A stretch of 64,000 nt of DNA from Linnemannia hyalina (lineage: Eukaryota; Mortierellomycota; Mortierellomycetes; Mortierellales; Mortierellaceae), in contig JAHRHY010000004.1 in assembly GCA_019671135.1 (NCBI GenBank), forward strand, positions 2,852,001 through 2,916,000, read 5' to 3'. Every line of letters starts with the position of its first letter. Position 1 is the first letter of the stretch. The translations under genes were made by a program, and so were the position numbers. Positions 1-64,000 of the stretch are shown here, piece after piece. The notes under the pieces are model-generated. The model saw nothing but the letters and a program-made list of their open reading frames with translations. It had not been told where the DNA came from and searched no databases.

Positions 1-3000
1 CATTAGTTCCTTGGCAGATGGACGCTAGATCAAGGTTCAACATCAAATATGACAATATGGTCAGCTCAGTCGGTGCAAATATACTCGACATATCCTTTCC
101 TTCAAAACAAAGCGGTAACTCACCAGTGCAGGATCGGTTTGAAGACAAGCCGCCACAAAGTCCTTGAATGGTCTTGTGTAATTACCCTCGAGAATGGGTG
201 GTTGGTTCTTAGGGATCATGAAAAGGACCTTCATGGGGTGGATATCCGAGTGCGGTGGTTCGCCCTTGGCCAGTTCAATTGCTGTGATTCCCAATGACCA
301 AATATCTGCCTTGTTGTCGTATCCTGACTGAATAATAACCTCTGGTGCCATCCAAAACTATATGTAAAAGGTACAAGAGGAAGTGGTTAGCTGACAGGTC
401 TATTCAAAAAGAGTAGCGAGCAAAGGTTGAAGCAAATTGAAGGGGTACTCACAGGTGTGCCAACGAACGTGTTCTTCTTTGTCATCGTTGCGGTAAGCTA
501 TTGAGGAAAAAGTAGTAGAAGAATGATGAATAAAAATAACGCGCAACAGAACGTGCCAGAATGCCACAAGTGCAAAAATAAATCGTGCTTGCACTCCAGG
601 GCATAGGCAAGAGGAAACGTTACCTGTCCAGAAACGCCGAAATCTGCAAGCTTGACATCTCCATCTGTCGTCAACAAGACGTTTGCAGCTGAGATTGGAC
701 AAGACAACAAAGAAAGACAAGGGCAGAGTGAGTCAAATGGGTAGGCGTGAGGAAAAAGAACAGAGTCGATCGAGTCCAAGGGCATGGTTGCACAACCACC
801 CCTCCTCGGTCTTTTTTAGCCCCGTGGCAGCGTTGCATAAACACACGGAGGCATACAAGCAAGCACAAATACCTTTGATATCTGTAAGCGAGGTTTCCAC
901 AAATCATGCATCAAAGAAGGAAAGAAAAAAAACAGAGAAAGATAAGTTAGTCCGTTGAAGTCCAATCACGCTCAACATAACAAAAGCGCCAAAACCACCT
1001 CTATTGTCACGATCGCAACTCTATGAGGGTTAGCGTCCTTCCTGTGGCAAGATGACTTCCAGGGAATTGCGTAATGTACCTCGATGGAGCTTGCCCTCGC
1101 CATGCAGATAGTCCAGTCCTTTCAACAGCTCCCGAAGAATGATTGCGATATAATCCTCCTTGAACACGGATGCCTTCATCTAGATCGTAAGCGAAGGAGA
1201 GACCCGTAGTGCGTCAGTGTGCTGCTTTTCACATCCGCAAAGGACAGGATGATCCCTTCAACTAGCACTAAATCGAGCTTGTGCTTTTTTTTTCGTCATC
1301 TTCCCCTGCTCCCCTACTCCTAATATCCTCCTTTTGTTGTTGCGGTTAAGGTTTGTTGTTTCGTGCATGAGCATGCGCTGTTGCAATGCTTGGTCTGGCT
1401 GTCGCAGTTGCATCGGGATAGCATTTTCCGAAACTCTTTGTCATCGACGACGTGGTTGGCTGCTGCTCTTTTGCTGTATGTTGTTTGTTGTTCCTGTCAC
1501 TTACCAAGTCAGAACAGGAACCGCCGGAGCAGTATTCCATAATGATCCAGAGATTCGCCCCTTTGAGGAACGAGGCGAAGTATCTATGACATCGTAGTTT
1601 GGCGCAGTTCGAAAGGGAGGAGAGTGTGATGAGAAGGGAAGAGGCAGGTTAAGTTCGTTTTTCCTTTTGTTTGTTTTCTCTCGTTCTCCTCTTGCCTCTG
1701 CGGACGGGATATCTTGGCATCCAACGATCTTGCCACATGGTATAGGAGTGCTGCATTAGGTCTCGTGGCCAAAGGCGCGTTGGGCTCCCTCCCTTCCCCT
1801 CTCCTTCTCCACCTTGCGCACATTTCTTCGGAGAAAGAAGGAAAGAAAGAAAGAAAGAAAGGAAAAAAAAACAAACGTCCAAAGAGTACTTGCCTGGTTA
1901 CATAGGGCGAGTCCAATTGAGAAAGGATGTTGATTTCCTGCTGGATGTCGTCAATCTCATCCTCGGCGCTCTCGAGATCGATGATCTTGATAGCCACTGG
2001 CTTTCTTGTCCTTCGGTCATAACTATGCACAATTGGAAGCAATTGGAAAAAAAGACAGGTTAGAAAATAGGTAAGCCAACTGCACGAGCGAGACCCCTTC
2101 TTGGTCCATGCCCTTTTTTTTCTCCCCGACATGTCTCGCTCAAACAAAAGAAAAAAAAAAAAGTCTGACGGAAATAGGGTCAAAAAAGCAGTTGTTGCCC
2201 ATATTAGAGTGTGTAAAATGAACTCAGGGGTGGTTGAAGAGAGAATAAGTGGAGAGAGAGAGAATGAAATGGAAAAAAAGACGACAGGAAAAACAACAAA
2301 GCTGACTAGAGAGCGGGTTACAAGGGCCAAAACAAAACGGCTATGATGTCCATACCCGTCGCCCCATACCTGTCGCATTGTCATTGTCAAGAGATTTCGT
2401 GCAATGGTCAATGTCGGCAGGTTGCAAGGCAGCTGGCCAAGAAAACAAAACAGGGAGTTGAAACGTCAACTTGGTCTGACAGATCCTCTCTTTCTTTCCT
2501 TCCCTCGGCCTGTCCTCATCCTATCTCCCTGCATGGCACGACTGTGTCATGATGAGAAGTAGGGGTTTTTTTTCCTTCGGTCGTTGTATTCGTTCGCATG
2601 TAAGGGATGACAAAAAGAGGGAAGGGGGTGGATGGGAGGGATGAGAACAAATATCCTCATCTACTTTTCTTTGGTCTTTCCTTTGTCATCCCTTTTCCTT
2701 GCCTCCTTTCCTCCTTCCTTCAGGGATCGATATTGTACCCACACACTAACGCCCACACACTACACGTACCCCCCCAACTGCGACATGCACGATGGAGGAA
2801 AGAGAGGACAACCATACAGGAAAGGGTTCAAAAATGGCTGTTAGCGAAAGAAAGAGATATAACAAAACAAAAAAAAAAGTCTTCATCTGTTTTCCTTCCT
2901 GCAGGTCCAATCCCATCTTGCCCCCCTCTTCTCTCTCACTCCGTCCTTCTCCTCTCCGAGGGTGCTTGATTGTCTCTTGCATGCATTTTTTTGTGAGCAG

Positions 3001-3738
3001 AAAGGCACAAGCAAAATAAAAAAATAAACATGTCCGTCAACCAAAAAACTTTTCTCGTTTCTGTTGTCATCTTTTTACCCTTTGAAGACTTCTCCGAACG
3101 AGCCTTTGCCTAAGCACATTGCATGTGGAGAAAGAAGCAACAAGAGTCGGATGTTAACAACGAGCAGCATATAGAACAACAAAACAAAACAGTGCGCTTC
3201 AATTGATCTGAGAGGTGGGAAATCCAGATCGCGATTGCTTTTACCAATGCGCTCGAGCTTTACGTAGTACTCCTCTGGATCCAACTGACTGGAGACGCTC
3301 TGGTGGTTGAATTGGTGTTGTTGATTAGACAATAGATCCCGCAAGGATGAGGGACAAGACCATGGACACACAGCCCGTTGGAGATTGTTGTTTGTTTGTT
3401 GTGGTTGTGAGAGGAGTGTGGTAAAAATAAGGTCGGAGAATAGTGTCAGATGGGACAAGGACAAAGAGAGGGACGATGGAGGAAGTAAGATAGAATGTTC
3501 AGTCGGACAAGCAGACGTATGTCGGGAACGATGTCATGGATATGTGGTACCGAGTTGGAAAAGGTTCATCCACCAGGACACAAACAAGCAACCCGAGGTA
3601 ACCGCCACGCAGGACAGGTTTTGGAGCGAAGGGCGTAAAAAGAGAGTAGCAGGGCAAGTAGAAAAGGAAAGAAAAGAAACGCTTGGTCAGTTCAACAGTC
3701 TACTCGTATTGAGGCGGTGTCAGTGTCGAGGTGAACAT
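1..3738 (-). CDS. GCK-III (MST3/Sps1-like) Ser/Thr protein kinase, C-terminus cut by the window start
   Basis: A Ste20-group kinase domain can be spliced from eleven exons, all in phase (804 nt, 268 aa to the edge): 3738-3704, 3297-3245, 3109-3079, 2022-1894, 1583-1505, 1179-1080, 881-873, 688-624, 497-453, 357-124, 24-1. Visible motifs are the Gly loop [11 protein letters not shown] (~30-40), VAIK Lys52, HRDIKAAN (~141-148), DFG (~161), activation segment [16 protein letters not shown] and RPSAKEL at the edge. The family (MST3/STK24, Sps1/Kic1-like) acts in polarity and Hippo-like cascades. The HRD aspartate is assembled through a 9-nt microexon (881-873), and the intron 1893-1584 has a GC donor (AG|GCAAGT). 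The first exon is the least certain part; the N-terminus could instead lie in frame upstream of 3297. The regulatory tail lies outside the window. Confidence 0.88.
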
Positions 3739-5335
3739 GGCGGTGCATGAATGTGTAATGGGTGGAGAGAGTGAGAGAGAGAAAGAGAGGGTGAGGGAGA
3801 AAGACAGAAGGCAGTACCATTGCTGTCCGTGGGTTATGATTATTATTGATGAAGATGCTTGTTTTTTTGAATGGCGGCGCGGTAGTAGGTGTTTGTCAGG
3901 AACAAAAGAACGAATGAGGGTCAGGTCTGAGTGTCAAAAAAGTAAAAAGAAAGAGGGTGCTTGGTATAGGGAGGGAGAGGAGTGAGAAGGAGGAGAGAAA
4001 GAAGGGAAGAAGGAAAGAAGGAAGGAAGGAAGCAAAGGCGGTGATGAGGTGTGGTGGTGAGGGTGGCGATGGGGGGAGTGAGTGAAAGAGAGGGAGAAAA
4101 TGAAGAAAGGAGAGAAAGAGTGGAGGAGGAAGGGAATAAAATACGGTTGCCAAGGGGCACAAGGGTGTCGACCCAAGGAGACAAAAATGAATATTAGAAA
4201 AGAAAGGCCATCCCAATAAAGTACAAGTACACACCGATTGCCCTTCTTTATCTCAATTGTACTTCGGCGCCCCGCCTGGTGCCTGCATCTAGACCCCTTG
4301 CTATGATGACCACTGGGCAGAGAGAGAAAAGTCCTGCAGGAGGAGGGGGGATAAGAAATGGACCTCCTGAGAACAAAAGTAAAAAAGAGAACCCTTTCAT
4401 TACTTTTTCAAAGAACCGCAAATGCTAACATGGCCACTCCTCTACTCTTCTTCGTAAACAAACACAAGTGTGCTGCTGCTGCTGTCTGTCCGCTTCATTC
4501 TTTGGCAACACACCTTCAAAATGATCTGCCTTTGCTTGTTTGCTTGTTTGCTCGTTTTACCCTTACCCCCTTGATCCTTGCCGTGCTCAGGCCATTGTTT
4601 TTTGTCATCTCGTTCTTACAGTCTCCTTCTCTTCTCCTCTTCCCAGGATAGGTTGTCAAAGGAGGAGGGTAAATCTTTGAAAGCAATCCCATTTCTCACT
4701 CTCTCTTTCATTCAAGAGTGCCACTTTTAGCAGGAATAATAAAGAACTGGCATCGATCCAATTGGAGGTTGTTGCCTTTATGGATCTCTTTGTATGCTGC
4801 TGCTCTTTCAAATGAGCAGAAATGAAATATTAAAAAGAACGCGAAAAAACGGCCACTTGATCCTTGTATTGGACGATTGATGCCTCCCCATGACCTGGTC
4901 CAGGCACAACCTTAGTAAACAAATGATGATGATGTGGTGCAGATTGTATTTGCTTTGTAGAGACTAGCGAAATGTGGGCGAAATCGATGCCACAGTAGAG
5001 ATACTCCATTAGAGATAGTGAGGGCGCTGAACAGCGACACTTGGATAGTTATATCACGCGTTGTTGAATGACCTTAGGTCGCCAATATCACACGTGTCGT
5101 CATCATCAGCTCAGCCTCCAGGGTCCCAGGCGATACCCATGTTCAATGAGGATGATCGGTGGAGGTTGCCACCAAATTCCCAACCCACCGACGCGACAAG
5201 CAGTCACTAGGCAATAAATAATCAAAAAAAAATGTGCCGCTCACCTTTCCTCTTCTCTCACACTCCACCTTCACCTTCACCTTCACCTTCACTTTCACTC
5301 GATTCACTCCATCAACATCAACAACACAGCTCGCC
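3739..5335. other. Divergent intergenic region, no gene seen
   Basis: It separates the kinase start from the RING-gene start. It contains GA/AG-rich purine runs (about 3766-3800 and 3975-4130) and a short CACCTT repeat (about 5262-5290) directly upstream of the RING ATG. The open frames here are low in complexity and have no domain signature. It probably holds both promoters and 5' UTRs. Confidence 0.6.
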
Positions 5336-7580
5336 ATGGGGAAAAAGTCAAAAGCTGCCAAGAAGGTACAGTCAGTCAGGATGTCATTATGTTCTCATTA
5401 GCTCATTCATTCTGCCATTGTACACCAACTATCCAGCAGATAGGTTGAAAGGTTTGTTGACTCCCTACAAATGACTGCTACATGGTCAGGAACTGACACG
5501 TCCTTGTCGTTTGACACGATGTTGTTTTGGAACACTTGTAGCGCGCCAAGGAGGAGGCAGCCCTTCTTGCCAACAGTACCAACAACAACGCCACTCAGGA
5601 CATCAACTCTAGCAGCACATTCAAGTCGTCTGGGTCGCCTGCAACATGTCCGCCTGGCACGGTTGCTCCGTCGTCACCACCGCCGGCACTCTCTACCCCT
5701 ACACCCTCAAAACCCGCTCTTTCACCACCAGCAAAAACTACTCCGGCGCCAAACGCTGATGACATGGCCTTGGACCTTATGATGGCTAACGAGGCCTTAT
5801 CAGAAGTGGGTCAGCTGAAGAAGGAGGTGGAGCGGCTCAAGAAGGAGATCGAGTTCAAGGACGCCGTCATTGCCCGTCTTCAAGCCGCAGCAGTGGTTGC
5901 GATATCTACAGCCTCGAGCTTTTCCAAACCCCTACCCGGAGACACTGTTGTCGTGACGCGTCCACTCGACAAGGCCCTTCAGTGCAGCGTTTGTCTCGAG
6001 TGCTTCACTGGTCCATTCACTGTCGAATGTGGGCACTCTTTCTGCTACGCCTGTATCAGCGACTGGGTCGAGATCAACAAGTCGTGCCCATCCTGTCGAA
6101 CAAAGCTCCTCCGTAGGCCCACCTTTTCATACAGTCTCAGCGCTCAAGTTGACCAGTCGATCGAAAGGCTCCCCGAGCCTGAGCGGACAAAGATGAAGCA
6201 AAGAGTCAAGGAGGAAATGGACAGGATCAAGCGATCAGAGGGCAAGGGTGACCTCTGGGGAAAATTCTTCAAACCCTTGAGTCTCGAAGGTCTCGGTAAC
6301 ATCATCGTCGATAGGGAGGACGGAGTCAGGTACAGCGGTTGTCTCTTTCACATACATTGCCGAAACGGACATTCAAATGGTCATCGGAAGATTATCAAAG
6401 TGCTAATTATTCTCATTTGACCTATTATAGGCGCTGTGGCTCGTGTGGCTGGGAAGTCAGAGGAGGCGCATGCGTCCGTTGCAACAACCAATTCAGTGAT
6501 CTGGAAGAGGACTCTGATCAGAGTCAGGATGAGAGTGATGCAGAGTCGGATGTGCCGGATAACTACGACTCTCATGACTCTTTTATCGACGACTCTCATG
6601 ACGAAGACGAGATCGATTCTGGACAGGAGGACCCAGATGTAGACGATCTCTATCTCTCTGACCAATCTTCCGATAGCGGCATCAGACGGGGAAGCTCAAA
6701 GAGGCTGCAGGCGCGCGGATCAAAATCCAAAGCTAGCAAGCGATCTGCTCGAGAGTTTCCAGAAGTCATTGCTCTCTCAGACGACGACGACTCTGAGGAC
6801 GGGGATGACTTGGAGCAATCTGACCACAGCGACGTCGAGGAGACTGTATCGGATGGTGACGAGGACGATGAGGAGGAGGAAACCAAGATTCGATCCAAGC
6901 GAAACAAACCAAGGCGGTCCATCATGATCTCTGACGACGACGATGAAGACGAGGATGGCGAGTACCAGGGCAAGTTCAAGGCTGATGAGGATGACGATGA
7001 TGATGAGGACGATGAAGAGGAAATACAGGACAAGCACAGCGACAAATCGAGTAGTAGCAACAGCGACTCGAGTAGCGATGAGGAGATTGTTGTACTGTCC
7101 AGCACCAACGGCAAGGACAAGGCTAAGGTTGAGACCACCGTTAGAGCCGGCAAGAAGCGCATGGTGATTGACAGCGATTCACCATCTTCGTCATCGTCGG
7201 ACGACGACGACGAGGCAGATGAGAAGAAGGAGGAGGCGTCAAGCGAGGGCAGTAGCTCAGACGGGAAGAGACGCAGCAGCAGCAGCAGCAGCAGTGACAG
7301 TAGTAGCAACAAGGATGAAGAGACAACTCCGCCAACCGTTGTACCTGCTGCAGCTGCAGCTGCGACGACAACTAAGCGGGCTATCAAACTCGCTGGAGCA
7401 AGGGTGTCCTCGCCATCGTCTTCTTCTTCATCTTCGTCATCGTCTTCGTCATCAGAGAGTGAGGAGGAGGAGGAGGCCAAGACCAACAAGAAGGACAAGA
7501 GCAAGAAGAGCAAGAAGAGCAAGAAGGACGCTAAGCACCGCAGCAAGAGACGCAAGACTGGGCTGGAGTCTCTTTTTTGA
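5336..7580 (+). CDS. RING-finger E3-like protein with second zinc motif and long acidic/Ser tail
   Basis: Three exons splice in phase: 5336-5365, 5542-6329, 6431-7580 (655 aa). The start MGKKSKAAKK is a 10-codon exon ending in AAG|GTACAG. Order of parts: Lys-rich start, Ser/Pro/Thr linker, a predicted coiled coil (~100-130, ELKKEVERLKKEIE type), a C3HC4 RING (~158-200, CSVC...CGHSFCYACI...CPSC), a helical segment, then a CGSCGWEVRGGACVRC knuckle (~275-291) that looks like a small second zinc site. The last ~365 residues are runs of Asp/Glu and Ser ending in Lys-Ser-Lys repeats. By family it should be an E3 ubiquitin ligase; a nuclear, chromatin-linked role is inferred from the tail. The substrate is unknown. 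It sits 650 bp upstream of a deubiquitinase gene. Confidence 0.85.
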
Positions 7581-8044
7581 TTGAAATTTTGCATGGAAAT
7601 AAACACCTTTGATCTTGTATGGATTCAACGAGAATGGTACAGCAAGGCATCAGTCCGGTGGCGCACAGAAGAAGGAAAGAACGCGGGGGCGAAAGAGCAT
7701 TTTTTGCTATCAGGTATGTAGTATGATATGCTATTAAATGGTTGTGTGAAGGGACCTTTCTAAATATGAGTACTTTTGATTGTGTTTATATGGCTGGGTG
7801 TGTGCTGTGTGCTATGTGCTGTGTGAGTTGTTGATGATGAATCAAGAGTTGTAAGGAGGTGTGGGTTGGATGGATGGATGATTGTCAGCCAGACAAAGTG
7901 ACTGACGCGTCTCCTCAGTCCTCAGCCCTTCTTCCACAGCAGCGACAACAACAACAAAAAGAAAAGCTAATTTGGAGTGTGTGATGAACACACAACACCA
8001 CACACCGCAACCTCACTTGTTATTATTGTCTTCCCGCCTCCCTC

Positions 8045-8090
<46 letters not shown>

Positions 8091-8230
8091 GTGTCTCCTG
8101 CTCTCCCCCTCTTCTTTTTCTTTCTTTTCCCTTCTCTTCTCTTCTCTTCTTTTCTCTTCTCTTCTCTTCCCTTCCTCCACTTTTCTTTCTTTCCTTTCCT
8201 TTTCCTTTCCCTTTCTCACCATTCTTAGCT
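7581..8230. other. Intergenic region: RING 3' UTR and deubiquitinase promoter
   Basis: It holds the 3' end of the RING gene, T/G-rich sequence with repeated TGTGCTGTGTGCT units near 7800-7825, and a long pyrimidine tract before the next ATG: an uninterrupted CT microsatellite (about 8040-8090) and TTCTC repeats (about 8125-8170). Such CT tracts are common fungal core-promoter features. No gene was seen. Confidence 0.6.
8040..8215. repeat. CT microsatellite and TTCTC-type pyrimidine tract
   Basis: About 50 nt of (CT)n is followed by CTTCT/TTCTC repeats immediately upstream of the deubiquitinase start. It is read directly from the sequence and is probably length-variable between strains. Confidence 0.9.
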
Positions 8231-13401
<5,171 letters not shown>

Positions 13402-14049
13402 TCCCTTTTCATTGTGAAGCATGATGGCAGAAGGGAATGGGGATGTTCAGGGAATACGAACAAAACACGAACGGAATCGCAATTTGCATAGAAATACATT
13501 GATCACCTCTTCTATAGTCTGTTAAATAATGGTTTTTATTGTTATGCGACCGATTGGAACTTTCGTTATATCGATGAGAGTATCGAATCGGTTTTCTTTT
13601 ACGCTCCATGATGAATTGCGAGTCATCAGGTATTGTCGACTTGCAGAGTTCAGACCCTGATGGCGGATTCATTTTCACTTGGAAAGAGGCGTCAGATGTC
13701 GACTTGTCCGTCCAGCTGGATGGTTTGGGAGGAGGCGTCATATGGATAGAATGCCGTCGCACTGATTTCGAGGCGCTTTCTTGCTAGGTGAAAAAAAAAA
13801 AATTAGCTCCGCAACAGTGAAAGGCGTCAAGAATCGTCCTTTTTGGGCGTCGTCCTACTGTTACTGTCGATTATGTCGTAGTTGTGGCGGCGATTATGGT
13901 ACAGGCCGTGGCGATGGCGGGGATGGGTCCTTTGCTCGGTCCTCACAGGTCGATATCGGTCCAAATTGAAAAATGACAAGTGTGCTGATGAACTCAGTGT
14001 AAGCGTCCATGTTTTTACTCGTTTCTCAATGTCAGTTTGCTGGCCGTGG
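13402..14049. other. Intergenic region at the edge of the accessory island
   Basis: 3' flank of the deubiquitinase gene, then AT-rich sequence. The open frame on the minus strand (13409-13762) has no recognisable motif and overlaps the expected 3' UTR. Nothing else was recognised. Confidence 0.5.
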
Positions 14050-15060
14050 AGGTGGAGATAGTGATGGTCCTATGCGCCATCTGTAGTATCGATTCCACCA
14101 CATAATCGATAGCAGCTGTGTGTGCCTTCCTTGACTCACAACGTTTGTGATGGAACCAAGGTTGCTCATAAGACCGAGACGACATGGGGCCGGGGCAATA
14201 TCATGGCGTGAACTTTATCTTCAATCTCATCAGAAGCCTTTTCTTTTGAGTACTCGACTACGAAAATGCGTTGGGACAACAAAGCTAGGTTTGATTAGCC
14301 GCGTTTTCTCCATTCTTTTTTTTTTCTCGCACTGAAGATTTGCGATTTTCACTAGGCATAAAGAAGGCAAACAGCACAACAGTGCGTATCAAACGGTCGT
14401 GGTCTAGCTTTGACACATTTTTTTTTCTTGACGAGGGGTCTCGTATTCTCTTGATGGTGTACTCTTTTCCTGCCTTGACATCGTTCTGCCACCGCAATTC
14501 CCACATCTCTTTGACGGGTCATGATCAATCCTGAAAAAAAAATACACCAGATACTTTTGGACCAATGCTCGCATGGTTATACCAGAACAATCGTTCGCGA
14601 TATTTATGTCACTTAGAACGATGGAATTGGCACGTAATTTACCTTCCGCCAATTCGAGAAACGAATGGACTTCATCGAGAGACACCTCCAATGCGCGATA
14701 ACTATCGGATCCAACGTTCTTTTCGCCGATGATCTTCCTAGGATATGCAAACGACTTACACGTTAGTTGGACGAACAGGCTCCAATCCTGCTGCTGCATC
14801 GCTAGATTGCGCTCACATCTCTTGCACTTACTCGGATACGCATTTCCTCTAGATCTGCCCCGTTTGAAAACACTTCGATGCCGATGATATGCGATCAAAA
14901 TGTTCGAGGGCTTCAAATCGCCTTGGAGGATATGCTTTCCGTGCAAATGTCCGGAACAGGCGGTGATCATTACTATGTACCCGAGGAATGTACCCTTGAC
15001 CCCTATCAATGTTTCTGTGGATGATGTAATCATTCAGGGTCTAGGCATCGAACACCTAGA
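14050..15060 (-). pseudogene. Decayed protein-kinase-like remnant(s)
   Basis: On the minus strand a 209-codon frame (15033-14404) contains HGKHILQGDLKPSNILI, which matches a kinase catalytic loop except that the His/Arg before the Asp is Gln. Just upstream, in another frame, lies TLNDYIIHRN, resembling the segment preceding the catalytic loop. Downstream the same frame runs through a helical SLDEVHSFLELAEGKL stretch; a different frame then shows WELRWQNDVKAGKEYTIKR and KLDHDRLIR, resembling a kinase N-lobe. An N-lobe after a catalytic loop suggests two tandem decayed copies. Many frame changes and stops separate the pieces, so no functional product is expected. The kinase identity of the first piece is fairly secure and that of the second tentative. 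Confidence 0.55.
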
Positions 15061-18000
15061 GCTCAAGGTGAATCAGAAAAAATGGACAGGAGTAAGAACA
15101 CAGAGAAGGGTTCAGCTCATGGGTTGCTGTTTTTCATATTACATAAATCGGGCTTACAGTTTTCAGGGCGTCCACGTTCAATTGAATAAGGGGCCTGGCC
15201 GGTGCGTTTGAAAAAAACGGCATTTAGTGTCGACAATGCGGCTCATTGAGACTTGTTGGCGATAGAGCACTTGCTTCGTGCTCGAACTAGATCGTGGAAC
15301 AAAACAAAACAAAAAAAAATTCATGCCAATGAGTTCGCAGTGCTGTTACATAAAATTTTAGACGCGAGAACTGAACAATTGAAGCATTGGAGATCCTTCT
15401 TTTTCAGCTATACCACTTATCCTTTCATGATTGCCTTGGTTCAGTTGTTGTGCAGGAGGATTTGTCATTCGTGAAAATAAAATAGGGTACTGCGCCATCG
15501 TGTGTACGCGGGCGGTACGCGTTAGACTGTTTTTTTTTTCCTGCCGGGGGATACGGAATCGTGAGGGATCTAGGGACGTTTGAACATGTTGAGCACAAAA
15601 CTGGATTAGAAAAAAATGATGCTGGCGGGTTGCATTTTCGCGGCATTGTCTTCGTTTTAACTAAGCAAGTAACTCTCATATGTAATAGTCATTCCAACAC
15701 CAATAGCAGCAGGTCCGATACTGAAGTCATCTAACATACCTTCAGGAATTTTTTTTTGTTCGACTTCATGATCATTCGCATGGTTCTTGTGATATAGTTT
15801 TATAGCCTCTCTTACCAAAACGTCTTTAACGGACATGATTAGCCCGTTAAACTCTTTTCTGCCAACTGGCGCTTACTCACGCAATTCTCGAGGTATATCA
15901 CGATACAACATTGGGCTTTTCAGATGATGATTGACTGTTGTAATTTGTTTGGGGGATGCATTTCGGCGCTGTTCCTGTCGACTGCGCTACGAAGTCGACG
16001 ATTTGTTGAGAACTATTTTGTAGGGGTATCGGGATATCGGTGTAAGTTGTACTGCCGCCTGATCCATGAGAAGAAGAAAACAACAGCATGACATTGGACC
16101 TGTTACGCCTTCTTGTCACGCAGACACACTATGTTCTCGTTGCCTGATGCATCAATTTTGCCGCGACAGGCTTCCCTCTCGAGTCTCCTTGACCGACAGA
16201 CCTGCGATCTATTATCGCAAAACCCCCTTCCACCTCGGCGATTCATAAGGCCACATCATCGTAGGCCTAAAGAGGTCAGTTTATGTAATATCATGTTAGC
16301 ATGAGCGAGCCTCGCTTTAATTGCACGATGAGAAGCAATGGTTTAGTGTCAATTGTGCATTTCATTTGGTTCTTTTACTTTTCTATGGATACTCACAATG
16401 ATCCACACATTCACCTTGATACTGTACGTCTACAAGGCCACAACAACCAAGAAAGAGTATCATTCATGAATATCATTTAATACAACCTGGGCGAAGTTAT
16501 CTCGTAATACGAAGTGGCATTGTGGCAAAGTAAACGTACTTTCAAATGTCAAAGTTTCTTTATGAACAAAGGTAGGGGGAGGGCGGTTTTTGGCGTTTCT
16601 TTTTCTGTTGGGGAAGCTGCTGGTTTTTTTTGCCTTTCTTTTCTTTACACAGCCTGAAGCTACTCTTGCTGTATTATTTTGCATTTAACCAAATTGGGGC
16701 TTGATGTGGCAGTTGCAGTCGTCGATTTGGTATGTTTTCGCTCCCTGTTTCTTTTCAGCACTCTTCTTCTTTTATTGAAGGCGGTTACTGTTAGGAAAAG
16801 AAAAATGCTGACCCCTCGCATTCATTGGAAATGGACAAGCAGATACCGTACACAACATCAACAAACAAAAAAGAGCAAGGCCCTCAGGACCAAAAATCGA
16901 TAACAAAGATAACTTCAGCTTTAGAACATAGTTTCACATAAAGCAAGTATAAGATTTAGATAAAATATTACATGGCCCCACCGTAGGTTGCCGATCACTT
17001 TCGATGACGCGAGTGTGGAATTCTTAACAATCAATTTTTACATGCGCGTAGCGCGTCGAAAAAAAAAGCTGGTTACACGAGTCTAGCACGCAAAACTGTT
17101 TAGGCATGACAACCTTCGAAACTGACACCTTCTATTTGGCACTTACTTTACATGCACATTTTAAATTCGAAACCAGTACAGCACAACACCCCTTTGTTTA
17201 TCTTTTTCTTGACTTTCCTCACGTATTTGCGAATACCCAATAGGCACAGTCATCTCGCTATACCGCTTACTTAACTTTCCTCCACTCATAGCATACCTCA
17301 TCCAAGTTCACGTTCCTCTACTCTTGCTCTGCTCATTCTATGAGATGTTATCTTCATTTCTGTATCTTTTCAATGATTAGAGAACATTCGCTCCGAGGTA
17401 CATGCATCATTCTCTTCAAACTACAATCGAACTCCAACTGTAAATAAATATGCATGTTGTTATTATATGTTCTACTTTCTGGTCTTCAGCTCCCCACGAT
17501 CTTTCATTTGCTCTGTACACAGCTCTGTGACCTGGTTGCAGGAATAGTTCCCGTCTCTAGATCTGAACTTTACCAAACCATTGATCTCCTCGAATGCTGT
17601 CAAGAGTGCCTCGTCCTTGGCTATTCTCCTGATGTTGCTTACATGCCTCTAAAATGTATTATATGATTGTACGCTCCCATGAATGCGCGCGTGCGGTTAC
17701 TCTGCCCTTTTGTCAGTATCGTCGCTGTGTTGTAATTGGTCAAGTCGCGGTACGTATCCATCAGTCAAATCATTGTCACCTGTCCCCTTTGATATTCTTT
17801 CTCCTCTTTTTTTATTTTTCTTCCACATCTCGCTCTCTTGACCTCTTTCTCCTTTTTACACCATCCCTTCTCGTTGTGATACACCCGCCACACATACAGA
17901 GAAGATTATGGCATCTAATAGTCCAGGAACAACAAACGTACGTACCTAACCGTGATCTGCTGTGCAGCCTAGAACGCGCTTGATTGTTTTCAAACAATGG

Positions 18001-18425
18001 AATGTATAAATCTGCACTTACATTCCATTGTTTAATCTGAATCATCATTTCACTAAAAGACATTTGTTGAGGGAACGGAGACGGAATCAAGGCGACACGA
18101 TGATCCGGAATGCGGAAAGGCTGACGATATGTTTGAGGTATTATACCCCATTTTTTCTTTCATTCGCGGTGCTCGTGAGGGCTGTGAGCCTCGCTTGGAA
18201 CAAAAGCGACTGACAGGCCTGTTGTTCTTGAAATCTTTTGTGTCGACATTGGATGTTCAATATACAGGCCCTCTTCGCTACTGCGTGCTGAAGAAGTGGG
18301 ACCCTCTATCGAAATTGCTCACATTTAAACAGGACTCTAGATTACTACCCGCTATCAAAGCCAGAAATCGACAAAACGTTCCGAGCGAGCTCTACATTTC
18401 AAGGGACTGTTGATCGACAAGCATC
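15061..18425. other. AT-rich gene-poor stretch with unrecognised ORF remnants
   Basis: About 3.4 kb without a confident gene. On the minus strand, 16119-15898 and about 15840-15655 carry short open stretches (the latter starting MSVKDVLVREAIKLYHKNH) that could be further pieces of the decayed kinase-type gene or of an unknown protein; they are separated by stops. From 16.9 to 18.4 kb nothing was recognised. The base composition is clearly more AT-rich than in the flanking core genes. Confidence 0.4.
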
Positions 18426-18512
18426 TTAGACCGCCTGACTGAGCATGCTCAACGCCAAGGCTGCCTCCTCCTCGACCTTGCGACAGAGCAGCGACCTTTT
18501 TGATAGAACATC
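18426..18512 (-). pseudogene. C-terminal fragment of the short C2H2 zinc-finger family
   Basis: The minus strand reads CRKVEEEAALALSMLSQAV and a stop at 18426. This is the same ending as the intact C2H2 gene at 23866-24258 (RRKAEEAALGLCMLSQAV). The downstream motif CCGCCTGACTGAGCATG is shared on the plus strand. No zinc finger lies upstream in frame, so this is a truncated copy. Confidence 0.7.
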
Positions 18513-18821
18513 TTGGGTCCAGATAGGAGTCGAGACTTTGAGCTCCATTGTGGGCTTTACCATTTTTAATTATCGTACAAACTTTGGCGTTTGTGTTCAC
18601 TTTTTGTCGTTTTTGTGCACTCTCGAATTTAGGTTGAGGCTTTTGTTTCCCTACCTTTCCAGTAAGGCTCATATGGAAAAGAAATAATATTGTACTAAAA
18701 AACGAAACAGCATATCACATGTTGATAGAACTCCAGAAAACCTTTTACTGAACATTTGAGAGTCTGTCCATTGACCGGGACTTGAAACGTGTGTTGATTC
18801 CTCAATCTTGGAAATGCTATT

Positions 18822-19111
18822 TAAACCAGAATCTGAAGACATAATGCTGCCTTTTCATCGCTATCCTATTTCCTTTCACTTCTTCACTTTCCTATCTCTT
18901 CTCTACTATTCTTTCTCCATTTGCTGTCGTTTACTACTCTTTCCTTCTCTTCCTCACGCCTGTACCTTCTGGATACTATCTCCGATAAAGCCATCATCAA
19001 TTTTTATCCGGTCGAAACCTTTACGCTAGGTAAGTCTTTATTCTCAGACAAGTTTACGATTTGATTTGCTTTTTCAAGTTTTTAACTGTGTGAATGCCCT
19101 AATTGTTGCAG
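18822..19111 (+). promoter_or_regulatory. Promoter and probable 5'-UTR intron of the lectin-metalloprotease gene
   Basis: A TATA-like box (GCTATTTAAACC) starts near 18821, followed by a pyrimidine-rich stretch. A probable 5'-UTR intron runs from 19030 to 19111 (GGTAAGTC donor, ATTGTTGCAG acceptor), ending six bases before the ATG at 19117. Confidence 0.5.
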
Positions 19112-19116
19112 AGTAG

Positions 19117-21328
19117 ATGATACACAAGCAAATTGTCATCTTAGTATCACTGGCCTTGTTAGCCGTTTTTACTCTGGCGGAGGACTGGTCGCCCGGACTT
19201 CGTGCTATATGGGAGGAAGAAGGTTCTGTGAACATTTTCGGTACGCCCGTTGATATCGCAACTGAATGTGATGGCCAGCCTTGTAACTATCCTCCACTCG
19301 TCAGATATGATCAAGCTGACTTAGGTGGACAGTCTTGTATACCCGCCGGGAGTGATCAAGTCATCTGCAACTATTTGCCCGAAAATGCCACCCTGGTATC
19401 AGAGTCCGGGTTGAGCCGTACATCCCAGGCTTCAAATAGATCCGTTCATAAGCCGGCCAGACCAGCTCGACGCCTTTTGGCTACAAATGGATCCGTGCCC
19501 ACCCAAACCTCCTATCTATCCTCGGCTTCCAAAGGATATCTGCCCATCCAAACCCCTCATCTATCCTCGGCCTCCAAGCGATATTTTCCCAAACCCATCG
19601 AAAATCCTAATCTAACCTCGGCTTCAAAAGGTTCTGTACACAAGCGCGCCAAAACCCCTGGCAAACTCCAGAAAAGATCTCGGTGGGCGCTCGACGGTGC
19701 GAAAATGCTAGTAGTCTGGCCAAGCAACACAAGGATTACCTATGGCGTCTGGGCAGAGGACAAGCTCATACCTGATCTCGATAACATGAGGCACCTGGTC
19801 AAGGAGTCTTTTAATCTCTGGAAAGATTCGTGTGGAGCCGATGGCTCGACTTTTATTAACAATTGGGTGCCATATAACGAACCCAAACTGCCGGTGGCGA
19901 ATGTTTGGTTCTATTTTGTAGATGGAACTGTGTGCAACAATGAGGTAGCAATTGCCTGCGCCTTTTTCCCAATCCATTACGGCGAAAGAACGACTGTTAT
20001 GGTCAACAACAAGCGGCTTACCAAAAAGCAGACCAAAGGGATGATTTTGACTTTGGCTCATGAGCTTGGACATCTATTTGGACTTGCACATGAAGAAGTC
20101 AATGACGTGTCTTACTACTGGACAGCTTCGCCCTACGATGCAAAATCTCTCATGCATAGTTATTACGATCCTACCCTGTCGCTCACCAAAACGGACTGTC
20201 GTACCATGAATACTATACCAGCCAATTCAAATTGGTGAAGTGTGGACTCGTGGATGGGGAACCACAGAAGTGCAAGCCTTTTATGAGGGATGTTGTAAAC
20301 CTAAAGAAGGTTGAGTTATCAAGAAATGATGGCCTAAAATACACACAGACCGGCCGAGACGAGCTCTTGGAGGACGTGGATAGCCGAACATGCTTAGGCG
20401 GCGATATCTCAAAGTACTTCGTGAACGCTCCGTACGACGTTAGTGGTTTTGGTTATTTCGACCGTGGACTCGTTCTTAGCCAGTGTTTGGCGGTACGTGT
20501 GCCATCCGATCCTGACTTCTTTTATGCCATGCAGAGCGATGGAAACTTTGTGTCGTACAATTCCAAGACCCGTCAAGCCGTTTGGTCGACAAGTTCTCAA
20601 GGTCTCGGCACCAAAGGCGACTACAACATGTACTTTCAGGAAGATGGCAATCTTGTTATCTACGATATCAAAGGCAAGTCTAGTGTGTGTGAATGAATAT
20701 TCATTAGCATATGTAAATTGAATGGATTGTTGACTTACATATGTTAATGAATATCCATTCACACACACTAGGCAAGCCCATTTGGTCGTCTGTGACGCAC
20801 GATGGGTCTCCCCGTAACTTGAGGCTCAAGGCCGTAGATTGGCAATTCAGGGACGGTCATATGTCTATAACCGATGGGTCTGCCCGCGCCGTCTGGGGTT
20901 CTTTTATTTATATTGCCCATTCCAAAGTGCCTATCCAGCAAAAGGACCGTGATGGTGGGGCGTCAGGCTATTGTTTGGATGCCGGAATGAACGGTTCTGG
21001 CGCCGGAACCATTCTCAACATATGCAATGGTAGCGACAATCAGCAATGGAACATCTATACTGATGGCATTATCCAAAACACGCGCACAGGCTTATGTTTA
21101 ACGAATTCCGCTTCCGGCAGTACCAATGGCGGCACAATTACAGTATTTAAATGCCATCGAGGCGACAACCAGAAATGGGAACTCCATTTCGACGGAACTA
21201 TCAGAAATCCCTCGGCAGGAAAGTGCCTGGACAATATGGGACAGCAACTGGTGGTTGGCAATAAGATTCAAGGCTGGGACTGTATCAATGCATGGTCGGA
21301 GAAGTGGTGGATTGGTGGAATTCCATAA
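19117..21328 (+). CDS. Secreted zinc metalloprotease with bulb-type lectin and ricin-B lectin domains (one frameshift)
   Basis: The first reading frame (19117-20236) gives a signal peptide (~1-21), a Cys-containing leader, Ser/Thr linkers with SSASK repeats, a Kex2-like QKR site (~187) and a metzincin-type catalytic region with HELGHLFGLAH (His ~315, 319, 325). Near 20210 the homologous frame shifts by one base: the next frame reads EYYTSQFKLVKCGLV directly, so one base appears lost (mutation or assembly error). It continues through a bulb-type (B_lectin) domain with two DGN(F/L)V repeats. This is interrupted at 20674-20771 by a palindromic element that is probably spliced as an intron, then resumes as GKPIWSS and a three-lobed ricin-type beta-trefoil with QQW/QKW motifs (~20950-21310). 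Inferred role: an extracellular peptidase targeted to glycans. Its leader is duplicated in the gene at 21993-22421. Confidence 0.78.
20673..20778 (+). mobile_element. 90-bp hAT-like miniature inverted-repeat element acting as a probable GC-AG intron
   Basis: The element spans 20681-20770. Its terminal inverted repeats are 36 bp with two mismatches (20681-20716 and 20735-20770), separated by an 18-bp loop. The ends start TAGTG, matching the TAGNG ends of hAT transposons. It is flanked by an 8-bp target-site duplication with one difference (GGCAAGTC at 20673-20680, GGCAAGCC at 20771-20778), also the hAT size. The element carries in-frame stops. Splicing from AAAG|GCAAGT to CACTAG|GCAAG (intron 20674-20771, 98 nt) restores the lectin frame ...DIKGKPIWSS exactly. 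No second copy was found in this window. Confidence 0.85.
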
Positions 21329-21992
21329 TGAAGCTGTGCAATAAGCTCATTACTTCCAGTTTAGATTGCATGCTCCCTCCATTTGGGTCACGAAGACGAC
21401 GAAGGAAGTCTTACGTCCATTATCCGAGCAGACGAGCCATGTCTGTGCCCTCCCAACCCTCCCTTAGTTTAGTTTAGTTTAGTTTTCTTTCTTTTCTTTT
21501 CTTTTCCTTCGTGCTCGATCTGAGAGATAGTGCGCAGAGATCGATGCATGTTTCTTTTTATTTTCCTTTTTAGTTTAGTTTCTCGAGTGCAACCAATAGA
21601 AGATTGATTACACAGACATGGCTCATCTGCTTTTGATGGATAATGTTATTAAAGAAATTTTGGGTTGTTTTTTCATACACTTTCTCAACTACACAATCAA
21701 CTCATAACCCTGAGTCCAAATTTATTTTTTTCTTAAGCATTTCTAAATTGCTAATGGTCTCTGTAGCATATAAACGGGCACAGGCCATGTTGCTTAACCC
21801 AGTACGCATAGCATATGCGATTAGGAATAATAGTTGTACGTCTAACGTGACGATCTTTATTTCTCAGCAAATCCAAAGATGAATAGAAAAAATGTAGCAG
21901 CGAGAACCTCACCATCCGCGTAGGAAGTTTGCGAGGAAAGGGAAAACTACACTAGAAGGGTGAAATGGGCGGGACATGAAAAGGAAACGACC
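21329..21992. other. Intergenic region between convergent secreted-protein genes
   Basis: AT-rich 3' flanks of the lectin-protease (plus) and of the small secreted protein (minus). A TTTAG repeat lies near 21465-21486 and is followed by TTTTC repeats. No gene was recognised. Confidence 0.5.
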
Positions 21993-22421
21993 TTAGTTGT
22001 TGTTCTGGTCAATCTGCTTAGCTCTACGTTTCTCTTCACGGATTTCTCTCCTGTATTGCGCAGCAGTAGCGCACCAACCTCCTCCTGTTTTTTTCTCAAA
22101 AGCAGCATCCTTTTCTTCATCACCAAAATTTTCCTCCCATTCCTCATCAGACATGGAGAAGATTCCTGATCCAGGGCAGGGTTCATTATCTTCGCAATAT
22201 CCAACGAATTCTGAGGGCTGAGATGGGTCCTGCTTGACGAGTGGAGGATAGTTACAAGGCTGGCCATCACATTCAGTTGCGATATCAATGGGCACACCGA
22301 ACATGTTCACAGAACCATCTCCCTCCCATGCAGCACGAAGTCCGGGCGACCAGTCCTCCGCCAGAGTAAAAACGGCTAGCAAGGCTAGTGAAACTAAGAT
22401 GGTGATTTGCTTGTTTAACAT
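21993..22421 (-). CDS. Small secreted protein sharing the leader of the lectin-metalloprotease
   Basis: 142 aa from the ATG at 22421. This start was chosen because it aligns with the start of the protease at 19117; an upstream in-frame ATG at 22496 would put a hydrophobic extension before the signal peptide. Residues 1-50 (signal peptide, then EDWSPGLRAAWEGDGSVNMF and DIATECDGQPCNYPPLV) are nearly identical to the protease N-terminus. After that it diverges into an acidic, Cys-poor tail ending in EEKRRAKQIDQNNN. No catalytic motif is present. It is either a truncated paralogue or an independent small secreted protein that shares the leader module. The coding frame is intact. Confidence 0.7.
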   Translation of the reverse strand: MLNKQITILVSLALLAVFTLAEDWSPGLRAAWEGDGSVNMFGVPIDIATECDGQPCNYPPLVKQDPSQPSEFVGYCEDNEPCPGSGIFSMSDEEWEENFGDEEKDAAFEKKTGGGWCATAAQYRREIREEKRRAKQIDQNNN

Positions 22422-22583
22422 TGGGGAAGACGTGAATGGATGTGTAAAGTTGAAAAAGATGAGCGGAAAATTCAATGGCCCCCTAAAGTGCATCACTTGC
22501 TCACGTGACCCATCACTGTTGAGCTTGGACGCTCGAACTGCGCTAAGCTGCTACGTTCAGCCCATACGATTCAGTACAGTTCG

Positions 22584-22708
22584 GTGACGTCACGCGTTTC
22601 TATTTAACATGGGTTTAGTACGCTGATTCAGTACACGGGTTTAGCACGTAATCCGTTACATGGGTTTAGCATGGGGTTCTGTCACACGGCTTTAGCACGT
22701 CTATTATT
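22584..22708 (-). promoter_or_regulatory. CRE-like palindrome and four ~25-bp tandem repeats upstream of the small secreted gene
   Basis: A perfect GTGACGTCAC palindrome (22584-22593; CRE/ATF-type site) lies 160 bp upstream of the ATG at 22421. Behind it are four copies of an ACAYGG(G/C)TTTAGYA-type unit at 22608, 22633, 22658 and 22684 (spacing 25, 25, 26). On the opposite strand a TATAAG box follows at about 22748. Repeated phased motifs suggest a transcription-factor array; the factor is unknown. Confidence 0.5.
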
Positions 22709-22906
22709 CCCTTTCCATTATTTAGTCTAAACCTGTCCCTCGCTCTAGTATAAGTAGACCTTTATTCTTCATTCTTTATTAACCTTGTCTTACAATAAAT
22801 CATCTAGCCTAAGTACATACTTCCATTCCACTTACCTATCATTCCTGCCTGTTTCCTGGCATTAGCCACATCTCCCTATCGTAGTATTCCCGTCGCTAGA
22901 TGCAGT
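22709..22906. other. Spacer with TATA-like and AATAAA-like signals
   Basis: A plus-strand AGTATAAGTAG box (about 22747) is followed 50 bp later by ACAATAAATC. This arrangement resembles a short promoter-terminator pair as in solo LTRs, but no LTR boundaries or target duplication were identified. Confidence 0.3.
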
Positions 22907-22980
22907 TCTGGTTCTTACTAGGCTTAAAGGCTCGACTGCAGACAGGGCAGAGCAAAGGAACTGGCGTCATCAGCTGTGGA
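22907..22980 (-). pseudogene. Zinc-finger-region fragment of the short C2H2 family
   Basis: About 70 bp is nearly identical to the part of the intact C2H2 gene around 24091-24165 (the stretch encoding CPVCSRAFKPSKNQN), with an internal ~15-bp deletion just after the CPVC codons. There is no matching C-terminal part on its lower-coordinate side, so it is a truncated copy. Confidence 0.7.
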
Positions 22981-23029
22981 AATATGGCAAGAAATGATAC
23001 ATACAAAAAAAGCGTAATAATAATAAAAT

Positions 23030-23105
23030 AAGGAGGGGGGGGGGGGCAGCCTAGCGGTGGGGGGGGGACTAATAACTAAAGAGGTGGCGGTAGAGGTGGG
23101 GGCAG
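23030..23105. repeat. G-run / GGTGG repeat tract
   Basis: Runs of about 13 and 9 G plus GGTGGCGGTAGAGGTGGGGG precede GCAGCC and the C2H2-like end. A similar tract lies at 23780-23845 before the intact C2H2 gene, so it was duplicated together with the gene's 3' flank. It could form a G-quadruplex. Confidence 0.8.
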
Positions 23106-23115
23106 CCTTTTTGTC

Positions 23116-23241
23116 TTAGGCCGCCTGACTGAGCATGATCAACACCAAGGCTACCTCCTCGACCTTACGACGACGGAGACGGTACTGGCGAGACATAACA
23201 CTGTCAAAGGCAGTAGTACTGCTACGCTGATACGAAGACAT
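23116..23241 (-). pseudogene. 41-codon ORF ending in the C2H2-family C-terminal motif
   Basis: The minus-strand ORF starts MSSYQRSSTTAFDSVMSRQ and ends RRRKVEEVALVLIMLSQAA, matching the C-terminus of the gene at 23866-24258 but lacking the zinc finger. It has an ATG and a stop, so it could be a mini-gene. A truncated copy is more likely because its 3' flank (GCAGCCTTTTTGTCTTAG) is also duplicated. Confidence 0.55.
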
Positions 23242-23865
23242 CTTTTAAGGCAACTAAACCTTGAACGGCGATCAGCCACGGACTCCTCAGTTAGCATGGG
23301 GTAGAAGGGTCTCTCCAATTCGGGCATTTTGGACTTGTTGGAGAACGGTGATATCGGGAGACCAGAGAAAAGCATGGTATTTAACCGAGACAAGAAAGAT
23401 CTCTCATGGTACTTAACTGAAAGAGTGGCTACTTGGTGGCTCATTGTGGCTGCTTCTGGCGTAACCTTAAGAGCCGAGCGTGGTTTTGGTGTTTTTTGTT
23501 GACGGCGAGTTTTGCACTTTTTTTTTTTTTTTTTTTGGCGACGGCCAGCCTTGCACTTTTTTGCACATTTTTTGGTTTGGCCGTTCTTGCTTTTGCGAAA
23601 ACTGACCGACTTTTTTTTTTTACATCGAGGTCTTGCGTTTGTTAGAACTGGACCTCTCGCTGTTCTCACATTTTGCGAGAACTCTACCTCTCTGCACTCT
23701 CGCTGCTGTCACACACTCTGTGAGAACCGGACCTCCTATTAAAGTCTTATTATTAGTGTAACTTTTCTGACACCAACTTCCGGGGTGGCGGTGGGGGGGG
23801 GGGGTAAATATTAGTGGCGGTGGAGGGGGGGGGGCAGCCTTTTGTCAGTGTAAATTTCTTTTGTC
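23242..23865. other. Spacer between C2H2 copies, with degenerate tandem repeats
   Basis: Contains T runs near 23519-23536 and 23611-23620. At about 23640-23735 there are imperfect copies of a ~40-bp unit (CTCTCGCTG.TCTCACA...TG.GAGAAC..). A second G-run tract lies at 23780-23845. The minus-strand open frame here is Lys-rich low-complexity translation and is not taken as a gene. Confidence 0.45.
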
Positions 23866-24258
23866 TTAGACCGCCTGACTGAGCATGCACAACCCTAAGG
23901 CTGCCTCCTCGGCCTTGCGACGGAGACGGGTCTTGCGAGCCGAAAGACGTTTGCTCTTGCGAGTGCGCTCCTTGCGGTCCTTGTCGTCCTTGATGCGGCC
24001 GTCAGGTACCGAGTCCCATTTGCACTTGCGGGGGTGCATCGTTGGCGACATGTTGTGGACGTTCTTGAGATGACGGCGCAAGTTAGAGTTCTGGTTCTTA
24101 CTTGGCTTAAAGGCTCGACTGCAGACAGGGCAGAGCAACAGCTGTGTCGTTGTAGGAACTGGCGTCATCGATGCCGATACAACACGAGGCTGTTCTCTGG
24201 GGCCTGCGAGTGGGACATGTTTGGATGGGATGTTATGGAGGGTAGATGGAGTGAGCAA
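23866..24258 (-). CDS. Short C2H2 zinc-finger protein (130 aa)
   Basis: Intronless ORF. A Pro/Thr-rich N-terminus is followed by one C2H2-type finger (CPVCSRAFKP with His later in RRHLKNVH; the spacing is longer than the canonical 12 because of an inserted SKNQNSN), a basic region (KDRKERTRKSKRLSARKTRLRRK) and the ending EEAALGLCMLSQAV. A TATA-like TATTTATATT lies on the minus strand near 24355-24366, about 100 bp upstream. Probably a nuclear DNA- or RNA-binding protein; the target is unknown. Three broken copies of parts of it lie in the previous 6 kb on the same strand. Confidence 0.75.
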   Translation of the reverse strand: MLTPSTLHNIPSKHVPLAGPREQPRVVSASMTPVPTTTQLLLCPVCSRAFKPSKNQNSNLRRHLKNVHNMSPTMHPRKCKWDSVPDGRIKDDKDRKERTRKSKRLSARKTRLRRKAEEAALGLCMLSQAV

Positions 24259-24982
24259 GAGTGATGGAGAGAGTGAGAGAGAGAGAGAAAGAGAGAGAGA
24301 GAGGGAGAATTGGTGTCAAGTAGATTACATAAGAGTGTGGGAGATGGTACGTCAATATAAATACGAAGGAAAAAAGGCAAATGTCAGTAATACGGATGGA
24401 GGGAAACCACTGCTGTTTGGAGTATAATGACCACCAATGTCTAAGAATTCCGGATATTCTCCGTACTATCGACTCAAATATGTCCGGATGTTGTCCTCTC
24501 GGTGGTTCAAGTTGGGATTTTTTCGTGCTCTCTTCATTGCTTCCCAATGTTTGTTAAGTCGTTGGCTGGCGGTGTCCAATGTGCAAGCGTGGGTAAATAC
24601 TTAAGAGATGTGTATAGACATGATTGTTGCCATGGACGCATACGTTACAAAAGTGGAATCAGTCATAGATAACTAGCCGAACTTTATTTTGAGCAAAAAT
24701 GATTCACAGTCATGTGCACGTCTTGTACTTGGCGATATGCCAGTTTTTCTCACGCTCGCAGGCTGTTGAGCTCACCTCTACCATCACGTTCACAGCTAAC
24801 TTTCTTTTTTTGGCCAACCCCAGAGGAAGCAAAATATGTTATAAAAGGGAAACTGTGCTCGTATCCACCCACTTTCTTGCTCCTTCGTACTCCTACTCGA
24901 CACTCTCAGCCTCATCCTCGTCCTCTTCATTTCTCCGTTCCCACTTACTCCACTTTTCACTTCTGCCTTGTCCGCATTTGCC
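24259..24982. promoter_or_regulatory. Divergent promoter region between the C2H2 gene and the deacetylase
   Basis: Contains a GA microsatellite (about 24267-24305), the TATA-like box of the C2H2 gene on the minus strand (24355-24366), and a good TATAAAA box on the plus strand at 24840-24846, about 140 bp upstream of the deacetylase ATG. No other gene was seen. Confidence 0.6.
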
Positions 24983-26443
24983 ATGAAAGTCTTCACCTCA
25001 AAGCTGTGCACCACTCTGCACACCCCTGAATTTGAGTTCCACGGGGGCGCACAGTCCCAACACTATGGTATACCATATTTTTTTTCTTTTTTTTGCCTAT
25101 AATCTCGTATGATGTTTATTGAAATAATGACTAGCTAACCACTCTCTTTGCTCAATGGATATATAACCCTATCAGAGTGTCCCGAGAGACGCGAAGCAAT
25201 CCTCAAGTACCTTGAATCTCATTCTGACTCGTTTGAGGTTACCGAGCACGTGGAGGATTTTGGCTACGAGCCCATCAAGCGCGTCCATAAGCAGGGCTTT
25301 CTGAACTATCTGGAGACGGCGTATGACGAGTGGATTCTCGAGGGTGGTCACCCGAATGGTGTCATGCCTTCAACGATACCCCATTATAGGCTCGCACGAT
25401 TGGGAGGACAGACGCCTACGAATAGTTTAACGAATGCTGGAGAATATTGCTTCGACATGTCGGCCGTGATCACCAAGGGTAATACTTTGAACAGCAAAGA
25501 TGTTTGATATCATTCCTTATTTGTTCGACTCTGACCCCAGTTCCTCACGCTGGTCCCCCTCCCTCTTCCTCGTTTTCTTCTCCGATAGATACTTTTAAGG
25601 CTGCCTGGAATGCGGCACAGGTGACTTTGACGGCGACCAAGGATCTGGTGCGAGTTGCTGACCAATATGAGAAAGGACTCGCAGCTGGGACGATCGTGTC
25701 GCGCGAGGCGCCTCCTGGTCTTTACGCACTCGTGCGTCCGCCTGGTCATCATGCCCAGTCGGACCTCTGTGGAGGGTACTGTTTCCTGAATAACGTGGGG
25801 ATCGCGGCCCAGTGGTTGATTGATCGACCTGAACTGAGACACAAAGATGGCCGACCCAAGAAGGTTGCCATCATTGACATTGATTTTCATCAGTACGTGA
25901 GGCAGGCAATCTTTTTTTTTTTTTTTTTCATTCCCTGGCTCAGAATTTATCTATCGAAAACTAACGCGGGTCGTTTGGATCTTTCTTTTTTTGCATTTTA
26001 GTGGCAATGGAACGCAAGAATTGTTTTACAAGACATCCAACCCTCTCTATGCGTCCCTCCATGGCCGTGACGCCTACCCTCATTTCACAGGCGCAGCAAC
26101 TGAAAGAGGCGAGGGCGAAGGTCTGGGCTTCAGCATCAACGTTCCTCTGCCTCGTTCGACAAGCGACGACGAGTATGTCGAGGCACTGGAGAAGCTGATC
26201 CAAGAGCACATCATTCCTTATGATGCCGACTATATCATCATCTCGCTTGGCGTGGACACGTTTAAGGATGATCCCATCGCCGGATTTTTGGTCACGTCGG
26301 AGGCATACCCCAGAATCGGAAATGCGATTAGAAAGATTGGGCTGCCAACGTTGTTTGTCCAAGAAGGAGGGTATTGCGTTGAGAAGTTGGGACTGAACGT
26401 GGGAGGCATTCTTCAAGGATTCTTGGGCAAAGTGGCCGCATAA
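24983..26443 (+). CDS. Histone deacetylase-superfamily amidohydrolase (class II / acetylpolyamine amidohydrolase-like)
   Basis: Four exons splice in phase: 24983-25067, 25176-25478, 25589-25892, 26002-26443 (377 aa). The arginase-deacetylase fold is recognisable from RPPGHHA (His ~183-184), DIDFHHGNGTQ (Asp 226 and 228, His ~230-231), LGVDTFKDDP (Asp ~316) and QEGGY near the end. These supply the Zn ligands and the charge-relay residues of the family. It begins MKVFTSKLC..., with an N-terminal HYECPERR segment typical of AphA/HDAC-like bacterial and fungal enzymes. Expected reaction: Zn-dependent removal of an acetyl group from lysine or a polyamine; substrate choice cannot be decided here. 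No localisation signal was seen. It is intact and lies immediately upstream of a retroelement. Confidence 0.9.
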
Positions 26444-27005
26444 GGAAAATAAAATAGATGCTCTTCAGGGCGATAGAAAGCATTTTTCTTGAAACAATAC
26501 AGATTTGCCATTTCAGATCCGTTTTCATCCCGATCAACAGCATCCTAAACCCTGAATACTGTATTTCGTACTCAGCTACTGTTGCTATTGGTATTCGCAA
26601 ACCGCGCACAGATGTAAGAAACTCACCGGGATGAGCGGAAGGTTATTCCCTTTCACCATGATCGCGTCTCTGTTGGATTTATAGGCCTTTTTTTATAATA
26701 GTTTTTTTTTTCTTTTCTCACCCTACCTTTATTTTAATATTCATCTGTACAAAGTGAACAAAAACAAAAACACCATCACGTCCGCAGCTTCCATTGTTAG
26801 AAAGACATGTTTATTCTTCCTTTCCAGGGACTCCATCTGTGTGTGTATCTTTCTTTATTGTCACATGATTGTTCAGAAAAAAAATAAAAAGAAAAGAAGT
26901 GCTCGCTACGACTATAAAGGGGGGGATCTCCAGATACATGCTCTCTGTCTTTCTTTTTATCACAGTTGGAACACTTCCCCGGATACCAATTGATCGATCC
27001 GTCCC
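26444..27005. other. Deacetylase 3' flank and left part of the retroelement
   Basis: T-rich stretches (26685-26735) and AT-rich sequence, with no gene. The 5' boundary of the DIRS-like element should lie here, but no terminal repeat was identified. Confidence 0.4.
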
Positions 27006-28508
27006 ATGTCCAATGAACAACTTGAAGCTCAACTTTCCGCCATGGCGGCACAGATCCACACACTTACCACCATGGTCACTCAGCTCAAAACTCAAGCGCC
27101 AAGTGACGCCAAACCACTCGTCTACAAGAAACCCCGTCCCACATACATCGTCCCCACACAGCATCTCCTCAACATCTATCCAGCCATCGAAGTCCAGAAC
27201 AACTTTTTCAAAGCCAAACTCGACCCTGACGACAAAACCCTCGACATGTCCGACTATCACTACCTGGAAGGAATGGATTACGAAGCCTACCAGCTCATTG
27301 ACGTTCAGCAGAAGGGCGTCCAACTCTCCAACGACAACAGCTTTGCAGAGAAGGAACTGGCCAGGATTCAGACTCGACTGGCCCACCTCACTCGACCTCT
27401 CGACACGCTCGCTCACCTTGCGTCACAGGACGACACAGAGAACATATGGAAGGATCGAGCAGTTGCTCTTGCCAACACGATCCGGTATCTTGCAGGCGAC
27501 ATTGCAGCTCAAGCCAACGAGTCGCGACAAAACATTCTATACCGACAAATGGGCCTGGGCGACCCCACGCCTAAGCCTGCTGCCGTCACTCTCCATGATA
27601 TCGTCGAGAGAAAGGCAGCCCTGGATATTATCAACAGCGCCTTCCCTGTTAAGAAAAAGCAGCAACACAAGCCTTCTAACAAGGACGGCGACAAGCAGCA
27701 GGACAAGACCAAGTCCAGCGACACATCCAAGGACAAGCCCAAGCAACAGAAGGACAAGGGCAGCGGTAACAACAACGGCAACAATAACAACAGCACTAAG
27801 AAGGGCGGTTCTGTCACCAATGGGCGCAAGCCTGACAGCAGCAACAATTCCGGTATTAAAAAAGGAGACGGACAGGGAAAAGGGGGAGGGAGAAGACAAG
27901 CCAGTAGGAGGCCGTCTTCACCACTTTCAGGAGGCATGGAAGGGGATCACGAGCTCGTCATGGGTCAACCAAGTGATTCAGGAGGGCTTCGGAATAATTT
28001 TCAACAAGCCACCCCCTTTACGCCTGCTTCCCCTTCACGCCCCCTTCAATTCAATCGAGGAGCTGTACGCCATATCTTCAGAGGTCCGATCTTTACTGGA
28101 GAAAAAGGCGATCGAAGAATGCAAGAGCGACAAAGGCTTTTACTCTCGGATATTCACTATACCCAAGAAGACAGGCGATCTACGACCTGTACTGAACCTT
28201 CGCCCGCTCAATCAATTCATCACAGCTCCACATTTCAAGATGGAAACATTAACCACCATCTGTCGCATGCTGAAACCCAACGACTGGCTAACCAGCATCG
28301 ACTTGGCCGACGCCTTCCTACACGTCCCGGTCAACCCAGCACACAGGAAACACCTTCGCTTCCGCTGGGGCAACAAACTCTACCAATTCCGTACACTACC
28401 GTTTGGCCTTTCATTATCCCCTCTCGTTTTCACCAAAATCCTTCGACCAGTTCTCAAGTGCAAGGACCAAGGGGATACGCATCTCTGCCTACCTGGACGA
28501 TTTACTGA
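27006..28508 (+). CDS. Gag-like ORF of the DIRS element
   Basis: Starts MSNEQLEAQLSAMAAQIHTL with a short coiled coil, then an unrecognised ~200-residue helical region, then a Lys/Asn/Asp/Gln-rich basic tail (~215-300). The frame stays open to 28508 (500 codons), but beyond about 27900 it overlaps the reverse-transcriptase frame and the tail is probably fortuitous. No CCHC knuckle is seen, as is usual for DIRS gag. Gag identity rests on position only. Confidence 0.6.
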   Translation: MSNEQLEAQLSAMAAQIHTLTTMVTQLKTQAPSDAKPLVYKKPRPTYIVPTQHLLNIYPAIEVQNNFFKAKLDPDDKTLDMSDYHYLEGMDYEAYQLIDVQQKGVQLSNDNSFAEKELARIQTRLAHLTRPLDTLAHLASQDDTENIWKDRAVALANTIRYLAGDIAAQANESRQNILYRQMGLGDPTPKPAAVTLHDIVERKAALDIINSAFPVKKKQQHKPSNKDGDKQQDKTKSSDTSKDKPKQQKDKGSGNNNGNNNNSTKKGGSVTNGRKPDSSNNSGIKKGDGQGKGGGRRQASRRPSSPLSGGMEGDHELVMGQPSDSGGLRNNFQQATPFTPASPSRPLQFNRGAVRHIFRGPIFTGEKGDRRMQERQRLLLSDIHYTQEDRRSTTCTEPSPAQSIHHSSTFQDGNINHHLSHAETQRLANQHRLGRRLPTRPGQPSTQETPSLPLGQQTLPIPYTTVWPFIIPSRFHQNPSTSSQVQGPRGYASLPTWTIY

Positions 28509-29872
28509 TCGCAGCGTTGAGCCGGCAGGAGGCAGAGGAGCACACGAGAGCAGTACGACAGCAACTCGAGAGATTGGGCTTTCTGATCAAGGAGAGCAAA
28601 TCGACAATGGTGCCGACCCAGTGCATCGACCACCTCGGATTCAGAATCGATACCAGGACCATGACCCTTTCAGTCCCAAGGAACAAGGTCCGCGATCTGA
28701 GAAGAGAGGCAGAGAAACTGTTGAGGAACAAGACAACACCACTCCGCAACCTGGCATCGTTTATCGGCAAGGCGATGGCGATGACAGCAGCCGTGTTTCC
28801 AGCCAGGCTGATGACTCGGAGGCTGATTCAGGTTCAGAACCAGGCCTTGGCGAACCAATGGAAGTGGACAGCACAGATTCACCTCACCGATCCAGCTCTG
28901 GAGGAACTGGAGTGGTGGAGGAGGCATCTGGCACACTGGAATGGACAGAGCTTTCTCCCTCACAAGACCGACAGCGACGTTTACACCGACGCTTCCGACA
29001 ACCATTGGGGGATAGTAATGGACGAGACCACAATATCTCGACCATGGACGGAGGAGGAGCAGGACCACCATATCAACTGGAAGGAGTTGAGGGTCATATG
29101 GCACCTGGCGGCTCCTTCATGTGCAGAGGATATAAAAAAGCATATAAAAAATATCCAAAGCCCAAGAAACGGAGTGTTGACTTCCATAGCTGACATATCT
29201 CTTTATAGTGGGCAACAGAACACAGAATAAAATAGCAATAGACAGCACAAGATTTTATAAAATGTAATCTCTCCCCTGTATTTCACGACAAAGATACAGT
29301 TGAGAGTAGAGGTGCATTAGATGATCACATACAAGAACTACTCCCCTTAATCTCGCTGTGAGGGGTACAGTTTGATAGTAGATGGAGACATTCAAGAGAT
29401 TGGTGTGCGAAAAATAAGACTTTGTTGTTTGAAGAATATCGTGGTGTTTAGTAGGATAGTTAAACAAAAAATGTCACAATGGTTGTCTTACATACTTGGT
29501 ATCATATATACATTCTCATCTAATAGTCGCTATGGATATCGTCAAGATCTACAGAGATGTAACAAACACCATATGATACTTTGGACGTGAAAGGCCTCCC
29601 TGGTTCACCTCCCGGAGATGCAGGGACGATCCATCAACATTGTGTGCGACAATCTGACAACAATACCGCATATCAACAGATTCGGCGGAACTCGATCGCC
29701 AATCCTCTTGGACCTCACCTCCGACATCTGGACACATTGTTTGCAGACGAACACTCGATTGAAGATGACTTACGTTCCATCAGCCTTCAACCCAGCAGAC
29801 GCGCCATCCAGAAAGATGATCACCCAACTAGAGTGGTCTGTCGCATATTCGCCTAATGGCACCCTAAGATAG
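27820..29872 (+). pseudogene. Reverse transcriptase-RNase H of the DIRS element (frameshifted and interrupted)
   Basis: The first part runs in one frame to about 28466 (reverse-transcriptase fingers and palm: FYSRIFTIPKKTGDLRPVLN, SIDLADAFLHVPV, RFRWGNKLYQFRTLPFGLS). The palm catalytic YLDDLL motif and the thumb are in the next frame from about 28470, so a small indel lies near 28470. RNase H follows (SDVYTDASDNHWGIV, INWKELRVIWHLA). It is then broken at about 29112 and resumes in the same frame at about 29594 (LPEMQGR, INIVCDNLTTI, YVPSAFNPADAPSR). No functional enzyme can be made from this copy. Confidence 0.8.
29113..29593. mobile_element. ~483-bp insertion in the RNase H region
   Basis: RNase H reads ...VIWHLA up to about 29112 and continues ASLVHLPEMQGR from about 29594, both in the same frame. 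The intervening AT-rich 483 bp is foreign. Its ends are loosely inverted (CTTCATGTGCAGAG against CTTTCACGTCCAAAG) and the flanks are GGCTCC / GGCCTCC. It has no coding capacity. The type is unknown, possibly a nonautonomous DNA element. Confidence 0.55.
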
Positions 29873-29982
29873 ATGGAGACAATAGACTAGACTACCCTTA
29901 AGCTACATACAGGGACAGCATAATAGATTGTACCAATGTACCTGGTGTGCCTAATACAACGCCTCTCTTTGTCTCATCAGTT

Positions 29983-30014
29983 ACTACACTCCTTTTTGCG
30001 AAAAGGAGTGTAGT
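29983..30014. repeat. Perfect 14-bp inverted repeat with 4-base loop
   Basis: ACTACACTCCTTTT, loop TGCG, AAAAGGAGTGTAGT. It is read directly from the sequence and lies about 110 bp past the end of RNase H. It may be an element terminus or a transcript hairpin. Confidence 0.85.
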
Positions 30015-31489
30015 GTACGTATGATAAAACCTTAATATATCGCAGGTATCATGGATGACATCCACTCGTTTTATTAACCTTCCATCCCTACATCGTTGTC
30101 CTTGTTACCTCTGAACGACAGTCTATGGTATTTCTAGCTAGCATTCAACAAGCGCCATTCCAGCTCTCTGCTAGTCCTCCCAACCCCAACGTTTTTACTC
30201 GTTCCTTTGCAACCCTTGTTGTATCTAACCCTGAGCAAAAAGTCTGTTCGTTTGTGATAAGGTAGAACGAAATAACTGAGTTGACCTGCAATGATCAGAC
30301 AGGACTCGGAGGAATGTGTATTGCTTTTGTTATATTTTATTATGAAGGAAAGGAAAGGAATAAGAAGGTGTGCAGAATAGAGGCAGGGGACAGATGGAAG
30401 TGAGTTGTTGCAGACTGAGGAACAAAACAGGGGGGAACGGGGTCTATTTATGCTAGAAGCCGGAGGAACGGAAAAGGGTTGAGACGGGAACTGGGGACTG
30501 GTCTGGGAGCTGGAGGCAAATGGGCAAAGAGACAAAACGGAGGAAGGACAAGGTTGGTGACAGAATAATCCTAGGCAAATATACTCTTTACGGATAACTA
30601 CCTAGGATTCAATATAGCTCGTAGAAAAGGTATATGAGATCCAATGTAGCTACATCGTAGAGGATATATACATATTCCAAAAGGTACCCCTAGAACTGGA
30701 GTGACCTGGTGGCGGAGTCACGTGACGGGATAAATGCAAGACGCGTTCAATGGAACTAGGAGAAAACCTATTCTCACGTTACCCGGGCAACCTGGGGCCT
30801 GGCTGTCTTGGGGCAAAACGTGGCATGACCGGGATAAAGGGTGTCGAGATGGTAGTGGTACTGACTTCAAGGTACTTGGGTTTTGTCATGCCTAAGCAAA
30901 TGGGATGACAAAAGTAATGTACCATATTAGGAGCTGAAAGTTAAAACAAAAAAGAATAAACCCGAAGCCCCGGATGCTTTGTCGCCTGGGTGCAAACGCA
31001 AAAATTTGGTGGCGTGAAAAAATGCAATGGTGCCCTGACGCGTTCTAAGACACTTGGGCCGAATTGCGGATTCCAAAGGGCGAGCGATTCAGTAACTTCG
31101 GTGACATAATTCTCGCGCCCTGATCCCTTACGTCACAGTGACGAGGTCGTTAGGCGCCGCTCCCACACTTTCAACGCCCACACCGTTCCATCTTTCCGCG
31201 CTTACTTCATCACCTTTACCTTCACTCGATTCCTTTCTCTGTCACTCCCACACTAGGCATCGTTTTTATTGTCTCTTCCCCACCTTTTTCCTCTGTTCGA
31301 CTTTACTTTCCGTTTGTTTCTCACCGCTCCCTTATTGCTATTTCCACACCTATCGCATTTGCCACTGTTCCCACACCATCTTTCCCTTTTAAACCCACAC
31401 CCCCTTTCCTTTCTTTCACTCCTCGACTTCGCCATATCCTTTACTATCCAGCCTTCTTCACCTCATTTTCACAAATACTTCACAGAACC
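30015..31489. other. Intergenic region between the retroelement and the Crinkler-type gene
   Basis: About 1.5 kb without a recognisable gene. It contains a CACGTGAC E-box-like site near 30718, AT-rich CCTAGGATTCAATATAGC-type sequence near 30590-30650 and, from about 31150, a strongly pyrimidine-rich leader before the ATG at 31490. The last 300 bp is the likely promoter and 5' UTR of the Crinkler-type gene. Confidence 0.5.
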
Positions 31490-34400
31490 ATGGCCGACAA
31501 CTCTCAGAACCTGATCCTGTTCTGTCTTGTTGAAGGACTGCCCTCGTCCAGGGCATTCGAGATCGAGGTCTCTGAGAGACGTACCGTTGCTCACCTCAAA
31601 GACGCAATCAAGCTCAAGAAACCCAACGAATTCCGCGATGTTGATGCAAACGAGCTCACCCTCTACCGTGTCTCCATTCATGACGACGGTACCTTTCACG
31701 ACAAGACGGAGCTGAACAACCCTAGAAAACGCCTCCTCGAGTTGTTTACCAAGAGTCCCGACGACAACACCTACATAATCGTCCAGCAACCCCTGCCAGG
31801 TATTGCAAACGTGCTTTGCTCTTATTCATACCTTGCGCATGAGCTTGTTCCTCTTGCTAACCTCAATTCACGCGTCCTATTGCACTAACATAATCCTTGC
31901 ACCTATCCTAGCTCCCGGCTCCATTCCTCTCTCGGATCCTGGTAGTCCGCTGTCTGGTGAGTACAATTGAATCGCCTAAGCATGCATCGCAATGATCATT
32001 TTGTGTCTAATGCCCGTTCTCTTTTTTATTCTAATCAGGTGACCTCGATGCTGATATCAAAAGGATCGCAGGGAAGTTTTTCGCTTCTGGATCACCTGCC
32101 GCCACCTTTCTTGAGCGATTTGTGCAAGGTCATGAACAGCTTCCGCTTACTACTGGAATCGTGCCTGGTTTGCCAAGAGTGTGGCTTCGGAAAAATCCAC
32201 GGCGAGATGAAACACGACCTAGTCTGCTCTTTCTTCAGTTACCTGACCCCTCTTCAAGCAGTGAGCCGTCGAAAGGACTCTCGTCGGACGCCATCTTGGA
32301 TCTGATCGGAAAATGTAGCCCAGGGAACGTACCGATCTTTGGGGTCTCAGGATGTGGAAAAACCCGCAGCATGATGGAGCTGCTATGTCGGCAATGGGGA
32401 TTCTACTTCAATGCTTCTGGGGAGGATCTGGGGTCGGACGACATGACCACTCTTCTGGCGCAGGTTGGATCTCGTCTGGAAAAGGACCGCAATGCGAACA
32501 ACCGTTATGCAAGGACGATGACATACCTGCTATTCCTCTCTCGGCTTTTGATCCTCCAGTTCTGCTTGAAAGTCCAGAACAGCAGCCGGTCTTTCACGAG
32601 CGCGAGATGGACCCTTCTGCAGACTTGCCCTCACATGTTCACAGACATCTTCGAGCATCTATTCCAGAAATTTCTCCCACTGCACCAGAGATCCACCACT
32701 GAAGAAAGAGTCCTGATGGATATTGTCCGAAAGGAGTTTCAGGTTACGCGGACCTGTCTTATTGAGCATGGAGGTGCACCCCAATTTCTGGATGGTACCA
32801 AACTCCTTGTCGCTCACGATGAGGCGCAAATTCTCGGAGAGGAATCCTTTGGACGTTTTGAGTCGATGAATGGTGCCAAGGCGGACCGTCCACTTCTGTC
32901 CCCAATCCTGCATGGTTTTCGCAACATCGAGGGCGCTAACGAACTTACGCTTTTGACATCCGGCACAGGACTCAGCATCTATACTCTCACTTGGGCGCGG
33001 AGCGCGGGATCCATCCTAAAGCATGAGCCGGATGATTTCGCCTACATGGAGTTCCCCGGATGGACCAATCGGCAATCAGTTGAAACCTACATTGCTGGCC
33101 TGAGGAGCCTTTTGCAGGACGAGGATGCGAAGCAAGCATTGGACATGCTCCTGCCATCAGAGGCCATCGACATGATGATGGAAAGGCTTGTCGGTCGTTT
33201 TCGTCCAATTGTGACCGTGATTGGTATGTTATGTTTCCATTCGCATCACAACGACATACAACGGACAAAATTAAAAAGGATTTCTCAGCTGACTGTTTGT
33301 TTTCTATTCATAGAGAGGACCATCGGGAATGGCAAACCTGGTGCCTGGCGAGACGCGATCGATGAGACAGAAAAGAAATTGGTATCTTATGACTTCCAAA
33401 GGGTACCGGGTAATTTGATATATGAGCTCAAGCGAATAGGTATGGATTGTCTGCTTCGTTGGTCTTATTTTTCTGCCATCCTCATTTCCATGTTCTCATG
33501 CCATTTCTCACTTTACTCTCATACATGTTCCATAGAGAGCAAACACCACAAGAACCTGCAGGTTATCAAAAGGCTTCCTACCGTTGAGAGAGTTTTAGGG
33601 CTACTCCTTTTTCAGCGGTATATGTTTGGGGCCGACAAGCTAGTCCTAAAGAACGCAGTACCAGAATTGGTTGAGCGTGCTTTCGGCCGTATCAAGATCG
33701 TCGACGGAGATGCGAGGACGGTCCTCGATGAACCATTCGCGCTTAAGGCTGCCGAAAACTATTTCAGGATGCTGGATTCCAACTTCATGGAGACCACGGA
33801 TTTCTGGATGCAAGAAATGAACAGCGCCTCAGCTCAAGGGTTCGCATGGGAGCTCATGATGATGAACGTTTTAACCGAGACTTTCAAGGCAAGCGCACTT
33901 TCCGACTGGTCGCATGAACCCAAGATATCCTCTCTGTGTGCTACGCTGGAGGGGAATGCGGAGATTGTCGGTCTGGACGATCAGGGGTTTCAAAGAGGAA
34001 TCACACATGAGCACATCTCGATGGAGGAATTCATGGAGGCACATGTCAACAACAACTCAATGCGAAGCGACCAAACCGTTCCTCCCTTCTTCTTCCCCAA
34101 AGCCAAGCCCTCTGGACCTGACATTGTCTTTTACATTCGGGTCCAAGCTGCGATTATCCCCGTCTTTGTGCAGCTAAAACTCCGCCAAGTGCTTACGAAA
34201 GCAGATTCGAACCGTGCTGTGGAGTCCGTCTCAAAACAAAAAGTCAAGAAGCACGTGAAGGACCTCGATGAGTACTGTCCCGCCAATGTCTACGTCAGCA
34301 TGATTATTGCGTACCCTGCCAATGTGATAGATTCAATGCGTCCACGGCCTGATATCGACTTCGAAGCCATCGCTGCCAGACGTGCTTCCCTACGTCCAAG

Positions 34401-34578
34401 ATCAACGAAGAACTTCCACGACAACGATCTGCAGCAGGTGACGATCAGGATTGACCAACGCAACTTTGCCAAGATTTTTCCAAAGAGCCATGTCGACTTC
34501 TTGGATGGGATTAAAACTCCGGTGAAGCGACCCGCCGTCGACAAGCAGGAACAGGACGATCCCAAGAAAACAAAATAG
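31490..34578 (+). CDS. Crinkler (CRN)-type protein: ubiquitin-like header, P-loop NTPase, PD-(D/E)xK nuclease-like tail
   Basis: Five exons splice in phase: 31490-31799, 31912-31956, 32039-33223, 33314-33439, 33536-34578 (902 aa). Residues ~8-100 form the Crinkler ubiquitin-like header (LILFCLVEGL, FEIEVSERRTVAHLKDAIK). After a Pro-rich linker comes a P-loop NTPase: Walker A GVSGCGKT (220-227), Walker B-like LLVAHDEAQ (Asp/Glu ~379-380). The C-terminal part has restriction-endonuclease-like residues: Glu ~661 (GFAWELM), GPDIVFY Asp ~751 and QLK Lys ~770. This architecture (header, NTPase, REase) is the ancestral CRN/CR form described in fungi and oomycetes. Inferred role: nucleotide-controlled DNA-acting effector in conflict or symbiosis. 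No signal peptide was seen. Introns 3 and 4 are multiples of three without stops. Confidence 0.85.
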
Positions 34579-35349
34579 TCTAAACAAATGGGCAGTGGAG
34601 CTAGGACTATATCCGTAAGGATGAACCGGGAGAGGACCAAGGAGTTCGCATATGTGAGATCGATAGAATAAACAAACTAAAATAAAGAGAGGGGGGGAGA
34701 ATGAAGGGAAGGAGCGCTAACAGTAAAGTAGACCCCTGGGCACCGGCTAATCCATAATGTATGTTGACAGTTGCACCGCAGTCCGCCGTTAGACGATATA
34801 TCGGCCTGTGGTCGGGTGTTGGGCTGCAACAGCGGAGGTCTGGCGGAAACGCCGGCAGGGCGAAAAGTAGATCTCTATGGCATCAGGAGGGCGCAAAGTG
34901 TCAAGGATAGGACAGACAAGCCGGGGAGAATAAAAGGAAGGAGTACTAACAATAAAGTAGACCCCTGGATGCGCGCTTTGTTATCTCGACTGCTCGGTCG
35001 CCCATGCACCTTGCTTCACGCCGTTGTCGATAGGTTGGCTGGGCACGGAATCGTTTCTAGACGAGATGGGTGGACCAGCGGAACTACGACTCGAGGCGAG
35101 CAATGGATCTAGCCGTATAGTCGATTGGGGTACAAAGGAGGTCGAGAGTGTGTCGATGTAGTAGTGGACCCTCGCTTTCAATGACGATTATCAGAAGTCA
35201 TCATCAAAAGTATGGAAAAGGTGTATAAAAGAAAGCGCCCCGAGCCAACAGCTCGGTTCCGAATTATTTTATTATCATTTTCTACACTAACGAAATGGTG
35301 GTCACAAGAACGCCACCAAAGTATTACTCAAAAGGCAGATCCCCATCTA
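34579..35349. other. Intergenic region with a ~45-bp direct repeat
   Basis: Between the Crinkler-type gene and the helicase remnant. A GAGAAT..AAAGTAGACCCCTGG unit occurs twice (34695-34739 and 34923-34968). No gene was recognised. Confidence 0.5.
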
Positions 35350-36576
35350 CATCACCACACTGGGCACGTTCTGATTGCTGCTGAGAGTAGTACACGCAAT
35401 GTTGATAGTCTCCAGCTTCTCGCATTGATCTTACATCAGCGCCTTCAAGGTTGGTATGACTAGAATCGTCCGATCCTCCCAAAGAGCCAATGGAAGAAAG
35501 AAGGCGACGGTTTTCCCCCACCCACATCCTGCTATGAGAATACAGTCCTATCCTTGGCCAAAATGCTCTGTGACCTGCAGCTGCTCGTCCTTGGGCTCAA
35601 CTCTAAAAACATTCTTGCATCTCTGTATCATCTCATCCCTGGAAAACGCACGATAACTAGGACATCCGAAAACGGCAGCGGTAGTAGCGGTTGCATCGAT
35701 GACAGGGGATGACTCGATAATAGCTGGCTGACCGTCGTGGTTATAAGCGTCCTGCCAATCAGCGTCAGTGTCGTCGTCACTCTGAAAACCATAGTGCTCA
35801 AGTTCGTCCTCTTTGAACTCCTTCATATCCACCACGTCATTATCCGAGTTGTCGTCGTCGAGAAAAGAATTATCATGGGAAATGATCGTGTATTTCTGTG
35901 TGCTAGTAACGGCTGTGTCACTTATCAACAACTCAGGATGGGGACCGACGCCAACGTCATAGTCAGAATGGCCCTTCGTGAACGAGACAACACCCATCTC
36001 CACTGCAGGCGCGGGTTCAGGACTTAATTGTGGACGTGTACTGGAGGACTGAGCAGCAACCTCAATGAGGGCTGACACCATTTCACTCTGGACTCCGTTG
36101 CCCGTCCATCCTTGAAGATATCCTGAAGGACCAGCTTCCAGACTATCATCCTCTTCATCCAAGGGCAAGGTTCCGCGGTAGTCCGCTATTTTCTCGAGCG
36201 TGATGGTATGCACTCCATTAGGATCCAACTCTGTTGTATTTTCAGTCGTAAACTCTTCATCTTCCTCATCCTTATCCTCATTCCACGGTGCTCCAAGTGG
36301 ATATCGCGTTGGTGATGACGGATGATTGCTAAGGGGATTCCAGGTTGCGCGTCCCGTAACGGATAGCTCACTTAGACTTCTGCGTATGTCGAAGGATTCC
36401 GAGACCTGAGATCGCCTGGGTGGGTAGAGTAACATGGTGTTTGAGGATCCATGGTTGATGTGTTGCGATGACAGGGGACGAGGTGATGCAGGCGATTGGC
36501 AAGAAACTGTCGGCAACAGAAGGACGGGTGATTGGAGCACGAGAGCTGTAATGTATAACAAAGAACGATAGATCAC
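35350..36576 (-). pseudogene. RecQ-like helicase pseudogene (acidic N-terminal region plus broken helicase start)
   Basis: A 342-codon frame (36576-35548) codes for an acidic, Ser-rich protein of unknown type and then, at its end, FSRDEMIQRCKNVFRVEPKDE, the entry of a RecQ/DEAD helicase. Right after the TAG stop at 35548 the same frame continues as DCILIAGCGWGKTVAFFLPL, a helicase motif I, and then ILVIPTLKALM (motif Ia-like). A TAA (35431) and a further stop near 35352 follow, after which similarity fades. This is a truncated, stop-interrupted copy of a helicase gene. The long intact N-terminal frame suggests the decay is recent, or that this part is still expressed. Confidence 0.7.
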
Positions 36577-36599
36577 AGGTCATAGGATCAAGAGTGCTT

Positions 36600-37130
36600 G
36601 TGTTGCTGTACCTAGAGGAGAGACAACGAGGCGTTTAAATAGACGAGCAGGGATGGACAAGGCGGACAAGGCGCACAATATAATCGACACAGAAACTACA
36701 GGAGCAGACGACATAGCGAGCGATACTAGGTGTGAAAAGGAAGAGGGCGGTTAATAATTGGACATGAAGTACACGCGCCGATTATGGATGTATTGAACAG
36801 GAGCATCAGTGTTGATGTACCTGGCAAGACGAACAGAGACGGACACACTTGACACAGACACAGACACAGACACAGACACGGCGGGAGCAGACAACACGGC
36901 GAGCGAGACTAGGTGTGAAAAGAAGGAGAGCGACTAATAATTAGAAGAAAGATTAGCGTCCAATATGAATGTGTAAAGAAGGGTATTTGTGTTGCTGTCT
37001 GTATCTGGGAGAGGCAATGATGGAGGGACAAGGCGAGCAATACAATAGACACAGACACAGATGCAGACACAGCAAGTTCAGGGCAAAAGCGCAAAAAGAG
37101 AGAATAGGGCGAATAAGCGCTTAATGAGAG
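36600..37130. repeat. Three degenerate tandem copies of a ~180-210-bp unit
   Basis: Units begin with a TGTTG.TGTA-type motif near 36603, 36813 and 36990. They share GGACAAGGCG, ACAGACACAG stretches, GGAGCAGACRACA, GCGAGCGA.ACTAGGTGTGAAAAG (36715, 36898) and TAATAATT. The second unit contains an expanded CAGACA microsatellite (about 36855-36880). The array lies just upstream of the helicase pseudogene and may have been its promoter. Confidence 0.65.
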
Positions 37131-37352
37131 AAGGATGACCAAGGTTACCATGGGTCGTTAAGGCCGCTGTCAATTAGAGAAAATTTGGTCAATTACATAT
37201 CGATATGTCAGATCTCACCCACTGAGTTGCGCTGGAGGCCTACCAGCCGTTACATGAAAGCAGACGTTTGTAATTTTGCTTTATTCTTTCCTTGTAATGT
37301 TCCTCATTTTTTCCATGGGAGAACAAGAAAAGAAGCGTGAGTAAGAGCGCGT

Positions 37353-37989
37353 TTAAGGAGCTGCAGCGGCCAAGAGGACAGCGGCGACTGCATCAGTTGC
37401 AGAATCTATCCCTCCTCCGGCGATAGCAGTAGCAGTCGTTGATGCCGACGTGGCAACAGAGATAGCAGTGGCAGCAGCTTTGGGAGCGAGTACCGAGTAA
37501 TTCGTTCCTGCCTTGATGACCGTCGCCAATGGCTCTCCTCCACCCAAGATACGAAGGAAGGATTCGAGGTAATCCTCGACCGATGTGAGGATCGTGGGTA
37601 GCTGGAGTCCGAAGGTTGAGGTGGGGGATCCGTCCATGTGTCGTATGGGGTCAAAGATGTGGAAGTTGTTAAGGTCGAGCCAGCACCGGTCTGCGCCCCA
37701 GTAGCATGTTGTTGAAAAGAGCAGGATCACTGTGAACACGCAATACACGCTAACAACAAGTAGACGGCACGTAAAGTATGGTCAGTATTTGGGGTTTAAT
37801 ACACGCTTGTTTTGTCAGTTTTGGTTGTGTGCTGTTATAAGGGTTTGGTTTGTGAGAAATATGTGTGTTTATATCTTACCATGGCCTGTGGTGGCGGTAG
37901 AGGGAGATGTAGTAGAGGATGACAAAGTAGGGAGCTGTGCTTGGGAATGGGAGCAGCAACAGCGGCAAGAAGGCGCGGATGCAGTACAT
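37353..37989 (-). CDS. Small membrane protein, function unknown (168 aa)
   Basis: Two exons splice in phase: 37989-37880 and 37749-37353. The N-terminus MYCIRAFLPLLLLPFPSTAP contains a hydrophobic segment (~5-30) and a second follows across the junction (~38-55, VYCVFTVILLFSTTCYWG), giving two predicted membrane helices. These are followed by a soluble domain (DRCWLDLNNFHIFDPIRHMDG, YLESFLRILGGGEPLATVIK) and an Ala/Thr-rich tail. I do not recognise the family. The regular structure, clean splice sites (CATG|GTAAG, TTAG|C) and composition support a real gene. It is divergent from PA2G4. Confidence 0.6.
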
Positions 37990-38526
37990 TCTTTGAGTTG
38001 TGTATGTATTTGTGTGAGTAGGAGTTGAGTGTCGGTGTGAATATGGGTGTTGTTGACTGTTGTGTCCTGATTGATGATGAGAGTCGTGAGAAGAGTGAAT
38101 TAGGGATGTAAGTGTAAGAGTGTGAAGGAAAGTGCAAGGGAAAGTGAGAGTCGATGCTAAAGTGTTCAAGGAGAGCAGAAAGCAGGGCAGGTTGTCGTAC
38201 TCGACCCTGTTCTTCCTTGCTTCGCTTCTTGCCTTAAGTTCACAAGACACAGTGTCCGGTCTTGATGTCTGCACGTGATAGGTAGGTCACGTGAATTGCA
38301 ACTTTCCCTTTGTGATGTTTTCCGCCTGCGTTTTGGCTTGAAGCCACACAAAAAAAAAAAAAAGGTGGCCTCTCAATTACTTTTTTTTTTTTTTGTTGTT
38401 GCTGAGTTTCGTTGGTTTGAGACGTGGTCCTTTGCTGCTTTACTTTTGTCCTCTCTCTTTGTTCATTCCTCCCACATCCTCATCACTCCCTCCCCTTCTT
38501 CACACCACACACACAACATACCCACA
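37990..38526. promoter_or_regulatory. Bidirectional promoter region of the small membrane protein and PA2G4
   Basis: 537 bp between two divergent ATGs. It contains a GTCACGTGA E-box-like palindrome (near 38288), A/T runs (38349-38363, 38381-38395) and a CCCTCCCC pyrimidine stretch near the PA2G4 start. No coding region was seen. Confidence 0.55.
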
Positions 38527-40408
38527 ATGGACATGGATCAAGTTGTAAGAACCCAGAACCCTTGGAATACAACAAAAACACAGCACAGCGGAACAAAACC
38601 CAGCAAGAAGTCGCTCCAGACTCTTCTTTCTTTACTTCTTTTTTCTTGGACCTGTTGACTTGCTTGCCTGCAAGCAAACAAACAAATAAACTCAACTCGC
38701 CTTCACACACATGCAAGGAACAGCGATGTAACAAAGAGTCAGAGAGACTGACCAACTGCCTCTTTCACCCTCTACCTTTAAACACTAACAGGAACTCTAC
38801 GCTCAAAAGTCAGATGTTGACAACAACTTGTCTGACCCCACCGTCATTGCCAAGTACCGTCTTGCCGCCGACATTGCCCAAGGTGAGCTATCTCCTAGCT
38901 TCTCGGCAGTCAAAGAGTCATGCCCGATTTACTATAGCAAGAAGATATGAATAATTCCTTAACAGTAATCTTCAATTGACTATACAATAGATGCTTTGAC
39001 CAAGGTTGTTGCTCGTGTTGCTGACGGTGTCCGTGTCAGCGAGTTGTGCGCCTTCGGTGATGAGATCATCCTCTCCTACGTACGTTCACTACTACTGTGG
39101 CTTTTTGTTCTCTGAATCCTATGCATGGCAAGGACTACGAGATCAGATCCAGGAGACAGCTCAATTCTAACCTACAACACCTTGAAATTACCACTACTAG
39201 ACCTCCAAGGTTTACAACAAGAACAGTGTTGAGAAGGGTATTGCTTTCCCCACTATGGTCTCTGTCAACGACTGCGTCGAGTACTACTCCCCTACTGGCG
39301 ATGCTGGCGATGAATATGTCCTCCGCACCGGAGATGTCGTCAAGATGTACGTATATCAGGATTACCTTGGACTTCTTTCTTGGATAGTAGATCGGGCGCT
39401 TTAACCAACCTCTTAGAATCCGAGTTCTCACCTTTTCCATGCTTTCTTCAATCAAATAGTGAATTGGGAGCTCACATTGATGGTTACATGGCCACCAACG
39501 GCCACACCACCGTTGTCAACTCCAACCCTGCTGCCCCCATTGAGGGACCTGCTGCCGATGTCATCTGCGCTGCCCACTTCGCTGCTGAGGCCGCTCTCCG
39601 TTTGATGAAGATTGGCAACAACAACATTCAGGTCCAGGAGGCGATCGCCGAGGCCGCTGCCCTCTTCAACTGCAGCCCCGTCGAGGGAACTGCCTCGAAC
39701 GAGATCAAGCGTTACGTTATTGCCACAGAGAAGATGATCTTGAACGTTCCCGATGAGGAGAACCGCCCCGTCCAGGACTTTGTCTTTGTCGCCAACGAGG
39801 CCTACACCCTCAACATCTTGGTCAGCTCTGGAGACGGTAGCTGCCGCGAGGGTGCCCTGAAGCCCACTGTCTTTTCTCGCAACGTTCACCAAAACTACAA
39901 CTTGAAGCTCAAGTCTGCCCGTGAGGCCTTTAACGAGATCAACAACAACTTTGGTGTCTTCCCCTTCTCCATCCGGTACGCCTTCTGTTAATTTCTTTCG
40001 GAATTCAGGGGATTCATGTTCGTTGTGGTACCTGAACTTTAACTAACCTTCCTACTCGTCTTTATAAATAATAGTGCTTTGGAGAACAAGCGCCACCGCC
40101 TGGGAGTCACTGAGCTCGCCTCCCACCAGCTCGTGACCCCTTACCCCGTCTACTACACCCGTGCTTCGGACAAAGTTGCCCAGTTCAAGATGACGGTCTT
40201 GGTCGCCGCCAACGGCACCACCCGTATCACACCCGCCCTCCCCTTGCCCTATGTCCACTCTGCCTACACCGTCCCCTCGGACTCTGCCGTCGCCCAGTTG
40301 TTGGCCACCGATGCTGGTGTCAAGACTGTCAAGTCTGGCAAGGCCCTCGCTGGTATCGGTGCCTCTGAGGTCGCTGCCCCCGCCCAGGGCATGGACGTTG
40401 ACATGTAA
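38527..40408 (+). CDS. PA2G4: PA2G4/EBP1-like proliferation-associated protein (non-catalytic M24 fold)
   Basis: Six exons splice in phase: 38527-38544, 38792-38882, 38991-39079, 39201-39346, 39460-39975, 40075-40408 (397 aa; human PA2G4 is 394). The first exon is only six codons (MDMDQV), followed by a 247-nt intron. The pita-bread fold of methionine aminopeptidase 2 is recognisable (VVKIELGAHIDGYMATNGHT, EENRPVQDFVFVANEAYTLN, RALENKRHRLGVTELASHQL), but the paired metal-binding Asp residues of MetAP are replaced (IEL, TNG), as in the family. PA2G4 proteins bind RNA and the 60S ribosome exit tunnel and act in ribosome biogenesis and growth control. The C-terminus is Ala/Gly-rich and ends MDVDM. 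Confidence 0.95.
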
Positions 40409-40691
40409 AAAGAAGTTCAGATTTTGAACTGAAAAAAAAAGATACTTACCTTCCCCAATCCCCATACCTCCGTTCTTTTTCCTTCTTTTTCTCTCATCCC
40501 CAGCTTGTATTACTTGTTTCCCCTCACACTCGACTTTTACTTTCTCTTTCCATCCATATGCTCCTCTTTCTCTTCGTTCTCTTTTTTTTCGCATTTGCAT
40601 TGTATTATCACAGATAGAATAATAAATCTCATTTCTATTTCATTCAAAAAAAAAAACAAGACGAATGGGTAGTTGTGTGGTGCTACATATT

Positions 40692-43690
40692 TCAGATGTT
40701 AAGGAACTGATGGAAGGCTTCCTGCTGCTGTGGAGGAGTCAACCCTGTGGCCCGCAAATCGACCTCTCTCAACTGACAGCTAGTAGCCTGCAACCTCCGC
40801 TTCATCGCCTCCACCGCCTCCACCCCAAATTTCGAATCTGCCACGGTCAATTTCTCCAAACTCTCCAGGCTCTTCATTCCCGCAAACGCACTTGCGAAAT
40901 CCGTATCTGTGAAGCCTAGCTTGAAGGAGAGACAGAGTTCTAGGGGATTCAGGAGTTCCAGGGCTTGGATGAGGTGTTGTCGGCCCTCGAGGGAGAGTTG
41001 ATTTGGGACGCGGGACATGCTCGGTGGTGCATTGTCCTTGGGGTTGAATTGGGTGTCGTGGTAGAGGCTGAGATGGGGTTGGTAGGTCTCTTGGAGTTTC
41101 AGGATTCGGAAAGTTGGCATCTGGCTTGGGAGACCGTGTTGGAGTTCTTGGTCGGCTTCGTGGGTGTGGGCTTGGAGGATACTGGCGAGTGCAAAGGCAG
41201 TCTTGTTTCCGAACCCACAGTTCCTGGCGTCGAGACTGAACAGCCCCCGGGGACCCAGGGTCCATAGGAGTTCTGCAAGCCCTTCGTCTTCGAGCCAGTT
41301 GTCGTGGATGTCTAAATGAGTTAACCGGGTCTCGAGGACTGTGAGCGATCGTGAGAGGATGCCACAGTTCTCCTGTAGGAGTCCACATGCTGACAGTTCG
41401 AGGACAGATAGGTTGGGAAGGTAGACCAGGGATTCGACAAGCTCATAAAGCGGGGCGTTCAGGAATGCGACATCTGGCCAGTCGTCTCTTCCTTGATGAT
41501 GCTTCCTTGTACGACTGCCAAGGTAGATCCCCGTTATCCGTAGCTCAGTCAAGAGACCAAAGGCTTTCAGGAGCGCCGCTGGACGGATAGGAGCCCATGC
41601 TCCGACGCCTGCACGGCTGGGTTGCCCCAGCGGGTTAGAGCCCCATACGTGTAGCTGGCGGAGCTGGGGGAACTCTCCAGGAGCGGGGGCTAAGGAGTGG
41701 TAAAGATGGGCGTCCAGATCTGGGATTCGGAGGCGTTTGAGGTTTCCGAGGACGAGTAGGCTATGAAGCGCGTGGAGGGTCGTGTTGTGGTTATTGTTGT
41801 TACTGTTGTTGTCATTGTTGTTGTCACTGGAAGAATCGAGCAGAGATGTATTCGCCTTGGACAATGTGCTGGATTCATGCGAAGAATAAGGTGGAGGGGT
41901 GAAGGGATCCTTGGCGTCAGCTGTTCCCTGAACCAGAGGCGATTCATCATCCTTCTTGCCAACAAACGACACGTTCCACGCGCCGATCGTAGAATCCGAG
42001 ACCAGGTCGGCAATCGCCATGAGGATAAGACTGTTGGGGAACCCCATCGTCAACGTAACCTCATGAACCATGTACCCCCTCTTGAGCGCGACTTTGAGTT
42101 GACCAATCTGGCCGAGATCGAGCGAGCCAGTCAACCGGAGGTGCATCCCTTGATAGTCAAACGCCACAGGCTGCAACAACAGAGCCCTTTCAGAATCCGA
42201 GCTCTCACCACCGCCAGTGTTGCTGCTCTTGGCACCAGCAGCAAAAGTAGAAGAGGTATCTCCGGCAGGGTCTGACAGGGACAGCTCTGACAGCAGATCA
42301 CCTTCGTCTCCGACAATCTCTTGGCACCTCCACAGGAACATGTCTCTATCGTCGCCGACGTATCCGAAGGTTGACTGGTAATGGGCTTCACATAACCATC
42401 GGACTGTGCCATCGTTGACAAACATGCGCCGCATCGCTTGGACTCTGTTCTCTTGGTCCCGTTTGAGCCCCTCGACACATTCCCAGAGTCGGTGAAGATC
42501 TATCGTCGGGACTGACAGGGCATCATTGTTGATGCCGCTGTTGTTGTGAGGCTGCATGGCTGGTGACAGTGCTTCAAAGGTTGCAATGGCTGTCGAGACG
42601 CGCTCCTCAATGTCCCAAGTAAACGGCTGGAGCACATCCGAATAGTGTCGTTGCGAGACTGGCGGAAGAAGTATTTTCGACTGTTGGACAGTTCCCCTTG
42701 CCGTCGTTGTGTTAATCCCCTGCTGAAAAGCACGTAGGAGCATAAGCGTGTATTCCCCGAACTGGTCTGAAAACTGTCGGAGGTTAGGGATATCGTATCC
42801 CTGTTGATCGGCGATATGGATACAGTTGTCCTGGTCGACGGTGTCGTTGTTGTGGCTCACGTTCGGGTTGTTTTGGTCGCGTGTCGATCCAGTATCTGCG
42901 AATGGTGACAAGGATGAGTGGTAGGAGACAGGGCGTGAGCGAGGGCGAGGGAATGTGAACCCGGGCCCACAGTCGCACAGGAAGTAGAGCCGATAGGGTC
43001 GAGGTGGAGGACGAGACTGTGACGAAGATGGGTTGGAGGCGGTATTGTTCCAGTCGCGTGGTCTTGGGGCAGGCAGGACAACGAACAGTCGAGGTACAGG
43101 AAGGTCATGGACAGGCGTTTCCTGAGTGATTGCCAACAAGGCCGCTTCTGTTGAGTGAGGAGGCAGTTGAGATGCGGGCTGAGCATGTCCCTGTTGCTGC
43201 TGTTGCGGTGAAGGACTTGGTTGTGAGCGTGGTGGCGGTGGAGGTGGAGGACCTGAGCAAGGAACGACAAAGTAGGTCTCCCCTTCTCCGTATTCGACGC
43301 GTACAGGGACCAATCTATCGATTCAACATCGCCATTCGACAAATGGAATACCCATGTCGCAACCAACAATATGTTATTCTACGTGTCTCTTTGACATCCC
43401 CATTAAACACTCAACCCAATAATAAAGAACACAACTTACAGAACGTCATCCTCGTTGGTCAGGAAGGGGATGGGCCGCTTATCCTTACGACAGAGTGCGG
43501 CAGTATCGGGGAAGAGGTCGAGGATGGGTTGGAGTATGACGACTTTTTGACCGTTGGAGAGGACTTCTACGGGTGCTTGGAAGGTCAGGATTTCGCCGTC
43601 GACTTTGTGCGCGATACGCTGTTGAAGTTGGGGTAAGTTTGTGTCTGAGTTGGTTTTGTTTTTGGAGTGTAGTGTGTGTGATTTCAACAT
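40692..43690 (-). CDS. Leucine-rich-repeat protein with Pro/Gln-rich N-terminal linker
   Basis: Two exons splice in phase: 43690-43440 and 43314-40692 (957 aa). The N-terminal ~90 residues (KVDGEILTFQAPVEVLSNGQ, DDVLLVPVRVEYGEGETYFVV) form a compact beta-rich module I do not recognise. Then come a Pro/Gln-rich linker, a helical middle region (ERVSTAIATFEAL, RDQENRVQAMRRMFVND) and, from about residue 580 to the end, irregular LRRs (LGNLKRLRIPDL, LPNLSVLELSACGL, LTHLDIHDNWLEDEGLAELL, LEKLTVADSKFG). LRR arrays bind proteins; the partner is unknown. No membrane helix and no F-box were seen. It is convergent with PA2G4 (283 bp apart). Confidence 0.8.
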
Positions 43691-44260
43691 CTTTTGAAGG
43701 TGGTGTGGTTGGGAGTTGAAAGTTGGAGGTGATTAGTGCGAATGGGATTGGGGAGAGAATGAAGGCGAAGGTGAATGCGAGTGAAAATGTAAGTAAGCGA
43801 GTGAATGTTGACTTGGCGAAGAGAATGGGAGAGGAGTGAGTGGTGGCGAGTAGAGAGGCAAGGGTATGACACAAGGGTGAAAAAAGGGGTGTGAGTGTAA
43901 GGATGTCTATGGCACAGCCAAGCAAGAAGAACCAAAATACCCTGGCGAGGATGCAACACATAATCTTCAAATGGTGTACAAGAAAGTCGACTCATCCTAA
44001 TAGACCCACTCGATACAGAGCGAAGCATGCACCTATGCTGTCATTGCATTTTATTTACATATTTATTCGTCAACATCAATGGCAGTCGGGGTGCCACGAT
44101 ATGGAATCCAGCCGTCCAGGATCCAGAGTTAAAGGTCCGGGGACAACGGTCCAGTCAAGTCAAGTTGCATGATAAAACCCGGCGCCAGAAAGGAAAAAGA
44201 GAGCGAAAGCGTCGCGTCGGATACACACTTCTTGCTGCAGCCAAAGATCGCTCATCCTTC
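43691..44260. other. Intergenic region: LRR gene promoter and 3' flank of the WD40 gene
   Basis: G/A-rich sequence upstream of the LRR start, then AT-rich sequence near 44040. No gene was seen. Confidence 0.5.
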
Positions 44261-47017
44261 TTACTCATCGTCCTCCTCGTCCTCGTCGCCACTCGGGTCG
44301 TCGTCATCGTGGACATGCCCCTCCTGATGAATAACCTGCCGAAGGATCTGGAAAACCATATGCGGAGGCAAATGGCTCAAAAAGTCTCCCACACCTATAT
44401 CGGATCCATCGTCATCGTCGTCATCATCTACACCGTCATCGTCGTCCGTGCTGGTATGGATTTCGCTGTCGTCCGACGGGTCAATGGAACTACCAAGCCC
44501 CACAGGGATATGAAACACCCTCTCAAACGCATACTCAGGATCCAGTTCGTCCTCAGGTGGGCCCTTGGGCCATCCTTCCTGCCCAGTAGCCGAGTCAGGT
44601 TTGACTTCAAAGGGCTCGACAATCCGCCGCTTGATGCCTCGAACCTTGGACATGTTCACGCGTTCTTCGGCTGTCGGCATGAAGATTTTGATCGTGTTGT
44701 CGATCCCTGAGGCCGCCAACAAAAACTTGGAAAACGGATGTGGGTGCAAGCAATTCACCACCCTCTATCATCATTAATCAACGTTCATCGTTAGTATCGT
44801 ATGCTGTGTCCGTATAAGAGCAACTCTGCAGTGTTTCTGTGCTGTCTTCTCTAAAATACCTTGTCGCCTCTGACGACATTCAGCAGCTTGCCAGTCTTCT
44901 TGTTCCAGACATAGATCCGTCCATCGTCCGAGCCAGACATCACAAATTCGCTGTTCGGTCCGTAAAAGTTGGCCTCCTTGATCTACAAAATGATATTGCA
45001 TTGAGAAATAATTAGCCTCCAAAATTTAAGTTAGCTTTCCGAGACACATATGAACAGGGCACCGGTACATCGATTAGAAAGAGCGCGTACCATGGTTTTG
45101 ACATTGGCATGACCCCAGTAGGTCTGCGCAAGGTCCGACTTGGCAGTGAGATAGGCTCGCTGCCGCCAGTAATCACGATCATCTGCAAGTTGCTCCTGCG
45201 GCAACGTGCGTCGTGCTTCCTTGTACTTTTGCGAAATGATATCACCCTCGTCGTCGGTATCCTCAAAGCTCATCTCTTCATCCTCATCCTCATCTTCCCC
45301 AACTTCGTCATCGTCATCGTTGTCGTCGTCGTCCTTGTCGTCATCTTCATCGCCGCCCTTCCCTTTAACATCCATAACACTGCCAAAATACCCTGTTCTG
45401 GCAGAGCGTTCGACCTTGGCTCTAGTTTTCTGCTTCCGTGCTGACACGCTCTCCCCCTTGTCCTTCGAATGATTGGAGCTCGATCTCAAGGTCGCCTTGC
45501 CTTTGACATCCTGAGAAACTGGTGGCGTCAGATCCGCTGTGCCGCTGTCGTCATGACCTCCTGTCGTTGCCACCTCATTGGCCGTCACAGTCTCTGACTT
45601 CAAGGAAGAAACTCCATCAGGACTGCTCTTCTTAGCAGGTTCGTCACTCACACTCCGTCTCCGCTTACCCTTGGGCGACTCGTGACTCTGAGAGGAAGAC
45701 CGACGACGATCAGATGCAGAAATACGCGCCGCCTCATCGCTCTTGGTCTCCAGTCGCGAAGGGTCAACCAAGTAGCAGTTGCCTCGGCTGTAACTCACCA
45801 AGAGTTGTCCAGTTCCACACGGGTCGTACTTGAGTGATGTGATCCTAGTCTCGAGCGACGACCTGTCGTGATTGACGCCACGCTCAAGTTCCCCATTGGG
45901 TCCAACAACATACTGCACTGGGACATAGGCCGAAAAGCTGTAAACTTGTGCGCCTCTGTGATTCGATGGGTCGACCTTGCGACTGTCATAGATCCTGACA
46001 GTGTCGTCTGAACAAGCTGCTGCAAAGTATACTGGGTTTTCGGGCTGCTGAGCGATGGCCGAGATGCCGATTTCGTTTCTCCGACGTCGGAAGGTGTGGA
46101 AGAGGCGGTCTTCCATGGACATGTCTCTGAGGGGGGGGCGGTAGAGGTGTGAGTTGATGTTGACGAATGTGTGCCGCTCGCATGCCTCGTCTTCGTCACA
46201 GTCGCAGCTTGTCCTGATCCGAGTATCATATCGATTAAACCTTCCGTCATCCGCGCTATCATACATTAAATTGCACAGAAATGGGTTGTTAGGTGACGAT
46301 ATCATGATGACATGGGCGTGAGTAAAAAACAAGGGCGTGAGAAAAAGCAAGCATAATACCAGTCGTAAAATATGTGGCCGTCGACAAGATCGGGCATGAC
46401 TTCATAGGTCATCGAAGTGTGACAGTTGAATCCAGGACTGGGAGACCAATCGCCCGTGCGCGAGGTAGCGACGAACCGAGGGACGCTTGTGAGTCGAGTG
46501 ATCCCGTCTGCTGAGCAAGAGATGATGGTCTGGGCTGAGCTTCCGGTGAGGAACTTTGCCGAAAAGATGTTTTGCGTGTGCCCACTTGGGATGCTGTGTA
46601 CCAACGGTTGAGCATCCAAAGGCTTATATACATTCAGTTTGCGGTCATCTGTAGGGTGCAGAAAGAACATAGAAAGGGGTTAGTATCCTGGGGTTCAAAA
46701 GATGTACAAAAAACACAAAGTGGATACGAAAGGGTGTTGTTACCTGAGCCAGAAACGAGAAACTCGCCAGTCTCGTCCCAGGCGATGGTGTTGACGCAGC
46801 CACGGTGTCCCTTGAGTTGCGGTTGTTGTTCGAGTCTCTTGACGAAGCTTTCGGATGCCAAGAGGTGATTCTTGATGGATGCTTGTCGTGAAGGGGTCAC
46901 TGTTTGGAGACTTGATAGACCCTTGATGATGTTGTAGGAGGATGTGGATGAGGATGCGCGGTTGTGGCGCTTGTTGCTGCCTGTTTCCGAGTTGGTGGTG
47001 GGTGTGGGTGTGTCCAT
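44261..47017 (-). CDS. DCAF6/NRIP-like WD40 protein (CUL4-DDB1 substrate receptor type)
   Basis: Five exons splice in phase: 47017-46744, 46648-46360, 46255-45091, 44982-44860, 44764-44261 (784 aa). WD40 repeats are split as in DCAF6: N-terminal blades (LKGHRGCVNTIAWDETGEFL, GHTQNIFSAKFLTG, IISCSADG, YDTRIRTSC, CSDDTVRIYDSRK, ITSLKYDPCGTGQLLVSYS), a long acidic/Ser-rich insertion (Asp/Glu runs near 45260-45370), and two late blades (ANFYGPNSEFVMSGSDDGRI, VVNCLHPHPFSKFLLAASG). The C-terminus is very acidic (DDDD). By family it recruits substrates to CRL4 ubiquitin ligases; DCAF8 is the closest alternative. Its ATG is 355 bp from that of the divergent oligopeptidase. Confidence 0.88.
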
Positions 47018-47372
47018 ATTTGTAGTTTTGAACTGTGCGTTGCGTAGTCGTTGTTGGTTATGTGTTGTTGTACAGTGGTGGTTCTGTTTGTCGTTGTATC
47101 CCGAAGGTTAAAGAAAAGAGTTTGACGGCGTGAGAGCAGTTGTGAAGGGAGGAGGGTTAAAGCGAAGGAAGGACAAGGTATCAAGACCACAGAACTGTAC
47201 GCACTTTGAGGTCGTAAGGGAACGCCCACGCTCGGGGATGCACATGACCGTGGCTGACAGTCACTTTCCTTCCCTGGATCCGACTCTGTGAGACCGGAAC
47301 GCCCCACAAAAGAGGCGAAAGAGATTCCCCTTCTTTCTTTCGTTAACATTCCCCCCAGCCCACCCTTGAACA
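47018..47372. promoter_or_regulatory. Compact bidirectional promoter (WD40 gene / M3 oligopeptidase)
   Basis: 355 bp separate the two ATGs, with no room for another gene. A TTGT-rich half lies on the WD40 side and a C/T-rich stretch (47320-47365) on the oligopeptidase side. Confidence 0.65.
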
Positions 47373-50139
47373 ATGCTTCGCTCATTCACCTCCTCGGCTG
47401 CCTCAAGGCTCAGGGCAACCCGTCTCACCACAGGAGTCTCCTCTTCAACAACAGCAACAAGAGCCTTCTCGAGGTCGAACGTCGCTTCGCATGCCCGTTC
47501 CAGGACCACGAGCGCCACTTCAACAACAACCCTCAGTCTTGCCTCCAGGTCACTCGCTACCAGACCCCTGACCATCCGTCGTGCACTCGCCACCATTACC
47601 GACATTAAGGGTGCTACCGCCACCTACCCCAAGACCAACCCAGAGTTCACAACCAACCCTATCTTGAACTGGCATACTTTCCCTGACTTTGCAGCCATCA
47701 AGGCCGAACATGTTGTCCCTGCCGTTGAGATCCTTACCAAGCAGATCGAGGCCACCTTCCAGGAGCGATCCAAGCGCATGACTCCTACATGGGAGGGAAC
47801 CATGGGTCTCAGTACGTATCTATGTATTTTCGATTACTCTTGTTGTCGTTTAAGTGTCGACAAACGCATCTAATTATTGCTAACCATATGCAATATGCAT
47901 ATTAAAACGCAAATAGCTCAGGATTTGGAGGACGACTTGGAGAGGGCTTCGGGCGTGATTTCGCACTTTTCAAGAGTCAAGGATTCGCCAGAGTTCCGCA
48001 AGGCAGTCGAAGCCATCCAACCCATGATCGTCACCATTTCTCTCAAAATGGGCCAATCACTCGAACTCTACGATGCCCTGGTCAAGTTGGCCGACAACAA
48101 GGAGACCTGGAGCACACTCGACAAGGAACAAAAGAGGATCGTTCAAAAGGCTATCCAGGGGATGAGACTCTCTGGAGTTGCCTTCGGTCTGCCTGGCGAT
48201 GGTAATGCTGAGAAACAGAAGCGGTTCAATGAGATTCAGGGCAAGTTGGCTCAGCTCAGTCTTACTTTCAGCAACAATCTTCAGGATGAGACCAAGGCGT
48301 TTGCCAAAGTCATTACAGATCGCAAGGAGCTGGAGGGTTGTCCCGAGAGTTTGATGAAGGCTATGGCTAAGAATGCCCAGTCAAGAGGACACGGTGATGG
48401 CAACTCAGGTGAGTCCTTGTTCTCTGGATCATGGCATCTTGAAGAAGTTGAATGATTCTCTGGATCATGATATCCAAATGTTTGCTGAGTGGTTCCAGTA
48501 TGATGTCCTAATGTCACTGACTGATTGTATTGTTTATTCTTACTGCCACTGACTGCTTCTTACTTTCTAACCTGTGTAGAGACTGGACCTTGGGCTGTTA
48601 CTTTGGATTACCCAACCTATATTCCCTTCATGATGAACTGCAAGAACAGAGACCTTCGTGAACATGTAAGTGCATTCTACGTCTTCAGTGTTACCTTGCT
48701 ATGCGTATTTCTGCTCTGGCCGCTAATACGTTATGTACTATTGCAAACACTATTATAAACAGGCATACAGGGCGATGGTGTCGAGGGCGTCAAAGGGAGA
48801 GAAGAACAACGAGCCAGTGATTGACGAGATTCTGAGCTTGCGCCAGGAGGAGGCTGGTCTTCTCGGTTTCTCGTCCTACGGAGCCTTGTCTCTATCCAAG
48901 AAGATGGCATCGGATGTCGGCACCGCAAAGGATATTCTGGATCGTCTCTATGAGGCCACTCTCCCAGCAGCCAAGAAGGATCTCGCAGAATTGACGGAAT
49001 TCGCCAAGGACCATCTGGGTCACCCTACCCCTCTTTGTCCCTGGGATACCCCCTTTGTCGAGGAAGAGTACAGTAAGGATCGGTTCAAGTATTCGGCGGA
49101 TCAAATCTCAGAGTACCTCCCTTACTCTCGAGTCATGGATACGCTGTTTGAGGTCGCGCGCGATAGCTTTGGAATTGATGTGACGGAGATGAGTGCTGGG
49201 GACCAGAGCAAGGCGGGATTGACGACCTGGAACAAGGATGTCAAGATCTATCAGGTCAAGGACGACGCCAGCAAGAAGGTGCTTGCCTACTTTTATGGTG
49301 ACTTTTACAGTAGGAGCGAGGAGAAGTTGTCGGGAGCCTGGATGGATGTCTGTGTCACGCGCATGAAGGACCCCGTCTCGGGTGCTGTGCGTGTTCCCAT
49401 TGCGTACCTGGTCTGCAACCAGCCTCCTCCCCTGTCTGGTGCCGAATCGTTGATGAAGTTCCAAGATGTGACAACCATGTTCCACGAGTTTGGTCATGGT
49501 TTGCAGCACATGTTGACGACGGTCGATTACCCCCAGGCGTCTGGTATCAAGGGAGTTGAGTGGGACTTTGTCGAGGTTGCGTCTCAGTTTATGGAGAACT
49601 TTGCGTACGAGGACAAGTGGTTGAGTAGGATGGCCAAGCACCACAAGACGGGTGAGCCGATGCCCCAGGAGATGAAAGAGACAGTCAAGAAGAGCAAGCA
49701 GTGTTTGGCGGGCATGGCCATGTTGCGTCAGTTGCACTTTGCGATGTTGGATTTGGAGTTGCACACGCAGTACAAGCCCAACAGTGGAGAGACGATCTTT
49801 GATGTGAACCGGCGGCAGGCCAAGAAGACTACATTGGTCACACCTATCCCCGAGGACCGGTTCCTGTGCGGGTTTGGGCACATCTTTGGTGGAGGCTATG
49901 CAGCGGGCTATTACTCGTACAAGTTTAGTGAGCTCTACTCTGCAGACGCGTATGCGGCGTTTGAGGAGCAAGGTGCATCTGTGGAGGGGCGCAAGCGCAT
50001 CGGGCGTAAGTACCGCGATACGGTATTGGCTTACGGAGGAGCGACGGACCCCAAAGAAGTGTGGAAGGAGTTCCGTGGTCGTGACGGTGTAGAAGTCGAT
50101 GCCCTCCTGCGTCACAGTGGACTTCTTTCTTCTCCTTGA
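47373..50139 (+). CDS. Mitochondrial M3-family oligopeptidase (oligopeptidase A / organellar oligopeptidase type)
   Basis: Four exons splice in phase: 47373-47811, 47917-48408, 48580-48665, 48763-50139 (797 aa). The first ~75 residues are Arg/Ser/Thr/Ala-rich without acidic residues, a clear mitochondrial presequence. The mature part follows the prlC/OOP pattern (NPILNWHTFPDFAAIKAEHV, ETGPWAVTLDYPTYIPFM), with zinc site HEFGH (~580-584), downstream Glu in GVEWDFVEVASQFMENF, and the substrate loop region FGHIFGGGYAAGYYSYK. It cleaves short peptides (such as released presequences) in the matrix; this role is inferred from the plant and yeast families. All catalytic residues are intact. Confidence 0.93.
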
Positions 50140-50983
50140 AGGCTCTGCGTTTCTGTTGTCGATTCTGGAACATTATGACATCGATCTTATTAAAACCACA
50201 AGGCAACTAACGTGGTGTATATGCCAGTGTCATGTTTTCTTTTAGGAGTCATTTTTCATTTTATTTTTGGTTTCTTTGTCTACGAATATAAGGCAAGGGG
50301 GAATGAGCAAGGGTTTGCAGTTCATGGAAACTTGGATTAGGGTATGAGGAATAGGGAAATAGGGGAAGTAGCAAAAAAAAAGAGAGAGCAAAAAACAATG
50401 GAAAAGAGGGGGATATGAAAAGACAATGCAGCGTTGCTTGGAGTGGATGGGAAATGTGTGTGAAAGCATGGGATGCGGACTCGTAAAAGGAGCGATAACT
50501 TTGTAGGTGCACCACGACTCAGTTGCTCCATAGAAAAAATAATAATGGGAGCAGATGTTATGGTACAAAAAGGGAGGAGGAGGGAAAAAAGAAAACTTAG
50601 AAGTACAAAAGACGAGACATGACGGACAGACGGGGTACAAGACTACAAAACTACAAAAGAAATGAGGCGAAAGAAAAAAAAAATCAAAACTCAACAGACA
50701 AAATGGAAAAAAGAAGAGAAACAAAGAGTGAAAAAAAGGGGGGGTGGGGGATTGGATGTAGTTTGTCGAGATGGGGGAAAGGAGGAAGAGGAGGGAAGAG
50801 AAGGCATTGTTTTCTTTGGATCCATCCATCCTCATCCAGTTTGGTGGGTACGAAGGATTGGATTGGAGTGGATTGAATTGGACCTGCAAGAAACACATTG
50901 ACTCTTTGTGCTTGTGCCCACTCTCAATCCCAATTGACCTTGCGTGCATACAGACACACAGAGACCGCATACATCATAGCTCT
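50140..50983. other. Intergenic region between convergent genes
   Basis: 3' flanks of the M3 oligopeptidase and the Gln-rich gene. Strongly A/G-rich on the plus strand with long A runs. Open frames here are low-complexity. No gene was seen. Confidence 0.5.
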
Positions 50984-52609
50984 CTATTGAGGAATCTCGA
51001 GCTGAGAGAGCGACTGGGACTGGCGGAGGGCTTGGACCCAAGCGACGGTTTGGAGTTGACGCTGTCGCTGGGTTTGGACCTCGTCCATGGCCTGCGCAGC
51101 TTGGGCACGCTGGAGGAGACAGAAGGCCTGGAAGAGACGGTAGCGATGGGTATGGTCCTGGATTAGGTGCTGTTGAATCGCGTGCTGGAGACGCAGCTGG
51201 CGACGGTATGCCAGATCGGCTTTGGACCTGGCCACCAGCGATGTGGTCGAGCTAGTCCATGCCGCGTGTTGGACTTTTGAAACTCCTCCATTGGCTGGAG
51301 ATTGCTGTGGCATGGACGGCGAGTGAGAGGAGGAAAAGGTGGATTCCTTTGGAGTAGTCACAGGCGACAAGGGTGCCGCTGTTGTTTCTGTCATCGTGTT
51401 TGTTGTTGTAATGGCAAGGGAAGGCGAGTGTTGTTGCTGTGGGGCTGGAGTAGAAAAATAGGGTGTTAAAGTTGAATAGGGCGAGGGGGAAGCTGGAGGG
51501 GACGCTGGCGTGAGCATGGTCGACTGTCCTGCTGTTGTTCCCTTTGGTGTCGCTTTGGGTGAAGAGACAGCCATGGTCTTGGCAGCAGCAGCAGAGGCAG
51601 TTTGGCGGAGACGAGCTTGGAACTTGAGGCGTTGCTGGCGCTGCTTGCGAATCTGATCTAGACTCGGGAGAACAATCTGGGCGAGTTCAGGAACACTAGT
51701 GGTCTTCTTGACTGTAGGAGATGGTCGTGATGTTGTTGAGGGGAGATGGATCGTGTTGGGATCGTGGTTCTTGGTCATTTTGTTCTCCTCGGGCTGTTGC
51801 TGGACTAGGCCGGTCTCGGCTCTTGACTGCTCGGACTCGGATGACATTTGTACAAATCCAGACTCGGGAGCGGCGATGCCCAGGAGACCATTAGAAGGAA
51901 AGGAGGAGGAAGGCGAAGGCGAAGGGGAAGAGGAAGGCGTGAGGGAAGGAGAAAGGGCTGGTGCTGATGATGTTGGTACTGCTGCACGGCCCCTCTTGTG
52001 CATGGCCTGCATCTTTTGAATCTGCTGGGCCTGGAATAACCGCTGGAGCTGGAGCATTCTCTGGGCTAGGAGGCCACGTTGGATAGCATGGCTTGGAGGG
52101 CGATCCTGCTGTTGCTGTTGCTGTTGTTGGACTTGAGGGTGTTGTTGAAAGACCTGGTGCTGGCGGTAGAGTTGTTCGATATCGCGTTCACGTTGACAGT
52201 GCATGATCTGGAGTTGGCGGTAGTAGTCCAGCTGCGAAGTCAAGGGCATCTGTATCTGTTGCTGAGGATGAGGATGAGCCGAAACTGGGCTGAGTTTGCA
52301 TTGAGACCACTCCTGCTGCTGCTGCTGGTGGTGGTGATGTTCTTGGTGAGCATTGGGAGAAGGAAGGTTGTTGTTGTAGGACAGGGGTTGTTGGAGAGCC
52401 TGCATGTTCCTGTTGTTGGAGTTGGAGTAGTTATGGAGTTTGTAGAGGGAAGGATCTGTTGGAGAACAATGAGAATGCGAAGGAGCAGGGGAGAGGAGGG
52501 TGTCGACGGAGGAGTGGCATGGAGACCATGAGCGAGGTCCCGAGGGCATTGGAGTAGGAGAGGGGAGACGAAGCGGCAGAGGAGCCATTGGCATTCTTGT
52601 ATCGGTCAT
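50984..52609 (-). CDS. Gln/Ser/Pro-rich intronless protein, probable transcriptional regulator
   Basis: 541 aa from the ATG at 52609 (MTDTRMPMAPLPLRLPSPTP). It is mostly low-complexity: Ser/Pro-rich start, poly-Gln and His runs (~90-180), a predicted helical segment (RDIEQLYRQHQVFQQHPQ; QRMLQLQRLFQAQQIQKMQ), a Ser/Pro stretch, a conserved-looking basic helix (LAQIVLPSLDQIRKQRQQRL), and a C-terminal helical block (DLAYRRQLRLQHAIQQHLI..FCLLQRAQAAQAMDEVQTQR). No known domain was recognised. The composition is like a coactivator or transcription-factor scaffold; this is inference. A gene-free region of 4.9 kb lies upstream of its start, as is common for regulatory genes. Confidence 0.65.
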   Translation of the reverse strand: MTDTRMPMAPLPLRLPSPTPMPSGPRSWSPCHSSVDTLLSPAPSHSHCSPTDPSLYKLHNYSNSNNRNMQALQQPLSYNNNLPSPNAHQEHHHHQQQQQEWSQCKLSPVSAHPHPQQQIQMPLTSQLDYYRQLQIMHCQRERDIEQLYRQHQVFQQHPQVQQQQQQQQDRPPSHAIQRGLLAQRMLQLQRLFQAQQIQKMQAMHKRGRAAVPTSSAPALSPSLTPSSSPSPSPSSSFPSNGLLGIAAPESGFVQMSSESEQSRAETGLVQQQPEENKMTKNHDPNTIHLPSTTSRPSPTVKKTTSVPELAQIVLPSLDQIRKQRQQRLKFQARLRQTASAAAAKTMAVSSPKATPKGTTAGQSTMLTPASPPASPSPYSTLTPYFSTPAPQQQHSPSLAITTTNTMTETTAAPLSPVTTPKESTFSSSHSPSMPQQSPANGGVSKVQHAAWTSSTTSLVARSKADLAYRRQLRLQHAIQQHLIQDHTHRYRLFQAFCLLQRAQAAQAMDEVQTQRQRQLQTVAWVQALRQSQSLSQLEIPQ

Positions 52610-55342
52610 TTTTGTTTGAATGTATTTGGATATTAAAAGGGGGAGAGAGAGAGAGAAGAGGATCTACGAGGTAACGATAACGGTAAAATCGGCAATGGTG
52701 TGGTCCAAGGATGTTGCGATGGAAGAAGGTACAGTGGGGAAGGTACAAGTGAGAAGAGGGGGGCAAGGCAAGCAAGCAAAGCAAGAGAAGTATGGCAAAG
52801 GCAAAGAACAAGAGAAGAGCGAGAAGAGAAGAAGGAAAAAGAGGAGAGAAAGAAGAGGAAAGGACGGAGAATTTAAAGGAAGTCGAGAGAGAAGAGAGGA
52901 GCGAGGCTGGGGTGGAGTTGTGGACCATTGGGCTGGTTGGGACAGACAGCGTGGTAGCATTTTATATTTCCTTTTGGATTAGAATAGCATATCATTATTA
53001 TTATTGTATATTGAATACTCTCCTTTTCTTCTCAATGGGTCATTGAATCGAATGTAATGAATTGAATGAAGAGGAATATGAGTGAGAGCGCTGCGGGCTA
53101 AAATTATTATGTTTTGATGTTCCTTCCCTCAGCTGTCATTTATTTTTTTTTATTTTTTTTTATTTTTTTTTCTTTGGCCCCCTTGGCAAAGAAACTAGAC
53201 AATTTGCATCAACCCATGTCCATGGGTGCCATCCGAGTCGTGTATCCATGGGATTGTGGGGCCAATGCTGTGCTATGACTATACCACACATCCGTCTTCA
53301 ATCCATGGAGAACTGAGGAACAAGAGAATAAGGAAGTACGTATCTGGAGCGACTCTTCAGCGGAGTGAGGGGGAGAGGGCACACACACGCTCAACTGAAG
53401 CGACATCAAGAATAGACTCTCTCCTTGGAGACAAACACCATAGCATTTTCACTATTTGCAGTTCTACATAGCCCGTACCTCAAAACCCATATCTAGGCCA
53501 CCTTAGTAGAAAAGACTGACTGGACACCCACAGGCCACAGCAATCAAACAAGCAAAGCAAACACTCGTGCGTCACAACCGACACGGAGTACACACACGCT
53601 CCAAACGACACCCGACACCCCTAACGAGCCAGGCTGAGGGGTGTACATTGCATGTGTGCACTTTCCTGTTTCCAGATGAGGCTGAGTAAACTGGCAGACT
53701 AGAATGTAAGCAAGGAGTGTGAACAACAAAAAAAAAGAGGTGGCGTGTTGAGAAATAGTAGAAGGATGCGACACAAAATGGCAAAAATGGCAAACGGATA
53801 TAGTGTCGTCGCACAACCACCTCCTCACCTTCTCGTCGTTCTCTTTTCCTTTTGTTGTCATCTTCGACGTCAACGTTGAGACGACACAAAAGGACATGTC
53901 AACACCCACGCACACCTGTTTACGCGTCCATCATTGTCAAGATGCATGGAATCCAGAGAAAACGTCTTTCACTTCACTGCTCGTGCAACAAACAACAAAC
54001 AACAACAACAAAATACAAGAAAGAAAGAGGGCATCCTTCTTACAGTTTTCTTCCACAACATGCACATCCATGATCCATACATACCTTCACGGACACATAT
54101 CCCCTGAATGCCATTCTTGGCAGTGTAAAAAAGAGCATTAACATGCCTAATAGGCTATGGGCTTTTTTTTTATGCAATGGCAGGGCGAGAACACTCAAAA
54201 AATGTTCGACCCTGACTGAGCTTGCAGTAGGGAGAAAATAGAAAAAGAGAAAATTTTGGGCTGCGTTCCTTGGCAGTGCTCGGCATTTCTTTTTTTTCTC
54301 ATATAGCTTTTCTATTTTCCTTTCTTCGCCTCCTCCCTACTTCTCTACACCATTTACATGAACCTTCTTTTACACAGTCGACTCAGGGGACGTCGAGAGG
54401 CTCTGCCTCTTTTTTTCGTTTAGTTTTAGCGCAAAGGGTGAGGGGGAGAGGTGGCGAAGAGAGAGCCAGGTGGCACAAAAGTGTTAATGAAACGAAGAGA
54501 CGAGGCGAGGCGGGGCGGGGAGTGGCGTGGCGTGGTGGGGTTGGGTTTCTCTGACTCCATATGGGTATCAAGTTCCTATTTACGCGGGTCGTAGAACCCA
54601 TAGAGAGCTCGTAGGTTGGAATTGGGTATCGGGAGTTTGTATAGCGAATGAAGAACGATGGCTGATAAGACTGGTGCTGTTGCCAAGGTGTTACTTTCTT
54701 CATGAGCTGTGTCTGTGGGTTGCCTGTTGTCGTCACCTTGCACATGTGTCTGTCAGGCCTGAATGTGCCTGACTGTGAATTATCAATCAGGCTGTTGGTA
54801 TTGCCTGTTTGAAATCATTTTTTTTTATTTGTATGCCAAGAGAATGGATTGCTGTAGCCGGGATAGTTAGTCCCTGCAGGAAGCAAAGAGAGGGAGAGAG
54901 GGAGAATGATGGATTAAGAGAGAAGAGCTTGTTTACAACCACATCAACAAACCGCGACAACAACACGACAACAACAACAACAACAACAACAGGTAAGGGA
55001 CATGTAACAGACACGCCTGAATAAGGAATAAGAACGCGACACGACTGTTGGAGGACGTCGACATTGAAATGATAGAAAAGTCAAGAAGATAACCTAAGAT
55101 CAAAGGAGAGTAACGAACAAAGGAAAAGTAGAAAGCCAATTATATGTAAAGAGGCCTATGACCAAAGGGCCAAATAAGAGGGAGGATGGTACATAACCTA
55201 TGTTTCCCATCAAGATAGAACAAACACTCTTTCTTCATAAGCAGCATAGGGGGAATGAACTAGCAGTAAATGATGATCATTGATTTCACTCCATCACTCC
55301 ATATCTGATTCAAGTAGGTAATCTCTGATTCTTTCCCGCTGA

Positions 55343-55376
<34 letters not shown>

Positions 55377-57504
55377 CCTCTCCCTCTCCTTCGGTTGATC
55401 GGAAACATTCTCCGCTGCTTACTCCCTCTCTCTCTCTCCCTCTCTCTCTCTCTCTCTTGTTTGCTTAGCACGATCTTCTTTCTTCCTCTTCCAAATGTAC
55501 AAATGTACCTCCACCTTATTCCCTTTGGCCCTTCTTTTCTTTGCTTACCCTTCTGCAAATCGTAACAAGGCAAGACAACGTCCAATGACCCCCATGCATG
55601 TAAGAAGTCCCTTTCGCCGATTATTAAATACATTGAAATGCACCAAAAGGCCATGCGGCTAATACCAGCGGGCATTGAATACCAAAAAAAACCCCCCCAT
55701 TAGTCCGCCCGTGTACATAAAGAGATTTCTCCTCGCTGGAGGAACTCCAGACAGAAAACACTGAGGGAAGATGCCGTCGAGAAATCGGCTCATGCATGCA
55801 TGCAATCTTCTTTTCCCCCCTCTCTCTTATTATTTCTTGTAGCACAATAGAACATAAACACAAAAAAACAAACAAACAGGGAGAACGACATGACGCTCAT
55901 CACCTCGTCTCCGCTCCACTTGACACTTGACTCCCCCTACTGGAAGCGGGACATCCCATAAGAATAAAAAACAGGAATGACACACACAGAAAATGATTTT
56001 CATCTACCGCTCCCTCCAGAATGATGTCCGATTGCGACACAAGATCGATGCCTCCCCATCTTCTGACAGGACTAAAAACAAAACGATGGTCCGTTCACAT
56101 TGTCGTCTTCATCGCCTACCTTTGCCTATTCGTCCTTTTTGCTCTGACTTTGAAAAGCATGATGCTTTGGCACAGGAACAAAAGAAAGAAAGGACCCCCT
56201 TTTTCCTTTTTGGCCGCGGAGAGCACTGCTGTCTGTTCTATGGTCGCCGTCTTGCTGGGAACCTTCTTGGACTAATGCAGATCGACAAAGGGAGCAACAA
56301 AAGAAGGCTCGTCCAATGGAGACAAAGAGCTTACTATTCTTAACGCTCCGCGGAAAACGACAACTCGTCTTGCTAGTTCCCTCTGCTCCCATGATGCCCT
56401 CTTTATTCCGTTGGTGCAACCACGTCTCCGATCTCCTGGATTTATCATGGATCTGGATCATTCTTTGTACATACTTCTATCTCATCTCCAAATGAACATA
56501 CCCCCCCCCCCCCTCTCCCTCCCTATTCTCTCCCTCTTACTCTGTCCCTCGTTTCCTCGCTCCTGAAGACTATTGGGAGTTGACATATGATGGACCCAAT
56601 GGTCTATTGGCGGATATTTTTCTATGGTCCAAAACATGGTCTGAAGAATGGACCTTGCCCTTTTCATTTCTCCGTCATCCATCCCATCCATTTCCAAACC
56701 CTATGCTCGTACTGTGGGTACGACTCCCCCCTGTTTGTTACCGGTCTATGCAAAATACCGGCATGTAGTACATCTGGATAGCGCCTTCGTCTAATAAGTG
56801 CTTCTTAACCTAGGTCTTCGGTCAGCCTTGTCGTCCGTCATACACAATCAAACCTTTCTAGAAGTCATCTTATTCGCTCTATAGCTTTTATTCCGCATTG
56901 TTTGTTTGGACCTGTGCGACACGCAGCAACACACGGCATTGGCGACCACAATAAAGAGTGTCAGTGGGGTACTGTCGATGTCTTGGAGTGGAAAAACTAT
57001 CTACCTCTCCCCTCTTCACCCCTTGTGTTGTACTCTCTGTGTCATAAAGGTCCACCCTATCTCTTTTCTACACCCTTGACGCGCTCATGCATCAAAACCT
57101 ACCGCGCCTCGTCGTTCTTTTACGTGAAAGTTGTTTCGCATACAAAATGTGTCATTACCTTCATCTAAAACCACTCAGGCGTCTGTGTTGGCGATCCTCA
57201 TCGGGTGGTCGCATAAACGGACATAGAGACGCAAGTGGGTTATCCCCGGTATCCGAGGATGCGGGTCATGCAGAGAGGCCGACAGATAGAAGTAGCATAT
57301 AAGAGCCCAGTGTTCCCATACCTCCTGGTACCTATTAATGCCTGGTTACTCCCGATCTCAATCTTAATTTTATTCTATCCTATCTACCATTCATTTTTTT
57401 ACTCGCCTCCCAACTATATCTCTTTCGCTACATTTACACCGAGCAAATCCCTCACTGCAAACAACATTCAAACTGATCAATCGCAAAACACACTTCCACC
57501 CACA
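52610..57504. other. 4.9-kb gene-free stretch with microsatellites
   Basis: No open frame with domain or coding character was seen on either strand. Contents: GA-rich tract (52640-52900), T runs (53145-53172), AT-rich sequence, CT microsatellites (55340-55460), an ATGCATGC run (55792-55803), a C run (56502-56512), and a TATAAG box at 57297 about 205 bp upstream of the mscL ATG. It separates two outward-pointing genes, so it may hold large regulatory regions, long 5' UTRs or a noncoding transcript. Confidence 0.5.
55338..55462. repeat. Two CT/TCTCCC microsatellite tracts
   Basis: (CT)n with CTCC interruptions at about 55346-55390 and 55425-55458, read directly from the sequence. Confidence 0.85.
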
Positions 57505-59011
57505 ATGCCAGTTCAACAAACCGTGAACAGCGGCGTGCATAGTAAGTCCAACGCTCCTCCTCCTTCAATTCAGTTCAGCCTTTTGTCACCCTGCATTCAC
57601 TAGACAAGTGCCAATTCGATTGTTCGACAACATATGAAATAGGTGCTGCACATCTCGGACAAGGGGTGTACAAGAAGGGCACAGGCTTTTTGCAAGACTT
57701 TAGGGACTTTATCAACAAAGGTAATGCCTTTGACCTGGCTGTCGCCTTCATTCTGTCTGCTGCCATTGCAGCGGTCGTCAAGTCTCTGTAAGTGCTTACT
57801 GCTCCATGCCACGAGGGCCATTTTCGCTGGAGAGAAAACACGTTGTTAGTGTGAATTGTAATCCCATTGTTTATTTTCACTTTGAAAGAGACCCTTCACT
57901 CGCTACATTCTTTAACTGTTACTTCTGTCCGCCCTGTGTGGATGTATACTTCTATGTCGTGAACAGGGTCGAGGATATTATTACGCCGTTGTTTGGTCTG
58001 GCAAACAACCGAAACTTGGACGAGACGTTTGTTGTCCTCCGGTGTGGACAAACATGCTCGTACCCCACCCGCGCTCAAGCACAACAGGATGGAGCTGGTA
58101 AGTATCCTGCTTTGTCTTTTCAGCTGCCTTTTTTTCTATCGTTGTAAACAAAGGGTTATCCAAAGCATCTCGTGTCTGACGTCAAGTTGGTTGATATTCA
58201 TATGCTTGGACTGAAATAGTTACGTGGAACTGGGGTCGGTTTATTAACACGATCATCTACCTGATTTTGATCGGATTGTTCCTCTTTATCATCGTCAAAC
58301 GTAAGTTACTTGGATATCTCAAACTACAGTTTCGCACATCGTCAGTGAAAGCCAAAAGTCAATTAATTCTAATAAGCTAACCAACACCAAAACAACTAAA
58401 CCACCACACACTTGAACACATGGCAAATAGTTTACTACAGTGCAAGGCGCAAGGAACTGATCAAAGACAAGGCATGCCCTTACTGCTGCAAGGACGTCAA
58501 CGGCTCAGCAGCTCGTTGCCCATTCTGCACCTGCTGGCTCGAGAACGACATCCGCCGTAAAGTCGAGAGCGAGTACGTTGATTCCAAGTCATCTTCCTTT
58601 CCGAGTAGAGAGAGAAGCTTGTCGACGACTACTTTGGGCACTTCGAATGGGGTCTTCAAAGAGAAGAGGTCGATGGATGTCATGAACAACAATAGCAACA
58701 GCGGCGATCACCTCCACGAAAGCCACAACAACAACAATGATACTACCAAAATGATGACGGGTGCAGGAGTTGTAACTGGAGCTATGGGCAGTGGAGGAGC
58801 CGTGTACAACGATTCGATCAACAATGCAAACAGCGGTATTAATATGAACAGTATGAACAATGGATACATGAGTAACCAGAACAACTTGTACACTAACCCA
58901 TTGCCCGGTCAGAGGCAGGACTGGTATGATGGTATGGGGGTCCCGACGCAGCAGCAAGGCCTTGGATATGATGGTATGGGAGTTGACCAGTTTGGTCGCG
59001 GTGGTGTTTGA
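57505..59011 (+). CDS. mscL: Large-conductance mechanosensitive channel MscL with cytosolic zinc ribbon
   Basis: Five exons splice in phase: 57505-57541, 57643-57787, 57967-58097, 58220-58300, 58431-59011 (324 aa). The MscL signature is clear: FLQDFRDFINKGNAFDLAVA leading into TM1 (~37-60) and VEDIITPLFG, a periplasm-equivalent loop with two Cys (RCGQTC), and TM2 (~108-131, GRFINTIIYLILIGLFLFIIV) followed by YYSARRKEL. After TM2 it differs from bacterial MscL: a CPYC..CPFC zinc ribbon (Cys ~147, 150, 161, 164) and an Asn/Ser/Gly-rich tail of ~150 residues. MscL opens under membrane tension to release solutes. Fungal location (plasma membrane or endomembrane) is not decided by the sequence. 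Introns split the conserved core, so it is a long-resident gene. Confidence 0.93.
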
Positions 59012-59747
59012 GAAGGAGAGGGTGATCTTGAGGGTGGACATGGTCATGCTGCTTCTAGGCATTAGAGTGTTTCTTTCCTGTTCTTTTTGTGAATGCATCC
59101 GTCCTTGTTCTTTTGTGAATATATCTGTCCTTGTTCTTTGGTGAATACATTGTTCTTTGTGATCTGAATTATGTATGGAAGTAACGACATGATTGGCGTG
59201 GAATTAATGTGCGCCACCACATGAAATGTGACGCGCGTACGTCCCCTGGCTGGGCGGAAGACCCGGAGAGCAGAATGGGAGAGGGAGCACAAAGGGAAGA
59301 AAAGGAAAGGAGACAGGGTGTGGATCATGGACTTTAGATAGCATGAGTATCCATGACATGACGGCATCGAGATCTACAACTGTAGCGAGTTGTACGGGTG
59401 CTGCTTGCTCTTGCCCGTCCGTCCCTCACATGCTCGTATCAACCCGGGTGTCTTGTCCTATGGATGTGTCTGTCTGAGAAAGAGAGGAGTCCGTGCCATG
59501 AGCTCAGTGAAATGGGAGTCACCCACTAGCCTTGCTCGCTCCTCTCCACTCTTTTTATTCTCCTCCGTTTCTTCTTCTCCTTCACAAACCCTTTCTTCCT
59601 CCCCCTCCTTTTCCCGCACCATCGGCACACACATCCTCGTCTCTTCTTCTCCCTTCCTTTCACTAACCTTCATTCGTCCTTGACTCTTAACCAAAAAGAA
59701 AGAGACTTCACACTTCTCCCATCCTGACCTGACCTCACTCGCTCCGA
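59012..59747. other. Intergenic region: mscL 3' UTR repeats and YME1 promoter
   Basis: Begins with tandem copies of a ~27-bp unit in the mscL 3' flank (59070-59160) and is followed by C/T-rich sequence up to the YME1 start. No gene was seen. Confidence 0.55.
59070..59162. repeat. Three to four tandem copies of a ~27-bp unit
   Basis: Units of the form CTTGTTCTTTTGTGAATATATC recur with small changes (GCATCC, ATATCT, ATACAT) in the probable 3' UTR of mscL. Confidence 0.75.
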
Positions 59748-62998
<3,251 letters not shown>

Positions 62999-63327
62999 TT
63001 TCAGGCACCTTTTTTGTTTTTTGTTTTATTCGTTGTTCACCCTTCCTTACATGTAGATTATCGTGTTCTTGCCATTAGCCAGCACTTCTTGTAGTTCACG
63101 GTTGTTGACAGACATGAAATGCAGCCAGTTTTTGTAATCATTCGTACTAGATGACCAATATTATGAGCAACCTTTTCTTTCGACTTGTGTTCCTAGATAC
63201 CTTCAGTGGTCTTTGAGTCTTGAGAGGGCGGAAATTGTCGAAAGGTTTATTTTGGGTGCAGGAATGTTAAAAATACAAGTGAGGTGAAATAAAAAGGTCG
63301 AAGAAGTATATATTCTTGTCGTTTTCT
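62999..63327. other. Intergenic region between convergent YME1 and SYS1
   Basis: AT-rich 3' flanks of both genes with several ATAAA-type signals. No gene was seen. Confidence 0.6.
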
Positions 63328-63976
63328 TTAGCGGTTATCCGAGTCTGCAGTAGGAACAGACTCATAGCGATCAGAAGTCCGTTGACGACCATGGCCTTGG
63401 TTGCCAAGGATACTTGAGCGAATGGCGGGCGAGAAGCCACTGTTACCTCCTCTGAACCCGCCTGTATCCTCGCTTGAACGTGCTTTTGTGGGCATAGTCC
63501 TGGAAGATCCCGATAAAGACATGTGATTTGACAGGTCGCCGTTACTGCTGTGATCGAGTGTTTCCATCAAGAGCCCCGCAGATTCTTCATAGTTGCCGTA
63601 TCCGTCGTGCATTCCTGATAGTGACGCTCCCTGAGGTGCCAATGCTCCTGAGCTGACGACCCCTCCAGCTCCTCCCCCAGAGTTGTTACTGCTGTTGGTA
63701 TTATTGTTGTTTCCTGACGAGGTGTTGTTGGTATTGTTGGACTGACTGCCTCCGGAGCCACCGAGAATGATGGGTTCCATTTCCTGTTGCATACATATGT
63801 ACTCTCCTCCAAAGATCATGATGCCACAGGTTGTGCCGTTGAGTGCCCACCAGAGGAAGGTTGAAGGGACATGATCCGAGTACATAGTGACCATCAGAAC
63901 ATGGTAGAGCAGCAGTGTGATCGAGTAGTCGAGTACCAGGCGAGCACGCGAAACTATCTTTAGCAATAAGTACACC
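63328..63976 (-). CDS. SYS1: SYS1-like Golgi membrane protein, last exon only (5' part outside the window)
   Basis: The exon starts at 63976 after an ATTAG acceptor and encodes 215 residues to the stop at 63328. The first ~65 residues match the SYS1 family: SRARLVLDYSITLLLYHVL, MYSDHVPSTFLWWALNG, GIMIFGGEYICMQQEMEPI, with two predicted membrane helices and the WW motif. Beyond that is a long Asn/Ser/Gly-rich cytosolic tail absent from the short yeast protein. SYS1 recruits Arl3/ARFRP1 to the trans-Golgi. The upstream exons with the first helices lie beyond position 64000. Confidence 0.82.
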
Positions 63977-64000
63977 CTAATTATTTCAAGATGAAGAAAA

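Follow-up and report, generated by a model that had tools for sequence, protein, structure and literature searches.

In Linnemannia hyalina, one exon of a matrixin-lectin gene contains a 90-bp element with terminal inverted repeats (TIRs) and a flanking 8-bp duplication. We regard it as probably an orphan hAT-type MITE that inserted once in this gene and that serves at most as a one-off intron of the maize Ds kind, by putative splicing. The window, that is, the whole stretch of DNA analysed, is 64,000 nucleotides of contig JAHRHY010000004.1, and all positions refer to it unless stated otherwise.

Structure and classification of the element

The two TIRs are identical at 34 of their 36 positions, and the flanking duplication (GGCAAGTC on the left, GGCAAGCC on the right) is identical at seven of eight (Table 1). 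Repeats of this length with two mismatches, TAGTG at both ends and a single difference between the duplication copies had all been described in the original prediction and were recovered here. We scanned the window for 14-bp inverted ends lying 40–400 bases apart within 8-bp flanking repeats, allowing at most one mismatch in each. The scan returned two matches; both are registers of this element, one of them offset within the palindrome. In 100 windows simulated under a first-order Markov model, the same scan gave a mean of 0.01 matches and a maximum of 1. The arrangement of TIRs and duplication is far beyond chance, and the simulations rule out a chance palindrome as its origin.

Table 1. Positions of the element, the host gene parts and the candidate introns in the window.
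Feature	Position	Strand	Remark
Matrixin (M10) metalloprotease part	19117–20208	+	Frame 1, domain match
Gapless frameshift, net one base, from frame 1 into frame 0	20203–20214	+	10 homologues
Bulb-lectin-like part before the insertion	20211–20675	+	Frame 0, homologue alignments
Target site duplication, copy 1, GGCAAGTC	20673–20680	+	Possible source of GC donor
Possible GC–AG intron, 98 nt, exact restoration	20674–20771	+	Inferred from sequence
Left TIR, 36 bp, starts TAGTG	20681–20716	+	Possible GT donors at 20683, 20685 and 20689
GT–AG intron of GenBank protein KI688_009715 (P0001), 83 nt, five extra residues	20689–20771	+	Protein comparison
Spacer, 18 bp	20717–20734	+	Branch-point-like TTGAC from 20730
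Right TIR, 36 bp, CACTA at end	20735–20770	+	Branch-point-like TTAAT from 20744
Target site duplication, copy 2, GGCAAGCC	20771–20778	+	First G completes acceptor TAG
Rest of lectin part and ricin-B-type lectin domain	20771–21325	+	Frame 2

The terminal repeats of hAT transposons begin YARNG, a pattern to which both ends of the element conform, and the duplication has the 8 bp looked for in this superfamily. On its ends and its duplication length only, the element is best read as a putative non-autonomous, MITE-sized hAT-type DNA transposon, in keeping with the hAT-like assignment made earlier. Like a MITE, it is short and non-coding, with TIRs and a target site duplication; MITE families typically have multiple copies per genome, whereas this assembly yielded a single one. 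The terminus rule of the CACTA superfamily was also compared with the element's ends; we ruled that superfamily out by reasoning, since the order of the termini is reversed and 8 bp are duplicated.

The hAT dimerisation domain (PF05699) has 28 matches in the genome, in 26 stretches. About 10 of these stretches had one or both ends readable, and most had no defined end. The readable ends are of six kinds (four CAGTG, one CAGAG and one CAGGA), and only CAGGA departs from the hAT end rule. The C50 element (L053) has the ends CAGTGCCATATACA and the C8 element (L036) the ends CAGTGTTTCTAACC and CAAGGTTTTTAACC with an exact 8-bp duplication, ACATCAAA; the other readable starts are CAGTGGCTGGG, CAGTGAACCAC, CAGGACTCATG and CAGAGGTCTGG. 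Spanning 187–5733 of L053, the C50 element is a complete-looking hAT transposon in its own right; its inverted ends are 354 bp long and its 8-bp duplication, ATTGCAGG, is perfect. We scored five of the six kinds together with L056, an inverted repeat of doubtful kind, leaving out CAGAGGTCTGG. The scored ends match the first 15 bases of the element at 5–9 positions, and past the first bases its repeat resembles none of the six readable kinds. Among the 28 PF05699 matches, with ends readable in about 10 of 26 stretches, we found no partner transposase; the partner may have been lost.

Genome-wide search for further copies

The assembly searched comprises 51,506,068 bases in 50 contigs. Across this whole genome, a 24-bp TIR sequence with up to three mismatches occurs at two places, which are the two ends of the element; a pattern of paired ends 40–70 bases apart recovers one element, 20681–20770 itself; and the inner 36-mer with up to three mismatches occurs at one place, inside the same element. 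The 15-bp TIR end, with at most one mismatch, has 24 genomic places compared with 28 for the reversed control. There is no second close pair among the 24, and the other exact match (a single one, on C11) has no partner repeat in the surrounding 601 bases. A direct DNA search of the genome with the element returned only the element's match to itself. The genome searches score best candidates only, and words of very high frequency are passed over in the DNA search, so that divergent or truncated relatives could escape them. A 26-base TIR pattern had no match in bacterial, archaeal and viral contig collections, a result that says little about fungal relatives.

The original prediction had called the element introner-like, had proposed a genome-wide search for its TIR and had named the lack of other copies as grounds for rejecting the reading. 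The only copy found was the one at 20681–20770, and the introner-like reading was not borne out. Since the pattern and DNA searches gave no second copy, we rejected an introner family for this genome. The element is an orphan, with no other family copy found in the assembly. Compared with the test of at least four similar introns per genome given in the available text of PMC9860276, the count here is a single element. The other mark of an introner, absence from orthologous positions, was observed: 16 of 20 homologues are continuous over the site, and the remaining four are not aligned on both sides of it.

Host gene and empty site

The two lectin reading frames, 0 upstream and 2 downstream of the element, match a Mortierellaceae lectin family with a ricin-B-type C-terminus. 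As to the earlier label of bulb lectin, the bulb-lectin-like piece has no Pfam match itself, but PF01453 is present in two homologues and several are named bulb-type lectin domain-containing. In the 16 homologues that are continuous by alignment, frame 0 passes into frame 2 with no extra residues. P0023 is also continuous on reading and P0022 stops before the site, giving 17 of 22 in total; P0018 is counted as continuous despite an alignment that extends into the element's frame by a few residues, and so is P0010, whose two alignments end six residues apart. The four homologues not aligned on both sides are P0002, P0004, P0020 and P0021, and of these P0002 and P0004 stand nearest to the ricin part in the tree. 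Most homologues are annotations, in some of which an intron at the site could hide; the source tag is only jgi, ena or lgn for P0003, P0007, P0010, P0019 and P0023. The simplest reading of these alignments is that the homologues have an empty insertion site, and since 17 of 22 read across it, the insertion would be lineage-specific. The original prediction had suggested comparing the site in related strains; the homologues support an empty site in relatives.

Conserved residues were counted with 18 homologues offered (P0020 and P0021 were omitted as distant) and at least 70% coverage required, which left 8, 11 and 12 homologues for the three pieces. The window keeps 18 of 18 conserved residues over 20047–20208, 60 of 64 over 20211–20675 and 51 of 53 over 20771–21325. 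In all three pieces, this retention falls within the range of the relatives, at its upper limit or close to it, which speaks against long decay of the gene.

Several other features of the surroundings were recorded. A second gene start lies head-to-head with the host gene, at 22235–22421 on the minus strand; over 187 bp of N-terminal coding sequence it is 91.4% identical to 19117–19303 on the plus strand, and beyond that the two diverge, in what appears to be a partial duplication. An imperfect 64-nt hairpin (17981–18044; −21.7 kcal/mol, z −5.4) lies about 1 kb upstream of the host gene, and no target duplication was seen at it by eye. On the plus strand, 26869–29230 holds overlapping retroelement-like open reading frames, one of which matches reverse transcriptase (PF00078, E = 1.1e-8). 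The open reading frame at 31154–31885 encodes a Crinkler N-terminal domain (PF20147, E = 7.2e-18) and is followed by a long one at 32035–34578.

An independent frameshift

Upstream of the element, the frame of the host gene changes at 20208–20211. Of 20 homologues tested, 10 align on both sides of this point, and in comparison with every one of these the change is gapless. The site lies outside any long homopolymer, and sequencing coverage is about 265x (13.7 Gbp over 51.6 Mb, our division of the figures in PMC8444964); the frameshift may well be genuine. Near 20208 we counted 91 GT–AG or GC–AG pairs that keep both frames open. An intron as the cause of the frame change was rejected, because the homologue alignments are gapless and such an intron would remove conserved residues. 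As assembled, the host gene is broken or mis-assembled near 20208, whatever the splicing. Because the frameshift is separate from the element, removal of the element alone would not give a full protein, and the argument that splicing keeps the gene working is weakened.

Under neutrality, we expected 1.58 stop codons in 19117–20208 and 0.75 and 0.89 in the two lectin pieces, 3.2 in total, taking half the divergence of the two arms (3 of 44) and presuming that the arms, which may have differed earlier, were identical at insertion. None was observed in the three coding pieces; the chance of this is about 0.04 overall and about 0.2 for the lectin pieces alone. Coding constraint after the insertion is mildly favoured by these counts. 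Together with the conserved residues, the lack of stops would be compatible with continued use of the gene once the element had landed.

Candidate splice sites

A non-autonomous hAT-type element that inserted once into the exon, duplicating 8 bp, would have brought the parts of an intron together as follows. The terminal TA of the element and the opening G of the duplication would form the acceptor AG. As donor, either the GC in the duplication could serve, with 98 nt removed and the coding sequence restored exactly, or a GT in the left repeat, with 83, 89 or 92 nt removed and short in-frame additions. All four pairs are in frame and open, the 92-nt pair using a second AG at 20776. The GCAAGT donor and CACTAG acceptor of the original prediction are in place, and joining them would keep the frame open and restore the codons exactly. 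Since the three GT–AG pairs are open too, exact restoration is not the sole frame-keeping outcome.

Donors were scored at nine positions against the U1-type consensus. The GC donor, which has an AG before it, matches at 8 of 9 positions and, given the base found in the second copy of the duplication, would match at 7, so the one difference between the copies does improve the donor, as had been proposed. The GT donors match at 6, 6 and 5 positions, the last being that of the 83-nt intron. At the variable duplication base, the 16 aligned homologues encode, by eye, Ala (8), Pro (6), Ser (1) and Arg (1), which weakly suggests that C is the likelier older base. Over 7800 coding positions in six stretches, a GY donor of at least 8/9 occurs at none and one of at least 7/9 at 11.

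To see how often such sites arise, we placed the element computationally into 7,134 sites, once in each orientation; in these 14,268 trials each site is counted twice, the counts being equal owing to the symmetrical ends. Exact GY–AG restoration was obtained in 7.6% of trials, and in 0.8% (110 of 14,268) with a donor of at least 7/9. Any open in-frame pair was found in 57%, so the existence of an open frame is weak evidence; pairs that were open and whose donor scored 7/9 or better were found in 1.1%. For ten shuffled inserts, the corresponding values were 6.6% (exact), 0.6% (exact with a donor of at least 7/9), 39% (open pair) and 7.4% (strong-donor pair). That shuffled inserts give strong donors more often than the element speaks against an element built as an intron. 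The strong exact donor is unusual and derives from the landing site, not from the element. Its 0.8% chance, a post hoc statistic, is some evidence for selection on splicing.

In a predicted fold, both splice sites are contained in the single hairpin that the RNA of the element forms (−65.9 kcal/mol; shuffles −25.6 ± 3.4; z −11.8). Such a hairpin could block splicing or could bring the splice sites together.

The best protein match of the locus is L. hyalina KI688_009715 (P0001), which splices from 20689 (GTGAAT) to 20771 and retains KSSVC. The same model leaves out conserved matrixin sequence that follows the HELGH motif, as well as a ricin stretch present in P0002; over 20047–21325 it appears to bridge the frameshift, the element and the conserved ricin stretch by predicted introns. 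The genome of strain SCG-10 (51,558,230 bases in 52 contigs, PacBio, HGAP4) was annotated with Funannotate, and its report gives no RNA-seq and suggests it as future work (PMC8444964). P0001 is probably a mis-annotation, and the model is not evidence of splicing.

Weighing the explanations

We give nearly an even chance to plain insertional disruption, in which the gene was already dying or was killed by the element, no useful splicing occurs, and translation stops in the left repeat or at the frameshift. Two independent lesions in one gene, a long stable hairpin across the splice sites and strong donors rarer than in shuffled inserts speak for it, as does the result that no relative of the B-lectin part was found elsewhere in the genome at E 0.001 (one candidate scored), as against three L. 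schmuckeri proteins among the listed relatives. It sits less easily with the conserved residues kept downstream of the frameshift, with three stop-free pieces and with a strong exact donor that chance would seldom supply. These same observations argue for a true transposon-made intron, with efficient 98-nt GC–AG splicing, a gene functional after the insertion and a frameshift that is an assembly error or very recent, as does, weakly, the duplication difference that raises the donor if C is the older base. We nevertheless consider such an intron rather unlikely. Three GT–AG pairs are open as well, the hairpin encloses both splice sites, the frameshift lies in no long homopolymer and coverage of the assembly is about 265x, and the absence of stops is a weak argument for the lectin pieces alone. 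In addition, GC–AG introns are only 1.009% of annotated fungal introns according to the available portion of PMC7072748.

Splicing at the GT–AG pair of the GenBank model, removing 83 nt and adding five residues, is improbable. P0001 does join at the same acceptor as the 98-nt intron and keeps the added residues, but its donor is the poorest, it drops conserved stretches, and it is a Funannotate model from a genome paper that reports no RNA-seq. We judge that some splicing of the transcript falls a little short of an even bet, and that use of GCAAGT as the main donor is rather unlikely. Doubtful, too, and a shade more so, is the fullest scenario, in which a hAT-type MITE made a functional GC–AG intron at its only known insertion and a later base change strengthened the donor. 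Of the earlier interpretation, the hAT-like mini-element, its 8-bp duplication, the empty site and a possible exact GC–AG intron stand, and the introner-like label does not. The preferred reading is still an orphan hAT-type insertion that is at most a single Ds-like intron.

Significance and comparison with known systems

As it stands, the insertion is of an ordinary kind for a transposon, apart from its unusually convenient donor, and it warns that gene models may make an intron of an insertion without evidence. The literature searched yielded no MITE with hAT in Mortierella and no introners in Mortierellomycota. If the transcript is spliced, the element would represent an intron born of a single DNA transposon, in a lineage of fungi without a described case in that literature. 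If the GC–AG intron is functional, it would preserve, as a fossil, the way in which an introner family could begin, and within that literature it would be the first DNA-transposon-derived intron described in Mortierellomycota.

Dennis 1988, Wessler 1991 and Giroux 1994, cited in PMC3260210, are said to describe maize insertions of Ds/Ds1, which are hAT elements, that are spliced as introns. For Ds1, the available text of PMC5432752 describes donors, acceptors and the 8-bp duplication. The element shares with these a non-autonomous hAT-type insertion in an exon, an 8-bp duplication and candidate splice sites near the element ends; it differs in host, in terminal sequence and in its size of 90 bp, and splicing is reported in maize but predicted here.

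In the portion of PMC9860276 available, introners with TIRs, a target site duplication, a donor derived from that duplication and an acceptor at the element end are described in Symbiodinium, and introner cases that add a few codons are described as well. The L. hyalina element shares the TIRs and the target site duplication, and its candidate donor and acceptor are laid out in the same way; unlike those introners, it is single-copy, and its splicing is a prediction. The families of that study have at least four introns by its method and five or more copies per genome in its results, and the fungal introners named in the same portion, those of Pezizomycotina/ascomycetes, are called an outlier for target site duplications and TIRs. 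Judging from the accessible part of PMC8469720, the symmetrical (stw)introns of Hypoxylaceae are likewise fungal and hairpin-forming, with inverted repeats of 45–55 nt, but they differ in having no flanking duplications, multiple copies and RNA support. By analogy, the best parallel for the element would be the single maize Ds insertions that act as introns, rather than an introner family.
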